Assembly (NCBI RefSeq): GCF_016860525.1
Contig: NZ_BNEA01000015.1
Coordinates: forward strand, 1,364,001 to 1,428,000
Direction: 5' to 3'
DNA length: 64,000 bases
Origin: Streptomyces rubradiris
Lineage (GTDB): Bacteria > Actinomycetota > Actinomycetes > Streptomycetales > Streptomycetaceae
Shown here in pieces: positions 1-64,000 of this stretch (positions within the stretch are counted from its first letter, which is position 1; the number at the start of each line of letters is the position of its first letter). Below the pieces are notes generated by a model, which saw only the letters and a list, made by a program, of their open reading frames with translations, was not told the DNA's origin and did no database searches. The position numbers and the translations under genes are program-made.

Positions 1-40
1 GTGCGCGCCGGTGCCGAACCCGGTGGCGGGCTGCGGCGTA

Positions 41-82
41 CGGCACCTGACGCCCGGCGTGCGGCACCTGACGCCCGGCATT
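41..82. repeat. 21-bp tandem duplication downstream of pcaV
   Basis: Two adjacent copies of a 21-bp unit beginning CGGCACCTGACGCCCGGC (41-61 and 62-82; the last three bases differ) lie just past the 3' end of the minus-strand pcaV. Bases 1-132 otherwise show no supportable gene. A related 18-bp duplication sits inside the pcaV 3' end and encodes a repeated P-P-H-P-A-E. Low-complexity duplications at gene ends recur elsewhere in this window. Confidence 0.7.
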
Positions 83-132
83 GGGCGCCCGGTGCGGGGA
101 GGCTCACGGCGGGGCGGTGGCCGTGGGGGCGG

Positions 133-651
133 TCAGCCTTGGGTGGCCAGGGGCTCGGCCGGCTCGCGCGGGGGCTCGGCGGGGTGCGGGGGCTCGGCGG
201 GGTGCGGGGGCTCGGGGTTGCGCAGGCTCTCGGCCGCGTCGGCGACCCGGCGGATCAGCTCGAAGAACACGGTCCGCTCCTCGGCGGTCAGCGGGGCGAG
301 GAAGACCTGGTTCATCCGGGTGGTGCGGACGGACAGCTTGCGGTGGGTGCGCGCGCCCTCCTCGGTGAGGCGGAGCAGGAAGCGCCGGCCGTCGCGCGGG
401 TCGCGCACCTTGTGCAGCAGTCCGCGGCGGTCGAGCCGGCTGATCACCTCGGCGATGGTGGAGCGGTCCAGGCCCACCCGCTCCCCCACGGTCCGCTGGT
501 CGAGTCCGGGCTCGGCGACGAGCGCGTTCATGACCGCGAACTGCGGCGAGGTGATCTCTTCCGAGACCATCGTGTTCCACAGCAGGTAGTGGGCCTGCTG
601 GAGCCGCCGGGCGAGGTGTCCGGGATGGGTGCCGAGGTCCACCGCGGCCAT
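133..651 (-). CDS. pcaV: MarR-family repressor of the protocatechuate operon (PcaV)
   Basis: The product is 172 aa, a normal MarR length. It is predicted to be a homodimeric winged-helix repressor that binds the pcaV-pcaI intergenic region and lets go when it binds protocatechuate. The sequence closely matches the Streptomyces PcaV pattern: an N-terminal helix with T-H-P-G-H-L-A-R-R (Arg15, the ligand-binding arginine known from S. coelicolor PcaV, is kept), a DNA-recognition helix around residues 50-75 (GERVGLDRSTIAEVISRL) and a wing with RDPRDGRR. The start at 651 is chosen because GGGGAG lies eight bases upstream; an in-frame upstream extension has no such support. The C-terminus has a proline-rich duplicated P-P-H-P-A-E stretch that looks like recent repeat expansion. 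It is divergent from pcaI. Confidence 0.93.
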   Translation of the reverse strand: MAAVDLGTHPGHLARRLQQAHYLLWNTMVSEEITSPQFAVMNALVAEPGLDQRTVGERVGLDRSTIAEVISRLDRRGLLHKVRDPRDGRRFLLRLTEEGARTHRKLSVRTTRMNQVFLAPLTAEERTVFFELIRRVADAAESLRNPEPPHPAEPPHPAEPPREPAEPLATQG

Positions 652-838
652 GTGCGCTCCCCTGATCGATTCGTTGGTGCACTGAACGATACCCGGCCGC
701 CAAACCGGCTGTCTTGTTCTGTGAGCGCGGGAAATCCAGGTCTTGACGGTCTTCGTCTCCGGTGGCAGCGTGAGCGGCACCTCACGAAATACTCAGTGCC
801 CTGACTATTCGGGGTACCGGAGAGACGGAGCTTCACGC
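652..838. promoter_or_regulatory. Divergent pcaV-pcaI promoter/operator region
   Basis: This 187-bp gap separates the divergent pcaV and pcaI starts and must hold both promoters. An imperfect dyad at 672-688 (CGTT, nine bases, AACG, centred on GTGCAC) is a reasonable MarR-type operator close to the pcaV start. A TTGACG at about 753 could serve as a -35 for pcaI. These assignments are inference; only the dyad is directly visible. Confidence 0.45.
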
Positions 839-1594
839 ATGGACAAGGTGGTGGCCACCGCCGGCGAGGCGGTGGCCGATGTGCCGGACGGCGCGTCCCT
901 CGCCGTCGGCGGGTTCGGGCTCAGCGGCGTGCCCGACGTGCTGATCCAGGCGCTGTACGAGCGCGGCGTCGGCGGGCTGAAGGTGGTGTCGAACAACTGC
1001 GGGGCGATGGAGTCCGGGCTGGCGGTGCTGCTGGCCGCGGGCCGGATCGCCCGGGTGACCGGCTCCTACATCGGCGGCAACAAGGAGTTCGCCCGCCAGT
1101 ACCTGGCCGGTGAGCTGGAGCTGGAGCTGATCCCGCAGGGCACGCTGGCCGAACGGCTGCGCGCGGGCGGCGCCGGCATCCCCGCCTTCTACACCCCCGC
1201 CGGCGTCGGCACCCAGGTCGCCGAGGGCGGACTGCCCTGGCGCTACGACGGCTCGGGCGGGGTCGCGCTGGCCTCGCCGCCGAAGGAGGTGCGGGAGTTC
1301 GACGGCGTGGAGTACGTGCTGGAGCGGGGCATCCGCACCGACTTCGCGCTGGTCAGGGCCGCGCGCGGGGACCGGCACGGAAATCTGGTGTTCCGCAGGT
1401 CGGCGCGGAACTTCAACCCGTTGGCCGCGATGGCCGGCCGGGTCACGATCGCCGAGGTGGAGGAACTGGTCGAGCCCGGCGCGATCGATCCGGACGCGGT
1501 GCACGTGCCGGGCGTCTTCGTGCAGCGGGTGGTGCCGCTCACCCCGGAGCAGGCGGCCGACAAGCGGATCGAGTTCCGGACGGTGAGCGGCTGA
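839..1594 (+). CDS. pcaI: 3-oxoadipate:succinyl-CoA transferase, subunit A
   Basis: The product is 251 aa. It is the alpha subunit of the CoA transferase that activates 3-oxoadipate using succinyl-CoA, the penultimate step of the beta-ketoadipate pathway, in the cytoplasm. It has the family CoA-binding signature [10 protein letters not shown] near residues 24-33 and the SNNCG and [10 protein letters not shown] motifs of 3-oxoacid CoA-transferase subunit A. The start at 839 ([10 protein letters not shown]) follows ACGGAG; the frame is open further upstream but that part is low-complexity. The stop overlaps the start of pcaJ by one base (TGATG), the usual arrangement for translationally coupled CoA-transferase subunits. 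It is first in the pca operon and divergent from pcaV. Confidence 0.93.
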
Positions 1595-2238
1595 TGGCCT
1601 GGACACGCGAGGAGATGGCCGCCCGCGCGGCCCGTGAACTGCGGGACGGCCAGTACGTGAACCTCGGGATCGGTCTGCCGACGCTGATCCCCAACCACCT
1701 TCCCGAGGGGGTCGAGGTGGTGCTGGAGTCGGAGAACGGCATCCTGGGCACCGGCCCGTATCCCACGGAGGACCAGGTCGACCCCGATCTGATCAACGCC
1801 GGCAAGGAGACCGTGACGGTGCTGCCGGGCGCCTCCTTCTTCGACTCGGCGCTGTCCTTCGCGATGATCCGGGGCGGGCACATCGATGTCGCCGTGCTGG
1901 GCGCGATGCAGGTGTCCGCCGGGGGCGATCTGGCCAACTGGGCGGTGCCCGGAAAGCTGGTCACCGGGATCGGGGGCGCGATGGACCTGGTGCACGGTGC
2001 CCGGCAGGTGATCGTGGTGATGACGCACACCGCGAAGGACGGCTCGGCGAAGATCCTCAAGGAGTGCACGCTGCCGTTGACCGGCAAGGGGTGTGTGAAC
2101 CGAGTCATCACGGATCTGGCGGTGCTGGACGTCACCGCGGAGGGGCTGACGCTGACGGAGACCGCGCCGGGTGTGAGCGTGGACGAGGTCATCGCCAGGA
2201 CGGACGCGGAACTGAGCGTTGCGGAGGGTCTGCTGTGA
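1594..2238 (+). CDS. pcaJ: 3-oxoadipate:succinyl-CoA transferase, subunit B
   Basis: The product is 214 aa, the beta subunit that pairs with PcaI. It shows the catalytic glutamate motif ESENGILG near residues 49-56, where the Glu forms the acyl-CoA thioester intermediate in this family, and [10 protein letters not shown] further on. It overlaps pcaI by one base, indicating coupled translation and 1:1 stoichiometry. Its stop (TGA 2236-2238) lies inside a GTGA that also begins a 64-codon low-complexity frame reaching pcaF (described separately). Confidence 0.93.
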
Positions 2239-2425
2239 ACCCAGCTCACACGGTTCACACCGCTCAAGCCACCGCCAACGTCAAGGCTGTGAACCCCGCT
2301 CACACCGCTGGCACCGCTCGCACCGCTTGCACCCCTCACGCCACCGCCGCCAGCCCCGACGCCGTGAACCCCGCTAATCCCGCCGATCCTGTTGACCCAG
2401 TTCACACCACAAAGGCGCACACACT

Positions 2426-2429
<4 letters not shown>
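2235..2429 (+). other. Low-complexity 64-codon bridging frame between pcaJ and pcaF
   Basis: Between pcaJ and pcaF lies a segment with four copies of GTGAAC followed by C- and CAC-rich sequence (at 2235, 2289, 2364 and 2426). A GTG at 2235 overlaps the pcaJ stop as GTGA. From it an uninterrupted frame of 64 codons runs to a TGA at 2427-2429, which in turn overlaps the pcaF GTG start as GTGA. The predicted peptide is rich in Val-Asn-Pro-Ala-His-Thr and Ala-Thr runs and matches no family I know. Ribosomes could be handed from pcaJ through this frame to pcaF. Whether the peptide is made or does anything is unknown; it may only preserve coupling across a repeat insertion. Confidence 0.4.
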
Positions 2430-3646
<1,217 letters not shown>

Positions 3647-3665
3647 GGAAGCGTCAGGTACCACG

Positions 3666-4439
3666 ATGAGTCTCACCCAGCACGACATCGACCAGGAGAT
3701 GGCCGCCGAGCGCGTCGCGTACGCCAAGCGCGTCGCCGACGGCGCCCCTGTCGAGCACCATCCGCGCCGCGACTACGCGCCGTACCGCTCCTCCGTGCTG
3801 CGCCATCCGAAGCAGCCCCTGGTGGCGATCGACACGCGCCAGGACCCGGAGCTGGTGGAGCTGCGCTCCCCCGCCTTCGGGGAGCGGGACATCACCGAGA
3901 TCGACAACGACCTCACCCGGCAGCACACCGGGGAGCCCATCGGCGAGCGCATCACGGTCTCCGGCCGGCTGCTGGACCGCGACGGGCGCCCGGTGCGCGG
4001 TCAGCTGATCGAGATCTGGCAGGCCAACTCGGCCGGCCGGTACGCCCACCGGCGCGAGCAGCACGACGCGCCGCTGGACCCGAACTTCACGGGCGTCGGC
4101 CGTACCCTCACCGACGCCGAGGGCCGCTATCACTTCACCACCATCCAGCCGGGCCCCTATCCCTGGCGCAACCACGTGAACGCCTGGCGTCCGGCCCACA
4201 TCCACTTCTCGGTGTTCGGCACGGCGTTCACCCAGCGGCTGGTGACCCAGATGTACTTCCCGAACGACCCGCTGTTCCCCTACGACCCGATCCTGCAGTC
4301 GGTGACGGACGACGCGGCCCGGCATCGGCTGGTCGCCACCTACGACCACGGCCTGTCGGTGCCCGAGTTCTCCCTGGGCTACCGCTGGGACATCGTGCTG
4401 GACGGCCCGGCCGCCACCTGGATCGAAGAAGGACGCTGA
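3666..4439 (+). CDS. pcaH: Protocatechuate 3,4-dioxygenase, beta subunit
   Basis: The product is 257 aa. It is the iron-bearing subunit of the intradiol dioxygenase that opens protocatechuate to 3-carboxy-cis,cis-muconate using O2. The beta-subunit Fe(III) ligands are visible: Tyr in NSAGRYAHR, Tyr in QPGPYPW and the His pair in RPAHIHFSVFG. The N-terminal domain DYAPYRSSVLRHPKQPL is characteristic of PcaH. It is followed after only five bases by pcaG, which encodes its obligate partner. Confidence 0.95.
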   Translation: MSLTQHDIDQEMAAERVAYAKRVADGAPVEHHPRRDYAPYRSSVLRHPKQPLVAIDTRQDPELVELRSPAFGERDITEIDNDLTRQHTGEPIGERITVSGRLLDRDGRPVRGQLIEIWQANSAGRYAHRREQHDAPLDPNFTGVGRTLTDAEGRYHFTTIQPGPYPWRNHVNAWRPAHIHFSVFGTAFTQRLVTQMYFPNDPLFPYDPILQSVTDDAARHRLVATYDHGLSVPEFSLGYRWDIVLDGPAATWIEEGR

Positions 4440-4444
4440 CCGCC

Positions 4445-5047
4445 ATGACGCTCATCGACCCGGGCAGCCCGGAGCAGGTGCCGCCCACCCCGTCCCACAC
4501 GGTCGGCCCGTTCTACGGGTACGCGCTGCCGTTCAGCGGCGGCGAGGAGATCGCCCCGCTCGGTCATCCGGACACCGTCACCGTGCACGGCCACGTCCTC
4601 GACGGCGCGGGTGATCCGCTGCCCGACGCGCTGCTCGAAGTGTGGGGGCCGCGGCCCGACGGCACGGTGCCGCGGGTGGACGGCGCACTGCGGCGGGACC
4701 CGGCCACGGGCGGCTTCCTGGGCCGCAACGGGGTGGAGTTCACCGGCTGGGGACGGATCCAGACGGATGCGAACGGGCACTGGTACGTGCGTACGCTGCG
4801 CCCCGGCGCGCGTGGGCGCAACGCGCCCTACCTCAGTGTCTGCGTCTTCGCGCGGGGCCTTCTCGTGCATCTGTTCACCCGTGTCTACCTGCCGGGTGAT
4901 GACGCCGCCCTGGCCGCCGATCCGCTGCTCACCCGGGTGGGCGACCGGCGTGACACGCTGATCGCGGCTGACGAGGGGCACGGCACCTACCGTTTCGACA
5001 TCCGCCTTCAGGGCGAAGGCGAGACGGTCTTCCTGGAGTACCAGTGA
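4445..5047 (+). CDS. pcaG: Protocatechuate 3,4-dioxygenase, alpha subunit
   Basis: The product is 200 aa, the alpha subunit that pairs with PcaH. It has the same intradiol beta-sandwich (TPSHTVGPFYGYALPF at the N-terminus, DALLEVWGP, then GRIQTDANGHWYVRTLRPG) but lacks the PcaH iron-ligand tyrosine/histidine set, as expected for the non-catalytic chain. A four-base overlap with pcaB at 5044-5047 shows it is coupled to the next step. Confidence 0.94.
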   Translation: MTLIDPGSPEQVPPTPSHTVGPFYGYALPFSGGEEIAPLGHPDTVTVHGHVLDGAGDPLPDALLEVWGPRPDGTVPRVDGALRRDPATGGFLGRNGVEFTGWGRIQTDANGHWYVRTLRPGARGRNAPYLSVCVFARGLLVHLFTRVYLPGDDAALAADPLLTRVGDRRDTLIAADEGHGTYRFDIRLQGEGETVFLEYQ

Positions 5048-6384
5048 CACCCGAGTTCCCTTCCTGCACCGACACCGGTCTGCTGGCCCCCGGGCGGGGC
5101 GCGGCGGACGCCGTGTCCGAGACCGGTGACCCCGCGTATCTGCGGGCGCTGCTCGACGCCGAGGCCGCGCTGACCCGGGCGCAGGCCGCGCTGGGGCTCG
5201 CCCCGCCCGAGGCCGCGGCGGCGGTGACCGAGGCGGCCGAACCGGACCGGTTCGACCTGCGCTCCCTGGCCGCCCGCGCCGCCGGCGGCGGCAATCCGGT
5301 GATCCCGCTGGCCGCCGACCTGACGGCGGCGGTCGGCGCCGAGTACGGGCCTTACGTCCACCGGGGTGCCACCAGCCAGGACATCATGGACACGGCGACG
5401 ATGCTGGTCGCCGTGCGCGCCCTCGGCCCGGTGCTGGCCGATCTCGGGCGCGCCGAGCGGGCGCTGGCCCGCCTCGCGGCCGGGCACCGGGACACCGTGC
5501 TGCCGGGCCGGACGCTCACCCAGCACGCCGTACCGACCACGTTCGGGCTGAAGGCGGCCGGCTGGCGCGCGCTGGTCCTGGACGCGCGCGACCGCCTCGC
5601 CCGGGTACGCGACTCGCTCCCCGCCCAGCTCGGCGGGGCCGCCGGCACCCTGGCGGCCTTCCAGGCGTACGGCGCCCCGGACCCGGCCGTACTGACGGAG
5701 GCTTACGCCCGTGAACTCGGGCTGGCCGCACCGGCGTTGCCCTGGCACACGCTGCGCACGCCGGTCGCGGACCTGGCCGGGTGCCTGGCCTTCACGGCGG
5801 GCGCCCTGGGCAAACTCGCCGTGGACGTGCTGACGCTGTCGCGCACCGAGATCGGCGAGGTGAGCGAGGGCAGCGGCGGCGGCTCGTCCGCCATGCCGCA
5901 CAAGGCGAACCCGGTGCGCGCCACGCTCCTGGCGTCCGCCGCCCGGCGCGCTCCCCAGCTCGCGGCGACCCTGTACGGCTGCCTGGCCGCCGAGGACGAG
6001 CGGCCGGCCGGCGCCTGGCACGCCGAGTGGGAGCCGCTGCGCGATCTGCTCCGGCTGGTGGGCGGCGCGGCCGGACAGGCGGCGGAGCTGGCCGAGGGGT
6101 TGCGGGTGCACCCGGACGCGATGCGCCGCGATCTCGGCCGCACCCGGGGACTGATCGTCTCCGAGCGGCTGACCGCCGTCCTCGCGCCCGTCCTCGGCCG
6201 GGCGCGGGCCAAGGAGCTGCTGACCGAACTGGCCCGCCGAGCCCACTGCGAGAACCGCCCGCTGCGTGAACTCCTCGAAGAACATGAGGAGCTGGCGGGC
6301 ATCGATCTGGCGGAGGCGACCGACCCCGCCCGGTACACCGGTTTCGCCGGCATCCTCACCGACCGTGCTCTGGAGCGACGTTGA
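5044..6384 (+). CDS. pcaB: 3-carboxy-cis,cis-muconate cycloisomerase
   Basis: The product is 446 aa. It converts 3-carboxy-cis,cis-muconate into 4-carboxymuconolactone. It belongs to the fumarase/aspartase superfamily: HRGATSQDIMDTATM near residues 104-118 and the superfamily signature GGSSAMPHKANPV near 280-292, which contains the mobile catalytic serine loop. It overlaps pcaG and pcaL by four bases each, consistent with one tightly coupled operon. Confidence 0.94.
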   Translation: MTPEFPSCTDTGLLAPGRGAADAVSETGDPAYLRALLDAEAALTRAQAALGLAPPEAAAAVTEAAEPDRFDLRSLAARAAGGGNPVIPLAADLTAAVGAEYGPYVHRGATSQDIMDTATMLVAVRALGPVLADLGRAERALARLAAGHRDTVLPGRTLTQHAVPTTFGLKAAGWRALVLDARDRLARVRDSLPAQLGGAAGTLAAFQAYGAPDPAVLTEAYARELGLAAPALPWHTLRTPVADLAGCLAFTAGALGKLAVDVLTLSRTEIGEVSEGSGGGSSAMPHKANPVRATLLASAARRAPQLAATLYGCLAAEDERPAGAWHAEWEPLRDLLRLVGGAAGQAAELAEGLRVHPDAMRRDLGRTRGLIVSERLTAVLAPVLGRARAKELLTELARRAHCENRPLRELLEEHEELAGIDLAEATDPARYTGFAGILTDRALERR

Positions 6385-7502
6385 CCGTGACCCTCCTCAA
6401 CCACCGTGCGGAAGGCCCCGCTTCCGCGCCGCCGCTGCTGCTCGGGCCCTCGCTCGGTACCTCGCTCGCCCTGTGGGACCGGGTGGCGCCCGAACTGTCC
6501 GCGAGCCACCGGGTGATCCGCTGGGACCTGCCGGGGCACGGCGGTTCGGCGGCCGACCTGATCGGGCCGGGCGCGACCGTCGGCGACCTGGCCGCGCTGG
6601 TGCTGGCGCTCGCGGACGCGCTCGGCGTCGACCGGTTCGCCTACGCGGGCGTGTCCCTGGGCGGCGCGGTCGGCCTGCACCTGGCCGTCCACCACCCCGA
6701 GCGGCTGACCTCGCTGGCGGTGCTGTGCTCCTCGGCCCACTTCGGCGGTGCCGCGCCCTGGCGGGAGCGGGCGGAGCGGGTGCGCCGCGAGGGCCTTCAG
6801 TGGCTGGCCGAGAGCGCCGACGCGCGCTGGTTCACGCCCGGGTTCAGCGTGCCGGAGCTGGTCCGGGACCACCGTGCGGCCGACCCGGAGGCGTATGCCG
6901 CCTGCTGCGACGCGCTCGCCGCGTTCGATCTGCGCGACCGGCTGGCCGGGATCACCGTACCGACGCTGCTCGTGGCCGGGCGGGAGGATCCCGCGACCCC
7001 GCCCGCGCACCTCAGGGAGATCGCGGACGCGGTACCGGGCGCGGCGCTGGTGGAGCTGCCCGGGGCTTCTCATCTGGCCCCGGCGCAGGTTCCCCGGGCG
7101 GTGCTGGCGGCACTGCGCACCCAGCTAGACGGGCCGCCGGCGAGCGGTCTCGCGGTGCGCCGCCAGGTGCTGGGCGACGCCCATGTGGACCGCGCGCAGG
7201 CCCGGCAGACCCCGTTCACCGCCCGCTTCCAGGACTTCATCTCCCGCTACGCGTGGGGCGAGATCTGGACCGACCCGACGCTGTCGCGCCGCGAGCGCAG
7301 CATGATCACACTGACCGCGCTGGTCGCGCACGGCCACTACGACGAGCTGGCGATGCACGTCCGGGCGGCCCGCCGCAACGGGCTGACGCCGGAGGAGATC
7401 GGCGCGGTGCTGCTGCAGACCGCGGTGTACTGCGGCGTACCGGCCGCCAACTCGGCGTTCGCGACGGCCCAGCGGGTACTCGCCGAGGAGGACCCGGACT
7501 GA
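6381..7502 (+). CDS. pcaL: Fused 3-oxoadipate enol-lactone hydrolase / 4-carboxymuconolactone decarboxylase
   Basis: The product is 373 aa, a natural PcaD-PcaC fusion known from actinomycetes. Residues 1 to about 250 form an alpha/beta hydrolase with nucleophile motif AGVSLGG and a late His in GASHLAP; this half hydrolyses 3-oxoadipate enol-lactone. Residues from about 258 to 373 form a carboxymuconolactone decarboxylase domain (RRERSMITLTALVAHGHYDEL, then VYCGVPAANSAF). The two halves therefore carry out consecutive steps. It is the last pca gene here; no clear terminator hairpin is visible in the 107-bp gap to the convergent methyltransferase gene. Confidence 0.94.
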   Translation: MTVTLLNHRAEGPASAPPLLLGPSLGTSLALWDRVAPELSASHRVIRWDLPGHGGSAADLIGPGATVGDLAALVLALADALGVDRFAYAGVSLGGAVGLHLAVHHPERLTSLAVLCSSAHFGGAAPWRERAERVRREGLQWLAESADARWFTPGFSVPELVRDHRAADPEAYAACCDALAAFDLRDRLAGITVPTLLVAGREDPATPPAHLREIADAVPGAALVELPGASHLAPAQVPRAVLAALRTQLDGPPASGLAVRRQVLGDAHVDRAQARQTPFTARFQDFISRYAWGEIWTDPTLSRRERSMITLTALVAHGHYDELAMHVRAARRNGLTPEEIGAVLLQTAVYCGVPAANSAFATAQRVLAEEDPD

Positions 7503-7609
7503 CCCATGGCGAGGGTACCGCTGCCGGGCGTACGCGCGGCGGCGGCTCGTTGCCCGTGGCGCTGCCAGGAGGCCGACGTTCGGCGGCGGCACCGTGGCGT
7601 GCGGGTCGT

Positions 7610-8299
7610 TCAAGCCCGTCGGACCGCCTTGACGAGCAACGTGGCCGCGCTGCGCGGCGCGTCGGTGGGCGACGGCAACGTGTCGACGCTGATGCCGGTG
7701 AACCCGGACTCGTGCAGGACCTCCGTCCAGACGTGTTCCTGGAGCACCCATCTGCGCATCGTGGTCGTCTCCCCGCCCGGGGTCCGTGCCGCGATCTCGG
7801 CCGGCACGACATCGGGCTCGGCGGGCGCACCGCCCAGGTAGTGGGCGAGGGTCGAGAAGACCAGCCGGCCGCCGGGTCGCAGGGCTCCCGCCGCCGCCGG
7901 GAGCAGCTCTCGCGGGTCGGTGAAGTCGACCGCGCCGAAGACGCTGTACAGCACGTCGTAGGTGCCGGCCGTATCCCGCAGGTGCCGTACGGCGTCGGAA
8001 CGGACGAGGCGCAGGCGGGGTGCGAGGTGGCCGAACAGGTCCATGGCCATGGCGTGCTGGGCGGGTGAGGCGTCCACGGCGTCGACGCGCGCGGGAAGTC
8101 GGTGAGCGACCAGGCAGGCGGCATGCCGGGCGGCTCCGGCGCCGAGTTCACCGACGGTACTGCCCGTCACATCGCCCAGCGGCTCCGGGCCGGGGCCGCT
8201 GTCCTGGGCCCATGTCCAGTGGAAGGTCTCGGGAACAGCGCGGTCGTGTTCGGCACGGGCGCGGCCGTAGTGGTACCAGAGGTCTGTGGTGGTCGACAT
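7610..8299 (-). CDS. Class I SAM-dependent methyltransferase
   Basis: The product is 229 aa with a single Rossmann-type SAM domain: motif I GELGAGAARHAA near residues 50-61, acidic loop DAVDAS near 73-78, then TYDVLYSVFGAVDF and LRPGGRLVFST. The substrate cannot be read from sequence; the type suggests a small-molecule methyltransferase. The start (MSTTTDLWYHYGR) is not well supported by a ribosome site; an ATG three codons upstream (8308) is an alternative. It lies 59 bp downstream of the truncated LAL regulator, on the same strand, so the two may be co-transcribed. Confidence 0.82.
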   Translation of the reverse strand: MSTTTDLWYHYGRARAEHDRAVPETFHWTWAQDSGPGPEPLGDVTGSTVGELGAGAARHAACLVAHRLPARVDAVDASPAQHAMAMDLFGHLAPRLRLVRSDAVRHLRDTAGTYDVLYSVFGAVDFTDPRELLPAAAGALRPGGRLVFSTLAHYLGGAPAEPDVVPAEIAARTPGGETTTMRRWVLQEHVWTEVLHESGFTGISVDTLPSPTDAPRSAATLLVKAVRRA

Positions 8300-8358
8300 C
8301 CGCGGCATCGGACCGGGGTCTTCGAAGGTCACGACCAGGGCGCTGAATCCGGCCGGGT

Positions 8359-11045
8359 TCAGCGCGGGTTCCGGACGCCGGCCAGGGCCTTCCGGGCTCG
8401 GGTCGCCAGACCGTCCGCGCCGCAGAGGCGGGCGAGGTCCAGGCCACGGGTGAGTTCGGCGACCGAGCCGGTGGCGATGCCGTACTCGACGCGGGCCGCC
8501 GCGTGCTCGTACTGGCAGGGAGATGCCTCCAGGTAGGCCACGGCGCGGGCGGCGAGCCGTACCGCGCGCTGACCGGTCTCCAGCGCGGCGGCGCAGCGCA
8601 GGGCCTCGCCGATGGCGGTGTCCGTGCCGAACCGCTCGGCCTGTTTGCGGGCGTCGGCGGCGAGCTGGGCGGCGCGGGCCGGGTCCGTCGGGGCGAGGGC
8701 CCGGGCGAGGTCGACGGACCAGGGTGCGAGGACCGGGTTGTGGCCGCCGCGGGAGGCGGCGGTCTTCTCGGCGGCCTCCAGTTCGCTGACGCCTTCCGCG
8801 GTGCGGCCGACGGCGAGCAGCAGCCGGCCGCGCACGGAGCGGATGTCGGGCAGCACGATGGTGGACGGGTAGGGCGGTGCGAAGCCGTACTGCTCGGCGA
8901 CCGACCAGGCTTCCTCCACCCGGCCGCGGGCCAGCAGGGTGTCGACCAGTCCGCAGGTGGCCGACCAGTACAACGGCAGGCGGCGGCCGACGCGTTCGGC
9001 GAGCCGGACGGCTTCGCGCAGGGTGGACTCGGCGTCCGGCAGCCGGCCCTGTCTGCGGTAGGCGAGCCCGAGGAAGGCGTTGGCCAGGGAGAGGTGGACG
9101 CCGCGCCAGCCGGCCGAGGTGTAGACGCGCCGGGCTTCGGAGAACAGGCTTTCGGCGCGGTCGAGCCGGTCGGCGTAGGCGTACGCGCTGCCGAGCATCA
9201 TGAGCAGTTCCATGCCCCACTCGGGGTCGGTCCAGCCGAGGCCGGGCGCGAGGCGGCCGTTGACGAGGGCGCGGTCGCACAGGTCGACGACCGCGTCGGC
9301 GCTCTCGCCGTGGGTCATGGCGTCGAAGGCGCGCAGGATCAGCAGGGCGCGTTCGGCGTTGTCGCGGCCGGTGCAGGTGCTCGCGAGTTCGGCGAGGCGC
9401 CGGGAGCGGGCCGGGGCGGCGGTCTCGCCGTGGATGCCCTCCCACATGAACTGGAACGCCTGGAGCCGCAGGCGCACCGGGCCGGCCGCGTGCCGGGCGG
9501 CCTCGGCCTCGACGGTGCGGACGGCCTGCTCCAGCTGGTCGTTGTGGAGCAGCGCCTGGGAGAGGCGGACGACGGCGTCGACCCGGTCGTCCCCGTCCAG
9601 GCCGGGCATGCCGAGCGCGCTGCGCAACTGGTCGATGGAGACGGCTGGGTTGGTCAGCAGGGTGGCGCAGCCCAGTTCGTACAGCACATGGGGGCGTGCA
9701 CCTCGGGCAGGGGCGGCTCCCGCAGCGCGCGTTCCAGGCAGCGGCGGGCGGCGTCCGGGGCGCCGACGGCGAGGTGTTCGCGGGCCGCCTGACGCAACTG
9801 CTCGACGAGCTCCTCGTCTTCGTCCGGGTGCACCTTCAGCAGGTGCCGGGCGGCTTCGGCGGCACCCCGGCCCAGCTCGTTGATGATCTGCGCGGCGACG
9901 CCGTGCATGGCGGTGCACACGCCGGAGGGGATGGACCGGTAGACGTCGGTGGCGATGAGCGGGTGGACGAACTCCAGCTCGTCCCCGTCGCCTTCGGCAC
10001 TCGTGGCGGGTCCGGGGCGGGTGAGGATGCGGGCGGTGCACAGCACGTCGGCGCAGCTGCGGGCGAGGTCGTCGTCCATGGTGGCGAGGCGGGCGACCAT
10101 GTCGACGGTGATGCCGGTGCCGAGGATGGCGGCGGCCCAGGCGAACCGGGTGGCCTCCAGGCCGAGGCCCTTGAGCCGGTCGACCAGTCCGCCGCCGCGG
10201 GCCGCGCGGTTGAGGGCGCGCAGCTCACCGGCGTGTGCCTCGACCGGCTCCAGTTCGATGTCGTGCACCTTGGCGAGGAGTTCGACGGTCTCGTAGGGGT
10301 TGCCGTCGGTGACCGCCCAGACCTCGCGGCAGAACGCGTCGTCGGCGTGCCGGCCGAGGGTGGCGCGGGTGAGTCCGGCGGTGGCGGCCGGGGTGAGGGC
10401 GCTCAGGTCGTTGACCGGGCGGCCCGCGGCGGCGGCGACCGCGTCGAGATGGCGGGCGCCGACCCCGCCGGCCCGGTCGGGCCTGCGGGTGACCACGACG
10501 AGTACGGGCACGTCGTCCAGGCGTTCGGCGAACGCGGCGAGCCAGCGCAGGGTCTCGGGGTCGGCCCAGTGGGCGTCGTCGAGCAGCAGGACGAGCGGCC
10601 AGGTGCGGCGGGCGATGCGGCGTACGGCGGAGACGAGTCCGTCGCGGACGTAGTGCGGGTCGGCGTTGTCCCCGCGCGGTTCGGTTATGCCGAGGGCGGG
10701 GCCGGCGATGTCGTGCCAGTCGCCGAGGTGGTCGCGGAGTTCTCCGGGCGGCAGGGACAGCAGTGCGGGCTGGAGCAGTTGCCGCAGGACGTGGAACGGG
10801 ACGGATCTGAGGGTCTCGGCGCCGCGGGCGGACCAGACGGAGCAGCCGCGGCGTTCGGCCATGCGGCGGGTCTCGGCCAGCAGCGCGGTCTTGCCGAGTC
10901 CGGCCTTGCCGCGGAAGACCAGCAGGGCGCCCGCGGCGTGCCGGCCGGCGCACAGGGCGTCGAGCGCCGCCGCGACGGTGGCGATCTCGGTGTCCCGCTC
11001 CCACAGGGGTGCCGAGCCGGCCGCCGTTGGCCGTCCGTCCGTCAT
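8359..11045 (-). pseudogene. LAL-type ATPase regulator, frameshifted and lacking the C-terminal HTH
   Basis: The gene starts at 11045 (MTDGRPTAAG, preceded by GGGAGG) and encodes a STAND-type ATPase: Walker A GKAGLGKTAL near residues 46-55 and Walker B LVLLLDDAHWAD near 151-162. The reading frame breaks around residue 450, in a run of five G at 9690-9694. Adding one base there rejoins the frame (V-H-A-P then H-V-L-Y-E-L-G) into a TPR-like helical region of about 445 residues. The rejoined protein would be about 895 aa and stops at 8359 exactly where LAL proteins normally begin their LuxR-type helix-turn-helix. So two lesions or one natural truncation plus one sequencing error are possible. 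If the frameshift is real the gene is inactive; if it is an assembly error the protein would be an ATPase/TPR sensor without its own DNA-binding domain. Confidence 0.78.
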
Positions 11046-11330
11046 CCCGTTCCCTCCCCAGGTCGCCCGCACGGCATACAGGCACCGAGCGTAGCCGTCC
11101 GGCACGGCCCGCGGGGACGGTCGGGGCAGGTGCTGCCCGGCCGGGTGAAAGACGGTACGCGCGGGTGACTCCGGGCCGGGGCCGGCCGGCGGTGGAGGCG
11201 GCGCCGGGAGGGGCCGCGGTGCGCGGGCGGCCACCGGTACGCGGGTTTCGCGGGGCGGGTTTCGCCGGTCCGTCCGTCCGGCGCCGATTCCTCTCATCAC
11301 ACTTTCACCGACACCTCATACGGTGGGGGC
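11046..11330. promoter_or_regulatory. Divergent intergenic region between the LAL-type gene and a DUF2510 gene
   Basis: This 285-bp gap lies between divergent starts and must carry two promoters. A GGGAGGGAACGGG ribosome site precedes the LAL start. I see no convincing palindrome, riboswitch or small gene here. Confidence 0.35.
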
Positions 11331-12380
11331 ATGACGCAGGTGACTCCTCCCGGGTGGTACCCCGACCCCGGGCAGACGAACGACGCCCCGCCCACCGAGC
11401 GCTGGTGGGACGGTACGGCCTGGACGGACCGGACCCGCCCGGCGGGCACGGCCGCCGCCCCGTGGGGTCCCCCGGCACCGCAGGCGGCGCGGCCGGGCGC
11501 CCCGGCTCCCGGGGGGTACGGCGGGTACCCGGGGTATCCCGCGTACCCGGCACAGCCGCCGGCCCGGTCCCGGCGCGGGCTGCGCACGGGGATAGCCGTC
11601 GCGGTGGCGGCCGCGGTACTGGCGAGCATCGGGGTCGGCGTGTACGCCCTGGCCGAGGACGACGGCGGGGGCGACCGCGCGGGGTCGGGGCAGGGGCCCA
11701 CCGGCGGGGACGCCGGCCGGGGCCCGCAGGACGGCCCGGGAGGCTCCGGCGGGTCTGGTGGATCCGGCGGGTCCGGTGGGTCAGGCGGGTCCGGTGGGTC
11801 AGGCGAAAACGAGCCGGACCCGCGTCCGTCGGGGGCGCCGGAGATCGAGGGCGGCGGCACGGTGCCGGACCCGGTCAACGGGATCAGCCTGCCGGTGCCG
11901 AAGGGCTGGACGGGGCAGACGATGAACGTCGGGGCGCAGGTGACCTCCGAGGACACCTACAAGTGCCCCGGTGACACGACGCAGACCTGCACGGCGGGCG
12001 GCGCCTACACGGCCCCGGCGATGGTGCTGCGCGTCAAGGGGGACACCGCCGAGGAGGTCGCCAAGGCGGACATCGCGGCCAACGCCGAGGAGTCCTACGG
12101 CGGTACCACCTACGGCGGCATCACCTCGCACGAGGAGCTGGCCTCCGAGGCGGTGACGGTGGCCGGGCAGAAGGGGTACCTGGTCCGCTGGAAGGCGGTC
12201 ACCGGCAAGGGCGCCGACGGCTACGTCGAGTCCGTCGCCTTCCCCTCCCCCGACGCCCCCGAGCGGATCGTCGTGATCCGCTTCGGCCTGGACGTCGGCC
12301 AGAAGCTGTCCGTCATGGACGAGATCCTGAAGGGCATCAAGGTCTCGTCGGCCGGCACGGGCAGCGGACAGGCCGTGTAG
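11331..12380 (+). CDS. DUF2510 single-pass membrane protein with Gly-Ser linker
   Basis: The product is 349 aa. Residues 6-36 are a DUF2510 domain (PPGWYPDPG, then RWWDGTAWTDRTRP). A Pro/Gly/Tyr-rich linker follows, then a transmembrane segment at about 84-107. Next comes an acidic Gly-rich stretch including six GGS repeats (encoded around 11748-11805). The extracytoplasmic domain (about 175-349, starting V-N-G-I-S-L-P-V-P-K-G-W) resembles small actinobacterial lipoprotein-like domains of unknown function. Topology predicts the C-terminal domain outside the cell. The function is unknown; it may anchor or sense at the envelope. Confidence 0.85.
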   Translation: MTQVTPPGWYPDPGQTNDAPPTERWWDGTAWTDRTRPAGTAAAPWGPPAPQAARPGAPAPGGYGGYPGYPAYPAQPPARSRRGLRTGIAVAVAAAVLASIGVGVYALAEDDGGGDRAGSGQGPTGGDAGRGPQDGPGGSGGSGGSGGSGGSGGSGGSGENEPDPRPSGAPEIEGGGTVPDPVNGISLPVPKGWTGQTMNVGAQVTSEDTYKCPGDTTQTCTAGGAYTAPAMVLRVKGDTAEEVAKADIAANAEESYGGTTYGGITSHEELASEAVTVAGQKGYLVRWKAVTGKGADGYVESVAFPSPDAPERIVVIRFGLDVGQKLSVMDEILKGIKVSSAGTGSGQAV

Positions 12381-12398
12381 CCGCCGACGCCGCCCCGG

Positions 12399-12779
12399 TC
12401 ATCCGTGCGGCCGGGGCCCGGGCATCGCGCTCCCCGGCGGCCGGGCTCCGGGCATCGCGCTCCCCGGCGGCCGGGGCCCGGGCACGGCACGTTCCGGCGC
12501 GCTCCTGGCGGGCGGCACCGCCGCGCTGTCGGTCGCGCGCAGCCGGCACCTGACGCGGTCCAGGCGGGAGAGGCGTCCCTCGGGGTCGTACTGGTAGTCG
12601 TCCCGTACGGACCCCTGGCAGCCGTCGGTGCCGCACGGTGCCGCCCCCGAGAGATGCCCGTAAGGGGTGCAGCGGCCGGTTCCGGTGCACTCCAGGCACG
12701 GGAAGGGGTGCAGTCCGCCGTCGTTGACCACGTAGGCGATCATCTCCGGCAGATGGCGGTTCGGGCAGATGGCGGCCAT
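12399..12779 (-). CDS. Small cysteine-rich (zinc-ribbon-like) hypothetical protein
   Basis: The product is 126 aa. The start at 12779 is supported by AAGGAGAG upstream. The N-terminal 60 residues contain C-P-N-R-H, a C-L-E-C-T-G-T-G-R-C cluster and C-G-T-D-G-C, consistent with a zinc-binding fold of the CxxCxGxGxC type seen in DnaJ-like ribbons. The last 35 residues are a low-complexity P-G-x-R-P-P-G-S-A-M repeat from a tandem DNA duplication at 12415-12485. The repeat tail probably adds nothing functional. The family is not recognised. Confidence 0.65.
   Translation of the reverse strand: MAAICPNRHLPEMIAYVVNDGGLHPFPCLECTGTGRCTPYGHLSGAAPCGTDGCQGSVRDDYQYDPEGRLSRLDRVRCRLRATDSAAVPPARSAPERAVPGPRPPGSAMPGARPPGSAMPGPRPHG
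12415..12485. repeat. About 30-bp G/C-rich tandem repeat inside a gene 3' end
   Basis: Copies of a unit reading GGGCATCGCGCTCCCCGGCG are repeated with small changes, giving the Pro/Gly-rich C-terminal tail of the cysteine-rich protein at 12399-12779. It is in frame with that gene. Confidence 0.6.
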
Positions 12780-12912
12780 GGGGCGGGCTCTCCTTCGGTC
12801 AAGCCACACGAGTGCGTGACATGCCGCCGACGACGGGCCGTGAGCCGCGGTCGCCGCCATGCCGGCGCGCGCGGGAGCCGGCCGCCTCCCGAGTCGGCCG
12901 CAGACATGAGTC

Positions 12913-12957
12913 GGCCGGGTGGGGTTCCCCTCCGCTCAAGAGGAATCCCACCCGGCC
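12913..12957 (-). terminator. Strong hairpin downstream of the TetR gene
   Basis: A long stem with arms starting GGCCGGGTGGG and its complement CCCACCCGGCC encloses a short loop, with one mismatch in the stem. It lies 82 bp past the 3' end of the minus-strand TetR gene and before the next minus-strand gene, as expected for a transcription terminator. Confidence 0.75.
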
Positions 12958-13038
12958 GGGGGGTGCGCGCCGCCCCCGTCCCCACGGTGCGGCGCGGGCA
13001 GGCCGTCGTTCAGTCATCCCGTGAACGGCGGCCCGCGT

Positions 13039-13653
13039 CTATCCCAGTCCGAGCGCGGGCAGCACCGCGGCCTCCACGAACCGGACCAGATAGTCGGCGT
13101 CGGCGTATTGCCCGTTCAGCACCGGCCGTACACGCAGGACGCCGAACATCATGGCGGGGATGTACTCCAGCGCGGGGTGGTCCGCCCGGACCTCGCCCCG
13201 GGCGACGCCCCGGGCGAGCATCTCCTCCAGCGCGGCGATCTCCGGGTGGATCAGCGCCTCGCGCAGCGCCCGGGCCAGTTCCTGGTCCGAGGTCACCGCG
13301 TGCCCCAGCGCCTGGAGCAGCCGGGTGTCCTTGCCGGACCAGTCGCCCGCGGCCCGGGCGGCCTGGCGCAGGTCCTCGGCGAGCGACCCGGTGTCGATGC
13401 CGGCGAACCGCACCCGGCGGCTGGCGCGCAGGGCCGCGGCGACGAACTGCGGCTTGGTCTTCCACTGCCGGTAGAGCGTGGACTTGCTGCACCGGGTGCT
13501 GGCGGCGATGCCCTCCATGGTGACGGAGTCGTAGCCGCACTCGCGGATCTGTTCCAGCACGGCGTCGAAGAACTCCCGCTCACGCTCCGGCGTGATCTTG
13601 GAGCGGCGCGAGGCGACGACCGTCTCCGGTCCCTCCGCGGCCTGCGACGTCAT
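13039..13653 (-). CDS. TetR-family transcriptional regulator
   Basis: The product is 204 aa. It has an N-terminal TetR helix-turn-helix at about residues 22-66 (GYDSVTMEGIAASTRCSKSTLYRQW) and a variable ligand/dimer domain. The start at 13653 follows GGGGAAG. It is divergent from the PAP2/DMT membrane gene pair, and the gap contains a palindrome array, so it most likely controls itself and those two membrane genes. The ligand is unknown. Confidence 0.9.
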   Translation of the reverse strand: MTSQAAEGPETVVASRRSKITPEREREFFDAVLEQIRECGYDSVTMEGIAASTRCSKSTLYRQWKTKPQFVAAALRASRRVRFAGIDTGSLAEDLRQAARAAGDWSGKDTRLLQALGHAVTSDQELARALREALIHPEIAALEEMLARGVARGEVRADHPALEYIPAMMFGVLRVRPVLNGQYADADYLVRFVEAAVLPALGLG

Positions 13654-13701
13654 GCGGTGCTTCCCCTCGCTCGTGCTGCGTCCAGTGTGGCGCACATCAA
13701 T

Positions 13702-13767
13702 CGATACGCAAGTGTACCGGTACACGACCGTATCGGTACACTGGCGTATCGGTACGGCAACGTATCG
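13702..13767. promoter_or_regulatory. Multi-site palindromic operator array for the TetR regulator
   Basis: Within 66 bp there is a perfect 14-bp palindrome GTGTACCGGTACAC (13712-13725), two direct copies of CGTATCGGTAC (13729-13739 and 13745-13755, 16 bp apart) and an outer inverted pair CGATACG (13702-13708) / CGTATCG (13761-13767). It lies between the divergent TetR and PAP2 genes. Such density suggests cooperative binding of several TetR dimers. Confidence 0.65.
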
Positions 13768-13838
13768 ATGAGTTCCGGTGACCGTCCGGGACGCGCACGT
13801 ACCACCACACGCACCACCGTCAGCGAAGGGGCCGGGGG

Positions 13839-14639
13839 ATGAATGCCCGAACCGAGCCTGCGGAGGCGGCGACGGCACCGGCCATCCCGGCACGCCCGCC
13901 TCTGATACGTGAGTTCCTGCTGGTAGCCGGGCTCTTCCTGGTCTACAAACTCGGCCGCCGGCTCGCCACCGGGCATACCGGGGAGGCGTTCCGCAACGCC
14001 CGCCGCGTGTGGGACCTGGAGCGGGCCGTGCGTCTCCCCCACGAGAACGCCGTGCAGTCCGCACTGCTGCACGGCGACACCCTCGTCCACCTGGCGAACA
14101 CCTACTACGCGACCGTCCACTTCCCGGCCACGCTCGCCTTCCTGGTCTGGCTGTACGTGCGCCGGCCCGCGCACTACGTCTGGGCCCGCCGGGTCCTCGC
14201 GGTGGTCACCACGGCCGCCCTGGTGCTGCCGTTCACCTTCCCGCTGGCCCCGCCGCGGATGCTGACCGGCACGGGGCTGGTGGACACCGGCCGGGTCTAC
14301 GGGCCCAGCGTGTACGGCCCGCCGTCCAGCGACCACCTGTCCAACCAGTTCGCGGCGATGCCCTCGCTGCACTTCGGCTGGGCGCTGATGCTGGCCATCG
14401 GCCTGATCGCCGCGACCCGTTCCCGCTGGCGCCCGCTGTGGCTGCTGCACCCGCTGATCACCCTGCTGGTGATCGTGGGCACGGCGAACCACTACTGGCT
14501 CGACGCGCTCGTGGCCACGGCCATGCTCGGCCTCACCCTCGCCGTCATCCATCCGCCCCGGCGCACCGCCACCACGGCGGGCCGCGGCACCGGTGTGCCG
14601 GTCGCCCTGGAGCCCGTGCCGGCGGGAGCGGCCCGATGA
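13839..14639 (+). CDS. PAP2-superfamily membrane phosphatase / inositolphosphotransferase-like
   Basis: The product is 266 aa with about five to six hydrophobic segments. PAP2-type catalytic motifs are visible as AAMPSLHFGWALM near residues 171-183 and TANHYWLDAL near 213-222, where His and Asp form the catalytic centre. The arrangement resembles the actinobacterial group annotated as phosphatase PAP2/inositol phosphorylceramide synthase-like. It probably acts on a lipid-linked or polyprenyl phosphate. The ATG follows GGGG-rich sequence. It overlaps the next gene by four bases (ATGA), so the pair is one operon. Confidence 0.82.
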   Translation: MNARTEPAEAATAPAIPARPPLIREFLLVAGLFLVYKLGRRLATGHTGEAFRNARRVWDLERAVRLPHENAVQSALLHGDTLVHLANTYYATVHFPATLAFLVWLYVRRPAHYVWARRVLAVVTTAALVLPFTFPLAPPRMLTGTGLVDTGRVYGPSVYGPPSSDHLSNQFAAMPSLHFGWALMLAIGLIAATRSRWRPLWLLHPLITLLVIVGTANHYWLDALVATAMLGLTLAVIHPPRRTATTAGRGTGVPVALEPVPAGAAR

Positions 14640-15643
14640 GCGCCGCCGCCCTGGCCGCCCTCGGCCTGTCGCTGGTGTCGGCCGTCGCCTACGCGCTGGC
14701 CGCCGTCGCCCAGGAACGCCTGGCCGCCCGCGGCACCGGCACCGGGCTGCTGCGGCTGCTGGGCACCGGCGCCTGGTGGTCGGCGGTCGGGCTGAACGCC
14801 GCCGCCGCGCTGCTGCACGTCGTCGCCCTGAAGTACGGTCCGCTGACCGTCGTGCAGCCGCTCGGCGCGCTCACCCTGGTCGCGGCCGTGCCGCTGGGTG
14901 CGCGGGCGGCCGGGCGGCGGGTCAGCGCGGTGGAGTGGCGCGGTACGGCGCTCACCCTGCTGGGGCTGGCCGCGCTGCTGGTCGCCGCGTCCGGTCCGGC
15001 GCCCTCCCGGGTGCTGTCGCTGCCGGCGGCGCTGCTGGTCGCGGGGGCGACGGCCGCCGCGATCGGGCTGCTGTCCTGGCCCGGCGCGCGGCCGGGCCTC
15101 AGGCACGCGACCGCGTCCGGCTTCGCCTCCGGGGTGGCCTCCGCGCTCACCCAGACGGTGACCGTGGCGGCCACGGACCGCTCGGGTCCGGTGCTGAGCA
15201 CCGAGGTGATCGTGGGGGCCGTGCTCGTCGCCGCGTTCGCCGTGGGCGGGCTGCTGCTGTCCCAGACCGCCTACCGCGGCGGGCTGGGCGCGCCGCTGGC
15301 CGTGGTCACCCTCGCCAACCCGGTCGCCGCCGCGGTGATCGGCCTCAGTCTGCTGGGGCAGGGGCTGCGGGGCGGGGCCGGCGGGGTGCTGCTGGCGGTC
15401 GCCGGCGCGGGGCTGGCCGCCTGGGGTGTGCTGCTGCTCACCCGGGCGACGCCCGCCCCGGGTCCCGGCGGGCCGGCGGCGGACGAGGAGCATCCGGTGG
15501 CGGCCGTACTGGCCCTGGAGCCGGGCACGGCCACCGCCGAACCGGCCCTCGCCCCACGCCGGCCCCGGCCGGGCCCGGCTGCCGGGGGGCCGTCGGGCGT
15601 GCCCCGGCAACCGGAGCAGCCGGGGCATCTCACGGCCCTGTGA
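14636..15643 (+). CDS. DMT-superfamily (EamA-like) membrane transporter
   Basis: The product is 335 aa with about ten hydrophobic helices over residues 1-285, in two repeats (ALAAVAQERLAARG early; ANPVAAAVIGLSLLGQGL late). A hydrophilic Pro-rich cytoplasmic tail follows. The fold fits drug/metabolite transporters. The substrate is unknown. Translational coupling to the PAP2 gene and the divergent TetR suggest a common physiological signal. Confidence 0.8.
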   Translation: MSAAALAALGLSLVSAVAYALAAVAQERLAARGTGTGLLRLLGTGAWWSAVGLNAAAALLHVVALKYGPLTVVQPLGALTLVAAVPLGARAAGRRVSAVEWRGTALTLLGLAALLVAASGPAPSRVLSLPAALLVAGATAAAIGLLSWPGARPGLRHATASGFASGVASALTQTVTVAATDRSGPVLSTEVIVGAVLVAAFAVGGLLLSQTAYRGGLGAPLAVVTLANPVAAAVIGLSLLGQGLRGGAGGVLLAVAGAGLAAWGVLLLTRATPAPGPGGPAADEEHPVAAVLALEPGTATAEPALAPRRPRPGPAAGGPSGVPRQPEQPGHLTAL

Positions 15644-15658
15644 GACGCGGATACGGCG

Positions 15659-15695
15659 GCGGCCGGTGCGCGGGGAACCCCCGGGCACCGGCCGC
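15659..15695. terminator. Bidirectional terminator between convergent genes
   Basis: An 11-bp perfect stem (GCGGCCGGTGC at 15659-15669 with GCACCGGCCGC at 15685-15695) lies in the 76-bp gap between the convergent transporter and scramblase-like genes and could serve both. Confidence 0.75.
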
Positions 15696-15719
15696 ACCGC
15701 TTCGCGCGTCCGCTGCGGC

Positions 15720-16574
15720 TCAGCCCCAGCCGCGGGAGTCCTGCTTCAGCGCGGTGTCCACGGTCAGCGCCGTGGCCACCACCAGGCTCAGCAGGGGTTC
15801 GGGCAGCTGGTAGTGGATCTGCAGGACGTAGTTGTCCGCGGTCGTGAAGAGCGTCTTGGCCAGGCCCTCCCACGTCTTGGTGATGCGGGCGACCTCGTTG
15901 TCCGCGTGGTCGACGATCGCGAAGTTCCAGGCCCGCCAGTTCTCCGCCTTGATCGCGCCGACCTGCTGGCCGTTCGCCATCATCGCGAAGTTGATCTTGC
16001 CGATCATGTTCTTCTGGACGATCTCGCCCACCGGGGAGCCGTCCGGGCGGGTCACGACCACCCGGGACTTGAAGATCTTCGCGGGCCGGGTCAGCAGCAG
16101 CTGCGGCTGGCCGTGAGCGTCGCGGATCTCCAGCTTGTGGGTCAGGAACTGGTCCAGGCTGGAGACGAAGCGCAGGATCTTGCGCAGGACGCCCTGGCCG
16201 ACCTGGGTGACCGAGCCGATCTCCCGGCCGCTCTGGTCCATGACCTTGTACTCGTTGGTCAGCTCGATGAGCTTGGCCTTCTGGTTCACGACCAGGACGG
16301 GTTCGGTGAAGAGGGTGCCGCCGCCGGCGCCGCCGGCCGAGACGCCGGCCTGCTGCTGCACCTGGCGCTGGACCTTGGGGTCGGCGGCGGCAGCCTGCTG
16401 CTGCGGGAAGGCGGCCTGCTGGGCCGGGGCCTGCTGCGGCGGAACCTGCCCGGCGGCCTGCTGCGCCGGGTTGGTGTGGTCGGTCCACTGCGTGCCGTCC
16501 CAGTAACGCAGCGTGTTCTGCGCTCCGTGCGGATCCGGGTACCAGCCGGCAGGGGTGTTCGATTGCGTGGTCAC
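15720..16574 (-). CDS. DUF2510 / phospholipid scramblase-related protein
   Basis: The product is 284 aa. Residues 8-36 are DUF2510 (PAGWYPDPHGA, then RYWDGTQWTDHT). A Gln/Ala-rich linker follows, and residues from about 85 to 280 form a scramblase/LURP-one-like beta-barrel (TEPVLVVNQKAKLIELTNEY, then GSVTQVGQG, ending in a hydrophobic helix PLLSLVVATALTVDTAL). Such proteins are common in actinomycetes and have no assigned biochemical role. It is monocistronic. Confidence 0.85.
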   Translation of the reverse strand: MTTQSNTPAGWYPDPHGAQNTLRYWDGTQWTDHTNPAQQAAGQVPPQQAPAQQAAFPQQQAAAADPKVQRQVQQQAGVSAGGAGGGTLFTEPVLVVNQKAKLIELTNEYKVMDQSGREIGSVTQVGQGVLRKILRFVSSLDQFLTHKLEIRDAHGQPQLLLTRPAKIFKSRVVVTRPDGSPVGEIVQKNMIGKINFAMMANGQQVGAIKAENWRAWNFAIVDHADNEVARITKTWEGLAKTLFTTADNYVLQIHYQLPEPLLSLVVATALTVDTALKQDSRGWG

Positions 16575-16640
16575 CGGGGCACACTACCCTGATGTGACCG
16601 GTACCTGACCAGTCCGCACGGAGCGGTGTTCATCGCTCGT

Positions 16641-18689
16641 TCACCCCGTGGCGATCGCCGGATCGCTGACGCCGGGCTGTCCGTTCTCCACATGGCCGGC
16701 GAATCCGCGCAGGAAGGCGGGGTCGGCGTCGGAGGTCACGGTCAGGTCGTACCAGCGCTTGCTCGCCGCGAGGCGCACGGTCTGCCGCACGGTGGCGCCG
16801 GGCCGCACCGTCACCGTGAGCGGGCTGCCGCCGTAACCGTCGGTGACCTTCAGCCGCGCCGTGCCGGAGCCCTTGTTGGTGAAGGTCAGCTCGATGTCGT
16901 CGCCCGTGTGCCGGGCGGTGACCTCGGGGCCGGCCGCCTTGTTGCGGCCCTTGAAGACGCGCAGGAAGCCGTTGGGTCCGTGCACGGTGAGGTCGTAATC
17001 ACCGCCGGAGTACACCGAGTTCCAGGTGTCCGACACCGTCTTGCCCGCCTCGGTGGTGTACGTCCAGGGGCCGTCGGTGCGGCTGTCGGACGTCACCAGG
17101 AAGGCCGCTCCGGCGCCCGCCCCGGAGGCGAACGTGAGCGTGTACTTGCCGGCCGCCGTGTCCGCCGAACCGTCCACCACGGGGGCGTACTTCAGCGGGC
17201 GGGTGGGCCGGCTGCCGGGCTCCTGCCGGGGCAGTGAGCCCTGGGCGGGGGGCTTCGGCACGTAGTCCGGGTGCCGGCCGCGGTCCGGGGGCTGGTAGCC
17301 GGCCGTGGAGGGCAGCGCCACCGGCGCGGTGTCCTGGCGGGAGAAGTCGAACGCGCTCGTCAGGTCGCCGCATATGGCGCGGCGCCAGGGCGAGATGTTG
17401 GGCTCCTGGACGCCGAAGCGGCGCTCGATGAAGCGGATGATCGAGGTGTGGTCGAAGGTCTCGGAGCAGACGTAACCGCCCTTGCTCCACGGGGAGACGA
17501 CCAGCATCGGCACCCGCTGGCCGAGCCCGTAGGGACCGGCGACATGACCGCTGTCGCCCTTGAACACGTCGGGCGCGGGGTCGGCCGTCGACTTGCCCTG
17601 GGCCGTGGAGGCCGGCGGGTAGGGCGGGATGACGTGGTCGAAGAAGCCGTCGTTCTCGTCGTAGGTGATGAACAGCGCGGTCCTGCCCCACACGCCGGGG
17701 TCGGCGGTGAGCGCGTCCAGGACCTGGGAGATGTACCAGGCGCCGTAGTTCGCTGGCCAGTTGGGGTGTTCCGTGAACGCCTCGGGGGCGACGATCCAGG
17801 AGACCTGGGGCAGCGTGCCCGCCTTGACGTCCGCCCTCAGCCGGTCGAAGAAGCCCTCGCCCTTGCGGGCGTCGGTGCCGGTGCGGGCCTTGTCGTAGAG
17901 CGGGCTGCCGGGCTGGGCGGTGCGGTACTGGTTGAAGTAGAGCAGCGAGTTGTCGCCGTAGTTGCCGCGGTAGGCGTCGTTGATCCAGCCCCATGAGCCG
18001 TTCGCGTCCAGGCCGTCGCCGATGTCCTGGTAGATCTTCCAGGAGACGCCGGCCCGCTCCAGGCGCTCGGGGTACGTCGTCCAGCCGTAGCCCTTCTCCT
18101 CGTTGCCGAGGACCGGCCCTCCGCCCTTTCCGTCGTTGCCGGTGTAACCCGTCCACATGTAGTAGCGGTTGGGGTCGGTGGAGCCGATGAACGAGCAGTG
18201 GTAGGCGTCACAGACGGTGAAGGCGTCCGCGAGCGCGTAGTGGAAGGGGATGTCGTCGCGCGTCAGGTACGCCATGGTCGTCGCGGACTTGGCGGGCACC
18301 CACTTGTCGTACTTGCCGCCGTTGAACGCGGCGTGGCCGTCGTTCCAGCCGTGCGGGAGGTCCTGGAGGAAGGCCAGGCCCAGGTCGTCGGCGTCGGGGT
18401 GGAAGGGCAGGATGTCCTTGGTGCCGTCGGACTGCTTCCACACGGACCGGCCGTTGCGGGTGACCGGGCGGGGGTCGCCGAAGCCGCGGACTCCGCGCAG
18501 GGAGCCGAAGTAGTGGTCGAAGGAACGGTTCTCCTGCATCAGGACGACGATGTGCTCCACATCGTCCAGCGATCCGGTGCGGTAGCGGGCGGGCAGGGCC
18601 GCCGCGCGCTGGATGCTGCCGGCCAGCGCCGTGAACGCCGTGGTGGCGCCCGCGAGCTGGAGGAAGCGCCGCCGGTTGACTTCGGGCAT
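16641..18689 (-). CDS. Tat-exported phosphocholine-type phospholipase C
   Basis: The product is 682 aa. A Tat signal is clear at the N-terminus (MPEVNRRRFLQLAG, ending A-L-P-A). The catalytic domain starts IVVLMQENRSFDHYFGSLRG near residues 48-66, the phosphoesterase-family signature. It continues through SFIGSTDPNRYYMWTG and SPWSKGGYVCSETFDHTS. The C-terminus carries two beta-sandwich (DUF756-like) domains typical of non-haemolytic phospholipase C. It is predicted to hydrolyse phosphatidylcholine-type lipids outside the cell, possibly for phosphate scavenging. The start at 18689 gives the twin-arginine at the correct place. Confidence 0.92.
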   Translation of the reverse strand: MPEVNRRRFLQLAGATTAFTALAGSIQRAAALPARYRTGSLDDVEHIVVLMQENRSFDHYFGSLRGVRGFGDPRPVTRNGRSVWKQSDGTKDILPFHPDADDLGLAFLQDLPHGWNDGHAAFNGGKYDKWVPAKSATTMAYLTRDDIPFHYALADAFTVCDAYHCSFIGSTDPNRYYMWTGYTGNDGKGGGPVLGNEEKGYGWTTYPERLERAGVSWKIYQDIGDGLDANGSWGWINDAYRGNYGDNSLLYFNQYRTAQPGSPLYDKARTGTDARKGEGFFDRLRADVKAGTLPQVSWIVAPEAFTEHPNWPANYGAWYISQVLDALTADPGVWGRTALFITYDENDGFFDHVIPPYPPASTAQGKSTADPAPDVFKGDSGHVAGPYGLGQRVPMLVVSPWSKGGYVCSETFDHTSIIRFIERRFGVQEPNISPWRRAICGDLTSAFDFSRQDTAPVALPSTAGYQPPDRGRHPDYVPKPPAQGSLPRQEPGSRPTRPLKYAPVVDGSADTAAGKYTLTFASGAGAGAAFLVTSDSRTDGPWTYTTEAGKTVSDTWNSVYSGGDYDLTVHGPNGFLRVFKGRNKAAGPEVTARHTGDDIELTFTNKGSGTARLKVTDGYGGSPLTVTVRPGATVRQTVRLAASKRWYDLTVTSDADPAFLRGFAGHVENGQPGVSDPAIATG

Positions 18690-18858
18690 GCGTGAGGGTC
18701 CTCTCATCCTGACGTACACGATTGCCGCCGACTGACGGAATGTGCGCGGAGCGAGTGTTCCAAGAGCATCAAACGTCAGGGAAGGGGGCGGTGGCACGGA
18801 TGTGAACTCATCGCTACATGAGGTGTGCACAGCCCGCCGGCCGGGGAGAGACGCGATC

Positions 18859-20145
18859 ATGACAGCCAAGCAGACGACGGCACCGGAGCGGACGAGACGG
18901 TCCGCGCGACAGCTCGTTGCCGCCTCCGTGGGCAACGCCGTGGAGTGGTACGACTGGTACGCCTACACGTTCCTCGCCACCTACATCGCCGCCGCGGTCT
19001 TCCCCAAGGGCACCGGCAACTCCCTGGTCCCGCTGCTGTCGACGTTCGCCGTGTTCGCGGTCGGCTTCTTCATGCGGCCCGTGGGCGGGCTGCTCATGGG
19101 AGCGGTCGCCGACCGGCGCGGCCGGCGGGCCGCCCTCACCGTCACCATCCTGCTGATGGGCGGCAGCAGCCTGCTGGTGGGCCTGACCCCGACCTACGCC
19201 TCGGCGGGCGTCGCGGCCCCGGTGGTGCTGGTCGTCGCCCGGCTGCTCCAAGGGCTCTCCGTCGGGGGCGAGTTCGCGGCCTCCACCACCTTCCTCGTGG
19301 AATCGGCGGGGCCGGGCCGGCGCGGGCTGTTCTCCAGCTTCCAGTACGTCTCGACGACCGCCGGCCAGCTGGTCGCCTCCGGCATCGCCACCCTGCTCGT
19401 GAACACGCTCGCCGAACCCTCGATGGACGGCTGGGGCTGGCGCGTGCCGTTCTGGCTCGGCGGGGCGTTCAGCCTGGTCGGCTTCTGGATCCGGCGCGGC
19501 GCCGCGGAGACCCGCAGCGCCGCGCAGCGGGCGGCGCCGCGGCCGGGCCTGTTCGAGGCGCTGCGCCGCCATCCCCGCCAGTCCCTGCTCATCGCCGGCA
19601 TCACGGCGGGCGGCACCATCGCCTACTACACCTGGACGTCGTACCTGCCGACGTACGCCGAACTCAACGCGGGCGTCGCGAAGTCGGACGCGCTGCTCGC
19701 GAGCACGATCTCGCTGGCCTTCTTCGCGCTGCTCCAGCCGCTCGGCGGGCTGCTGTCCGACCGGGTCGGGCGCCGGCCGCCGCTGCTCGGCTTCGGGGTG
19801 GGCTTCGCCGTGCTGTGCGTGCCGCTGCTGCACGCGCTGCGCGACTCCTTCGCCGTGCTGCTCGTGGTGCAGTGCGCGGGCATGGTGCTGCTGACCGGGT
19901 TCACGTCCATCAGCGCGGCCGTCAACGCCGAGGTGTTCCCGCCCCGGGTGCGCGCGGCCGGGATCGGCTTCCCGTACTCGCTCACCGTGGCGCTGTTCGG
20001 CGGCACGGCCCCGTACGTCGGCACGCTGTTCAAGGACCTCGGCCACTCCGGGCTCTTCCCCTGGTACGTCGCCGTGCTCTGCCTGCTGTCCTCCCTGGTG
20101 TACCTGCGGCTGCCGGAGACGGCCCACCGGGAGCTGGAGCGTTGA
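18859..20145 (+). CDS. MFS metabolite:H+ symporter (MHS/ProP-like)
   Basis: The product is 428 aa with 12 predicted helices. The first helix begins GNAVEWYDWYAYTFLATY, the typical MHS-subfamily opening, and GAVADRRGRRAAL between helices 2 and 3 is the MFS loop motif. The second loop motif is SDRVGRRPPLL. The family carries organic acids such as alpha-ketoglutarate, citrate, shikimate or compatible solutes; the specific substrate is not readable. It is divergent from the phospholipase C gene with a 169-bp gap. Confidence 0.87.
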   Translation: MTAKQTTAPERTRRSARQLVAASVGNAVEWYDWYAYTFLATYIAAAVFPKGTGNSLVPLLSTFAVFAVGFFMRPVGGLLMGAVADRRGRRAALTVTILLMGGSSLLVGLTPTYASAGVAAPVVLVVARLLQGLSVGGEFAASTTFLVESAGPGRRGLFSSFQYVSTTAGQLVASGIATLLVNTLAEPSMDGWGWRVPFWLGGAFSLVGFWIRRGAAETRSAAQRAAPRPGLFEALRRHPRQSLLIAGITAGGTIAYYTWTSYLPTYAELNAGVAKSDALLASTISLAFFALLQPLGGLLSDRVGRRPPLLGFGVGFAVLCVPLLHALRDSFAVLLVVQCAGMVLLTGFTSISAAVNAEVFPPRVRAAGIGFPYSLTVALFGGTAPYVGTLFKDLGHSGLFPWYVAVLCLLSSLVYLRLPETAHRELER

Positions 20146-20175
20146 GAGGGAGCCGTGCCCCGGCCCGGCTCCCTC
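20146..20175. terminator. Terminator hairpin between convergent genes
   Basis: A perfect 10-bp stem (GAGGGAGCCG with CGGCTCCCTC) with a 10-nt loop directly follows the MFS stop codon and lies nine bases from the end of the convergent glucanase gene. Confidence 0.8.
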
Positions 20176-20184
20176 GGTACCCGG

Positions 20185-22359
20185 TCAGGACGAGTAGACC
20201 TCCACCTCACTGAACTGACCGGCGGGCCAGCCGGTGTTGGCGCTGACCGTCAGGCGCAGATGGCGCAGGCTGGTGCCGCCGGGCAGGGACACGGTCGCGG
20301 TGTTGCCGGTGGCGGGGTCGAAGCGGTAGCCCTGGGCGCCGGCCACCGTCGTGTAGTGCGTGCCGTCGGTGCTGCCGAGCACCGCGACGGTCTGGGTGCG
20401 GGCGCCCCAGGCCGCCGACGGCGGCAGCTTCAGCACCACGCGGCGCACGCCGTAGGACGCGCCGAGGTCGACCGTCCAGGACTGCGGGAAGGCGTTGTTG
20501 GCCGACTCCCAGTACGAGTTCGCGTCGCCGTCGACCGCCTTGCCGGGCGTGTAGACGTCCTGGGAGCCGGTCGCGGTGGCCGGACGGCCCCCCGCGAGGT
20601 TGCGGTTCGGGTCGGGTTCGGGGTTGCCCTGTCCCGGCCGCGGCCAGGTGGAGCAGTCCGACCAGGTGCTGGACCAGCCGGAGTTGCCGCCGCCGTCGGT
20701 GAGCGTGAAGGAGCCGGAGCTCGCCGGGAAGGGGCAGTTGTACACGCCGGCCGCGCCGACCTGGGTGGCGGTGACGTTCCTGAAGACGGCGGCGCCCTGT
20801 GCCTCGGCCTGGACGACGACCGTCCCGGTGTTCCGCACGGTCGCCCCGGTGACGTTAACGTTGCGCACCGGGTACCCCTGCCCGCCGCCGGAGACGAGCT
20901 CGAAGGCGCTGTACGGGCTGTCGGTGATCGTGGTGTTGGTGATGTTCACGGTGGCGTTGACGGCGCTGTCGTAGGAGTCGACGCGCAGCGCGCCCATCGG
21001 GTGGTTCCAGTTGGGGTTCATGGCGCCGGCGCGCACCAGTGTGTTGCCGTCGACCGTGATGGTGCCGGCCAGCGGGTGGAAGGGATCGAGGAACTTCTGG
21101 TTGGAGATCGCGATGCCGCTGCCGAGGGCGTTGGTGTCGGAGATCAGGTTGTCGCGCACGGCGATGTCGGTACCGCCGTAGACGGCGATGCCGTTGGCGA
21201 GGTTGGGCTGCGAGATGGTGTTGTGCTCGAAGGACGAGTCGGTGTCCGGGGCGTACAGGGACCACATGGCCAGGGCGTCGTCGCCCTGGTTGCGCAGGAA
21301 GTTGTGGCGCACCCGGACGCCCCTGGCGTTGCCGTTGAGGTTGAGGCCGTCGGCGGTGGTGTCGAGGATGCGGTTGTTCTCCACCACCAGGTTGTCGTTG
21401 TTGCCGGTGAGCCACAGACCGACCTTCAGGTGCTGGAGCCACATGCCCGACACCGAACTGCCGGGTCCGAGCGAGCCGTTGACGAAGTTGTCCGGGCTGG
21501 AGTCGACGCGCTCGGTGACCTCGCCGATGACCGCGAAGTCCTTGATGCGCACGTTGCCGGCGGAGCTCGGCTGGTCGATGAAGCGGGAGGCGTGCACGAC
21601 CGAGTACCAGTGGCCGGCGCCCTGGAGGGTGACGTTCTGTACGCCGTTCAGGGAGGAGGTGATCCGGTAGTCACCCGGCGGGATCCAGACCGTACCGCCC
21701 TGCGCGGCGGCTATGGCGTCCCGGAACGCCTGGGTGGAGTCGCCGTTGCCGCTGGGGTCGGCGCCCTTGGCGACGACGGACACCGACCCGGCCGGCTGGG
21801 TGGCGGCCGGGGCCGCCAGCTCGAAGTCGGCGACGTCCACGGTGACTTGTACGCCGGTCGCCTCGACGGCGACCTTGTCACCGGCCTGGACGGTCCGGCC
21901 CAGCAGCATGCGGGTGTTGTCGAAGAAGTGGTGGGTCCTGGAGCCGGTGATCCAGCCGGTGTCGACGTAGGAGTACTTGGCGGTCACCGGCAGGGACTTG
22001 GCGAGCCTGGTGCCGTTGACGTACACGGCGAGCGCGCCGGACTGGCCGTCGGGGACGCTGTAGGCGAGGTTGAGCGCGTCGGCCGTGCGCGGCGCGGTGA
22101 ACTCCACCCGCTGCCCGGGCGCCAGCCGGACGGCCTGCCGGCCGGAGGCCTCCGAGGCGAGCGTGCCCTGCGTGTGGTCGGGGCCGATCCGGGTGCCGTT
22201 GCCGCTCGCCGACTCGGCCTCCACGGAGGTGAAGGGGAGCGTGGCGCCCGCCGCCGCGTGGGCGGCCGGGGCGAGGGTGACGAGCATGCCGGCGGCGAGG
22301 GCGACGACCGCCCCGATGGCCGGCATGCGCCGGAGTCGTCCGGAGGTGCTGCTGTGCAT
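20185..22359 (-). CDS. Secreted GH87-like alpha-1,3-glucanase/mycodextranase with carbohydrate-binding domains
   Basis: The product is 724 aa. It has a Sec signal (residues 1 to about 37), then a CBM35/CBM6-like beta-sandwich (about 41-182, FTSVEAESASGNG) and a right-handed beta-helix catalytic domain (about 192-565). An F5/8C discoidin domain closes it (about 585-724). The helix carries ADGLNLNG at 336-343 and NQGDDALAMWS at 357-367, the aspartate-rich pattern I associate with GH87 alpha-1,3-glucanases and mycodextranases. This is recalled family knowledge, not a search result; generic pectate-lyase-like helices are the alternative. AAGGGAT precedes the ATG. It lies downstream of a GH13 alpha-glucosidase and a MalEFG-like importer, which supports an alpha-glucan role. 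Confidence 0.82.
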   Translation of the reverse strand: MHSSTSGRLRRMPAIGAVVALAAGMLVTLAPAAHAAAGATLPFTSVEAESASGNGTRIGPDHTQGTLASEASGRQAVRLAPGQRVEFTAPRTADALNLAYSVPDGQSGALAVYVNGTRLAKSLPVTAKYSYVDTGWITGSRTHHFFDNTRMLLGRTVQAGDKVAVEATGVQVTVDVADFELAAPAATQPAGSVSVVAKGADPSGNGDSTQAFRDAIAAAQGGTVWIPPGDYRITSSLNGVQNVTLQGAGHWYSVVHASRFIDQPSSAGNVRIKDFAVIGEVTERVDSSPDNFVNGSLGPGSSVSGMWLQHLKVGLWLTGNNDNLVVENNRILDTTADGLNLNGNARGVRVRHNFLRNQGDDALAMWSLYAPDTDSSFEHNTISQPNLANGIAVYGGTDIAVRDNLISDTNALGSGIAISNQKFLDPFHPLAGTITVDGNTLVRAGAMNPNWNHPMGALRVDSYDSAVNATVNITNTTITDSPYSAFELVSGGGQGYPVRNVNVTGATVRNTGTVVVQAEAQGAAVFRNVTATQVGAAGVYNCPFPASSGSFTLTDGGGNSGWSSTWSDCSTWPRPGQGNPEPDPNRNLAGGRPATATGSQDVYTPGKAVDGDANSYWESANNAFPQSWTVDLGASYGVRRVVLKLPPSAAWGARTQTVAVLGSTDGTHYTTVAGAQGYRFDPATGNTATVSLPGGTSLRHLRLTVSANTGWPAGQFSEVEVYSS

Positions 22360-22393
22360 GTGCCGATCCCTTCGTGGTGGGGTGCGTGGGACA

Positions 22394-22504
22394 GCGCGGT
22401 GGTACGTGGGAGCGTGGCTCGGGCGCGATGGCGCGGTGGTACGTGGGGGCGTGGCTCGGGCGCGACGGCGCGGTGGTACGTGGGGGCGCGGCTCGGCCGC
22501 GCGA
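22394..22504. repeat. Three tandem copies of a 37-bp unit
   Basis: Copies at 22394-22430, 22431-22467 and 22468-22504 start GCGCGGTGGTACGTGGG and differ at only a few positions. They fill most of the gap between the GH13 gene (ending 22518) and the downstream GH87-like gene on the same strand. No coding role is likely. Confidence 0.85.
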
Positions 22505-22517
22505 CGGTGCGGCGTGG

Positions 22518-24122
22518 TCAGGCGCGCAGCCAGGCCGCCGTGTCCTGGGGCAGTCGCCCGGTGGGGTCCAGTGGGCCGCTGGTGAGCAGGAGCCGGGAGT
22601 GCGGGGGGAGCGGGGCGGGCGTCGCCGAGAGGTTGACCACGCACAGCGCGTCCGCGCGGGCGAAGGCGAGTACGCCGTCGGGGGCGGGCAGCCAGGTCAG
22701 GGGGCCGCCCCCGAACACGCGGCGCAGGGCGATGGCCGTGCGGTAGAGGGAGAGCATGGAGCGCGGGTCGCGCCGCTGGCGGTCGACCGCGTACGACGGC
22801 CAGTCGGCCGGCTGCGGCAGCCACGGTTCCTCGCGGGAGCCGAATCCGGCGTAGGGCAGGCCGGCGGCCCAGGGCAGCGGCACCCGGCAGCCGTCGCGGC
22901 CGGGGTCGGTGCCGGCCGAGCGGAAGTGCATCGGGTCCTGGATGCGGTCGAGCGGGACGTCGGCCTCCGGCAGGCCCAGTTCCTCGCCCTGGTAGAGGTA
23001 GACCGCGCCGGGCAGCGCCAGCGACAGCAGGGCGGCGGCCCGGGCCCGCCGGGTGCCGAGCGCGAGGTCCGTCGGGGTGCCGAAGGCCTTGGTGGCGAAG
23101 TCGAAGGCGGTGTCCGCGCGGCCGTAGCGGGTGACGGTGCGGGTCACGTCGTGGTTGCACAGCACCCAGGTGGCCGGGGCGCCGACGGGGGCGTGCTCGG
23201 CGAGGGTGGTGTCGATCGCGGCGCGCAGCCGGCCGGCGTCCCAGGGGCAGGTGAGGAAGGAGAAGTTGAAGGCGGTGTGGAGTTCGTCGGGGCGCAGGTA
23301 GCGGGCGAAGCGCTCGGGGTCGGGGAGCCATACCTCGCCGACGAAGACGCCGTCGTACTCGTCGGCCACGCGCCGCCAGGAGCGGTAGATGTCGTGGAGT
23401 TCGTCGCGGTCGAGGAAGGGGTGGGGTCCGCGGTGTGCGGCGAGGTCGGGGAGGTCCGGGTCCTTGGCGAGCAGGGCCGCCGAGTCGATGCGGACGCCCG
23501 CGACGCCCCGCTCGAACCAGAAGCGCAGGATCTCCTCGTGTTCCCGTCGGACGGCCGGGTGGGCCCAGTTGAGGTCGGGTTGTTCGGGGGTGAACAGGTG
23601 CAGGTACCAGTCGCCGTCGGGCAGCCGGGTCCACACCGGTTCGGTGGAGCCGGCGAACTGCGAGGGCCAGTCGTTGGGCGGGAGTTCGCCGTGCGGGCCG
23701 CGTCCGGGCCGGAAGTGGAACAGCTCGCGTTCGGGGCTGCCGGGCCCGGCGGCGAGCGCGGCCCGGAACCAGGGGTGCTGGTCGGAGACGTGGTTGGGCA
23801 CGATGTCGACGATCGTGCGGATGCCCAGCCCGGCGGCCTCGGCGATGAGTTTCTCCGCCTCGGCGAGGGTGCCGAAGGCCGGGTCGATGGTCCGGTAGTC
23901 GGCGACGTCGTAGCCGCCGTCCTTCAGGGGCGACAGGTACCAGGGGGTGAACCACAGGGCGTCCACGCCGAGTTCGGCCAGGTACGGCAGCCGGGCGCGG
24001 ACGCCCGCGAGGTCGCCGGTGCCGTCGCCGTCGCCGTCCGCGAAGCTGCGGACGTACACCTGGTAGATGACGGCGTCGCGCCACCAGTCGGGGTCTTTGC
24101 GGGCTGGGGTGGGCTGTCCCAC
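22518..24122 (-). CDS. Cytoplasmic GH13 alpha-glucosidase (oligo-1,6/alpha-glucosidase type)
   Basis: The product is 534 aa with no signal peptide, so it acts on imported oligosaccharides. All four GH13 regions are present: DIVPNHV (106-112), GVRIDS with nucleophile Asp213, VGEVW with acid/base Glu263 and CNHDV with Asp325. The N-terminus WWRDAVIYQVYVRSFADG is typical of the oligo-1,6-glucosidase/alpha-glucosidase subgroup. It lies directly downstream of the ABC importer genes, matching Streptomyces aglA/malE-type loci. The linkage preference (alpha-1,4, 1,6 or 1,3) is undetermined. Confidence 0.92.
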   Translation of the reverse strand: MGQPTPARKDPDWWRDAVIYQVYVRSFADGDGDGTGDLAGVRARLPYLAELGVDALWFTPWYLSPLKDGGYDVADYRTIDPAFGTLAEAEKLIAEAAGLGIRTIVDIVPNHVSDQHPWFRAALAAGPGSPERELFHFRPGRGPHGELPPNDWPSQFAGSTEPVWTRLPDGDWYLHLFTPEQPDLNWAHPAVRREHEEILRFWFERGVAGVRIDSAALLAKDPDLPDLAAHRGPHPFLDRDELHDIYRSWRRVADEYDGVFVGEVWLPDPERFARYLRPDELHTAFNFSFLTCPWDAGRLRAAIDTTLAEHAPVGAPATWVLCNHDVTRTVTRYGRADTAFDFATKAFGTPTDLALGTRRARAAALLSLALPGAVYLYQGEELGLPEADVPLDRIQDPMHFRSAGTDPGRDGCRVPLPWAAGLPYAGFGSREEPWLPQPADWPSYAVDRQRRDPRSMLSLYRTAIALRRVFGGGPLTWLPAPDGVLAFARADALCVVNLSATPAPLPPHSRLLLTSGPLDPTGRLPQDTAAWLRA

Positions 24123-24156
24123 GGGGCGTGACCTTTCTGTGGACGGGGCGGCGGCG

Positions 24157-25038
24157 TCAGCCCTTGGTGCTGCCCGCGCCGATCCCGGCGATGATGTGCC
24201 GCTGGAAGACGAGGAAGAGCGCCACCATCGGGATGCTGGCGATCACCATCGCGGCGATGAGCACGGTGAGCTGTACGTTCTGCGACAGCTGCACCAGGGC
24301 CACGCTGACCGGCTGCTCGCCGGTGTCGGAGAAGACCATCAGCGGCCACAGGAAGTCCTGCCAGACGGCGACCAGCGCGAAGATCGACACCACGCCGAGC
24401 ACCGGCCGGGACATGGGCAGCACGACGGACCACAGGACGCGGAGCTTTCCGGCGCCGTCGATCTCGGCGGCCTCCAGCACATCGCGCGGCAGCTGGTCGA
24501 AGAAGCGTTTGAGCAGGTAGAGGTTGAAGGCGTTGGCGACCGCCGGCAGCCAGACGGCGAGGGGGTCGTTGAGCAGGCTGGTGTGGATCAGCGGCAGGTC
24601 GGCGACGGTCAGGTACTTGGGGACGACCAGCGCCTGTGCCGGGACCATGAGGGTGGCGAGGACACCGCCGAGGACCACCTTGCCGAACGCCGGTCGCAGC
24701 TTGGCCAGGGAGTAGGCGGCGGCGGTGCAGAACACCAGCTGGAAGGCCCATGCGCCGGCCGCCTGGACGAGGGTGTTCCCCAGGTGCCGCGGCAGCTCCA
24801 TCAGCTCCCAGGCGTCGGTGTAACCGCCGGGACGCCAGTGCTCGGGCAGCAGGGTGGGCGGGGTGCGGGCCACCTCGTCGGGCGACTTCAGCGCGCCGGT
24901 CACCATCCAGTACACGGGGAAGAGGAAGGCGAGCGCGAAGAGGACGACGACGGCGGTGAACACCGTCCAGTACAGGGCCTTTCCGCGCGGGCGGGCGAGG
25001 GCGGCCGGGGAGATCAGGGTGCGGGTGTCCGGGGTCAT
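24157..25038 (-). CDS. ABC sugar importer permease, MalG-type
   Basis: The product is 293 aa with six predicted membrane segments. It has the cytoplasmic EAA loop EAAEIDGAGKLRVLWSVVLP near residues 197-216, which docks with the ATPase. The start overlaps the stop of the MalF-type gene (ATGA). It is a carbohydrate-uptake type 1 permease; with the binding protein and GH13 enzyme it probably imports malto- or other gluco-oligosaccharides. No ATP-binding gene is present in the locus; Streptomyces CUT1 systems typically share the MsiK ATPase encoded elsewhere. Confidence 0.92.
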   Translation of the reverse strand: MTPDTRTLISPAALARPRGKALYWTVFTAVVVLFALAFLFPVYWMVTGALKSPDEVARTPPTLLPEHWRPGGYTDAWELMELPRHLGNTLVQAAGAWAFQLVFCTAAAYSLAKLRPAFGKVVLGGVLATLMVPAQALVVPKYLTVADLPLIHTSLLNDPLAVWLPAVANAFNLYLLKRFFDQLPRDVLEAAEIDGAGKLRVLWSVVLPMSRPVLGVVSIFALVAVWQDFLWPLMVFSDTGEQPVSVALVQLSQNVQLTVLIAAMVIASIPMVALFLVFQRHIIAGIGAGSTKG

Positions 25039-25985
25039 GTGTCCCCCTCGGTGCGGGTGAGCCGCAGGTACAGGGCGGAGAAGGCGCCGAGCAGGACCAG
25101 GAGCATGACGCTGAGGGCGCAGGCGCCGCCGAAGTCGTTGTAGAGGAAGGCGTATTTGTAGATGAGGTAGAGCACGGTGACGGTGGAGTTCTCCGGTCCG
25201 CCGCCGGTGATGACGAACGGTTCGGTGAACACCTGCATGGTGGCGATGACCTGAAGCAGCATCAGCATCAAGATCGCGAACCGGGTCTGCGGGATCGTGA
25301 CGTGCCGCACGCGCTGGAGGAGGCTCGCGCCGTCCAGTTCGGCAGCCTCGTACAGCTCGCCGGGGATGGACTGGAGCGCGGCGAGGTAGATGAGGACGGT
25401 GCCGCCCATGTTGGCCCAGGTGGCGACGAGCACCAGGGAGACCAGCGCGGTGTCGGTGCCGTTCGTCCAGTGCGAGGTGGGCAGGTGCAGCAGGCGCAGG
25501 GCCTCGTTGGCGAGGCCGGCCCCCGGGTCGTAGAACCACTTCCACAGCAGGGCGCTGACCACCGGCGGGATCATCACCGGCAGGTAGACCACCACGCGGA
25601 AGAAGGATCTGGCGTGCCGCAGTTCGTTCAGGACGAGCGCGAGCACGAAGGGGACCGCGAAGCCGATGAGCAGCGCCAGCAGGGTGAAGGTGAGCGTGTT
25701 GCGCCAGGCGTCGGCGAACTCGGGGTCGTCGAGGACGCGGGTGAAGTTGGCGGTGCCGGCCCACTCGGGCGGTGAGCCCGGGGTGTACCTCTGGAAGGAG
25801 ATGACGACCGCGCGGATCGCCGGGTACCAGGAGAACAGGGCGAAGCAGAGCAGGCCGCCGAGGAGGAAGCCGTGGGCGCGGGCCTGGTCGGCCAGGCGGC
25901 GTCGGCGGCGCCCGGCCGGGGCGGGTGCCGGGAGCGGGCGGACGGGCGGGTGGGCGACGGGCCGTCGCTCGGCCGTCTTCGTCAT
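25035..25985 (-). CDS. ABC sugar importer permease, MalF-type
   Basis: The product is 316 aa with six predicted membrane segments and a basic, Pro-rich cytoplasmic N-terminus. The EAA loop EAAELDGASLLQRVRHVTIP lies near residues 220-239. It is partner to the MalG-type permease, with which it overlaps by four bases, and it starts just after the binding-protein gene (five-base gap). Confidence 0.92.
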   Translation of the reverse strand: MTKTAERRPVAHPPVRPLPAPAPAGRRRRRLADQARAHGFLLGGLLCFALFSWYPAIRAVVISFQRYTPGSPPEWAGTANFTRVLDDPEFADAWRNTLTFTLLALLIGFAVPFVLALVLNELRHARSFFRVVVYLPVMIPPVVSALLWKWFYDPGAGLANEALRLLHLPTSHWTNGTDTALVSLVLVATWANMGGTVLIYLAALQSIPGELYEAAELDGASLLQRVRHVTIPQTRFAILMLMLLQVIATMQVFTEPFVITGGGPENSTVTVLYLIYKYAFLYNDFGGACALSVMLLVLLGAFSALYLRLTRTEGDT

Positions 25986-25990
25986 GGCGG

Positions 25991-27343
25991 TCAGTCCCGG
26001 GCCAGAATGCCGTCGATCTTGCCGGACGCCTCCTTGAGGAGCCGGTCGATGTCGGCGTCCTCCTTGGTGAGGACGGCGGAGACGGTGCCGTCGAGGACGG
26101 AGTAGATCTGCTGGGCGTGCGGCGGCTCGGTCTTGAGCCGGAGTTTGCCGTTGCCGTCGAGGAACGCCCGGTAGTTCTCCACCGGGACGTTGGCGTTGGC
26201 CTGTTTCACCCGCTGGTCGGTGGCGTCGGCGGCGCCGGTGAACAGGCGCGGTTCGGGCAGGCCGACGGGGGCGCCGTGCTTCCTGGCGCGGGCGTAGTCG
26301 CCGAGGAAGCCCTTGCCCGGGGTGAGGAACATGTGGTCGAGCCACTTCAGGCCGGCGCGGATCTGGGCGGGCGTGGCCTTCTTGCGGAACATGTAGCCGT
26401 CGCCGCCGACGAGGGTGGCGTGGCCGCCCGGCATGGGGGCCAGGGCGAGGTCCTGGTAGTCGCCGCCCTTCTCCTTGACCAGGATCGGGATGTTGTCGGG
26501 GGCGGCGAGGTACATGCCGAGCTTGCCCGAACCCATCATCTGCTGCACGTCGTTGATGACAAGGAGCTGTCTGCTGCCCATCGAGTCGTCGGTCCACCGC
26601 ATGTCGTGCAGGTTTTGCAGCACGGCGCGGCCCTCGGGGGTGTCGATGGTGGCCCTCTCGCCGTCGGCGCTGACCACGTCGCCGCCGTGCGCGTACAGCT
26701 CGGCGGTGAAGTGCCAGCCGCCCTGGTTCTGGGCGCTGTAGTCGGCGTAGCCGACCGTGCCGTCGCCGAGGGCGGCGATCTTCCGGGCGGCGGCGCGGAC
26801 CTCGTCCCAGGTCGCCGGGGGCCGGTCGGGGTCCAGTCCGGCCTCGCGGAACAGGGCGCGGTGGTAGACCAGCGCCATGGAGTAGCCGGTGCGCGGGATG
26901 CCGTAGACCTTCCCGTCGACGGTGTAGATGTCCCGCAGCTGCTTCTGGATGCTGTCGTAGCTCTTCAGTTCCTTCAGGTACGGGGTGAGGTCGGCGGCCT
27001 GGCCCAGCTCCACGACGTGCCGGACGTCGGTGAAGTACGTGTAGAACACGTCCTCCATCTGGCCGCCGGCGAGTTTGGCGTCGAAGGTCTTCGGGTCCTG
27101 GCAGGGGAAGGCGTCGTGGGCGACGACGTCGATGTCCGGATGGGCCTGTTCGAAGGCGGCGGTGTCCTCTTCGAAGAAGGCGCGGTCGACCTTGGCGCTC
27201 CTGGGCGGCTCGCAGTTGACGGTGATGCGGGTCTTGCCGCTCGCCGCGCCGTCGGCACCGGACCCGCAGGCGGTGGCGGCGAGGGCGAGGGAGGAACAGA
27301 CGCCGATCGCGACGACGGTACGGCGGAACCCGGTGTGTCTCAT
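25991..27343 (-). CDS. Lipoprotein oligosaccharide-binding protein of the ABC importer
   Basis: The product is 450 aa. The start at 27343 gives a standard lipoprotein signal (RRTVVAIG, hydrophobic core, lipobox L-A-A-T-A-C at residue 26), with GAGGGG upstream. The mature part is a CUT1-type extracellular binding protein (family 1 fold). It delivers its ligand to the two permeases encoded downstream. The ligand is inferred to be an alpha-gluco-oligosaccharide from the neighbours. A frame extension upstream to 27409 is not needed. Confidence 0.9.
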   Translation of the reverse strand: MRHTGFRRTVVAIGVCSSLALAATACGSGADGAASGKTRITVNCEPPRSAKVDRAFFEEDTAAFEQAHPDIDVVAHDAFPCQDPKTFDAKLAGGQMEDVFYTYFTDVRHVVELGQAADLTPYLKELKSYDSIQKQLRDIYTVDGKVYGIPRTGYSMALVYHRALFREAGLDPDRPPATWDEVRAAARKIAALGDGTVGYADYSAQNQGGWHFTAELYAHGGDVVSADGERATIDTPEGRAVLQNLHDMRWTDDSMGSRQLLVINDVQQMMGSGKLGMYLAAPDNIPILVKEKGGDYQDLALAPMPGGHATLVGGDGYMFRKKATPAQIRAGLKWLDHMFLTPGKGFLGDYARARKHGAPVGLPEPRLFTGAADATDQRVKQANANVPVENYRAFLDGNGKLRLKTEPPHAQQIYSVLDGTVSAVLTKEDADIDRLLKEASGKIDGILARD

Positions 27344-27407
27344 CGGTGGACCCCTCATGACACTCGTGGCAGGAGCGGTGGGCGCCGCACACTCAAGCAC
27401 CGCCGAC

Positions 27408-27422
27408 ATTCGTTCGCAAGAG
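27408..27422. promoter_or_regulatory. Candidate MalR-type operator upstream of the importer operon
   Basis: ATTCGTTCGCAAGAG (minus strand CTCTTGCGAACGAAT) resembles the CTTGC-type half-sites recognised by Streptomyces MalR/Reg1 repressors and sits about 65-80 bp upstream of the binding-protein start. The same CTTGC motif recurs upstream of the repressor gene. Confidence 0.45.
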
Positions 27423-27472
27423 ACCGCGCAGAATCTGTAATTATTCGACAGCCAGCCGGATCTCCCGGAGGC

Positions 27473-28471
27473 TCAGTCGCGCGGGGCTTGCCCGGTGGAT
27501 CCGCGCACCACCAGTTCCGGCTCGAACAGCAGCTCCTCGGCGGGTACGGCGGTGCCCCCGATCTGCGCGTTCAGCAGTTCCACGGCCGCGCGCCCCATGG
27601 CCTCGATGGGCTGGCGGACGGTGGTCAGCGGGGGTTCGGTGCAGTTCATGAACGCCGAGTCGTCGTAGCCCACGACGGAGATCCGGCCCGGGACGCCGTA
27701 CCCCTTGCGGCGGGCCGCCCGGACGGCGCCGAGGGCCAGCGGGTCGGAGGCGCAGACGATGCCGGTGACGCCCCGGTCGATCAGCCGGGAGGCGGCGGCG
27801 TGCCCGCCCTCGATGGAGAAGATGGCCCGCGCGACGAACTCTTCCGGCAGATCGCCGGCGACGGCCCGGGCGGCGGCGAGCTTGCGGGCCGAGGGGACGT
27901 GGTCGCCGGGGCCGAGGAGCAGGCCGATGCGCTCGTGGCCGAGGGAGGCCAGGTGCCGCCAGGCCTGCTCGACGGCTACGGCGTCGTCGCAGGACACGCC
28001 CGGGAAGCCGAGGTGTTCGATGGCCGCGTTGACCAGCACGACCGGGATGTTGCGCGCGGCGAGCAGCCGGTAGTGGTCGTGCGGCGCGTCGGCCTGGGCG
28101 TACAGGCCGCCGGCGAACACGACGCCGGAGACCTGCTGCTGGAGCAGCAGCTCGACGTAGTCCGCCTCCGAGACCCCGCCCTTGGTCTGGGTGCACAGCA
28201 CCGGGGTCAGCCCGAGCTGGGCCAGGGCGCCGCCGATGACCTCGGCGAACGCCGGGAAGATGGGGTTCTGCAACTCGGGCAGGACCAGGCCGACGAGCCG
28301 GGCGCGTTCGCCGCGCAGCTGGGTGGGGCGCTCGTAGCCGAGCACGTCGAGAGCCGTCAGCACCGCCTGCCGGGTGGTGTCGGAGACCCCGGGTTTGCCG
28401 TTGAGCACCCGGCTGACGGTGGCCTCGCTGACCCCGACCTTCTTGGCCACTTCCGCAAGTCGTCGCGTCAT
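27473..28471 (-). CDS. LacI-family repressor, MalR/Reg1-like
   Basis: The product is 332 aa. The N-terminal LacI helix-turn-helix (LAEVAKKVGVSEATVSRVLNG, residues 5-25) and hinge are followed by a periplasmic-binding-protein-like sensor domain. The sequence strongly resembles Streptomyces MalR/Reg1 (LGYERPTQLRGERARLVGLV). It is predicted to repress the adjacent malEFG-like/GH13/GH87 genes until a glucan-derived oligosaccharide is present. It lies upstream of, and on the same strand as, the importer genes but is separated from them by 129 bp with its own regulatory signals. Confidence 0.9.
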   Translation of the reverse strand: MTRRLAEVAKKVGVSEATVSRVLNGKPGVSDTTRQAVLTALDVLGYERPTQLRGERARLVGLVLPELQNPIFPAFAEVIGGALAQLGLTPVLCTQTKGGVSEADYVELLLQQQVSGVVFAGGLYAQADAPHDHYRLLAARNIPVVLVNAAIEHLGFPGVSCDDAVAVEQAWRHLASLGHERIGLLLGPGDHVPSARKLAAARAVAGDLPEEFVARAIFSIEGGHAAASRLIDRGVTGIVCASDPLALGAVRAARRKGYGVPGRISVVGYDDSAFMNCTEPPLTTVRQPIEAMGRAAVELLNAQIGGTAVPAEELLFEPELVVRGSTGQAPRD

Positions 28472-28486
28472 GAGCGCAAGGGTAGC

Positions 28487-28510
28487 GCAATCATTGCAAG
28501 TGACTTGCGT
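28487..28510. promoter_or_regulatory. Operator-like palindromes upstream of the LacI repressor gene
   Basis: A perfect 11-bp palindrome GCAATCATTGC (28487-28497) merges with a TTGCAAG / CTTGC pair (28495-28508), 16-40 bp upstream of the repressor start. The CTTGC half-sites match those ahead of the importer operon, so autoregulation is likely. Confidence 0.55.
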
Positions 28511-28706
28511 AGGTGTGGTGGGGCGCGGAGGGGGCGCGCGGAAGACGAGGCGGAGGCGCGGGTCGGGGGCGGGGTGCCGGCCTCGGGGGCAGGAGGTGCC
28601 GGCCGGGGCGCCGGTCGAGGGTCGGGGCGCTGGACAGGGCCCGGGGAGGCCGGTCCTCGCTGACCAAGCCCCCCCCTTGTCGGCCGGATCACTCTCGCGG
28701 GCCAGG

Positions 28707-29378
28707 TCAGCTCTCGGGTGCCGGGACCACTGTGAGGTGGGAGGTGGTGCCGCGGGTCCGGCGGGGGCGGCGTACCGGTGCGGAGGGGCGGCGGGGCTCT
28801 CGCGGCACCATCGTCAGGCGCCGGTAGCCCAGCTCCCGCAGCGGCTGCGGCGCCTCCTCCACGATGCGGCACTCGGTGCGCCCGTGGCGCGGGTCCGGGT
28901 GGTGCAGGAGGCGTACCGCGCCGTCGAGCCGGGTCGCGCCCTCGCCGACGGCGCGGATCCAGTGCGGCAGGCCGTGCCGGTAGGCGGCCTCCATGATCGG
29001 GTCCTGGGCGATCTCCCGGCGCACGGACTGGAGTTCCTGGTCGTGGCCGTAGGCTTCCAGCGCGGTGCGCAGCTGGGCCAGCATCGGCAGGCACCATGCC
29101 GCTTCGTGCTCGCCGAGGATCCGGCCCGCGTCCGGGTGGAACAGCACGAACCGCAGGAAGTTCACCCCCGGCATGGCCGTCGGATGCGGACGCACGTCAC
29201 GGAACAGCGTCTCGAACGCCCGGTTCGCCATGACCACGTTCCACTGGTGGTCGACGACCAGGGACGGGCACGACATGTACTCCAGCAGCGCCCCGTAGTC
29301 CTGGAGGTACGCCCGGGTGTCGCAAGTGTCGGGGACGGGCCGCGGTGCCGGCCGCTGCCCTCCTGCCTGATGTGCCAT
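28707..29378 (-). CDS. MmyB-like ligand-binding domain protein without HTH
   Basis: The product is 223 aa. Residues from about 25 to 185 match the MmyB-like/PAS-type ligand-binding domain normally found at the C-terminus of XRE regulators (SLVVDHQWNVVMANRAFETLF, then PGVNFLRFVLFHPDAG). The usual N-terminal helix-turn-helix is absent. A basic, Arg/Pro-rich tail ends the protein. The start at 29378 follows GAGGGG; a GTG at 29414 is possible. It is divergent from an HTH protein, so the pair may split sensing and DNA binding between two polypeptides. This is an inference. Confidence 0.8.
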   Translation of the reverse strand: MAHQAGGQRPAPRPVPDTCDTRAYLQDYGALLEYMSCPSLVVDHQWNVVMANRAFETLFRDVRPHPTAMPGVNFLRFVLFHPDAGRILGEHEAAWCLPMLAQLRTALEAYGHDQELQSVRREIAQDPIMEAAYRHGLPHWIRAVGEGATRLDGAVRLLHHPDPRHGRTECRIVEEAPQPLRELGYRRLTMVPREPRRPSAPVRRPRRTRGTTSHLTVVPAPES

Positions 29379-29492
29379 CGGGAGGTCACCCCTCTTGCCT
29401 CTGCGGCCTTTCACGCGGCGATGCGATCCTGCTGCCCAGGCAAGAGTCGTGTCAACTATCGTGGCATTTCATGCCGGTTGACGGCTCAAATT

Positions 29493-29508
29493 CGCCACAG
29501 TTGTGGCG
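29493..29508. promoter_or_regulatory. Inverted repeat between the MmyB-like and XRE genes
   Basis: CGCCACA and TGTGGCG flank a two-base centre, giving a 16-bp dyad in the divergent promoter region (29379-29621). A related GTGGCATTTCATGCC dyad lies just to the left. It is the best candidate operator for the adjacent XRE protein. Confidence 0.5.
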
Positions 29509-29621
29509 ACACCTGGATGTGGGTTCCGGACACGGGCTACTCTCCGGGAAGTTCACGGCGATCGCTCGTGAGAAGCACGGACGCACCTGAAGCCCTCTTT
29601 AGAGACGTAGGAGTTCTGTCG

Positions 29622-30278
29622 GTGACGGATGGCTACGAGGATCCGGGCGCCTCGGCGACCGCCCAGCTGCCGGCCGTCGTCGCCCGCGTCACCGCGCTCG
29701 CCGACCGCCTCGGCGTACCGCACGCCGAGGTCTTCGACGTAGGGCGGCTCTCCATCGCCTGCGGGGTGCCCGAGCCGGTGGTCCGGGCCCTGCTCAGCGG
29801 ACGGCCGGCGGGCGAACCGGACGTCCAGGCCCGTTTCCTGCAACGCCTGGACCTGCTGCGCCGCACCCGGCTGAAACCGGGCGGACGCCGGTACACCCAG
29901 CAGGAGATCGCCGACGGCGCGGGCATGTCCCGGCAGCAGGCCGGCGCCCTCATCAACGGCGACCGGCGGCCCACCATGGAGCACTGCGACGCGTTGCAGC
30001 GCTTCTTCCGGGTGCACGCCGGCTTCCTCACCGCGGAGGACCCCGAGGCACTGGCGGGCGCGTTACAGCGCGTCGAGCAGGAGCTGCTGCAGAAGCTCGC
30101 GGACCGGGAGCGGGCCGACATCGAGGCCGCGGAGGACCCGCTGGAGCGGCTGCTGCAGGACCACGGGGTGCGCGGAATCGCCTGGCGGGCCGCGCAGTTG
30201 CCCACCGACCAGCACCGGGACAAGGTCGCGGAATGGCTGGACATGCTGCTGGAGAGCGTGAAGCGGCCCGAGTCGTGA
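29622..30278 (+). CDS. XRE-type helix-turn-helix regulator with a TTA codon
   Basis: The product is 218 aa from a GTG start supported by GTAGGAG eight bases upstream. The helix-turn-helix lies near residues 90-130 (YTQQEIADGAGMSRQQAGALINGDRRPTM), flanked by helical regions. Codon 148 (30063-30065) is TTA, the only leucine TTA I find in any supported gene in this window. In Streptomyces this makes translation depend on the bldA tRNA and usually marks developmental or secondary-metabolism control. It is divergent from the MmyB-like gene. Confidence 0.82.
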   Translation: MTDGYEDPGASATAQLPAVVARVTALADRLGVPHAEVFDVGRLSIACGVPEPVVRALLSGRPAGEPDVQARFLQRLDLLRRTRLKPGGRRYTQQEIADGAGMSRQQAGALINGDRRPTMEHCDALQRFFRVHAGFLTAEDPEALAGALQRVEQELLQKLADRERADIEAAEDPLERLLQDHGVRGIAWRAAQLPTDQHRDKVAEWLDMLLESVKRPES

Positions 30279-30494
30279 ACCGGGCGGCGGGTCCCGGCGC
30301 CCGTCGGTGACGGGTCGTACGGGGCGCCCGGGTGTGTCCGTTTCCTCCTCGCGCCTGCGCTGAGCGGGCGAACACGGGCCGAGCCGGACGGGATTGTCAG
30401 TGGCGGGCGGCAAGCTGGGGATGTGCGCCGCGGGACGCGGTGCACGGCGCCGCAGGGCGCGTGACCGTGACGCCTACCCGGGGAGAGCCGACCG

Positions 30495-30722
30495 ATGCCC
30501 ACCGCCGTACTGACCGATCGTGAGCGCACCGCCGTCCAGGCGTATCTGCGGCTGCTCCACACGGTGCGCGCCGCCCTCGACGGGCCGCCGGAGGCCGGCC
30601 GGCCGGCCGTCGTGCCGCCCGCGGTCCTCGCCGAGGCCGAACAGGCGCTGGCACACGCCGGACTGGCGGGCAACGAGGCGGAGTTCTTCCGCCTGCTGCG
30701 CGACTGGTACCCGCCCGCCTGA
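30495..30722 (+). CDS. Small hypothetical protein (75 aa)
   Basis: The ATG is preceded by GGGGAGAG at 30479-30486, and codon usage is typical for the organism. The product is 75 aa, mostly helical by composition (LTDRERTAVQAYLRLLHTVRAAL, then NEAEFFRLLRDWYPPA). There is no recognisable domain. It lies after the XRE gene with a 216-bp gap and may be separate. Confidence 0.6.
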   Translation: MPTAVLTDRERTAVQAYLRLLHTVRAALDGPPEAGRPAVVPPAVLAEAEQALAHAGLAGNEAEFFRLLRDWYPPA

Positions 30723-30813
30723 CGGCCCGGCGGCGCGCGGGTCGCCCGGCGTCAGGGACGCGAGGACCCGCGCGGCACCCGGCTACGGAGGCGCGGGGGC
30801 ACGTCCGGCACGC

Positions 30814-30965
30814 GGTTGACCGCTCCCCAGGGGCCGCGGGGGTGTGTGCGGCGCGTGGTTGACCGGCCGTCAGGGGCCGCGGGGGTGTGCGCGACACGCG
30901 GTTGGCCGGTCCCCAGGAGCCACGGGGGTGTGCGCAGCAGGCGGTTGGCCGGCCGTCAGGGGCTC
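30814..30965. repeat. 43-bp tandem repeat, about 3.5 copies
   Basis: Copies at 30814-30856, 30857-30899, 30900-30942 and a partial copy from 30943 each begin GGTTGRCCGG/C and alternate between a TCCCCAGG and a CCGTCAGG version. The last partial copy contains the stop codon of the convergent PPTase gene. This fits expansion from the gene's 3' end. The rest of 30723-30955 shows no gene. Confidence 0.8.
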
Positions 30966-31654
30966 GGTGCCGGGGACGCGTGCGGTACGACGACGGACGT
31001 CGCCACCACTCCGTCCCTGACGATCCACCGTCCCTCGAAGGCCTGGAGGCGCCGGCCGCCGACCAGGGGTCCGGGCACGAGGAGTTCGGCGCGCAGGGTG
31101 CCGTACGACTCACCGCCGGTGTCCGGATGCAGGGTGATGTCGGCCTCGGAGAAGTCGAGCCACTTGCGGGTGAGCGGGAACCACGCCTTGTAGACGGACT
31201 CCTTGGCGCTGAACAGGAGCCGGTCCCAGTGCACGGTGGGCCGGCGCAGGGCCAGCTCGCCGAGCCGCGCGGCCTCGGCGGGCAGGAACACGGCGTCGCC
31301 GATGCCCTCCGGGAGCGGTCCGTGCGGCTCGGCGTCGATGCCGAGGGAGGCCAGGTCACCGGCGCGGACCAGCGCGGCGGCGCAGTAGCCGTCGCAGTGG
31401 GTCATGCTGCCGACCAGCCCGTCCGGCCACAGCGGGGCTCCCCGCTCGCCGCTGAGCACGGGCTGCGGCGGCACGCCGAGCTTCTCCATCGCGCGCCGGG
31501 CACAGCCGCGCACGGCGGCGAACTCACGGCGCCGCTTGGCCACCGCGCGCACGACGAGCGCCTCCTCCGCCGGGTAGAGCGGGGTCTCCCACAGCGGGTC
31601 GTCAGTGTGCGCCTCCACGGCCACGACCGACTCCGGGAGCAGCTCCTCGATCAC
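30956..31654 (-). CDS. Sfp/EntD-type 4'-phosphopantetheinyl transferase
   Basis: The product is 232 aa. It transfers phosphopantetheine from CoA to a serine of carrier proteins (NRPS, PKS or acyl carrier). The two signature motifs are present: GIDAEP (105-110, Mg-binding Asp) and FSAKESVYKAWFP (148-160). The GTG start follows GGAGG. It overlaps the end of the metallophosphoesterase gene by 53 bp, so the two are probably coupled. No NRPS or PKS lies in this window, so it likely serves clusters elsewhere. Confidence 0.92.
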   Translation of the reverse strand: MIEELLPESVVAVEAHTDDPLWETPLYPAEEALVVRAVAKRRREFAAVRGCARRAMEKLGVPPQPVLSGERGAPLWPDGLVGSMTHCDGYCAAALVRAGDLASLGIDAEPHGPLPEGIGDAVFLPAEAARLGELALRRPTVHWDRLLFSAKESVYKAWFPLTRKWLDFSEADITLHPDTGGESYGTLRAELLVPGPLVGGRRLQAFEGRWIVRDGVVATSVVVPHASPAPSP

Positions 31655-32507
31655 CGGCTTCGACCTCCATCGGCAGGATGCGGCGCAGCCTTCCCGGCGG
31701 TTCCGGGCGCTTGCGCCATTCGCGGGGGTAACCCACGGAGACCTCCATGAAGCGGACTCCGTCGTGCCAGGTGGTGCGGGGGATGTGCAGATGGCCGTAG
31801 ACCATGGTGGCGACCCGGAACCGGCGGTGCCAGTCGGCGGTCAGCCCGGTGCCGCACCACATGGCGAACTCGGGGTGCCAGAGGATCTCGGTGGGGTGCC
31901 GGTCCAGCGGGTAGTGGTTGGCCAGCACGGTCGGGAGGTCCTCGGGCAGCTCGGCCAGCCGGCGCTCGGTCTCGGCGACCCGGGCCCGGCACCACGCCTC
32001 ACGGGTCGGGTAGGGGTCGGGGTGCAGCAGGTACTCGTCGTTGCAGACGATGCCCGTGCTCTCCGCGTAGGCCAGGCCCTCCGCCTTGGTGGCGCAGCCG
32101 GCCGGCAGGAACGAGTAGTCGTACAGCAGGAACAGCGGGGCGACGACGGCCGGGCCGCCGGCGCCGCGCCACACGGGGTAGGGGTCCTCGGGGGTGACGA
32201 CGCCCAGTTCCCGGCAGACCTCGACCAGGTGTTCGTAGCGGGCGACGCCGCGCAGGGTGACCTCGTCCCTGGGATGGGTCCACAGCTCGTGGTTGCCGGG
32301 CACCCACAGCACCTTGCGGAAGCGGCGCGCGAGCGTGCCGAGGGCCCAGCGGATGTCGGCCACGGTCTCGGCGACGTCGCCGGCCACGATCAGCCAGTCC
32401 TCGTCACTCTCGGGCCGCATGCCCTCCACGAGGGCGCGGTTGTCCGGATAGCCGATGTGCAGGTCGCTGATGGCGAGCAACTGTCCGGCGCCGGCCGTCG
32501 ACTCCAC
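31602..32507 (-). CDS. Calcineurin-like metallophosphoesterase
   Basis: The product is 301 aa with the full set of metallophosphoesterase motifs: AISDLHIGY (12-20), VAGDVAE (41-47), VPGNHELW (68-75), ANHYPLD and YGHLHIP near 240. It binds two metal ions and hydrolyses a phosphomonoester or diester of unknown identity. The GTG start is preceded by GGGGAG. It lies upstream of and overlaps the PPTase gene, an association seen in other Streptomyces. Confidence 0.9.
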   Translation of the reverse strand: MESTAGAGQLLAISDLHIGYPDNRALVEGMRPESDEDWLIVAGDVAETVADIRWALGTLARRFRKVLWVPGNHELWTHPRDEVTLRGVARYEHLVEVCRELGVVTPEDPYPVWRGAGGPAVVAPLFLLYDYSFLPAGCATKAEGLAYAESTGIVCNDEYLLHPDPYPTREAWCRARVAETERRLAELPEDLPTVLANHYPLDRHPTEILWHPEFAMWCGTGLTADWHRRFRVATMVYGHLHIPRTTWHDGVRFMEVSVGYPREWRKRPEPPGRLRRILPMEVEAGDRGAAPGVGRGRGGAH

Positions 32508-32889
32508 CCCGCACTCCCCTTCCGATCATCCGATGGCACCACAAGAACACACCGACCCTGCCCGGGACAAGAGTCTTCCGGCCGGGCGTCAGCTTCCCGC
32601 GCCGGGTGGCTACTTGGCGGATCACGGTTGTTTTCCGGTCACCGTGGATGAGGTTCCCGGACCGGATTCCGTCCCGGGTCCGGGTCGTGCGGGATCACCG
32701 CTCCACGGTATCGCGACCGTACGGCCAGGCGCGCGTTCAGATCCGGCACCGGAACGCACGGGTCCCCGCGGCCGATGCCGGTGTGGCCGGATACCGATGG
32801 ACCCGTTGAGCGAAAGTTCGACAGTACGCGACTATGCGTACTGTCGTAGTGAGCCGGGCCGTCCTGCCCATGACCCCGAAGGGCCGACC
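32508..32889. promoter_or_regulatory. Divergent intergenic region: metallophosphoesterase / MFS
   Basis: This 382-bp gap contains no credible gene. The right end holds a promoter-like TTGAGC (32806-32811) with GACTAT 18 bp downstream (32830-32835) and a long palindrome across it (separate entry). The left part has no clear structure. Confidence 0.5.
32819..32846. promoter_or_regulatory. 28-bp perfect palindromic operator upstream of the MFS gene
   Basis: CGACAGTACGC and GCGTACTGTCG are perfect 11-base arms around a 6-base centre, overlapping the proposed -10 element of the MFS efflux gene. The form is that of a TetR-type operator. No TetR gene is adjacent, so the repressor must be encoded elsewhere. 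Confidence 0.75.
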
Positions 32890-34416
32890 ATGTCCCCCTC
32901 CCCCGGGCCGCGCACGCGGCCGACCGGACCCGGCCGGACCCGGCCGGGCTGGAGCCTGGCGCTGCTGGCGCTGGCGCAGCTGATCTTCTCCCTCGACCTG
33001 AACATCGTGTTCGTCGCCCTGCCCGACATCGGCGCCGACCTGGACTTCCCGGGCCAGACCCAGCAACTGGTCGTCAGCGCCTACGTGGTCTTCGCCGGCG
33101 GCTTCCTGCTGCTCGGCGGCCGGGCCGCCGATCTGCTCGGCCGGCGCCGGATCTTCGTGCTGGCGCTCTCCGTGTACGCCGTCTCCTCGCTGGCCGGCGG
33201 ACTCGCGGGCAGCCCGGAGGTCATCGTCGCCGCGCGGGCGGTGCAGGGCGTCGGCGGCGCGCTGCTGCTGCCGTCCACGCTGTCGCTGATCAACACCCTG
33301 TTCGAGGAGGGTCCCAAGCGGAACCGGGCGCTCGCCGTGTGGGGCGGGGCCGGGGCCAGCGGCCTGACCGTCGGTGCGCTGCTGGGCGGCCTGCTCACCG
33401 AGGCCTTCGGCTGGCCCGCCGTGTTCTTCGTCAACGTACCGCTGGCCGGGCTCGTAGCCCTGGCCGCCGTGTTCGTCATCCCGCGCGACCCGGCCGGTGG
33501 CGCGGGCCGCCGGTTCGACCTGCCCGGCGCCCTGACCGTCACCGCCGGCGCCACCCTGCTCGTCTTCGCGCTGGTGGAGGGCCCGGAGTGGGGCTGGGGC
33601 GCGCCGGCGGTCATCGGCGCGGCCGTCGCCGCCGTGGTGTGCCTCGCCGCGTTCGCCGTGATCGAGTCCCGCAGCGCCGACCCGCTGATGCCGTTCCGGC
33701 TGTTCCGCAACCGCAGCCTGAGCGTGGCCATCACGGTGACGTTCCTGTACATGGCCACGTTCGGCACCCTGCCCTACTTCCTCACCGTGCTGCTGCAGTC
33801 GGTGCACGGCTACAGCGCCCTGGAGACCGGGCTCGCCTTCCTCGTGCCCTCCGTCGCCATCGCCGCCGGCACCCAGCTCGGCGAGCGCATGACCACCCGG
33901 CTGGGCGCGCGCACCACGCTGATCACGGGTTTCCTGATCGGCGCGGTGGGCACCGCGGCCCTCTCCCTCGGCTTCGACGCGGACGCCGGTTACGGCATCG
34001 CCGTACCCGGGCTGATCGTCTCCGGGGTGGGCCAGGGCATCGTGTGGACCTCCATGTGGATCGCCGCCGCCACCAAGGTCGCGCCCGGCGAGCAGGGCAT
34101 CGCCAACGGCATGGCCTCCACCACCCTCAACCTGGGCAACGCCATCGGCCTGGCCGTGCTCACCGCGCTCGCCGACGCCGGCACCGACGGCAGGACCGGG
34201 CAGGCGCTGCGGGCCGCCACCGCGGACGGGGAGTTCCTGGTCGTCCTGCTCACCGCGGCCGGCATGGCCCTCGGCCTGCTGATCGCGCTGTGGCTGCCGC
34301 GCGCCCGGGCCGCCGGCGCACCGGTCGCCGGCTCGCCGGAGCCCTCGGGGGCCTCGGCGGGGGCCGCCGCGCCCGCCCCCGTCACCGAGGGGGCGACGGC
34401 GACCGGGAACCACTGA
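32890..34416 (+). CDS. MFS drug-efflux transporter (DHA2/EmrB-like, 14 TM)
   Basis: The product is 508 aa with about 14 hydrophobic segments. The N-terminus has SLDLNIVFVALPDIGADL, a typical DHA2 first helix with the D-x-x-I/V-V-x-V-A-L-P motif. GGRAADLLGRRRIF is the loop 2-3 motif, and SGLTVGALLGGLLTEAFGW is the antiporter motif C region. It probably exports a toxic compound by proton antiport. The start at 32890 (MSPSPGPRTR) is chosen over the long upstream open frame. It is controlled by the palindrome upstream. The tail is Ala/Pro-rich. Confidence 0.9.
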   Translation: MSPSPGPRTRPTGPGRTRPGWSLALLALAQLIFSLDLNIVFVALPDIGADLDFPGQTQQLVVSAYVVFAGGFLLLGGRAADLLGRRRIFVLALSVYAVSSLAGGLAGSPEVIVAARAVQGVGGALLLPSTLSLINTLFEEGPKRNRALAVWGGAGASGLTVGALLGGLLTEAFGWPAVFFVNVPLAGLVALAAVFVIPRDPAGGAGRRFDLPGALTVTAGATLLVFALVEGPEWGWGAPAVIGAAVAAVVCLAAFAVIESRSADPLMPFRLFRNRSLSVAITVTFLYMATFGTLPYFLTVLLQSVHGYSALETGLAFLVPSVAIAAGTQLGERMTTRLGARTTLITGFLIGAVGTAALSLGFDADAGYGIAVPGLIVSGVGQGIVWTSMWIAAATKVAPGEQGIANGMASTTLNLGNAIGLAVLTALADAGTDGRTGQALRAATADGEFLVVLLTAAGMALGLLIALWLPRARAAGAPVAGSPEPSGASAGAAAPAPVTEGATATGNH

Positions 34417-34590
34417 CACGCGCGGGGACCCGCACCGGCAGGGTGCGCGAGGGGGCTCCTGTTGGCCGTATGATCGCCCCGACACCGGCGCCCCGACTCC
34501 CCGTCCCCCCAGGGCCGTTCGGTGACCCTTCCACGCACCTGCCCGGGCACGGGCCGCTCCGCCCTGCCCGCACACCGAAAGGCGGCCTGC

Positions 34591-35712
34591 ATGCTCTCTC
34601 GCGTACGCGTCTGGCTCAACCGCACGTACGCGGAGAACGTGTTCTTCATGGATCAGCTGCGGAGAAATCCCGGCGACCGGGCGGTCGAGATCCATGCCAC
34701 GCACGGTGACCCGGACTCGCCGGTGCTGGCCGCCGCCGACACCGCCGAGCTGGAGCCGGAGGGCCTGTCCCCGGCGGCGTACGTCGAATACGCGCTCGAC
34801 CAGTGCGCCCGGCGCGGCATCGACGTGTTCGTGCCCCGGCTGCACCAGGCCGCGATCGTGGCGCACCGGGCCGAGTTCGCGGCGGCCGGTACGGCGCTGC
34901 TGGCGCCGACGCCCGAGGCGGTCGCCGTGTTCGAGAACAAGGCGATCGGGTACGAGGCGGTGCGCTCGGTGGGCGTCCCCGTGCCGCCGTGGTGGCGGGT
35001 CCGGACCGCCGACCAACTCCTCGCCGCCGTCGAAGAGTTGGAGGAGTCCGAGTACCAGGCGTGCGTCAAGCCGGCCGCCGGGGCGGGCGGGGCCGGCTTC
35101 CGGGTGATCACCCGGTCCCCCGTGTCCTTGCCGCAGCTGAGCGGCTTCCCCGGGCCGTACGTGCAACTGGACACGGTCCTCGACGCGCTGCGGCGGTCCG
35201 GGGAGGCGGTGGACTGGCTGGTGATGCCCCGCCTGGCGGAGCCGGAGGTGTCCGTCGACTGTCTGACCGGGACGGACAACCGGGTACGGCTCGCCATCGG
35301 CCGCACCAAGAACGGCCGCCGCCGGGGCTTCACCCTGGACGAACGGTGGCTGGCGCCGGCCCGGCTGATCGCGGAGGGCTTCGGGCTGCACCATCTGTCC
35401 AACATCCAGTTCCGGATGCTCGGCGACCGCCCGGTGCTGCTGGACGTCAACACCAGGCCCGCAGGCGGACTGCACCAGCTGTCGCTCTGTGGGGTGAACG
35501 CGCCCTGGGCGGCGGTGCGGCTCGCGCTGGGTGACGACCCCGGCGTGATCGAGCCGCCGTTCCTCGGCCAGGACTACACGGTGCTGGCGGGACCGCGCCC
35601 GCTGCTGCCCGCCGGGCTCGCCCGGCACCGGCAGGAGCCCGCCGAGGTGGCGCTCCCGGCGGTGTCGGCGCCCGTGCACACGGCCCCGGCGGGCGAGGTA
35701 CTGCCGCTCTAG
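34591..35712 (+). CDS. ATP-grasp domain protein
   Basis: The product is 373 aa. It has the ATP-grasp layout: N-terminal alpha/beta domain (RVRVWLNRTYAENVFFM), ATP-lid region around CVKPAAGAGGAGFRVI (near residues 152-167), and Mg/ATP-binding residues in FRMLGDRPVLLDVNTRPAGG (near 272-291). Such enzymes ligate a carboxylate to an amine, thiol or alcohol through an acylphosphate. The substrate is unknown. A Streptomyces-typical GAAAGGCGG ribosome site precedes the ATG. No obvious partner gene. Confidence 0.8.
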   Translation: MLSRVRVWLNRTYAENVFFMDQLRRNPGDRAVEIHATHGDPDSPVLAAADTAELEPEGLSPAAYVEYALDQCARRGIDVFVPRLHQAAIVAHRAEFAAAGTALLAPTPEAVAVFENKAIGYEAVRSVGVPVPPWWRVRTADQLLAAVEELEESEYQACVKPAAGAGGAGFRVITRSPVSLPQLSGFPGPYVQLDTVLDALRRSGEAVDWLVMPRLAEPEVSVDCLTGTDNRVRLAIGRTKNGRRRGFTLDERWLAPARLIAEGFGLHHLSNIQFRMLGDRPVLLDVNTRPAGGLHQLSLCGVNAPWAAVRLALGDDPGVIEPPFLGQDYTVLAGPRPLLPAGLARHRQEPAEVALPAVSAPVHTAPAGEVLPL

Positions 35713-35727
35713 ACTGACCACCGCGGC

Positions 35728-35745
35728 TGCCGGCACCCGCCGGCA
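35728..35745. terminator. Small hairpin between convergent genes
   Basis: TGCCGGC (35728-35734) and GCCGGCA (35739-35745) with a 4-base loop lie in the 60-bp gap between the convergent ATP-grasp and GH4 genes. It is a plausible shared terminator but short. Confidence 0.5.
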
Positions 35746-35772
35746 TGCCCCCGCAGACATCCGTCGGCTTCG

Positions 35773-37110
35773 CTACTTCAGATAGCCCAGCCCGGGATGC
35801 GCGGCGGCGTACTCGTCCACCAGCCGGCGGGCGAGGTTCACGGAGTCCACCAGCGGATGCAGGGCGAACGCCTTGACCGCGGTGGCACGGGAACCCGACT
35901 CCGCCGCGGACAGCACCTGCCGCTCGACCTCCTTCACCGCGCACACCAGGCCGGTGGCGTGGCCGGGCAGCGGATCGGCGGCCAGGGGGTGCGCGCCGCC
36001 CGCGTCCACCAGGCACGGGACCTCGACGACGGCGTCCGCGTCGAGGACGTGGAGGGTCGAGCGGTTGCGGACGTTGAGGATCAGGGTGGTCCGCTCGTCC
36101 CGGGCGATGGCCCGCATCAGGGCGAGCGCGACCTTCTCGTAGCCGCCGGACAGGTCCTCCTCCTCGCGCTCGCCGGCACCGGCGCTCTCCCGGTTCTCCG
36201 CCATGTACGTCGCCTCCCGCTCGGCGCGGGTACGGTCCCAGGCGCGCAGGGCGGAGACGCCCGGGTCGGCCGCCTCGGCGTAGAACCGGGCCTGCTGGTC
36301 GCACAGGAAGGCGCCGCGGGTCCGCTCGGCCCGCTGGTAGGCGCGGACGGTCTCCCGGTTGAAGTAGTAGTAGTGCAGGTACTCGTTGGGGATCGCGCCG
36401 AGCGACCGCAGCCAGTCGGCGCCGAACAGCCGGCCTTCCTCGAAGGAGCCGAGCAGCGCGGGATCGCCCAGCAGCCGGGGCAGTTCGTCCCGCCCGGCGA
36501 CGCGCAGGGCGCGCACCCAGCCGAGGTGGTTGAGGCCGACGTAGTCGACGAAGGCGTGCTTCGGGTCGGCGCCCAGGACCCGGGCGATGCGGCGGCCGAG
36601 GCCCACCGGCGAGTCGCAGATGCCGATGACCCGGTCACCCAGGTGGCGGGCCATGGCCTCGGTGACCAGGCCGGCCGGGTTGGTGAAGTTGATGACCCAG
36701 GCGTCCGGGGCGAGCCGGGCCACCCTACGGGCGATGTCCACGGCGACGGGGACCGTGCGCAGTCCGTAGGCGATGCCGCCCGCACCGACGGTCTCCTGGC
36801 CCAGCACCCCCGCCGCGAGCGCGATCCGCTCGTCCGCCGCCCGGCCCTGAAGACCACCGACGCGGATCGCGGAGAAGACGAAGGCGGCGCCGCGCAGGGC
36901 CTCGTCGAGGTCGGTGGTGGCGGACACCACGGGTGCGCCGGGGACACCCTCGGCCTGCTCCGCCAGCACCCGGGAGACCGCCCGCAGCCGACGGTCGTCC
37001 AGATCGTGCAGTACCACCTCGGTGACCCGGCCCTCGCCGTGGTCGGCCAGCAGCGCGCCGTACACCAGCGGCACCCGGAATCCGCCACCGCCCAGAATCG
37101 TCAGCTTCAC
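35773..37110 (-). CDS. GH4 6-phospho-glycosidase
   Basis: The product is 445 aa. GH4 enzymes use NAD+ and a divalent metal in a redox-elimination mechanism. The Rossmann fold begins LTILGGGGFRVPLVYGALL, with later family motifs INFTNPAGLVTEA, GICDSPVGLGRR and GLNHLGWVRAL that carry metal-binding Cys/His/Asn residues. It is predicted to act on 6-phospho-beta-glucosides or a similar sugar. The GTG start at 37110 is chosen because it begins V-K-L-T-I-L-G-G. The gene stands alone with no PTS genes nearby, so substrate delivery is unexplained. Confidence 0.88.
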   Translation of the reverse strand: MKLTILGGGGFRVPLVYGALLADHGEGRVTEVVLHDLDDRRLRAVSRVLAEQAEGVPGAPVVSATTDLDEALRGAAFVFSAIRVGGLQGRAADERIALAAGVLGQETVGAGGIAYGLRTVPVAVDIARRVARLAPDAWVINFTNPAGLVTEAMARHLGDRVIGICDSPVGLGRRIARVLGADPKHAFVDYVGLNHLGWVRALRVAGRDELPRLLGDPALLGSFEEGRLFGADWLRSLGAIPNEYLHYYYFNRETVRAYQRAERTRGAFLCDQQARFYAEAADPGVSALRAWDRTRAEREATYMAENRESAGAGEREEEDLSGGYEKVALALMRAIARDERTTLILNVRNRSTLHVLDADAVVEVPCLVDAGGAHPLAADPLPGHATGLVCAVKEVERQVLSAAESGSRATAVKAFALHPLVDSVNLARRLVDEYAAAHPGLGYLK

Positions 37111-37674
37111 GCCCGCACCCTTCTTCGCTCCGGCACCCCTGCTTCCCTGCCGCACCCTTGTAGCAGACCGGCAGCCGGGCGGGCGGACCACCGGCCGGTC
37201 ACCGGGTGGCCACCCGGCGGACGGTGGCTGCCCGCACGGGTCGTGGCTGCCCACACGGCGGTGGCTGCCCGACCGGCGGTGGCTGCCCGACCGGCGGTGG
37301 CTGCCCGCACGGGTCGTGGCTGCCCGCACGGCGGTGACTGCCCGCACGGGTCGTGGCTGCCCGCACGGCGGTGACTGCCCGCACGCGTCGTAGCTTCCCG
37401 ACCGGCGGTGGCTTCCCGGCGGTCCGGGACGGCCGCCGGTCGGAGCCTGCCGGTGACGGCCTGCCGGTGGCGCCGCCGGGCCGAGCCCGCCGCGCGTCCT
37501 GCCGGGACGGCCCGGGTTCCGCTGCCGCCGGGGCCGGCTTCCACGGCGGTCAGGGCCCGGGCGCCGCCGCGCGCGACCTGCCGAGAGGACAGCCGTTGCC
37601 GCATCCCTCAGACTCGGAAGAGATGACCGGCCTCCCGAGGACGACCGGTCCGTCGCGCCGGAAGGGGCGGAACC
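37111..37674. other. 564-bp intergenic region, mostly repeat
   Basis: This divergent gap between the GH4 and TerC genes carries a long minisatellite (separate entry) and G/C-rich unstructured sequence. I find no supportable gene, and no convincing manganese (yybP-ykoY) riboswitch ahead of terC. Confidence 0.5.
37224..37421. repeat. 18/19-bp minisatellite, about eleven copies
   Basis: Ten tandem units plus a partial copy begin GTGGCTGCCCG and alternate endings ACCGGCG/CACGGCG (18 bp) and CACGGGTC (19 bp), forming a higher-order 37-bp period in places. The unit length is not a multiple of three throughout, so it is not coding. It lies between the divergent GH4 and terC starts. Units in the middle are nearly identical, suggesting recent expansion. 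Confidence 0.88.
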
Positions 37675-38760
37675 GTGCACAGTGTGCCGCTGTGGCTCTG
37701 GATGATCTTCGCCGTCACCGTACTGGTGTCGCTGGCCGTGGATCTGCTCGCGCACCGGCACGCCCATGTCATCCGGTTCCGCGAGGCCGCCGCCTGGAGC
37801 GCGGTCTGGGTCGGACTGGCCATCGTCTTCGGCGCGGTCGTCTTCCTCGTGGTCGGGACGGCCGCCGGCGTGGAGTACACGACCGCGTGGCTGCTGGAGA
37901 AGAGCCTGTCGGTCGACAACCTGTTCGTCTTCGCGCTGATCTTCGGGTACTTCAGGGTGCCACGGGCCTATCAGCACCGGGTGCTGTTCCTCGGCGTCCT
38001 CGGCGCCCTGGTCTTCCGTGGCATCTTCCTCGCCGCGGGCGTGGCCGTGGTGAGCCGCTTCACGGCGGTCCTGTTCGTCTTCGCGGCCGTCCTCTTCTAC
38101 AGCACGTACAAGATCCTCCGGGAGGAGGACGACAGTTTCGATCCCGGCAAGAGCATCGCCGTACGCCTGCTGCGCAAGGTGGTCCCCGTCCGGGACGAGT
38201 ACGCCGGCACGCACTTCTTCGTGAAGGAGGCCGGCAAGCACGTCGCCACCCCGCTGCTGGCCGTCGTCGCCGCGATCGAGGCCGCCGACATCGTCTTCGC
38301 CGTCGACAGCGTGCCCGCCGTGCTGGCCGTCAGCAACGACGCGTTCATCGTCTACACCAGCAACGCCTTCGCCATCCTCGGCCTGCGCGCGCTGTACTTC
38401 ATGCTCGCCGGCCTGCTCGACCGCTTCCACTACCTCAGCAAGGGCCTGGCTCTCATCCTCGCCTTCATCGGCGTCAAACTCGTCCTCCAGGCCTCGCACA
38501 AGACGATCAGCAGCGCCGTGCCCGAGATCCCCTCACTGCTCAGCCTCGCCGTCATCGCCACCGTCCTGGCCGTGTCCGTCGGCCTCAGCCTGCTGCGCCC
38601 GCCACCACCCGGCGCCACCCCTCCGGAATACGCGGAGGCGCCTGCGGAATCCGCGTCCGCCGCCGAGGGGGGCGGCTCGGCAGGCGGCGCCTCGCACACC
38701 TCCGGGCCGGACCCGCCGGGCGACCCGCGCCGGAGGCCGGAACCGCCCCCCGACACCTGA
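37675..38760 (+). CDS. TerC-family integral membrane protein
   Basis: The product is 361 aa with about nine hydrophobic helices over residues 1-305. The two family-defining acidic motifs are present: EKSLSVDNLFVFALIF (near 75-90) and FAVDSVPAVLAVSND (near 208-222). TerC/Alx proteins are implicated in metal (Mn) homeostasis and tellurite resistance. The C-terminal tail (about 310-361) is Pro/Gly/Ala-rich and hydrophilic, probably disordered. GTG start with GGAAGGGG upstream. Confidence 0.9.
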   Translation: MHSVPLWLWMIFAVTVLVSLAVDLLAHRHAHVIRFREAAAWSAVWVGLAIVFGAVVFLVVGTAAGVEYTTAWLLEKSLSVDNLFVFALIFGYFRVPRAYQHRVLFLGVLGALVFRGIFLAAGVAVVSRFTAVLFVFAAVLFYSTYKILREEDDSFDPGKSIAVRLLRKVVPVRDEYAGTHFFVKEAGKHVATPLLAVVAAIEAADIVFAVDSVPAVLAVSNDAFIVYTSNAFAILGLRALYFMLAGLLDRFHYLSKGLALILAFIGVKLVLQASHKTISSAVPEIPSLLSLAVIATVLAVSVGLSLLRPPPPGATPPEYAEAPAESASAAEGGGSAGGASHTSGPDPPGDPRRRPEPPPDT

Positions 38761-38831
38761 GGCGCGGCCGAGGACAGCCAAGACACCGCCGAGCCACGCG
38801 CACCCGGCGCTCAGCGAAGTCACTCTTTAAA

Positions 38832-38849
38832 GTGATGGCAAAACATCAC
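38832..38849. promoter_or_regulatory. Inverted repeat in an AT-rich patch upstream of a small zinc protein
   Basis: GTGATG and CATCAC are perfect 6-base arms around GCAAAA, directly preceding the ribosome site of the 79-aa protein. The surrounding CTTTAAAG makes this one of the few AT-rich patches in the window, consistent with an operator or promoter. Confidence 0.5.
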
Positions 38850-38863
38850 CAAGGGACAGTAAA

Positions 38864-39103
38864 ATGGCGGTCATGAGGGGCGAACAGAAACACCGGACGC
38901 GCACGTCGGAATTCGTCTGCGGCTCGTGCAAACAGCCGGTGGGCACCGTCGTGGAGCGCCACAAGAGCTTCGGCGTCTTCATACCGGTCTGGACGGCCGG
39001 TCCCTGCCACAACCCCCGATGCCCGGAGTACGTCTCCGAGGCGGAACTCATCGGCCGGCTGCGCGGCGCCCGGGACAGAAGGGCCGGACGAATACGCCGC
39101 TGA
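38864..39103 (+). CDS. Small zinc-ribbon-like protein
   Basis: The product is 79 aa with two cysteine pairs, C-G-S-C and C-H-N-P-R-C, spaced about 30 residues apart as in a zinc ribbon, followed by a basic C-terminus (RRAGRIRR). AAGGGA lies seven bases upstream of the ATG; an internal ATG at 38873 is possible. The function is unknown; nucleic-acid binding is plausible from charge. Confidence 0.72.
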   Translation: MAVMRGEQKHRTRTSEFVCGSCKQPVGTVVERHKSFGVFIPVWTAGPCHNPRCPEYVSEAELIGRLRGARDRRAGRIRR

Positions 39104-39132
39104 GGCGCGAGCCGGGTCCGAGGAGGTGGCCC

Positions 39133-39537
39133 ATGACCCGTGACCACCGCTTCCACCTCGACCGGGAGGGGCATTCGGTCACCGTGCGGGCCGGCCCCGC
39201 GCGGGGACCGACGGAAGTCCTGGTCGACGGCAAGGTCGTGGCCGCCCGGTCCCGGCGCGGTCACCGTGAGCGCGTGATCGAGCTGGCCGCTGAACTGCCC
39301 GGCGACCCGCCACGGCCCGTCACCGTCCGCGTCGACTGGCGGACCGGGGCCGGGAGCGGTCCCGTCTGCGTCATGGAGGCGGAGGGCACCTGCACCGTCA
39401 TCCCCCGCGCCTCGCCCGGCCCTTCGGCCCCGCGCCCGGCGGTCCGGGCCCTCGCCCGCCACCCTCTGCGGTGGCTGCGCCGGCACCTGCCACGACGCCA
39501 CCCACCGCCGCACCGGACGGCGCGGCGGCTCCGGTGA
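39133..39537 (+). CDS. Basic hypothetical protein (134 aa)
   Basis: The start is strongly supported by AGGAGG seven bases upstream. The first 90 residues look like a small beta-rich domain (HRFHLDREGHSVTVRAG, then VEVDWRTG-like strands and VCVMEAEGTCTVIP). The C-terminus is Arg/Pro/His-rich. It lies 29 bp after the zinc-ribbon gene, so both are likely one operon. No family recognised. Confidence 0.6.
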   Translation: MTRDHRFHLDREGHSVTVRAGPARGPTEVLVDGKVVAARSRRGHRERVIELAAELPGDPPRPVTVRVDWRTGAGSGPVCVMEAEGTCTVIPRASPGPSAPRPAVRALARHPLRWLRRHLPRRHPPPHRTARRLR

Positions 39538-39888
39538 CCCCCGGGCACCACCGGTCGGCGGAGCCGCCCCGCCCGCTCCGGGTTCCCGAACCGTCAGCCG
39601 ACCGGCATGTGCGGACCGGCTCGCGGTGCCCTGACCCCCTCCAGCACCGTCGGCGCGGGAGCCGTCGCCCCCGCCGGACGCGGCTCGGGCGAATGCCCCC
39701 GCCCCGCCCGTCAACGGCACCTTCCTTCCCGGCCCGCCGGCCCTGGCATCGGCCCTGGCTTTCCACGCTTGGCCCGGCCGACGCCTCCCGGCCGGCCGGC
39801 CGACGCTACCGGGTTGATCGGTCGGCGCTTCGGGGACGGCCTGCGCGACGCGCCACCGGGCGGGATCGAGCCGTGCGGGCGCGAGTCG
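39538..39888. other. 351-bp convergent intergenic gap
   Basis: The region between the convergent small-protein and MFS genes is very G/C-rich with short self-complementary GGCCGGCC runs near 39790-39805, but no convincing terminator, gene or repeat array. Confidence 0.4.
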
Positions 39889-41133
39889 TCACCGGGGTGA
39901 GCCGCGCAGCGCCACCGCGGGGATCACCGCCAGGGCAAGGGCTCCGGCCGCCACCGCCAGGGTCGGGTAACCGCTGCCCGTCACCACCAGGCCCGACACC
40001 ATGCCGCCCGTCGCGCCCGCCACGGACATGCCCACGTCCGCGAGGCCCTGGACCGTGGCCCGGTTCTCGGCGGGGGCGGCGAGCGTGAGCAGGGTGGTGC
40101 CGCCGATCAGAGCCAGATTCCAGCCGATGCCGAGGAGGACGAGCGCACAGGCCGACAGGACGACGGAGGCCGGCGGGGCGAGGCCCGCGAGCAGGCCGCC
40201 GCACAGCAGGACGCCACCGGACGCGACCGCCACGGGCCCGCCGCCGACCCGGTCCGCGAGCAGGCCGCTGAGCGGTGACGGCAGGAGCATCGCGCCCACG
40301 TGCAGGGCGATGACCAGGCCGGCGGTCTGTGTTCCGTGCCCGTGGCCGGTCAGGTGCACCGGTGTCATGGTCATCACGGAGACCATCACCAGCTGGGCGG
40401 TGACCATGACGGTGGCACCGGTGACGACACCGGAGATCCCGCGCACCTGCCCGCGCGGCCCGGCGCCGGAGGCCGGTCCCGCGCCGGGGCCCTCCGCGGC
40501 CGGTTCCGGAGGCGCCGGGAGGGGGCGCAGCCACACCAGCAGCACCAGGGCCGCCGCGGTGTAGGCGGCCGTCGCCAGCAGGAACGGCCCGGCCAGCCGT
40601 GGGATGCCCCAGGCGTGGGCGAGCTCGCCGGTGGGGCCGACGAGGTTCGGGCCCGCGACCGCGCCCAGGGTCATGGCGACCAGCACCGTGCCGGCGGCCC
40701 GGCCGCGCCGGGCGGGTGGGGCCAGCTCGGCGCCGGCGTAGCGCGCGAGCAGCCCCGTGGCCGTACCCGCCCCGTACACGAAGAGCGCGGCCAGCAGCAG
40801 GGCGGGCTGGTGGGCCGCGGCCCCCGCGACCACCCCCGCGCTGCCGGCGGCGGCCACGCCGTTGCCGAGCGCCAGTCCGACGCGGCGCCCCCGGTGCTGG
40901 CAGACCCGCCCGAGGGCGGCGGCACCGAGGGCCGCGCCGATGGTGAACAGCGCGACCGGCAGCCCCGACAGGCTCGTGGAATCGAACAGGTCCTGGGCGA
41001 GCAGGGCGCCGACCGTGATGCCGGCCGCCGTGCCGGCACCGCCGAGCACCTGGGAGACGACGAGCACCGTCAGCGCGCGGCCCGGCGCCCGGGAGGCGTC
41101 CGGCGTCGCGGGCGCCGGGGCCGTCCGGGTCAT
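39889..41133 (-). CDS. MFS exporter of the RiPP-like operon
   Basis: The product is 414 aa with 12 predicted helices (TVLVVSQVLGGAGTAAGITVGALLAQ at the start; QHRGRRVGL in the helix 2-3 loop). It is a drug/metabolite-type major facilitator. It overlaps the GRDP-like gene by four bases (41130-41133), so it is translationally coupled to the candidate peptide-modification genes and is the obvious exporter of their product. No ABC transporter or protease is present in the operon. Confidence 0.87.
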   Translation of the reverse strand: MTRTAPAPATPDASRAPGRALTVLVVSQVLGGAGTAAGITVGALLAQDLFDSTSLSGLPVALFTIGAALGAAALGRVCQHRGRRVGLALGNGVAAAGSAGVVAGAAAHQPALLLAALFVYGAGTATGLLARYAGAELAPPARRGRAAGTVLVAMTLGAVAGPNLVGPTGELAHAWGIPRLAGPFLLATAAYTAAALVLLVWLRPLPAPPEPAAEGPGAGPASGAGPRGQVRGISGVVTGATVMVTAQLVMVSVMTMTPVHLTGHGHGTQTAGLVIALHVGAMLLPSPLSGLLADRVGGGPVAVASGGVLLCGGLLAGLAPPASVVLSACALVLLGIGWNLALIGGTTLLTLAAPAENRATVQGLADVGMSVAGATGGMVSGLVVTGSGYPTLAVAAGALALAVIPAVALRGSPR

Positions 41134-41732
41134 GTGGCCGACCGCACCGGGGCCGCCGCGCCGTCCTGTCCCGGTGTTCCGGCAGGCTGCCCGGAGGGCG
41201 CCGCGTCATCGGCCAGGGCGGCGATCTGGTCCAGGGACAGGCCGAGTTCGTCGCGCAGGAACCGCACGATCGTCCAGTGCGGCACGGCGTCCTCGTCGAA
41301 GGGGCCGAACGCGGCCATGTAGAGGGGGATCCAGCGCAGCGCCTCCTCGGCGGCCGTGTCCCGCCCGGGAGCCTCCTGGTAGGCGTCGTAGGAGATGCTC
41401 CGGTGGTGGATGAAGCGGGCGCCGGGCAGCCGCTGTTCGCACAGTTCCCGGTATTCGCGGGTCTGCAGGATGAGGTAGTGCCAGATCTCGTCGATGTCCT
41501 GCTCGACGGGGAGGAAGAGGCCGCCGAGCCGGTCGGGGTGGCGGGAGACCAGGTACAGATAGCGCAGGCACTCGCGGACCTGGTGCCGGACGACGGCTTC
41601 GGCGGGGCTGCCGGGCTTGGCCAGGAAGTGCCGGACCACCTCGTCGTGCAGGACGGGGCCGAGCAACTCCTCGGCGGTGGGGGCCTGTTCGGTGACGCTG
41701 CCGGAGGGGGCGGGCGCTGCGGACGTGGGCAT
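41130..41732 (-). CDS. GRDP/DUF1399-like protein of the RiPP-like operon
   Basis: The product is 200 aa, not matched with certainty. Residues from about 75 to 112 read DIDEIWHYLILQTREYRELC followed by FIHH. This pattern (acidic, W-H-x-x-I-L-x-T-R-x-Y, Cys, then F-I-H-H) strongly resembles the glycine-rich-domain-protein-like (DUF1399) core. The conserved Trp-His and His-His could form a metal or catalytic site. It lies between the adenylating enzyme (55 bp away) and the exporter (overlapping), so it is probably part of the same pathway. Family assignment is by pattern recall and needs a profile search. Confidence 0.65.
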   Translation of the reverse strand: MPTSAAPAPSGSVTEQAPTAEELLGPVLHDEVVRHFLAKPGSPAEAVVRHQVRECLRYLYLVSRHPDRLGGLFLPVEQDIDEIWHYLILQTREYRELCEQRLPGARFIHHRSISYDAYQEAPGRDTAAEEALRWIPLYMAAFGPFDEDAVPHWTIVRFLRDELGLSLDQIAALADDAAPSGQPAGTPGQDGAAAPVRSAT

Positions 41733-41787
41733 GGAAATCCTGTCGGGGTCGTGGCCGGGCCGGGGAACGGGGCGCCGTGAGGGTGGG

Positions 41788-43014
41788 TCAGGGCTGGTCG
41801 GTCGCGCTCAGCCAGGCGTACTTGCCGGAGCGCCCGATCGGTAGGCGGGCGCGGTGCTCCACCTGGCAGGAGCGCCCGGTCAGGGCCGTGACGTCGGCGG
41901 CGAGCCGGGCGGTCTCGTCGGGGGTGAGCGGTACGTCGTCGAAGGTGGTGTAGGCCAGCAGGCAGGTGTCGTCGCCGGTCAGCCTCAGGTGGTGGAGGAA
42001 GACGCGGCCGCTGACGCCGGTGATGCGGCTGTCGAGGTCGGCCTGGGCGACGGGCCCCTCGCTGGTGGGCAGGAGTTCCTTCTCCCGGCCGCAGAAGGAG
42101 ACGATCCGCTCCGGGTCGGTGCTGCCGTCGTGGGTGCGGACGCAGTCGCCGGACCGGTAGCGGACCAGCGGCATGTACGGGTTGCGGACGCTGGTGACGA
42201 TGAGGCTGTGGATGCCGCTGCCCGGCGCCACCGGGATCAGTTCGACGCTCATGTCCGTCAGGTACGGCCGGTAGCGGCCCTCGGCGTCGCTGTAGAAGAG
42301 GTAGCCGAGTTCGGTGCTGCCGAAGAGGTCGATCACGGGGCAGTCGAAGTGGGCCCGCAGGTAGGCGCGGACGTTGAGCGGTGTGTACTCGTAGGCGTGG
42401 ACGATGCCCGCCGGGCGGGGGAAGCCGTCCCACAGGTCCCAGGCGGAGACTTTGCGGATCAGGTGGGCCAGGTGGTAACCGGAGCAGTCCAGGAGGTAGG
42501 CGCCGTCGGGGTGGGCGCCGGCCACCTCCCGGATCTCGCCGAGCATGCGCTCGACGTCCTCGCGCTCCCAGTCGGCCGGGTCCAGGCGGCGGTTGAGGTA
42601 CAGCGTGCGGTCGTCGAGCCAGCGTTCACCGGGGGTCGCGCCGGGCTTGCGGGCGTTGACGCGTGCCACGTGCTCGGTGGCCAGCACGGTGGTCAGCGAG
42701 ACCCGCCGGGCCCCGGCGTGCCAGGAGGCGCCGAGTTCGGGGTGTTCCTGCCACAGGCGGTAGTAGGAGCGGAGCAGGAAGTAGGGCGGCCGGATGATCT
42801 GCATTCGGGCGTGGTTGGTGCCCGTGGACAGGACGAACTCGGCCTCTCCCGTCTCCAGCGCGCGGGCCAGTCGCGGGGTCATCCAGTTGTCGGGGAAGCC
42901 CCGGGCGATCTCCGGCTTCTCCAGGATCGGGAAGTGACCCCGTTCTATGGAGGCGCGGTAGATCGGGATGTCACGCACCTTGTCCAGCACGTCGGCACTC
43001 GGCATGCGGTTCAC
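41788..43014 (-). CDS. PaaK/F390-synthetase-like adenylate-forming enzyme
   Basis: The product is 408 aa, slightly short for phenylacetate-CoA-ligase-type enzymes. ANL motifs are recognisable: phosphate loop VLSTGTNHARMQ (61-72, where canonical PaaK has T-S-G-T-T-G), A5-like DLFGSTELGYL (229-239), A7-like YRSGD (286-290) and A8-like CGREKELL (308-315). It should activate a carboxylate as an acyl- or aminoacyl-adenylate. The GTG start at 43014 follows GGAG; ATG at 43005 is an alternative. It follows the precursor gene after a strong hairpin. The likely role is ATP-dependent modification of the peptide or attachment of an acyl group to it. The altered phosphate loop leaves the substrate open. 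Confidence 0.8.
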   Translation of the reverse strand: MNRMPSADVLDKVRDIPIYRASIERGHFPILEKPEIARGFPDNWMTPRLARALETGEAEFVLSTGTNHARMQIIRPPYFLLRSYYRLWQEHPELGASWHAGARRVSLTTVLATEHVARVNARKPGATPGERWLDDRTLYLNRRLDPADWEREDVERMLGEIREVAGAHPDGAYLLDCSGYHLAHLIRKVSAWDLWDGFPRPAGIVHAYEYTPLNVRAYLRAHFDCPVIDLFGSTELGYLFYSDAEGRYRPYLTDMSVELIPVAPGSGIHSLIVTSVRNPYMPLVRYRSGDCVRTHDGSTDPERIVSFCGREKELLPTSEGPVAQADLDSRITGVSGRVFLHHLRLTGDDTCLLAYTTFDDVPLTPDETARLAADVTALTGRSCQVEHRARLPIGRSGKYAWLSATDQP

Positions 43015-43053
43015 AGCGGGATCTCCGGGGCGGTGTCGGCGGTGGTGGCGGAA

Positions 43054-43089
43054 GGGCTGCCGGCGCGGCGGAGGCCGCGCCGGCAGCCC
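43054..43089 (-). terminator. 16-bp perfect hairpin between precursor peptide and enzyme genes
   Basis: GGGCTGCCGGCGCGGC (43054-43069) pairs perfectly with 43074-43089 around a 4-base loop. It lies 27 bp past the precursor stop and 40 bp before the ligase start, on the same strand. Such partial terminators after precursor genes are common in lantibiotic and other RiPP operons, where they raise precursor over enzyme mRNA. There is no T-run. Confidence 0.8.
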
Positions 43090-43115
43090 GGCGTGTCAGC
43101 GGAACGGCCCGGACG

Positions 43116-43271
43116 TCAGCGGGAGATACAACCGCTCTTCGCCGTGACGCTGATGCAGCCGTTCTTGGGCGCGGCGCTGATGCAGCCGTCCTTCGCCGCC
43201 TCGGCGGAGTTGACGGCGACCCAGCGCTGCCACACGGATTCCTCGGTCATGCGCTTGATGAGCTGGTCCAT
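43116..43271 (-). CDS. Candidate RiPP precursor peptide with three K-x-G-C-I-S repeats
   Basis: The gene encodes 51 residues. CGGAGG sits five to six bases before the ATG, an ideal ribosome site. The N-terminal part (1-26) is leader-like: amphipathic MDQLIKRMTEESVWQRWVAV then N-S-A-E-A-A. The C-terminal part repeats K-D/N/S-G-C-I-S every nine residues, with Cys at 30, 39 and 48 and a terminal Arg. The third copy uses different synonymous codons (GGT TGT ATC TCC versus GGC TGC ATC AGC), so the protein sequence rather than the DNA is conserved. Downstream come a hairpin, an adenylating enzyme, a GRDP-like protein and an exporter. It matches no precursor family I know. Confidence 0.72.
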   Translation of the reverse strand: MDQLIKRMTEESVWQRWVAVNSAEAAKDGCISAAPKNGCISVTAKSGCISR

Positions 43272-43365
43272 GGGAACCTCCGGAAGATACGAGATTTAAC
43301 GTTTCTGCACGAACAGACGACCCAGGGCGTTGACGCTCGCCCATCGCCACCGAAGGTAAAGAGAT

Positions 43366-43386
43366 GGTCAATCAATAGTCAATAGA
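43366..43386. promoter_or_regulatory. TCAAT direct repeats upstream of the precursor gene
   Basis: Three TCAAT motifs (43368, 43372, 43379) lie in an AT-rich patch about 100 bp upstream of the precursor start. GTCAAT copies at 43367 and 43378 are 11 bp apart, one helical turn, as AraC-type regulators prefer. On the minus strand this reads TTGAC-like and could also supply a -35 element. The adjacent AraC protein is the likely binder. Confidence 0.5.
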
Positions 43387-43463
43387 AAACAGGGCGGTTG
43401 GCTGGAAACACGCGTTCGCCCCCCAAACCCCCGCCCTCGCGCGACGGTCGGCCGCACCCGGCC

Positions 43464-44420
43464 CTACCGCATGTCCGCCCGGAAGGCGACCGGGGTCTGG
43501 CCGGTGTGCAAGTGGAAGAACTTGGAGAAGTTGGCCGCGTCGGGAAAGCCCACGGCCGCCCCGACGCGGCCGATCGGCATGTCGGTGTGCGCGAGGAGGC
43601 GCTTGGCCTCCAGGATCACGCGCTTGTCGATGAAGCCCTTGGGGGTCTCGCCGGTGGCGGCGCGGACGGCGCGGACCAGGGTCCGGCGGGAGTAGCCGAG
43701 GGCGTCGGCGTAGGCGCTGACGCTGTGGTTGACGGCGAAGCCCCGCTCGACGGCGTCCCGGAAGCGGATGAAGGTGCTGTCGGCGTGGGGCGGGCACGTC
43801 TGCGCGGAGCTGGCGGCGAGATGGGCCAGCCGCAGCAGACACGCGGTCAGGGTGTGCCGCAGGACGGCCGTGTGCAGGCTGAGCGGGAGCGTGGCGGTGT
43901 CCTCGTACTCGCGGCGGAGCTGGTCGAGGGCGGCCTGGAGCGCGGTCAGTTGCGCCGGGCCGGGGTGCAGCAGCGGCGGCAGGTCGTAGCGGTACAGGCC
44001 CGCGGCCTCGACGGTGGAGCGGGGCAGGAAGCCGGGCTGCATGGTCAGGACGGTTCCGCGGTACTCGCAGTCCCGGGAGAAGCGGTGGACCTGTCCGGGG
44101 CGGATCCACAGCAGGTCGCCGGCGCCGGCCTCGTACTCGGCGAAGTCGATCATGTGCCGTACGGGGCCGCCGGTGAAGAGCATGACCACGTGGAAGTCGA
44201 TGCGGTGGACGCGGTGCAGGGGGGCCTCGGTGTGCCAGGTGCGGCCGGTCCCCATGGGGCCGATCTGCATGCCGACGCCGCCGACGGCCAGCTCGGCCGG
44301 GAAGGGGAAGGTTCTGATTCCGTCGCCACCAGCGATCCCGTCGCCGGCAGCGGTCCCGTCACCACCGGCGTCGCCGCCCTCGGTCCCCCCGCCGCCAGCC
44401 TGCCCCATTACGACCGCCAT
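43464..44420 (-). CDS. AraC-family transcriptional regulator
   Basis: The product is about 318 aa. An N-terminal cupin-like sensing domain (HRVHRIDFHVVMLFTGG, then GDLLWIRPGQVHRFS) is followed by a C-terminal double helix-turn-helix (about 222-316; GYSRRTLVRAVRAATGETPKGFIDKR and IGRVGAAVGFPDAANFSKFF). The N-terminus is a Gly/Asp-rich repeat (GGDAGGDG) and the start is uncertain: ATG at 44420 or 44408, neither with an ideal ribosome site. It lies directly upstream of the candidate RiPP operon on the same strand and is the prime candidate for its control. It is divergent from tkt. Confidence 0.85.
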   Translation of the reverse strand: MAVVMGQAGGGGTEGGDAGGDGTAAGDGIAGGDGIRTFPFPAELAVGGVGMQIGPMGTGRTWHTEAPLHRVHRIDFHVVMLFTGGPVRHMIDFAEYEAGAGDLLWIRPGQVHRFSRDCEYRGTVLTMQPGFLPRSTVEAAGLYRYDLPPLLHPGPAQLTALQAALDQLRREYEDTATLPLSLHTAVLRHTLTACLLRLAHLAASSAQTCPPHADSTFIRFRDAVERGFAVNHSVSAYADALGYSRRTLVRAVRAATGETPKGFIDKRVILEAKRLLAHTDMPIGRVGAAVGFPDAANFSKFFHLHTGQTPVAFRADMR

Positions 44421-44498
44421 GCCCTTTTCACACCGTTTCCGTCGTTCGATCACTGTCCCAGATTCACCACAGGCTGACACACCCCGACCTTTCCTCGA

Positions 44499-44513
44499 AA
44501 AAGTCAGACTTTT
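44499..44513. promoter_or_regulatory. 15-bp palindrome in the tkt/AraC divergent region
   Basis: AAAAGTC and GACTTTT flank a single base, perfect over 15 bp, 54 bp upstream of the tkt start. The AT content stands out. It is a candidate operator or transcription start element for tkt or the divergent AraC gene. Confidence 0.5.
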
Positions 44514-44566
44514 AAGTTTGAACACGTCAGGCCAGCCATCCCCCACTCAGCGAGGACTTCTTGAAG

Positions 44567-46642
44567 ATGACGACGCAGACCTCAGACGGCTTCGAGTGGA
44601 CCGACCTCGACCGGCGTGCCGTGGACACCGCCCGGCTTCTCGCGGCCGACGCGGTCCAGAAGGTGGGCAACGGGCACCCCGGCACCGCGATGAGCCTGGC
44701 ACCTGCCGCGTACACGATCTTTCAGAAGGTGATGCGTCACGACCCGGCGGACCCCGAGTGGACCGGCCGTGACCGCTTCGTCCTCTCCCCCGGCCACACC
44801 TCGCTGACCCTCTACACCCAGCTGTTCCTCGCCGGGTACGAGCTGGAGCTGGACGACCTGAAGGCGTTCCGCACGCACGGCTCGAAGACGCCGGGCCACC
44901 CCGAGTACGGCCACACCGCCGGTGTGGAGACCACCACCGGCCCGCTCGGCCAGGGCGTGGCCAACGCCGTCGGCATGGCGATGGCCGCCCGCTACGAGCG
45001 CGGCCTGTTCGACCCGGACGCCCCGGCCGGCACCTCCCCCTTCGACCACACCATCTGGGCGATCGTCTCCGACGGCGACCTCCAGGAGGGCGTCTCCGCC
45101 GAGGCGTCCTCGCTGGCCGGCCACCAGAAGCTCGGCAACCTGGTCTTCCTCTACGACGACAACCACATCTCCATCGAGGGCGACACCGCGACCGCCTTCT
45201 CCGAGGACGTGCTCAAGCGGTACGAGGCCTACGGCTGGCACACCCAGCGGATCGAGCCCACCGCCGAGGGCGACATCGACGCCCCCGCCCTGTACCGGGC
45301 GCTGAAGGCCGCGCAGGCCGAGACCGGCCGGCCCTCCATCATCGCGATGCGCACGATCATCGCCTGGCCCGCCCCGAACGCGCGGAACACCGAGGCCTCC
45401 CACGGCTCCGCGCTCGGCGAGGAGGAGATCGCCGCCACCAAGCGCCTGCTCGGCTTCGACCCGGAGCAGACCTTCGAGGTGTCCGACGAGGTCCTCAAGC
45501 ACACCCGCCGGGCCCTGGACCGCGGTGCCGAGGCGCACGCGGCCTGGGACAAGCGGATCGCCGAGTGGCGCGCCGCCCAGCCGGAGCGGGCCGAGCTGTT
45601 CGACCGGGTGAGCAAGGGCGAGCTGCCCGCGGGCTGGGAGGACGCCCTGCCTGTCTTCGAGGAGGGCAAGTCGGTCGCCACCCGCGCCGCCTCCGGCAAG
45701 GTGCTCCAGGCGCTCGGCCCCGTCATCCCCGAGCTGTGGGGCGGCTCCGCCGACCTGGCCGGCTCGAACAACACCACCATCGACAAGACCAGCTCCTTCC
45801 TGCCGCAGGGCAACCCGCTGCCCGAGGCCGACCCGTACGGCCGTACCGTGCACTTCGGCATCCGCGAGTTCTCCATGGCCGCGGAGATGAACGGCATCGC
45901 CCTGCACGGCAACACCCGGATCTACGGCGGCACCTTCCTCGTCTTCTCCGACTACATGCGCAACGCCGTGCGGATGTCGGCGCTGATGCAGCTGCCGGTG
46001 ACGTACGTGTGGACGCACGACTCCATCGGGCTCGGCGAGGACGGCCCCACCCACCAGCCGGTCGAGCACCTGGCCTCGCTGCGCGCGATCCCTGGGCTGA
46101 ACGTCGTCCGCCCGGCCGACGCCAACGAGACCGCGATCGTCTGGGCCGAGATCCTGAAGAGGCACGCCACCCACCCGGCCCCGCACGGGCTCGCGCTGAC
46201 CCGCCAGGGCGTGCCGGTGTACGCGCCCGACGAGGACGCGGCCAAGGGCGGCTACGTGCTGCGCGAGTCCTCGACGGAGGTCCCGGAGGTGATCATCATC
46301 GCGACGGGCTCCGAGGTGCACCTCGCCGTGGCCGCGCGGGAGCTGCTGGAGGCCGCGGGCACCGGTACCCGCGTGGTGTCGATGCCGTCCGTGGAGTGGT
46401 TCGAGGAGCAGCCGCGCGAGTACCGCGAGCGGGTGCTGCCGCCGGCCGTGAAGGCCCGGGTCGCCGTCGAGGCCGGGATCGGCCTGACCTGGTACCGCTA
46501 CGTGGGCGACGCCGGACGCGTCGTCTCGCTGGAGCACTTCGGCGCCTCCGCGGACGCCAAGACCCTGTTCGCCGAGTACGGCTTCACCCCCGAGAACGTC
46601 GCCGCGAAGGCCCGCGAGTCGCTCGCCGCCGCGCGCGCCTGA
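44567..46642 (+). CDS. tkt: Transketolase
   Basis: The product is 691 aa. It moves two-carbon ketol units between sugar phosphates in the pentose phosphate pathway using thiamine diphosphate. Hallmarks: [13 protein letters not shown] near residue 34, the ThDP motif [34 protein letters not shown] and [18 protein letters not shown]. The ATG at 44567 is preferred over a TTG at 44561 because CGAGGA is correctly spaced. It is first of six co-directional sugar-phosphate genes. Confidence 0.96.
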
Positions 46643-46700
46643 CACCGACCCCACCGAAACCGGCGCACACCGCGCCCGATACCGACGCAGAAGTAGAAAG

Positions 46701-47846
46701 ATGAGCACAGTGACCGAAGCAATCGCGACCCCGGGAGCCCTCAAGCGCCTCGCCGACGAGGGCGTGTCCATCTGGCTGGACGACCTGTCGCGCAAGCGGA
46801 TCACCTCGGGCAGCCTCGCCGAGCTGGTGGCGAGCGGGAGCGCCGTCGGTGTCACCACCAACCCCTCGATCTTCCAGGCCGCCATCGGCTCCGGCGAGGG
46901 TTACGAGGAGCAGCTCGCCGACCTCGCCGTCCGCGGGGTCACGGTGGACGAGGCCGTGCGGATGATGACCACCGCCGACGTGCGCGCCGCGGCCGACATC
47001 CTGCGGGACGTGTACGACGCCACCGGCGGGCGGGACGGCCGGGTCTCCATCGAGGTCGACCCGCGCCTGGCCCACCACACCGAGGCCACCGTCGCCGAGG
47101 CCAAGCAGCTGGCCTGGCTGGTCGACCGGCCCAACGTGATGATCAAGATCCCGGCGACCAAGGCCGGCCTGCCCGCGATCACCGAGGTGATCGGCCTGGG
47201 CATCAGCGTCAACGTGACCCTGATCTTCTCCCTGGAGCGCTACCGCGAGGTCATGGCCGCCTACCTGGCCGGCCTGGAGAAGGCCCGCGAGCGCGGCATC
47301 GACCTGTCGACCATCCACTCGGTGGCGTCCTTCTTCGTCTCCCGCGTGGACAGCGAGATCGACAAGCGGCTGACCGCCCTCGGCACCGAAGAAGCCCTGG
47401 CCCTCAAGGGCCGTGCGGCCCTCGCCAACGCCCGGCTGGCCTACGAGGCGTACGAGGAGGTCTTCGCCTCCGGCCGCTGGCAGGCCCTCGCGGAGGCGGG
47501 CGCCCACAAGCAGCGCCCGCTGTGGGCCTCCACCGGTGTGAAGGACCCGGCGTACAAGGACACCCTGTACGTGGACGAGCTGGTCGCGCCCGGCACGGTC
47601 AACACCATGCCCGAGGCCACCCTGAACGCCGTCGCCGACCACGGCGAGATCACCGGCGACACGGTGACCGGCGGCTACGCACAGGCCCGCGCCGACCTGG
47701 CCGCCGTGGAGCGGCTCGGCATCTCCTACGACCAGGTCGTCCAGCAGCTGGAGGACGAGGGCGTGGCGAAGTTCGAGGCGGCCTGGCAGGAGCTGCTGGA
47801 CGCCGTCGCCACGTCCCTGAAGAGCAAGGGAGCTGACGCCCGATGA
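46701..47846 (+). CDS. tal: Transaldolase
   Basis: The product is 381 aa, the longer actinobacterial transaldolase type. It transfers a dihydroxyacetone unit between sugar phosphates through a Schiff base. The active-site lysine is in [15 protein letters not shown], preceded by [12 protein letters not shown] and [10 protein letters not shown]. It lies 58 bp after tkt and overlaps zwf by four bases. Confidence 0.96.
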
Positions 47847-49429
47847 CCGACAACGCCCCCGCCGCCCAGGCGTCCGACGAGGTGCGCGTGCCGGTGATCC
47901 CGGCCGCCGACTGGGCGAACCCGCTGCGGGACGCCCGCGACCGCCGGCTGCCCCGCATCGCCGGGCCGTCGGGCCTGGTCATCTTCGGGGTGACCGGCGA
48001 CCTGTCCCGCAAGAAGCTGATGCCGGCCGTCTACGACCTGGCCAACCGCGGACTGCTGCCGCCGGGCTTCTCCCTCGTCGGGTTCGCCCGCCGCGAGTGG
48101 GAGGACCAGGACTTCGCGCAGGTCGTCCACGACGCCGTGCGCGAGCACGCCCGCACCCCGTTCCGCGAGGAGGTGTGGCAGCAGCTCGCCGAGGGCATGC
48201 GGTTCATCCCCGGCGACTTCGACGACGACACCGCCTTCAAGCAGCTGAGGGACGCCGTCGAGGAGCTGGACGCCTCCCGGGGCACCGGCGGCAACTTCGC
48301 CTTCTACCTCTCGGTGCCGCCGAAGTTCTTCCCGAAGGTCGTGCAGCAGCTGAAGAAGCACGGCCTGGCGAACCCGCCCGAGGGCTCCTGGCGCCGCGCG
48401 GTCATCGAGAAGCCGTTCGGCCACGACCTGGCCAGCGCGTGCGAGCTGAACACGATCGTGCACGAGGTGTTCGAGCCGGACCAGGTGTTCCGGATCGACC
48501 ACTACCTCGGCAAGGAGACCGTCCAGAACATCCTGGCGCTGCGCTTCGCCAACCAGATGTACGAGCCGATCTGGAACCGGTCCTACGTCGACCACGTGCA
48601 GATCACCATGGCCGAGGACATCGGCATCGGCGGCCGGGCCGGCTACTACGACGGCATCGGCGCCGCCCGCGACGTCATCCAGAACCACCTGCTCCAGCTG
48701 ATGGCGCTCACCGCCATGGAGGAGCCGATCGCGTTCGACGCCGAGGCGCTGCTCACCGAGAAGCTGAAGGTGCTGAAGTCGGTACGGCTGCCGGAGGACC
48801 TGGGCCGGCACACCGTGCGCGGCCAGTACGCGCCCGGCTGGCAGGGTGGCGAGAAGGTCGTCGGCTACCTCCAGGAGGACGGCATCGACCCCAAGTCGAA
48901 GACCGACACCTACGCCGCGATCAAGCTGGGCATCGACAACCGCCGCTGGGCGGGCGTCCCCTTCTACCTGCGCACCGGCAAGCGGCTGGGCCGCCGGGTC
49001 ACCGAGATCGCGGTGGTCTTCAAGCGGGCCCCGCACTCCCCGTTCGACTCCACCGCCACCGAGGAGCTCGGTCAGAACGCCATCGTCATCCGCGTCCAGC
49101 CCGACGAGGGCATGACCGTCCGGTTCGGGTCGAAGGTGCCGGGCACCTCGATGGAGATCCGGGACGTGTCCATGGACTTCGCCTACGGCGAGTCGTTCAC
49201 CGAGTCGAGCCCGGAGGCGTACGAGCGGCTCATCCTGGACGTGCTGCTCGGCGACGCCAACCTCTTCCCGCGTCACCAGGAAGTGGAGGAGTCCTGGAAG
49301 ATCCTCGACCCGATCGAGGAGTACTGGGCGGCGCACGGCAGGCCGGCGCAGTACGCGTCGGGCAGCTGGGGACCGAGGGAAGCCGACGAGATGCTCGCAC
49401 GAGACGGACGGAGCTGGCGCAGGCCATGA
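47843..49429 (+). CDS. zwf: Glucose-6-phosphate 1-dehydrogenase
   Basis: The product is 528 aa. It oxidises glucose 6-phosphate to 6-phosphogluconolactone, producing NADPH. The nucleotide-binding [14 protein letters not shown] motif lies near residues 50-63 and the active-site signature [13 protein letters not shown] near 216-228. It overlaps tal and opcA by four bases each. No 6-phosphogluconolactonase gene (pgl) follows, so that step must be encoded elsewhere. Confidence 0.96.
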
Positions 49430-50352
49430 AGATCGACCTGACCGACACCACGGCAAGCAAGATCAACAAGGCGTTGGTGCGGGGCCGCCGCGCCATCGGG
49501 ACGCCCGCCGTGGGCATGGTCCTGACGATGGTCATCGTCACGGACGAGGAGAACGCCTACGACTCGATCAAGGCCGCCGAGGACGCCTCGCGCGAACACC
49601 CCTCGCGGACCCTGGTCGTCATCAAGCGGCACGCCCGCACCCTGCGCGACCGCACCCACTCCCGGCTGGACGCCGAGGTACGGGTCGGCTCCGAGGCCGG
49701 CACCGGCGAGACGGTGGTGCTGCGCACCTACGGCGAGGTGTCCGACCACGCCGACTCGGTGGTGCTGCCGCTGCTGCTGCCGGACGCCCCGGTCGTCGTG
49801 TGGTGGCCGGTGGACGCCCCCGAGGCCCCGGCCAAGGACCCGCTGGGCGCGCTCGCCCAGCGCCGGATCACCGACCTGTACGCCGTCGAACGGCCGCTGG
49901 AGGTCCTCGACACCCGCGCCCGCTGCTACGCGCCCGGCGACACCGACCTGGCCTGGACCCGGCTGACGCTGTGGCGGTCGATGCTGGCCGCCGCCCTGGA
50001 CCAGGCCCGGGTGCCGGTCACCTCGGCGGCCGTGGAGGCGGAGGCCGACAACCCCAGCGCCGAGCTGCTCGCGCGCTGGCTGGAGGCCCGCCTGAAGGTG
50101 TCCGTGGACCGGGTGCACAGCGCCGGCCCGTTCGTGACGGCCGTCCGGCTCGGCACCGCGAACGGCGACATCGTCGTGGACCGGCCCGAGGGCCCGCTGG
50201 CCACGCTGAGCCTGCCCGGCCAGCCGCCGCGCACCCTCGCCCTGAAGGTCCGCGCCACTTCCGAACTCATCGCCGAGGAGCTGCGCCGCCTCGACGCCGA
50301 CGAGATGTACGCCATCGCCCTCCAGGGCGAGGCCCCCAAGGAGAACGCCTGA
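49426..50352 (+). CDS. opcA: Glucose-6-phosphate dehydrogenase assembly protein OpcA
   Basis: The product is 308 aa. In cyanobacteria and actinobacteria OpcA promotes assembly or activation of G6PDH. The start ATG overlaps the zwf stop (ATGA), which fixes it. The protein has the family core [14 protein letters not shown], then [17 protein letters not shown] and [14 protein letters not shown]. Confidence 0.93.
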
Positions 50353-50353
50353 G

Positions 50354-52006
50354 ATGGCAGAGTTCCCGAAGCTCACCCACCGCCCCGAGTGGACGGCCCT
50401 CGCCGACCACCGCGCCCAGGGCCGCCCGCACCTGCGGGAGCTGTTCGCGGCGGACCCCGGCCGCGCCGAGCGGTACGTCGTACGGGTCGGCGACCTGTAC
50501 ATCGACTACAGCAAGCACCTGATCACCGACGAGACCCTGGCCCTGCTCCAGGAACTCGCCGCCGCCACCGGCGTGTTCGCGCTGCGGGACGCCATGTTCC
50601 GCGGCGAGCGGATCAACGTCACGGAGGACCGGGCGGTGCTGCACACCGCGCTGCGCGCCCCGCGGGACGCCGTGATCGAGGTCGACGGCGAGAACGTCGT
50701 GCCCAAGGTGCACGCGGTGCTGGACAAGATGGCCGGCTTCGCCGACCGGGTCCGCTCCGGCGAGTGGACCGGGCACACCGGCCGGCCGATCCGCAACGTC
50801 GTCAACATCGGCATCGGCGGCTCCGACCTCGGCCCCGCGATGGCCTACGAGGCGCTGCGCCCGTACACCGCGCGCGACCTGACCTTCCGGTTCGTGTCGA
50901 ACGTGGACGGCGCCGACCTGCACGAGGCGGTCCGCGACCTGGACCCGGCCGAGACGCTGTTCATCGTCGCGTCCAAGACGTTCACGACGATCGAGACGAT
51001 CACGAACGCCACCTCGGCACGCTCCTGGCTGCTGGATGCCTTCGACGGCGACGAGAAGGCCGTGGCGAAGCACTTCGTGGCGCTGTCGACGAACGCCGGG
51101 AAGGTCGCGGAGTTCGGCATCGACACGGACAACATGTTCGAGTTCTGGGACTGGGTCGGCGGCCGGTACTCCTACGACTCCGCGATCGGCCTGTCCCTGA
51201 TGATCGCGATCGGCCCGGACCGGTTCCGGGAGATGCTCGACGGCTTCCGTCTGATGGACGAGCACTTCCGCACCGCGCCCGCCGAGGCCAACGCGCCGCT
51301 GCTGCTGGGCCTGCTGGGCATCTGGTACGGCAACTTCCACGACGCCCAGTCGCACGCGGTGCTGCCGTACTCGCACTACCTGTCGAAGTTCACCGCCTAC
51401 CTCCAGCAGCTGGACATGGAGTCCAACGGCAAGTCGGTGCAGCGCGACGGCAGGCCGGTGGACTGGCAGACCGGGCCGGTGGTGTGGGGCACGCCCGGCA
51501 CCAACGGGCAGCACGCCTACTACCAGTTGATCCACCAGGGCACCAGGCTGATCCCGGCGGACTTCATCGGCTTCGCCCGGCCCGTCGGCGAACTGAGCGA
51601 GGAACTCAAGGCCCAGCACGACCTGTTGATGGCCAACTTCTTCGCCCAGACCCAGGCGCTGGCGTTCGGCAAGACCGCCGACGAGGTCCGCGCGGAGGGC
51701 GTCGCCGAGGAGCAGGTGGCGCACCGCACCTTCCGCGGCGACCACCCCACCACCACCGTCCTGGCCACCGAGCTGACCCCGTCCGTGCTGGGCCAGCTGA
51801 TCGCGCTGTACGAGCACAAGGTGTTCGTCCAGGGCGCGGTGTGGAACATCGACTCCTTCGACCAGTGGGGCGTGGAGCTCGGCAAGGTCCTCGCCAAGAA
51901 GGTCGAACCCGCGCTCACCGAGGGCGCCGACGTCCCCGGTCTCGACCCGTCCAGCACGGCCCTCGTCGCCGCCTACCGCACCCTCAAGAACGCATCGGAG
52001 AACTGA
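50354..52006 (+). CDS. pgi: Glucose-6-phosphate isomerase
   Basis: The product is 550 aa. It interconverts glucose 6-phosphate and fructose 6-phosphate. Signatures are [32 protein letters not shown], the family block [17 protein letters not shown] and the C-terminal active-site region [11 protein letters not shown]. It begins one base after opcA ends. Its place in the operon allows recycling of fructose 6-phosphate back into the oxidative branch. Confidence 0.96.
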
Positions 52007-52008
52007 TC

Positions 52009-52887
52009 ATGCAGCTCGGTCTCATCGGCCTCGGCAAGATGGGCGGCAACATGCGCGAGCGGATCCGCCGCGCCGGCCACACCGTCATCGGCTACGACCG
52101 CAACCCGGAGGTCTCCGACGTCAAGAGCCTCGCCGAACTGGTCGAGAAGCTCGACGCGCCCCGCCATGTGTGGGTGATGGTCCCGGCCGGCACCGCCACC
52201 CAGACCGTCATCGACGAACTCGGCGACCTGCTGGAGCCCGGTGACACGGTCATCGACGGCGGCAACTCCCGCTGGACGGACGACGAGAAGCACGCCGCCG
52301 CGCTCGGCATCAAGGGCATCGGCTTCGTCGACGCCGGTGTCTCCGGCGGTGTGTGGGGCCTGAAGAACGGCTACGCGCTCATGGTCGGCGGCGAGAAGGA
52401 GCACGTGGACCGGTTGCGGCCGATCTTCGACGCGCTCAAGCCGGAGGGCCCGTACGGCTATGTGCACGCGGGCCGCGTCGGCGCCGGGCACTTCTCCAAG
52501 ATGGTCCACAACGGCATCGAGTACGCCATGATGCAGGCCTACGCCGAGGGCTGGGAACTGCTGGAGAAGGTGCATTCCGTGGACAACGTCCGCGAGGTGT
52601 TCCGCTCCTGGCAGGAGGGCACGGTCATCCGTTCCTGGCTGCTGGACCTCGCGGTCAACGCCCTGGACGAGGACGAGCACCTGGAGGGTCTGCGCGGGTA
52701 CGCGGAGGACTCCGGCGAAGGTCGCTGGACGGTGGAGGCGGCCATCGACAACGCCGTGCCGCTGCCCGCGATCACCGCGTCCCTCTTCGCGCGGTTCGCC
52801 TCCCGGCAGGACGACTCCCCGCAGATGAAGATGATCGCCGCGCTGCGCAACCAGTTCGGCGGCCACGCGGTCGAGAAGAAGGGCTGA
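52009..52887 (+). CDS. gnd: 6-phosphogluconate dehydrogenase (decarboxylating), short form
   Basis: The product is 292 aa, the short, YqeC/GntZ-like form (about 300 aa rather than 470). It converts 6-phosphogluconate to ribulose 5-phosphate. The NAD(P)-binding start GLIGLGKMGGNM, substrate loops DGGNSRW and DAGVSGGVWGLKNGY and catalytic VGAGHFSKMVHNGIEY are present. It begins two bases after pgi. The cofactor preference is not certain. Confidence 0.94.
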   Translation: MQLGLIGLGKMGGNMRERIRRAGHTVIGYDRNPEVSDVKSLAELVEKLDAPRHVWVMVPAGTATQTVIDELGDLLEPGDTVIDGGNSRWTDDEKHAAALGIKGIGFVDAGVSGGVWGLKNGYALMVGGEKEHVDRLRPIFDALKPEGPYGYVHAGRVGAGHFSKMVHNGIEYAMMQAYAEGWELLEKVHSVDNVREVFRSWQEGTVIRSWLLDLAVNALDEDEHLEGLRGYAEDSGEGRWTVEAAIDNAVPLPAITASLFARFASRQDDSPQMKMIAALRNQFGGHAVEKKG

Positions 52888-52893
52888 CCCGCC

Positions 52894-53481
52894 GTGGGGG
52901 ACCTCCTGCTGGTCCGCCACGGTGAGACGGAGTGGAGCAGGTCGGGACAGCACACCAGCTGGACCGACCTGCCGCTGACCGGACAGGGCGAGGAACAGGC
53001 CAAGTCCCTCGCCCCGCTCCTCACCGGCCGGACCTATGCCCGCGCGCTGTCCAGCCCGCTGAGCCGCGCGCTGCGCACCGCCGAACTGGCCGGCATACCC
53101 GGGATCGAGCCCGATCCCGACCTGCACGAGTGGGACTACGGCGGCTACGAGGGCGTCACCACCGTCGAGATCCACCGCACCCGCCCGGACTGGGACCTGT
53201 GGACCGACGGCGTCCGGCCCGGCCCGGAGGGCCACCCGGGCGAGTCCCCGGCCGAGGTCGGCGCCCGCGCCGACCGGGTCCTGGCCCGCGTGGCACCGGC
53301 GCTGGCGGAGGGGGACGTGGTCCTCGTCGCCCACGCCCACTTCCTGCGCGTCCTCACCGCCCGCCGCCTGGGCCTGCCGCCCGCCGACGGCCGCCTGTTC
53401 CGGCTGGCCACGGGCACGGTCAGCCGCCTGTCCACGGAACACGGCCACCCGGTGATCGCGGAGTGGAACGTCCGGCCGTAG
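52894..53481 (+). CDS. Histidine phosphatase superfamily protein
   Basis: The product is 195 aa from a GTG start. The phosphohistidine motif LLVRHGETEWS is at residues 5-15 and the second catalytic His in VLVAHAHFLRVL near 144-155. It is related to phosphoglycerate mutase and acid phosphatases. It lies six bases after gnd, so it is the last gene of the pentose phosphate operon and probably hydrolyses a sugar phosphate. Confidence 0.9.
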   Translation: MGDLLLVRHGETEWSRSGQHTSWTDLPLTGQGEEQAKSLAPLLTGRTYARALSSPLSRALRTAELAGIPGIEPDPDLHEWDYGGYEGVTTVEIHRTRPDWDLWTDGVRPGPEGHPGESPAEVGARADRVLARVAPALAEGDVVLVAHAHFLRVLTARRLGLPPADGRLFRLATGTVSRLSTEHGHPVIAEWNVRP

Positions 53482-53499
53482 CCGCCGCGCGTCCGTGCG

Positions 53500-53525
53500 C
53501 CCCTGGTCCGCCGCCGGACCAGGGG
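53500..53525 (+). terminator. Terminator of the pentose-phosphate operon
   Basis: A perfect 11-bp stem (CCCCTGGTCCG with CGGACCAGGGG) and a 4-base loop lie 19 bp past the histidine phosphatase stop. Confidence 0.85.
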
Positions 53526-53717
53526 CTGTGGTGTCCGTGGAGGCCGGGGCCGGTCCGGGCGGCGCCCGGCGGCGGCGAGCCCCCTTGCGCTCCGGTTCGG
53601 CCGGCCCCGGCGGCGCACCGTACGAGGTGCGGGCGGCCCACGGACCCGCCCCCCCTGAAGTGGCCGGCGCCGACAGGCCGTTTGACAGGCGCTTCGTCCC
53701 CGGGCGAGAGTCCGCCG

Positions 53718-55181
53718 GTGGAGATCGACGATCTGACGGCGGCCGAGGAGCGGGTGTGGCGGGCGTTTCCGCGCGGGGAGTTCGTGGACTTCCGGGAGAC
53801 GGCCGACGAGGACCCCGCCGACGCGGCGGGGTGGGGGCCCGAACGGACCGTGCGGGCCGAAGTGTTGCGGGCGCTGCTGCTCGACGGGGAGCGCCGGGAC
53901 GGGGAGATACCGTCGATGAGCGTGGCGGGCGCCCGGATCACCGGACGGCTCGATCTGCAGTACGCGACGATCGACCACCCGGTGCGGCTGCGCCACTGCC
54001 ACTTCGACGAGGCCCCGCGCTGCTACGCCGCCCGGCTGCGTGAGCTGAACCTCAGCGAGTCCGTGCTGCCCGGCCTGGTCGCCCACGCCGTGCAGGTGGA
54101 CGGGGTGGTGCGGCTGACCCGTGCCCGGTGCCACGGCACGCTGCGGCTCGGCGGCGCCCGGATCACCGGCAGCCTGTACCTGGAGGGCGCCGAGGTGGCC
54201 GCGCCGGGCGCCGCGGAGCCGGTGCTCCAGCTCAACCAGGCGGTGCTCGGCGCCGACCTGTGGGCGCCGGGCCTGCGCACCGAGGGACAGATACGCCTCA
54301 ACGGCGCGAGCGTCGCCGGGTCGTTGAACCTCAACGGGGCCCGGCTCGGCAACCCCGGGAACGCCGCGCTCGACGCGGAGACGCTCACCGTCGAAGGGGA
54401 CATGCTGGTCCGGGACGCCGAGGTGCGCGGCTGGACGGGCCTGCGCGGCGCCCGGATCGCGGGGCGGCTCGACCTGTCGTACACCCGGCTCGCGCACCCG
54501 GGCGGTACGGCGCTGCGGGCCGGCAGCTCCACCATCGGGGAGCTGTGGCTGCGCAAGGCCCCGCCCATGGAGGGCGCCCTGAATCTGCGCCGCGCCCAGC
54601 TCGACGTACTGCTGCTGGAGCCGGCCTCGGTGCCTGAGACGGTGCTGCTCGGCGACCTGACGTACACCTCGCTCGTCCCGCACGAGCCGGCCGAGCGCCG
54701 GCTGCCCATGCTCCGGCGCGAGCGCGACGGGTATGTGCCGCACACCTACGAGCAGTTGACGGCCGCCTACCGGCGGGTCGGCGACGATCACGCGGCCCGG
54801 CTGGTGCAGCTCGCCAAGCAGCGCCGGCACCGGCACACGCTGCCCTGGTACGGGCGGCTGTGGGGCCTGGTCCAGGACGTCACCGTGGGCTACGGCTTCC
54901 GGCCGCTGCGTGCCGCCGGCTGGCTGCTGTCGCTGCTCGCGCTCGGCTCCCTCGCCTTCGCGCTGCACCATCCGCGTCCGCTGAAGGCGGGCGAGGCGCC
55001 GCCGTTCCACCCGGTGTTCTACACCCTCGACCTGCTGCTGCCGGTGATCTCCTTCGGGCAGGACTCCGCGTTCGCGCCGCACGGCGCGTACCAGGTGCTG
55101 GCCTACGTGCTGGTGCTCACCGGGTGGATCCTGGCGACGACGGTGATCGCCGGTGTCACCCGCACCGTCAGCCGCCAGTGA
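53718..55181 (+). CDS. Membrane protein with a long repeat (beta-helix-like) domain
   Basis: The product is 487 aa. Residues from about 70 to 320 are built from degenerate repeats of the type A-x-I-x-G-x-L-x-L (ARITGRLDLQYATI, ARITGSLYLEGAEV, ASVAGSLNLNGARL, ARIAGRLDLSYTRL), resembling a pentapeptide-like or other solenoid. Two to three transmembrane helices close the protein (about 397-415 and 455-480). Similar Streptomyces proteins are often labelled oxidoreductase without evidence; I see no such motif. A GTG start at 53718 is used. It is monocistronic, upstream of and convergent with the glycosyltransferase genes. Confidence 0.78.
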   Translation: MEIDDLTAAEERVWRAFPRGEFVDFRETADEDPADAAGWGPERTVRAEVLRALLLDGERRDGEIPSMSVAGARITGRLDLQYATIDHPVRLRHCHFDEAPRCYAARLRELNLSESVLPGLVAHAVQVDGVVRLTRARCHGTLRLGGARITGSLYLEGAEVAAPGAAEPVLQLNQAVLGADLWAPGLRTEGQIRLNGASVAGSLNLNGARLGNPGNAALDAETLTVEGDMLVRDAEVRGWTGLRGARIAGRLDLSYTRLAHPGGTALRAGSSTIGELWLRKAPPMEGALNLRRAQLDVLLLEPASVPETVLLGDLTYTSLVPHEPAERRLPMLRRERDGYVPHTYEQLTAAYRRVGDDHAARLVQLAKQRRHRHTLPWYGRLWGLVQDVTVGYGFRPLRAAGWLLSLLALGSLAFALHHPRPLKAGEAPPFHPVFYTLDLLLPVISFGQDSAFAPHGAYQVLAYVLVLTGWILATTVIAGVTRTVSRQ

Positions 55182-55196
55182 GGCGCGCCCGCGCGG

Positions 55197-57392
55197 TCAG
55201 CCGTCCGTGACCAGCAGGTCCGTCCAGGCCGCCGCCACCCGGTCCAGCGCGTAGGTGCGGCGTACCTGGGCGCGGGCCGTCTCGCCGGCGGCCCGCCAGG
55301 TCTCCCCGTCGGCGCCGAGCCCGGCGATCGCCTCGGCCATCGCCCGCGGCCCGGCGTGGATCCAGCGCCGGTCGTAGATCTCGTCGGCGCCGGGCCAGGG
55401 CAGCAGCGCGGGCACGGCGCCGGAGGCCATGCCCTCGGCCGGGGCGAGGTGGAAGGACTCGTCGTCGCTGGTGGACAGCACATGCCCGACGCGGCGCAGC
55501 CAGGTGGGCACATCGGCGCCGAAGTCGTCGAAGACGACGCCCCCTTCGAGCAGCGGGGAGGTCTGGACGCGGCGCAGGATCGCCTCGTAGTGCGCGCGTT
55601 CCTCCGGCTTGTTCCAGATCCACCAGTACTCCCACGGCGGCTTGGACTTGACCGACAGCTGCCAGCGCCGGTCCTCGGCGCGCAGCAGTTCGAGGACGTC
55701 CAGGCCGAGGTCGAGGCGTTTGCGGCTGGGCGCGATGCCGATCATGCCGAGCCGGAACCGGGCGCCGGGCGCCTTGGGCCGGTCGAGCTGGTCGGCGTCC
55801 ACCCAGTTGGGCACGGTGACGACCTTGTCCGCGGGCCAGCCGGTGTGCTGCAGGGTGCGGCGGGCGTAGTAGGGGCTGACGCAGACGACCCGGTCGACGG
55901 CGTCGATGTCGACCTGGTGCGGCCATTCGGCGTCGAGTTCGAAGCGGTGCAGGCGGATCACCAGCCGGCTGCCGCGCCGTTTGTGGCGGCTGTACCAGAC
56001 GGCCGCCGGGCCGCACCACTCGACCACCACCACATCGGCCCAGTCGGCGAGGTCGCGGCTCGCGGCCCGGTCGTGCCGGGCCAGCGCGGGCCAGGCGTCC
56101 ACCCGGACGTCGAGTCCGGGCAGGGCACGGAAGTGGTCCAGCAGCCGGGTGAGGAACTTCAGGTCGTGACCGGCGACACCGACCCGCAGCGGGCGGGAGC
56201 GGTGGGCGACGGCGGGGGGCGCGGGCGGGAAGACCCGGTCGAGGTGGGCGCGCCAGCGGTCGGCGGCGGCCGTCAGGGTGTACCGGCTCGCGGCGGCCCG
56301 GCAGCGGCCGGCCGCGAGCCGGCGGGCCTCGGGGTCGCGGGCGGCGCGGGCCACGGCCTCGGCGGCGTCCTCGGTCTCGGCCCGGCCGGGGACGTAGAGG
56401 GGGTAGTCGCTGCCCAGCAGCGCCTCGTGCGCGGGCGTGCGGTTGAGTACGACGGGCAGCCCGAGGGCGCCGAACTCCAGGATCTTCGTGGACAGTTCGA
56501 GGCTGGCGTCGAGCCGGGGGTCGCGCCAGCCGAGGCCGAGGTCGCAGCCGGCGGCGATGCGCATGGCCTCCTCGCGGGGCCGGCCGCCGTGGTGCCGGAC
56601 GCCGGGGGCGGAGCCGTGCAGGGCCCGGTACATGGCCTCGTGGAACTCCGGGTGGCCGGAGTCCTCGTGGATCTTGTCGCCGACGGTGTGGAGTTCGGCC
56701 CGGACGCCCCGCTCGGCCAGCAGGGCGGGCAGCCGGGTCATGGGCAGGGTGTTCCACAGCGGGGCGAACTTGCCGGTGTAGACGAGTCGCAGCGGATCGT
56801 GCGGCCGCTCGTGGTCCGGCACCGGGAAGCCGGGTTCCGGCACGGCGGGCGGGCAGAGCACGCTGCGGCCGCAGGCCTCGGGCACCCAGGTCTCCAGGAA
56901 GCAGCGCAGTTCCTCGGTCTGGCACAGCAGCAGCCGGGAGGCGGCGGCTACGCGGCCGAGTTCGGTGCGGGCCCGCTCGGTCATCGCGGCGGCGGACTGC
57001 GGGATGTCGGTGAGGTAGGCCCAGATCCGCCCGTCGAAGTGGCCGTCGGCGACGACCTGGCCGACGATGCGGCGTCCGCGCAGCACGATCAGGTCGCAGG
57101 GCTCGTCCCCGTCGAGCCGGGTGAGCAGGCGGGAGGCCTGCACCGGGGACAGCGGCCGGCCGGCCTGCCCGGGGACGAGGCGCTCCTCGGCGGGCCTGAT
57201 CACGCTCACCCCGGGCAGGGCGGCCAGCGGATCGGTCAGCCGGCCGGTGTGCACCGGCGACTTGAGCACCAGCCGGGTCTCGCACCCGGCCAGGGACAGC
57301 GCCTGCACGGTCGACTGGGCCCAGACGGCGGAGCCGTCGATGAGGTTGAGGTCCACGTCGCCGTAGACCAGGGCCCGGATCACTCGGCTCAT
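55197..57392 (-). CDS. Double GT4-type glycosyltransferase
   Basis: The product is 731 aa, about twice the usual GT4 length. Two GT-B-like modules are seen: residues 1 to about 375 (YGDVDLNLIDGSAVWAQ, then RLVYTGKFAPLWN and LELSTKILEFGALGLPVVLN) and about 380-731 (RVGVAGHDLKFLTRLLDHF, then LGMIGIAPSRKRLDLGLDVL and FHLAPAEGMASGAVPAL). Both carry the E-x-x-A/G loop expected for GT4 donors. It is last in a four-gene minus-strand cluster that contains a methyltransferase and WecB, and it overlaps the upstream gene by four bases. It probably builds a cell-surface polysaccharide. Confidence 0.83.
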   Translation of the reverse strand: MSRVIRALVYGDVDLNLIDGSAVWAQSTVQALSLAGCETRLVLKSPVHTGRLTDPLAALPGVSVIRPAEERLVPGQAGRPLSPVQASRLLTRLDGDEPCDLIVLRGRRIVGQVVADGHFDGRIWAYLTDIPQSAAAMTERARTELGRVAAASRLLLCQTEELRCFLETWVPEACGRSVLCPPAVPEPGFPVPDHERPHDPLRLVYTGKFAPLWNTLPMTRLPALLAERGVRAELHTVGDKIHEDSGHPEFHEAMYRALHGSAPGVRHHGGRPREEAMRIAAGCDLGLGWRDPRLDASLELSTKILEFGALGLPVVLNRTPAHEALLGSDYPLYVPGRAETEDAAEAVARAARDPEARRLAAGRCRAAASRYTLTAAADRWRAHLDRVFPPAPPAVAHRSRPLRVGVAGHDLKFLTRLLDHFRALPGLDVRVDAWPALARHDRAASRDLADWADVVVVEWCGPAAVWYSRHKRRGSRLVIRLHRFELDAEWPHQVDIDAVDRVVCVSPYYARRTLQHTGWPADKVVTVPNWVDADQLDRPKAPGARFRLGMIGIAPSRKRLDLGLDVLELLRAEDRRWQLSVKSKPPWEYWWIWNKPEERAHYEAILRRVQTSPLLEGGVVFDDFGADVPTWLRRVGHVLSTSDDESFHLAPAEGMASGAVPALLPWPGADEIYDRRWIHAGPRAMAEAIAGLGADGETWRAAGETARAQVRRTYALDRVAAAWTDLLVTDG

Positions 57393-59206
57393 GACGGTTC
57401 CTTCCCGCGCACGGCGAACAGTCGGTGGCCGCGGCCGCACCAGCTCGCGGGCGGGGCGCCCGCGAGGTGCAGGGAGCGGCGGACCAGCAGCGGCCGGCGC
57501 AGTTCGGGGACGAAGGTGTAGTCGGCGCCGCCCGCCGCGTGGCCCAGCGCGTCGGCGCCCGAGTACTCCTGGGCGCACATCAGGTCCAGCAGCAGGGTGT
57601 CCGGGCGGTCCTCGGTGAGGTCGGTCCAGTCGGCGACCCAGGCCGCGGTGGGCGGCCCGGTGCGCACCGGCACGCCCGCGGCGTCGAGTTCCTCCAGGCC
57701 GGCCGGGTCGGGCACGACCACCTCGGCGGGGCGGTGCTGCTGGCCCAGCACCTGGGCGACGAGCCGGGCCACCTCGTGCCGGCCGCGGGGGGCGGCGAGC
57801 ACGGCTATCCGGCGTCCGGTCAGCGGGTCGGGCGCGCCGACCAGCCGGGCCAGTTCGGCCAGCCGGACCCGGGTGCTGTCCCACTGGAACGCCTCCCGCA
57901 GCCGCTCCCGGGCGTCCGCGCCCGCGTCCAGCCGGGACAGCCGTACCCCGGTGTCGGCGTCCAGCACGGCGTCCCAGGACAGCTGGGCGAGGCCGGGCGC
58001 GGCGGACGCCGGGGCGTCCCGCCACAGCACGGCCGGCCGGCCCAGGGCGCGTGCCTCGGTGAGGAGCTGGGCGAGCCGCCGGTCGAGGTCGGGGGCCGCG
58101 CCGGTGCCGGTGAGCGCCCAGGGGCCGTGTCCGGTGCACGCGCTGAGCTGGACCACGACCGCGTCGGGGTCGGTGCGCCGGACGAGCGCGGGGCCGTCGT
58201 GCGGGAGCGCCCGGTTCACCACGGCGTCCGCCGCGAAGTCCTCGGCGGTCTCGTCGGTGAGCACGCCGGTGATCACCAGCCGGTCGCGGGGGGTGGCGGC
58301 GAACGCCCGGTGTACGAGGTGGAGGCGGTCGTCGGCGGCTGCCGGCGCGGTGCGGGCGGCGGCGGGCCGGGCGGCGGGCGCGGTCCTGCGCGCGGAGCGG
58401 GTCCGCCACAGCCCGTACAGCTCGCGGGGCAGTCCGGGCATCTCGCGCCGGGGCGAGCGGGCCGCCGACACCAGGGCCCGGCCGACCTTGAGGGAGGTGG
58501 ATCCCTCCAGCATGGTCACCCGGGCCTGGAGCACCTGGACCCGGTCGCGGGCCTGGCGCAGGGCGGAGGCCAGTTGCTCCTTCTCCCGTACGGTGGCGGC
58601 CAGCCGGTCGGCGAGGCCGTCCTCGCGGACGGCGTCCCGGGCGCGTTCGGCCTCTTCGGCCCGGCGTTCCAGGTCCTGGTGGCGGGCGCGCAGGGTGCGG
58701 GCGGCGAGGTCGGCGAGGACGTACTCGTCGGCCGTGCGCAGGGTGGTGGCGAAGCCGTCGGTGGGTACCGGGCGGCCGAACCAGTCGTGCGGGGGCAGGA
58801 GTTCGTCGGTGGCGAGGCGGGTGAACACCGCGCCGGCGTGCAGGTGGACGTAGTCGAGCGGGGCGGCGCGCAGCACCTGGCAGCGCTGGGTCACCAGGTC
58901 GTCCAGCAGCCGGTGGTAGGGGGGTTCGGGTCCGGGGTGGCCGAACAGCAGCAGGCCGCGGGCGCCGGGCCGCAGGCGGCGCAGGACGGCGAGCAGGGCG
59001 TCCTCGGTGCCGTGCACGGCGGGGTCGGGCCCGTACGACAGGAGTACCAGGTCGCCTTCGCGAAGGGCGCGTCGTCCGTCGTCGCGGCGCAGGGTGACGC
59101 CGTCGGGGAGGTGGAGGAAGGAGGCGAGGCGCAGGGCCCGGCCGGTGGCGTCGACGACCGTGGTGACGCCGTCCAGGTGCGGGTGGAGCAGATCGGTCAG
59201 GCGCAT
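57389..59206 (-). CDS. Coiled-coil protein of the polysaccharide cluster
   Basis: The product is 605 aa. Residues from about 1 to 160 form an alpha/beta region (LREGDLVLLSYGPDPAVHGTEDAL). A coiled coil lies at about 170-235 (RARHQDLERRAEEAERARDAV), and a C-terminal part (300-605) has GT-like alternation (RRIAVLAAPRGRHEVARLVAQVLGQQ). It is not identified; a degenerate glycosyltransferase fused to a methyltransferase-like or sensor domain is possible. It overlaps the GT4 gene and touches the methyltransferase gene (shared base 59206), which places it in the same pathway. Confidence 0.7.
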   Translation of the reverse strand: MRLTDLLHPHLDGVTTVVDATGRALRLASFLHLPDGVTLRRDDGRRALREGDLVLLSYGPDPAVHGTEDALLAVLRRLRPGARGLLLFGHPGPEPPYHRLLDDLVTQRCQVLRAAPLDYVHLHAGAVFTRLATDELLPPHDWFGRPVPTDGFATTLRTADEYVLADLAARTLRARHQDLERRAEEAERARDAVREDGLADRLAATVREKEQLASALRQARDRVQVLQARVTMLEGSTSLKVGRALVSAARSPRREMPGLPRELYGLWRTRSARRTAPAARPAAARTAPAAADDRLHLVHRAFAATPRDRLVITGVLTDETAEDFAADAVVNRALPHDGPALVRRTDPDAVVVQLSACTGHGPWALTGTGAAPDLDRRLAQLLTEARALGRPAVLWRDAPASAAPGLAQLSWDAVLDADTGVRLSRLDAGADARERLREAFQWDSTRVRLAELARLVGAPDPLTGRRIAVLAAPRGRHEVARLVAQVLGQQHRPAEVVVPDPAGLEELDAAGVPVRTGPPTAAWVADWTDLTEDRPDTLLLDLMCAQEYSGADALGHAAGGADYTFVPELRRPLLVRRSLHLAGAPPASWCGRGHRLFAVRGKEPS

Positions 59207-59850
59207 CAGCGGATCCTCGTGAAGACGTGGAAGCCGGTCTCGGCCTCGCGGAAGCCGTAGGGCCGGAACTCGGTGTGGCGCAGGCCGAGGGGTTCGAGGG
59301 CGGCCCGGTAGGCGTCCGCCGGCCGGTGCCGGATCCGGCCGTCGCGGGCCCGGGGTACGGGGGTGTCCGCGTCGGTGACGATCAGCCGGCCGGTGAGGCG
59401 CACCAGGGAGGCGAGGTTGCGCAGGGCCGCCGCCCACTCGGTGTCGCCCGGCAGGTGGAACAGCACGTCGACGCAGAGCACGATGTCGTAGGGCCACGGG
59501 CTGCGCCACTCGTCGAGCCGGGCCCGGGTGTAGCGGGGGCCGTCGCCGGCGGCGCGGGCCCGGTCGATGGCCTCCTGGCTGGCGTCGACGGCGTCCACGC
59601 GGTGGCCGCAGCGGTGCAGGGCGCGGGCGAAGTAGCCGGTGCCGCAGCCCGCGTCGAGCACGAACAGCGGGGCGGCCGGGGAGTGCAGGTCGCCGATGAG
59701 GGCGAGCAGGGTGCCGAGCCGGAGGGCGTAGAACAGTTCGTTGCCGGCCCGGTCGAGTTCCGGGTGGCCGCCGGCGGTCAGTTCGTCCTGCTCGCGGTGG
59801 CGGGCGTCCCAGTGGCCGGGGGTGTCGTGGTCGAGGGCGGCGTCAGTCAT
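59206..59850 (-). CDS. SAM-dependent methyltransferase (polysaccharide cluster)
   Basis: The product is 214 aa with motif I FVLDAGCGTGYFARAL near residues 68-83, DAVDASQEAID next and PYDIVLCVDVLFHLPG as the post-motif strands. It likely methylates a sugar or terminal residue of the surface glycan. It overlaps WecB by eight bases and the coiled-coil gene by one base. Confidence 0.87.
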   Translation of the reverse strand: MTDAALDHDTPGHWDARHREQDELTAGGHPELDRAGNELFYALRLGTLLALIGDLHSPAAPLFVLDAGCGTGYFARALHRCGHRVDAVDASQEAIDRARAAGDGPRYTRARLDEWRSPWPYDIVLCVDVLFHLPGDTEWAAALRNLASLVRLTGRLIVTDADTPVPRARDGRIRHRPADAYRAALEPLGLRHTEFRPYGFREAETGFHVFTRIR

Positions 59851-60943
59851 GGTGCTCCAGCCACTGGGTGATCAGGCGGGCTATCCGGGGGCCGGCCTTG
59901 CCGTCCCACAGCGGTGGTCCCTCGGCGGGGGCGGCCGGGGCGCCGTCGAGTGCCTTGCACAGGGCGGGGACCAGTTCGTCGGGGTTGATCAGGCGGTTGG
60001 TGCCGTGGGTGACGGTGACGGGGCGTTCGGTGGTGGTGCGCAGCGTCAGACAGGGCACGCCGAGCACGGTGGTCTCCTCCTGCACCCCGCCGGAGTCGGT
60101 GATCACGGCGGCGGCGCCGCGCACCAGGCTCATGAACTCGACGTAGCCGAGGGGTTCGAGGAGGTGCACGCCGGGCGCGCCGTCCAGGCCGGCCGCGCGC
60201 AGCGCGTCCCGGCCGCGCGGGTGCAGCGGGACGGCGAGGTCCAGGTGGCGGGCCGCCTCGGTGAGCGCGCCGGCGGCGGCGCGGGCGGCGGCGGGGTCGT
60301 CGACGTTGGCGGGGCGGTGCAGGGTGACGACGCCGTAGCGTTCGGGCAGTGCGTGCGCGGCGCGGGCGGCGGCCGGGTCGAACAGGTCCAGGTGGGTGAG
60401 CAGGGTGTCGATCATCGGGTTGCCGACGAAGTGCACCCGGGCCGGGTCGGCGCCCTCGCGGGCGAGGTGGCCGACGGCCTCCGGGCTGGTGGCGAACAGC
60501 AGCCCGGCGAGCTGGTCGACCAGGCGCCGGTTGACCTCCTCCGGCATCGCCATGTCGAAGCTGCGCAGCCCGGCCTCGACATGGGCGACGGGCAGGCCCA
60601 GTTTGGCGGCGGCCAGGGCGGCGGCCAGTGTGGAGTTGACGTCGCCGTAGACCACGACGAGGGCGGGGGCGCGGGCGGTCAGCTCGGCCTCCAGGGCCAC
60701 CAGCAGGTCGGCGGTCTGCCCGGCGTGGCTGCCGGAGCCGACACCGAGGTCGGTGTCCGGCCGGGGCAGCCCCAGTTGGCGGAAGAACACCTCCGACATC
60801 CGGGCGTCGTAGTGCTGTCCGGTGTGCACCAGGGTCTGGTCGCAGCCGGCCGTCCGGAGCGCGGCGACGACCGGGGCCGCCTTGACGAAGTTGGGCCGGG
60901 TGCCGACCACATGGAGTACTGGGCCGTTCATGACGCCGTTCAT
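59843..60943 (-). CDS. wecB: UDP-N-acetylglucosamine 2-epimerase (non-hydrolysing)
   Basis: The product is 366 aa. It interconverts UDP-GlcNAc and UDP-ManNAc. Family motifs are GTRPNFVKAAPVVAAL, HTGQHYDARMSEVFF, VYGDVNSTLAAALAA, HVEAGLRSFD and ITDSGGVQEETTVLGVPCLTLR. The ATG at 60943 is preferred (GGAAGG upstream). It supplies UDP-ManNAc to the nearby dehydrogenase. Confidence 0.93.
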   Translation of the reverse strand: MNGVMNGPVLHVVGTRPNFVKAAPVVAALRTAGCDQTLVHTGQHYDARMSEVFFRQLGLPRPDTDLGVGSGSHAGQTADLLVALEAELTARAPALVVVYGDVNSTLAAALAAAKLGLPVAHVEAGLRSFDMAMPEEVNRRLVDQLAGLLFATSPEAVGHLAREGADPARVHFVGNPMIDTLLTHLDLFDPAAARAAHALPERYGVVTLHRPANVDDPAAARAAAGALTEAARHLDLAVPLHPRGRDALRAAGLDGAPGVHLLEPLGYVEFMSLVRGAAAVITDSGGVQEETTVLGVPCLTLRTTTERPVTVTHGTNRLINPDELVPALCKALDGAPAAPAEGPPLWDGKAGPRIARLITQWLEHHD

Positions 60944-61073
60944 GTCCTCGCCTTCCGCGGGCGGTCGAACAAGGGGCAGCACACGGGGAGACGAGGGGAG
61001 CTTCGTGCCCGGCCGGCGTGGGCGCGTGGTCGCGTCCGAGGCGCCGTGCGCCGCGTCGGCCTACCGTGGCGGC

Positions 61074-62528
61074 ATGTCCCGTCGTGTCCCCCGCGCTGTC
61101 AGTCTGGCCGCATCCGTGGCCTGGGGCGAGTTGCGCCAGGACCCGGCGCGGGCCGCGCTGCTGGGGCTGCGGCTGCTGCCGGCGGGGCTGCGGCGCCGGG
61201 TGCGGCCGGTGGAGCGGTGGCTGGGCGGGCGGGCCCGGCCGGCCGGACCGGGCGCGCTGCCGTCGGCCGTTCGGGTGAGCGCGCCCGCCGGGCGGCCGGT
61301 GCGGCCGGTGCCGGGGCGGGTGCTGCACCTGGTGACCAACTCGCTGCCGTACGCCCACGCCGGCTACACCGTGCGCACCCAGAAGCTCGCCGAGGCACAG
61401 CGGGCCGCCGGGCTCGATCCGCATGTGGTGACCCGGATCGGGTTCCCGGTGGCGCGCGGGGTGCTGGACGCCGGTGCGCTCCAGCTGGTGGGCGGGGTGC
61501 CGCAGCACCGGCTGCTGCCCTGGTGGCTGCCGTACGGGCAGGGCCCGGCGCTGGCCCGCAACGCCGAGCTGGCGGGGCGGCTGGTGGAGCGGCTGCGGCC
61601 GGCCGTGCTGCACGCGGCCACCGACCACGGCAACGGGCGGGTGGCCCTGGCCCTGCGCGAGGTCTACGGCCTGCCGGTGGTCTACGAGGTGCGGGGCTTC
61701 CTGGAGGAGACCTGGCTGAGCCAGGACCCGGCGCGCACCGTCGCGGACCCGGTGTACCGGGGGCGGCGGGAGCTGGAGACGGACTGCATGCGCCGGGCCG
61801 ATCTGGTGCTGACGCTGGGTACCGCGATGAAGGCCGAGATCGTGGCGCGCGGGGTGCCCGAGGAGCGGGTGCTGATCGTGCCGAACGCGGTGGACGCGGC
61901 GTTCCTGGGGCCGCCGCCGGACGGGGCCGGGGTGCGGGCCCGCCTCGGGATCGCCCCGGACGCGTTCGTGGTGGGCACGGTCGGCAGCCTCACCCCGCAC
62001 GAGGGCATCGGCACATTGCTCCATGCGGGTGTACTGCTGCGGCGGCGCGGGGTGCCGCTGCGGCTGCTGATCGTCGGGGACGGCCCGGAGCGGGCGAGCC
62101 TGGAGCGGCTGGCCGCCCGGCTGGGCCTGGCCGGCGACGGCACCGCCGTGTTCACCGGCCGCGTGCCGCACGGCCAAGTCCGGGATTTCTACGGGGCGTT
62201 GGACGTGTTCACGGTGCCGCGCACCAACGCCCGGGTGTGCCGTCTGGTGACCCCGCTCAAGCCGGTCGAGGCGATGGCGGGCGGGCTTCCCGTGCTCGCC
62301 AGCGATCTCCCCGCGCTGCGGGAACTGGTCGAACACGAGGTGAACGGACGACTGATTCCGGCTGAATCACCACACGCTTGGGCGGATGAACTCGAAAGGG
62401 TGCTTTACAGTCATAAGCGACGGCTCGAATGGGGAGCCGCCGCCCGCGCGAGGGTCGCGCGGGAACGCACCTGGGACCGGGTCGCCGCGACGACCCGCGA
62501 GGCGTATCGCTCGCTGGGCTGCCTCTGA
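61074..62528 (+). CDS. GT4-family glycosyltransferase
   Basis: The product is 484 aa. An Arg/Pro-rich N-terminal extension precedes a GT-B fold starting RVLHLVTNSLPYAHAGYTVRT near residue 81. The C-terminal half has VGTVGSLTPHEGIGTLLHA and PLKPVEAMAGGLPVLASDLPALRE, with the donor-binding Glu and Gly-rich loop. It adds a sugar to an acceptor of the surface polysaccharide. The ATG at 61074 has a weak ribosome site (GGCGG). It is divergent from wecB. Confidence 0.85.
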   Translation: MSRRVPRAVSLAASVAWGELRQDPARAALLGLRLLPAGLRRRVRPVERWLGGRARPAGPGALPSAVRVSAPAGRPVRPVPGRVLHLVTNSLPYAHAGYTVRTQKLAEAQRAAGLDPHVVTRIGFPVARGVLDAGALQLVGGVPQHRLLPWWLPYGQGPALARNAELAGRLVERLRPAVLHAATDHGNGRVALALREVYGLPVVYEVRGFLEETWLSQDPARTVADPVYRGRRELETDCMRRADLVLTLGTAMKAEIVARGVPEERVLIVPNAVDAAFLGPPPDGAGVRARLGIAPDAFVVGTVGSLTPHEGIGTLLHAGVLLRRRGVPLRLLIVGDGPERASLERLAARLGLAGDGTAVFTGRVPHGQVRDFYGALDVFTVPRTNARVCRLVTPLKPVEAMAGGLPVLASDLPALRELVEHEVNGRLIPAESPHAWADELERVLYSHKRRLEWGAAARARVARERTWDRVAATTREAYRSLGCL

Positions 62529-62578
62529 CGCCCCGCGAGCCCCCCACCAGTGCAGCCGCGAAGGCCGGGTGAATCCCT

Positions 62579-63892
62579 ATGCAGGTCGAACGGACCCCCT
62601 CGCTCGGGGACATGGAAGCGCCGCCGCCGTACGGAAAGGTGGAACTCGCCGTCATCGGGCTCGGTTACGTCGGACTGCCGCTGGCCCGCGAGGCGGCCTC
62701 GGCCGGTCTGCGCGTGGTGGGCCTGGACCGTGACCCGCGGGTCGTCGCGGGACTCAACTCCGGCCGCTCGCACGTCGGTGACGTCTCCGACGACGAGGTG
62801 CGCCGGATGCGGGCGGCCGGTTTCACCGCCACCCGCGACGACGCCTGTCTGGCGGGCGCGCAGACCGTGGTGATCTGCGTGCCGACCCCGCTCGGCGAGG
62901 ACGGCGGGCCCGACCTGGGCGCGGTCGTCTCGGCCACCCGCGCGGTGGCCGGCCGGCTGCGCCCCGGGCAGCTGGTGGTGCTGGAGTCGACCACGTACCC
63001 GGGCACCACCGAGGAGGTGGTACGGCCGCTGCTGGAGGAGTCCGGGCTGCGGGCCGGCGAGGACTTCGCGCTCGCCTTCTCCCCCGAGCGGATCGACCCC
63101 GGCAACACCCAGCACGGGCTGCGCGACACCCCGAAGGTGGTCGGCGGCTGCACCACGGCGTGCGCGGTGCGCGCGGTCGCCTTCTACGCCAAGTTCGTGA
63201 ACATGGTGGTCCAGGCGAAGGGCACCCGCGAGGCCGAGATGGCCAAGCTGCTGGAGAACACCTACCGGCACGTGAACATCGCGCTGGTCAACGAACTGGC
63301 GATCATCAGCCGCGAGTTGCAGGTGGACGTGTGGGACGCGATCCGCTGCGCGGGCACCAAGCCCTTCGGCTTCCAGGCCTTCAGGCCGAGCCCCGGGGTG
63401 GGCGGGCACTGCATCCCGATCGACCCCAACTACCTGTCGTACAAGGTGCGTTCGTCGCTCGGGTACGACTTCCGGTTCGTCGGGCTGGCCCAGGAGATCA
63501 ACCGGCGGATGCCGGAGTACGTGGTGCGCCGCGCCCAGGACCTGCTCAACTCCGCCGGCCGCCCGCTGCACGGCTCCCGGGTGCTGCTGCTCGGCGTCAC
63601 CTACAAGCCGGACGTCGCCGACCTGCGCGAGACCCCGGCGGAGCCGGTGGCCCGGCTGCTGCGGGAACGTCAGGCCGCCGTCGCCTTCCACGACCCGCAC
63701 GTGCCGCTGTGGACGGTGGACGGGGTGGAGGTGCCCCGCGCCGGCGACCTGACGGCCGCGCTGCGCGAGTACGACCTGACGATCCTGCTCCAGGACCACT
63801 CCGCCTACGACCTGCCCGCCCTCGCGGACACCGCGCGGCTGCTGTTCGACACCCGCGGGCGGATCAGCAAGCCCGGCGTCGAGGTGCTGTAG
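62579..63892 (+). CDS. wecC: UDP-N-acetyl-D-mannosamine-type nucleotide sugar dehydrogenase
   Basis: The product is 437 aa. It oxidises UDP-ManNAc to UDP-ManNAcA using NAD+ in two steps. The N-terminal Rossmann motif VIGLGYVGLPLAREA, ESTTYPGTTEEVV and SPERIDPGN, the catalytic Cys block in GVGGHCIPIDPNYL and the C-terminal VLLLGVTYKPDVADLRETP are all present. With wecB it makes an acidic amino sugar for the polysaccharide. UDP-Glc or UDP-GalNAc dehydrogenase activity cannot be excluded. Confidence 0.9.
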   Translation: MQVERTPSLGDMEAPPPYGKVELAVIGLGYVGLPLAREAASAGLRVVGLDRDPRVVAGLNSGRSHVGDVSDDEVRRMRAAGFTATRDDACLAGAQTVVICVPTPLGEDGGPDLGAVVSATRAVAGRLRPGQLVVLESTTYPGTTEEVVRPLLEESGLRAGEDFALAFSPERIDPGNTQHGLRDTPKVVGGCTTACAVRAVAFYAKFVNMVVQAKGTREAEMAKLLENTYRHVNIALVNELAIISRELQVDVWDAIRCAGTKPFGFQAFRPSPGVGGHCIPIDPNYLSYKVRSSLGYDFRFVGLAQEINRRMPEYVVRRAQDLLNSAGRPLHGSRVLLLGVTYKPDVADLRETPAEPVARLLRERQAAVAFHDPHVPLWTVDGVEVPRAGDLTAALREYDLTILLQDHSAYDLPALADTARLLFDTRGRISKPGVEVL

Positions 63893-63939
63893 GCCCGTCG
63901 CGGCCTCCGCGCGTTCTCGGGGAGTTGGAAGGCACTGCC

Positions 63940-64000
63940 ATGCGGATACTCGTCGTCACCGTCGTCCACCACCCCGAGGACGCGCGCATACTGCACCGGC
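63940..64000 (+). CDS. Glycosyltransferase, 5' end only
   Basis: A start ATG at 63940 with GGAAGG upstream opens a frame reading M-R-I-L-V-V-T-V-V-H-H-P-E-D-A-R-I-L-H-R, the usual beginning of a GT4 glycosyltransferase, before the window ends. It continues the polysaccharide cluster. Confidence 0.7.
   Translation, partial: MRILVVTVVHHPEDARILHR

Follow-up and report, generated by a model that had tools for sequence, protein, structure and literature searches.

What does a 51-codon gene that repeats one cysteine motif three times make beside an adenylating enzyme, and do the two belong to a system of their own? The question arises in a 64,000 nt stretch of Streptomyces rubradiris (NZ_BNEA01000015.1), referred to here as the window; the gene lies at 43116..43271 on the (-) strand, has an ATG start and encodes the 51 aa peptide MDQLIKRMTEESVWQRWVAVNSAEAAKDGCISAAPKNGCISVTAKSGCISR, in which a leader of ~26 residues is followed by three K-x-G-C-I-S repeats with Cys at positions 30, 39 and 48. 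A ribosome-binding site, GGAGG (43277..43281, (-) strand), ends 5 nt ahead of the ATG; the same element lies at most 16 nt from the precursor start in 75/80 relatives. The comparison set consists of 80 ligase loci kept from Streptomyces, Kitasatospora, Pseudonocardiaceae and Sorangium, and a precursor homologue stands upstream of the ligase gene in every one of them. The Cys-repeat gene with a strong ribosome site that an earlier note had proposed is real; since its homologue recurs in 80/80 loci, the window precursor is, on comparative grounds, not due to chance.

The codons GGC TGC ATC AGC are used in repeats 1 and 2 of the window precursor and GGT TGT ATC TCC in repeat 3, bearing out the earlier observation that the third repeat uses different synonymous codons. 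Substitution patterns indicate that the gene is under purifying selection, with amino-acid selection over the whole peptide; in all 14 precursor pairs that could be used, dN is below dS (18 pairs were tried; three were set aside for unequal length and one for a dS of 0, and some rows were used twice). Leader and core both hold invariant residues among 33 aligned precursors, the leader residues including W14, W17 and N21. Described family models in NCBIfam/Pfam gave no credible match for any of these 33 peptides; weak matches to PF18566 Ldi (14/33, best 5e-4) and PRK15329 (5/33, best 7e-3) were judged to be chance.

Across homologues the repeat unit is K-x-G-C-[IV]-S, present in 2-6 copies per precursor over the 80 loci; the suggestion of three per precursor holds as the commonest number (65/80) but not as a general one. 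Near relatives differ in repeat number, with two in L003 and three in L004, and lone repeats have decayed in L067, L070 and L147; comparison of the predicted peptides shows repeats to be gained, lost and decayed one by one. Lys is present in 160/160 and 283/284 non-first repeats and is replaced by Arg in none of these; the first repeat is without Lys in 25/120 homologues, an argument against Lys taking part in the chemistry of all units. The C-terminal end coincides exactly with the motif in 114/120 homologues. Each repeat has a single Cys, spaced 6-17 residues from the next, with no CxC or CxxC; Gly, Ile/Val, Ser and, outside first repeats, Lys are as conserved as Cys.

Downstream of the precursor in the window are a PaaK-like stand-alone adenylating ligase (408 aa, 41788..43014), a GRDP-like helper protein (200 aa, 41130..41732) and a probable exporter of the MFS family (39889..41133), all on the (-) strand; the gaps are 101 bp from precursor to ligase and 55 bp from ligase to GRDP-like gene, and the MFS gene overlaps the latter by 4 bp, so that the tight same-strand packing described earlier is confirmed by the coordinates. 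The precursor-ligase distance varies from 60 to 353 bp across loci. Ligase operons lacking a conserved Cys-repeat gene, which would have spoken against a linked system, were sought among the 80 loci and none was found; the GRDP-like gene is next after the ligase in 79/80. When 199 Streptomyces genomes were searched, strong ligase matches came from 28 (~1/7 of the sample), each with an adjoining precursor, and the ligase was present in 28/29 with a strong precursor match, the exception being a precursor at a contig end. The co-occurrence proposed in the earlier note is thereby upheld, and the view that precursor, PaaK-like ligase and GRDP-like protein constitute a single conserved genetic unit is well supported by gene neighbourhood. 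The system is also found in myxobacteria, and precursor matches alone point to homologues in Burkholderiales. The 80 loci include L069 and L074, whose precursors appear to lie in longer open stretches.

The ligase carries what we take to be the ANL motifs P-loop, A5, A7 and A8, invariant or nearly so in the aligned ligases, and an A10 lysine, K397, invariant in 28/28. Its structure model (pLDDT 86.6) matches PaaK1, ClxA, NatL2 and AjiA1 in a fold search, with 2y27 at 4e-17 and 6six, 6siw and 6tm4 among the best matches; judged by motifs and modeled fold, the protein is a PaaK-like member of the ANL superfamily and a complete adenylating enzyme. The ligase looks dedicated to the peptide system, because its profile returned only five full matches in 296 genomes of the class (E 8.7e-224 or better, the window's own included) and nothing further at E 1e-15; in the genus, three further sequences resemble the ligase weakly (E 1e-11 to 1e-12). 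In two loci the ligase frame ends prematurely, at 380 aa (L051) and 382 aa (L076).

The GRDP-like protein has invariant D80, W83, H84, C97 and H109, of which H84, C97 and H109 form a putative metal site. Fusions to the ligase occur in two relatives, L008 (one frame of 572 aa) and P0048 (one protein of 550 aa). The gene noted earlier is thus present and conserved, but its name stands on weak sequence evidence, PF07173 matching 1/27 GRDP members at E 0.19; some relatives are named 'glycine-rich domain-containing protein' at NCBI, with the accession PF27765 displayed, and a fold search with the protein gave no match. The MFS transporter is common but not universal (59/80 loci), which qualifies its earlier inclusion in the system. 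The AraC-family regulator adjacent upstream (43464..44546, (-) strand) does not belong to it as had been supposed; among the 80 loci only L003 and L004, the two nearest relatives, have it, and a different AraC-type gene in L053 matches in part (34%). None of the four proteins MFS, GRDP, ligase and AraC matches a PADLOC defence model.

The RiPP umbrella asks for a precursor encoded by a gene, conserved in leader and core and placed beside putative maturation enzymes, and 80/80 ligase loci show this; the system is RiPP-like, and we could not match its class to any described one. Lanthipeptides, LAPs, sactipeptides, lasso peptides and graspetides are defined by class enzymes, namely LanM/LanB/LanKC, YcaO, radical SAM, the B/C pair and ATP-grasp; none of these is found in the window genes 39889-44546 or in 10 neighbour representatives. 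Multi-core RiPPs such as cyanobactins and dikaritins likewise have a leader followed by near-identical cores whose number varies among relatives; however, their class-defining enzymes are not found here and the ligase and GRDP-like protein are unlike them. In PEARL/pearlin systems a ribosomal peptide scaffold is extended at its C-terminus by LanB-like tRNA-dependent enzymes; a ribosomal peptide may support ATP-dependent product growth in both cases, whereas an ANL enzyme and internal repeats are present here. A family-model and literature search returned no description of the system. The closest parallel in enzymes is with nataxazole, where a stand-alone PaaK-like ligase also works with a second protein; according to PMC7204872, NatL2 passes its adenylate to a non-CoA nucleophile to give an ester, exemplifying that ANL members need not use CoA, and the zinc-dependent enzyme NatAM closes the ring. 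The substrate of NatL2 is a small aromatic acid, no peptide partner is involved, and NatAM is an amidohydrolase, which the GRDP-like protein is not recognisably.

We give roughly an even chance to the proposal that the precursor is RiPP-like and multi-core, that the PaaK-like ligase acylates its repeats and that the GRDP-like protein finishes the adduct. The short leader-bearing peptide would present 2-6 copies of K-x-G-C-I-S; since the repeats do not all share an Asp, a Glu or a C-terminus, the carboxylic acid adenylated by the ligase would come from elsewhere than the peptide. Transfer of the acyl group would then be direct and bypass CoA, with the invariant Cys of the repeat (or its Lys or Ser) as the acceptor each time; the GRDP-like protein may complete or rearrange the adduct via H84/C97/H109, following the same logic as NatL2 and NatAM. 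The product, cut or whole, would exit via the MFS transporter where present. In favour of this reading are the co-conservation of the three genes, the ligase-GRDP fusions, the apparent dedication of the ligase, the changing repeat number and the recurrent ribosome site, hairpin and promoter-like element; against it, neither an enzyme that would make the acid nor a protease was recognised in the 10 neighbour representatives, although a protease of the host may remove the leader.

Many of the loci have further neighbours. A beta-carbonic anhydrase (44/80) and/or a SulP transporter (42/80) is close to the operon in 48/80 loci; neither was found near it in 32/80 (flanks are cut short in 16/80) or in the window. 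The neighbours occur in several arrangements and the SulP genes come from several lineages, which suggests that bicarbonate genes were repeatedly recruited beside the operon; among the 48 SulP genes in genomes that have the operon, 17 are no more than ~10 kb from it against ~0.11 expected. The same pair in Streptomyces is regarded as putative bicarbonate transport in PMC5489568, where it occupies a general locus rather than recurring beside a peptide operon. These data are best read as bicarbonate metabolism mattering to the pathway or product in many hosts, and they raise the question of why such genes cluster around a peptide operon.

Several other readings of the locus have to be weighed against acylation of the repeats. 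The peptide may be a scaffold whose repeats carry a small molecule on Cys or Lys during assembly, the released molecule being the product; an invariant attachment motif in varying copy number, the adenylating enzyme, the MFS transporter and a flavin monooxygenase in 11/80 loci (missing from the window) agree with this, yet no biosynthetic enzyme other than ligase and GRDP was found to be shared by all loci and the strictly conserved C-terminus would be needless in a mere carrier, so we regard a scaffold as unlikely. A role for released x-G-C-I-S peptides as zinc-binding inhibitors of carbonic anhydrases, with the linked anhydrase and SulP as self-protection, is rather unlikely. The repeated acquisition and close linkage of these genes would fit, and a lysine-specific protease could cut at the Lys that precedes almost all repeats after the first; but no such protease was identified among the 10 neighbour representatives scanned, both zinc-site motifs are intact in 41 of the 44 anhydrases beside the operon, giving no hint of a resistant variant, 7/17 linked genomes have no SulP at the threshold used besides the linked one, which is therefore not an extra copy, and neither gene was found near the operon in the 32 loci or in the window. 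An unmodified Cys-rich metal-binding or redox peptide, beside a ligase working on an unrelated small molecule, would account for the repeated Cys and the putative metal site; this is improbable given the single, widely spaced Cys, the equal conservation of the other motif residues and the pairing with the ligase in 28/29 genomes.

The bicarbonate genes also allow bicarbonate or CO2 itself to be considered as the activated acid, in which case every repeat would contain a carbonyl bridge of one carbon, either a thiocarbamate or a carbamate. With CO2 supplied by anhydrase and SulP, the Lys of K-x-G-C would acquire a carbamate group, which the ligase would adenylate; with GRDP assisting, it would then be attacked by the thiol of the Cys at Lys+3 or by the Ser at Lys+5. 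The fixed K-x-G-C geometry, the near-universal non-first Lys that is never Arg, the repeated recruitment of the bicarbonate module and the scan of 10 neighbour representatives, in which no acid-making enzyme was recognised, speak for such a bridge; we consider it highly improbable nonetheless, as some first repeats lack Lys and the module was not found near the operon in many loci or in the window, though if true it would be a CO2-closed peptide macrocycle made by an ANL enzyme. Hardly credible, finally, is a regulatory leader peptide (attenuator) sensing cysteine or lysine supply for the operon: the small size of the ORF, its Cys codons and the hairpin ahead of the ligase gene would suit one, but the dN/dS values, the invariant W14, W17 and N21, the conserved Ile and Ser of the motif, the variable ligase distance and the occurrence of a hairpin in only 37/81 gaps oppose it.

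If acylation of the repeats by the ligase with GRDP holds, the pair would define a RiPP class, and a bacterial GRDP-like protein would gain a function; to our knowledge, PaaK-like ligase plus GRDP is not a pair sought by genome-mining rules. The short modular peptide makes the chemistry directly testable.

Two further elements flank the precursor gene. A promoter-like element, TTGACT/TTGACC ... CTTTACC (43355..43382, (-) strand), is conserved upstream of precursors, where a generic sigma-70 scan found nothing at the window site; the pattern TTGACn-N-CTTT[TA][AC][CA], written after the element had been seen, occurs in 51/81 upstream regions against 0.06 in mononucleotide shuffles. Between precursor and ligase lies a hairpin with a 16-bp perfect stem (43054..43089, (-) strand, z -4.0); it has no T run after it and a terminator scan was negative, and it is a possible partial terminator. 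Stems of at least 8 bp are present in 37/81 of these precursor-ligase gaps, compared with 3.9 expected from mononucleotide shuffles.

The 51-codon precursor gene announced in the earlier note lies at its claimed place, 43116-43271 on the minus strand, with a GGAGG ribosome site 5 nt ahead of its ATG; the peptide carries three K-x-G-C-I-S repeats whose first residues are 27, 36 and 45, and the use of different synonymous codons in the third repeat is confirmed. Downstream on the same strand follow the PaaK-like ligase (41788-43014), the GRDP-like protein (41130-41732) and an MFS transporter (39889-41133), an order that stands as claimed, as does the AraC gene upstream. The precursor, ligase and GRDP together constitute a candidate RiPP class with a putative modification; no model fitting the precursors was found in NCBIfam (June 2026) or Pfam, and literature searches returned no description of the system. 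A tandem array with periods of 18 and 37 bases (10.9 and 5.4 copies) is located at 37218-37418.

A ligase search of genome contigs gave 93 loci; in the best 80 of these 93, on which the counts rest, a homologue of the small gene is found upstream of the ligase in every case (80/80), 60-353 bp from the ligase match. The GRDP gene follows the ligase in 79/80, and the one locus without it (L006) is cut by a contig end. At locus L008 a single 572-aa reading frame (L008 8001-9716) is a natural fusion of ligase and GRDP; a second such fusion is the 550 aa protein P0048 of Streptomyces cremeus. An MFS gene is present in 59/80 loci, about 6 kb upstream in three of these, and AraC only at L003 and L004, with a partial match at L053; neighbour-gene counts are lower bounds since the stored flanks are short in 16/80 loci.

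Starting from the precursor, a profile search of 199 Streptomyces genomes matched 32 at E 0.01 or better, 29 of them strongly (E 3.2e-20 or better) and three weakly (G298, G465, G193); the ligase profile gave 28 strong genomes, all within those 29, and three weak ones (G387, G332, G453). Precursor and ligase are adjacent by coordinates in 28/28 of these genomes, and in the 29th, G373, the precursor lies 30 bp off a contig end. Among 296 genomes of the class, five, the window's own counted in, match the ligase profile with E no higher than 8.7e-224, and beyond those five none does at 1e-15. A protein search with a profile built from nine divergent precursors gave 190 matches at E 1 or better; the 120 listed include Sorangium, Archangium, Paraburkholderia, Burkholderia sp. 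TSV86, Amycolatopsis, Kutzneria and Kitasatospora, and among the matches listed the homologues, where named, are hypothetical or uncharacterised proteins. One is named 'linalool dehydratase/isomerase domain', which is taken as a chance domain match. Genome G453 holds two weak ligase-like matches with identical scores, at a low and a high coordinate of contig C1.

Intact repeats number three in 65 of the 80 precursors, two in nine, four in four, five in one and six in one, the last two both from Sorangium; spacing ranges from 6 to 17. The motif is the exact C-terminal end in 74/80 loci and 114/120 listed homologues (two overlapping samples), the window precursor being an exception with its closing Arg. 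Counting only repeats that keep Gly-Cys, with decayed repeats left out, Lys stands two residues ahead of Gly in 238/240 repeats of the 80 loci, and in non-first repeats in 160/160 there and 283/284 among the homologues; Arg takes this position in three repeats, all of them first ones (one in the 80 loci, two in the 120 homologues). In Sorangium, judged by eye, Arg and Lys interchange freely just ahead of this Lys, which does not itself vary. Close relatives lose or decay single repeats (L003 versus L004; L067; L070; L147). The repeat is thus the unit, in which Gly, Cys, Ile/Val and Ser are constrained, as is Lys outside first repeats. Lys is absent from 25/120 first repeats of the listed homologues, an absence as compatible with a part in cleavage or spacing as with one in the chemistry.

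Precursor pairs show dN < dS in 14/14 usable cases, and in 75/80 precursors GGAGG lies no more than 16 nt from the start. A promoter-like pattern occurs in 51/81 upstream regions versus 0.06 in shuffles, a contrast that is overstated because the pattern was written from these same sequences; it is absent from the other 30, including L008-L010, where a gene for SulP, a putative bicarbonate transporter, is just upstream. The precursor-ligase gap holds a stem of at least 8 bp in 37/81 loci versus 3.9 expected, that of the window having a 16-bp stem and a folding z of -4.0; a generic promoter and terminator scan of the window operon gave no match.

The ligase contains the ANL motifs and the A10 lysine, K397. 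Its sequence is far from every solved structure (best profile match 9s3l, 5.8e-8); its model (pLDDT 86.6) matches PaaK1, ClxA, NatL2 and AjiA1. According to PMC7204872, NatL2 is a PaaK-like enzyme from whose adenylate an ester is made, a ring then being formed by a zinc enzyme. Asp, Glu or a free C-terminus does not recur in every repeat, so the acid activated by the ligase is probably external to the peptide. Cys, Lys and Ser would be candidate acceptors; the favoured route is one in which the K-x-G-C unit would first receive an acyl group and GRDP would act next. In GRDP, D80, W83, H84, C97 and H109 are invariant (27 rows), and its helical model (pLDDT 79) found no fold match in a structure search. 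Distant GRDP-like genes also occur beside a kinase-like gene in the window's own genome (L088 1336-1824; G000:C15:4233679-4233957) and, judged by eye, beside a cupin-like gene (L084 1477-2172) and with a Cys/Gly-rich tail (L085 1294-2094).

Beta-carbonic anhydrase and SulP are not found in the window. In the flanks of the 80 loci (L003-L082), scanned about -8 to +9 kb at most, anhydrase is present in 44 and SulP in 42, at least one in 48 and both in 38 (e.g. L008 5251-7671; L036 10331-12524; L078 12835-13488), up- or downstream of the operon and on either strand; both zinc-site motifs are kept in 41/44 linked anhydrases. Mapped on the 81-row ligase tree, the arrangement of the anhydrase and SulP genes requires 15 changes, versus 39.6 in shuffles. 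Among 28 operon windows from the 199 Streptomyces genomes, in partial overlap with the 80 loci, anhydrase occurs in 18 and SulP in 17.

The SulP-anhydrase pair is itself ordinary, since such pairs are described as general in Streptomyces in PMC5489568 and anhydrase also adjoins 28/32 unlinked SulP genes; its placement by the operon is not ordinary. At E 1e-100, 48 SulP genes are counted across the 29 operon genomes (summed from the search listing), 17 of them linked (16 positioned from the genome listing, G481 from its operon window alone). The chance expectation for linkage within 10 kb is about 0.11, from 48 x 20 kb divided by an approximate genome size of 8.6 Mb. On a quick 72-row SulP tree, with 40 linked and 32 unlinked copies, the latter a non-random set hand-picked from the E 1e-100 listing, linked copies fall in several groups; 8 changes are needed, of which well-supported branches force at least 6. 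The linked SulP is not always an extra copy, as it is the sole one at E 1e-100 in 7/17 genomes (G319, G373, G383, G450, G462, G478, G481); G380 has five SulP matches.

A flavin-binding, BVMO-like monooxygenase is near the operon in 11/80 loci (L079 11104-12765; also L078, L080, L081, L007, L015, L016, L051, L060, L066, L077), including Sorangium and Pseudonocardiaceae; it is present in 4/6 loci outside Streptomycetaceae. In 10 loci (e.g. L072 5638-7593) the opposite strand carries, about 2.4 kb upstream, a protein of formyltransferase plus enoyl-CoA hydratase type, an arrangement that is probably local synteny of one clade. Two-component genes also occur near the operon, with a histidine kinase cluster in 7 loci (e.g. 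L066 5496-6983) and a response-regulator-type cluster in 9 (e.g. L072 4215-4970).
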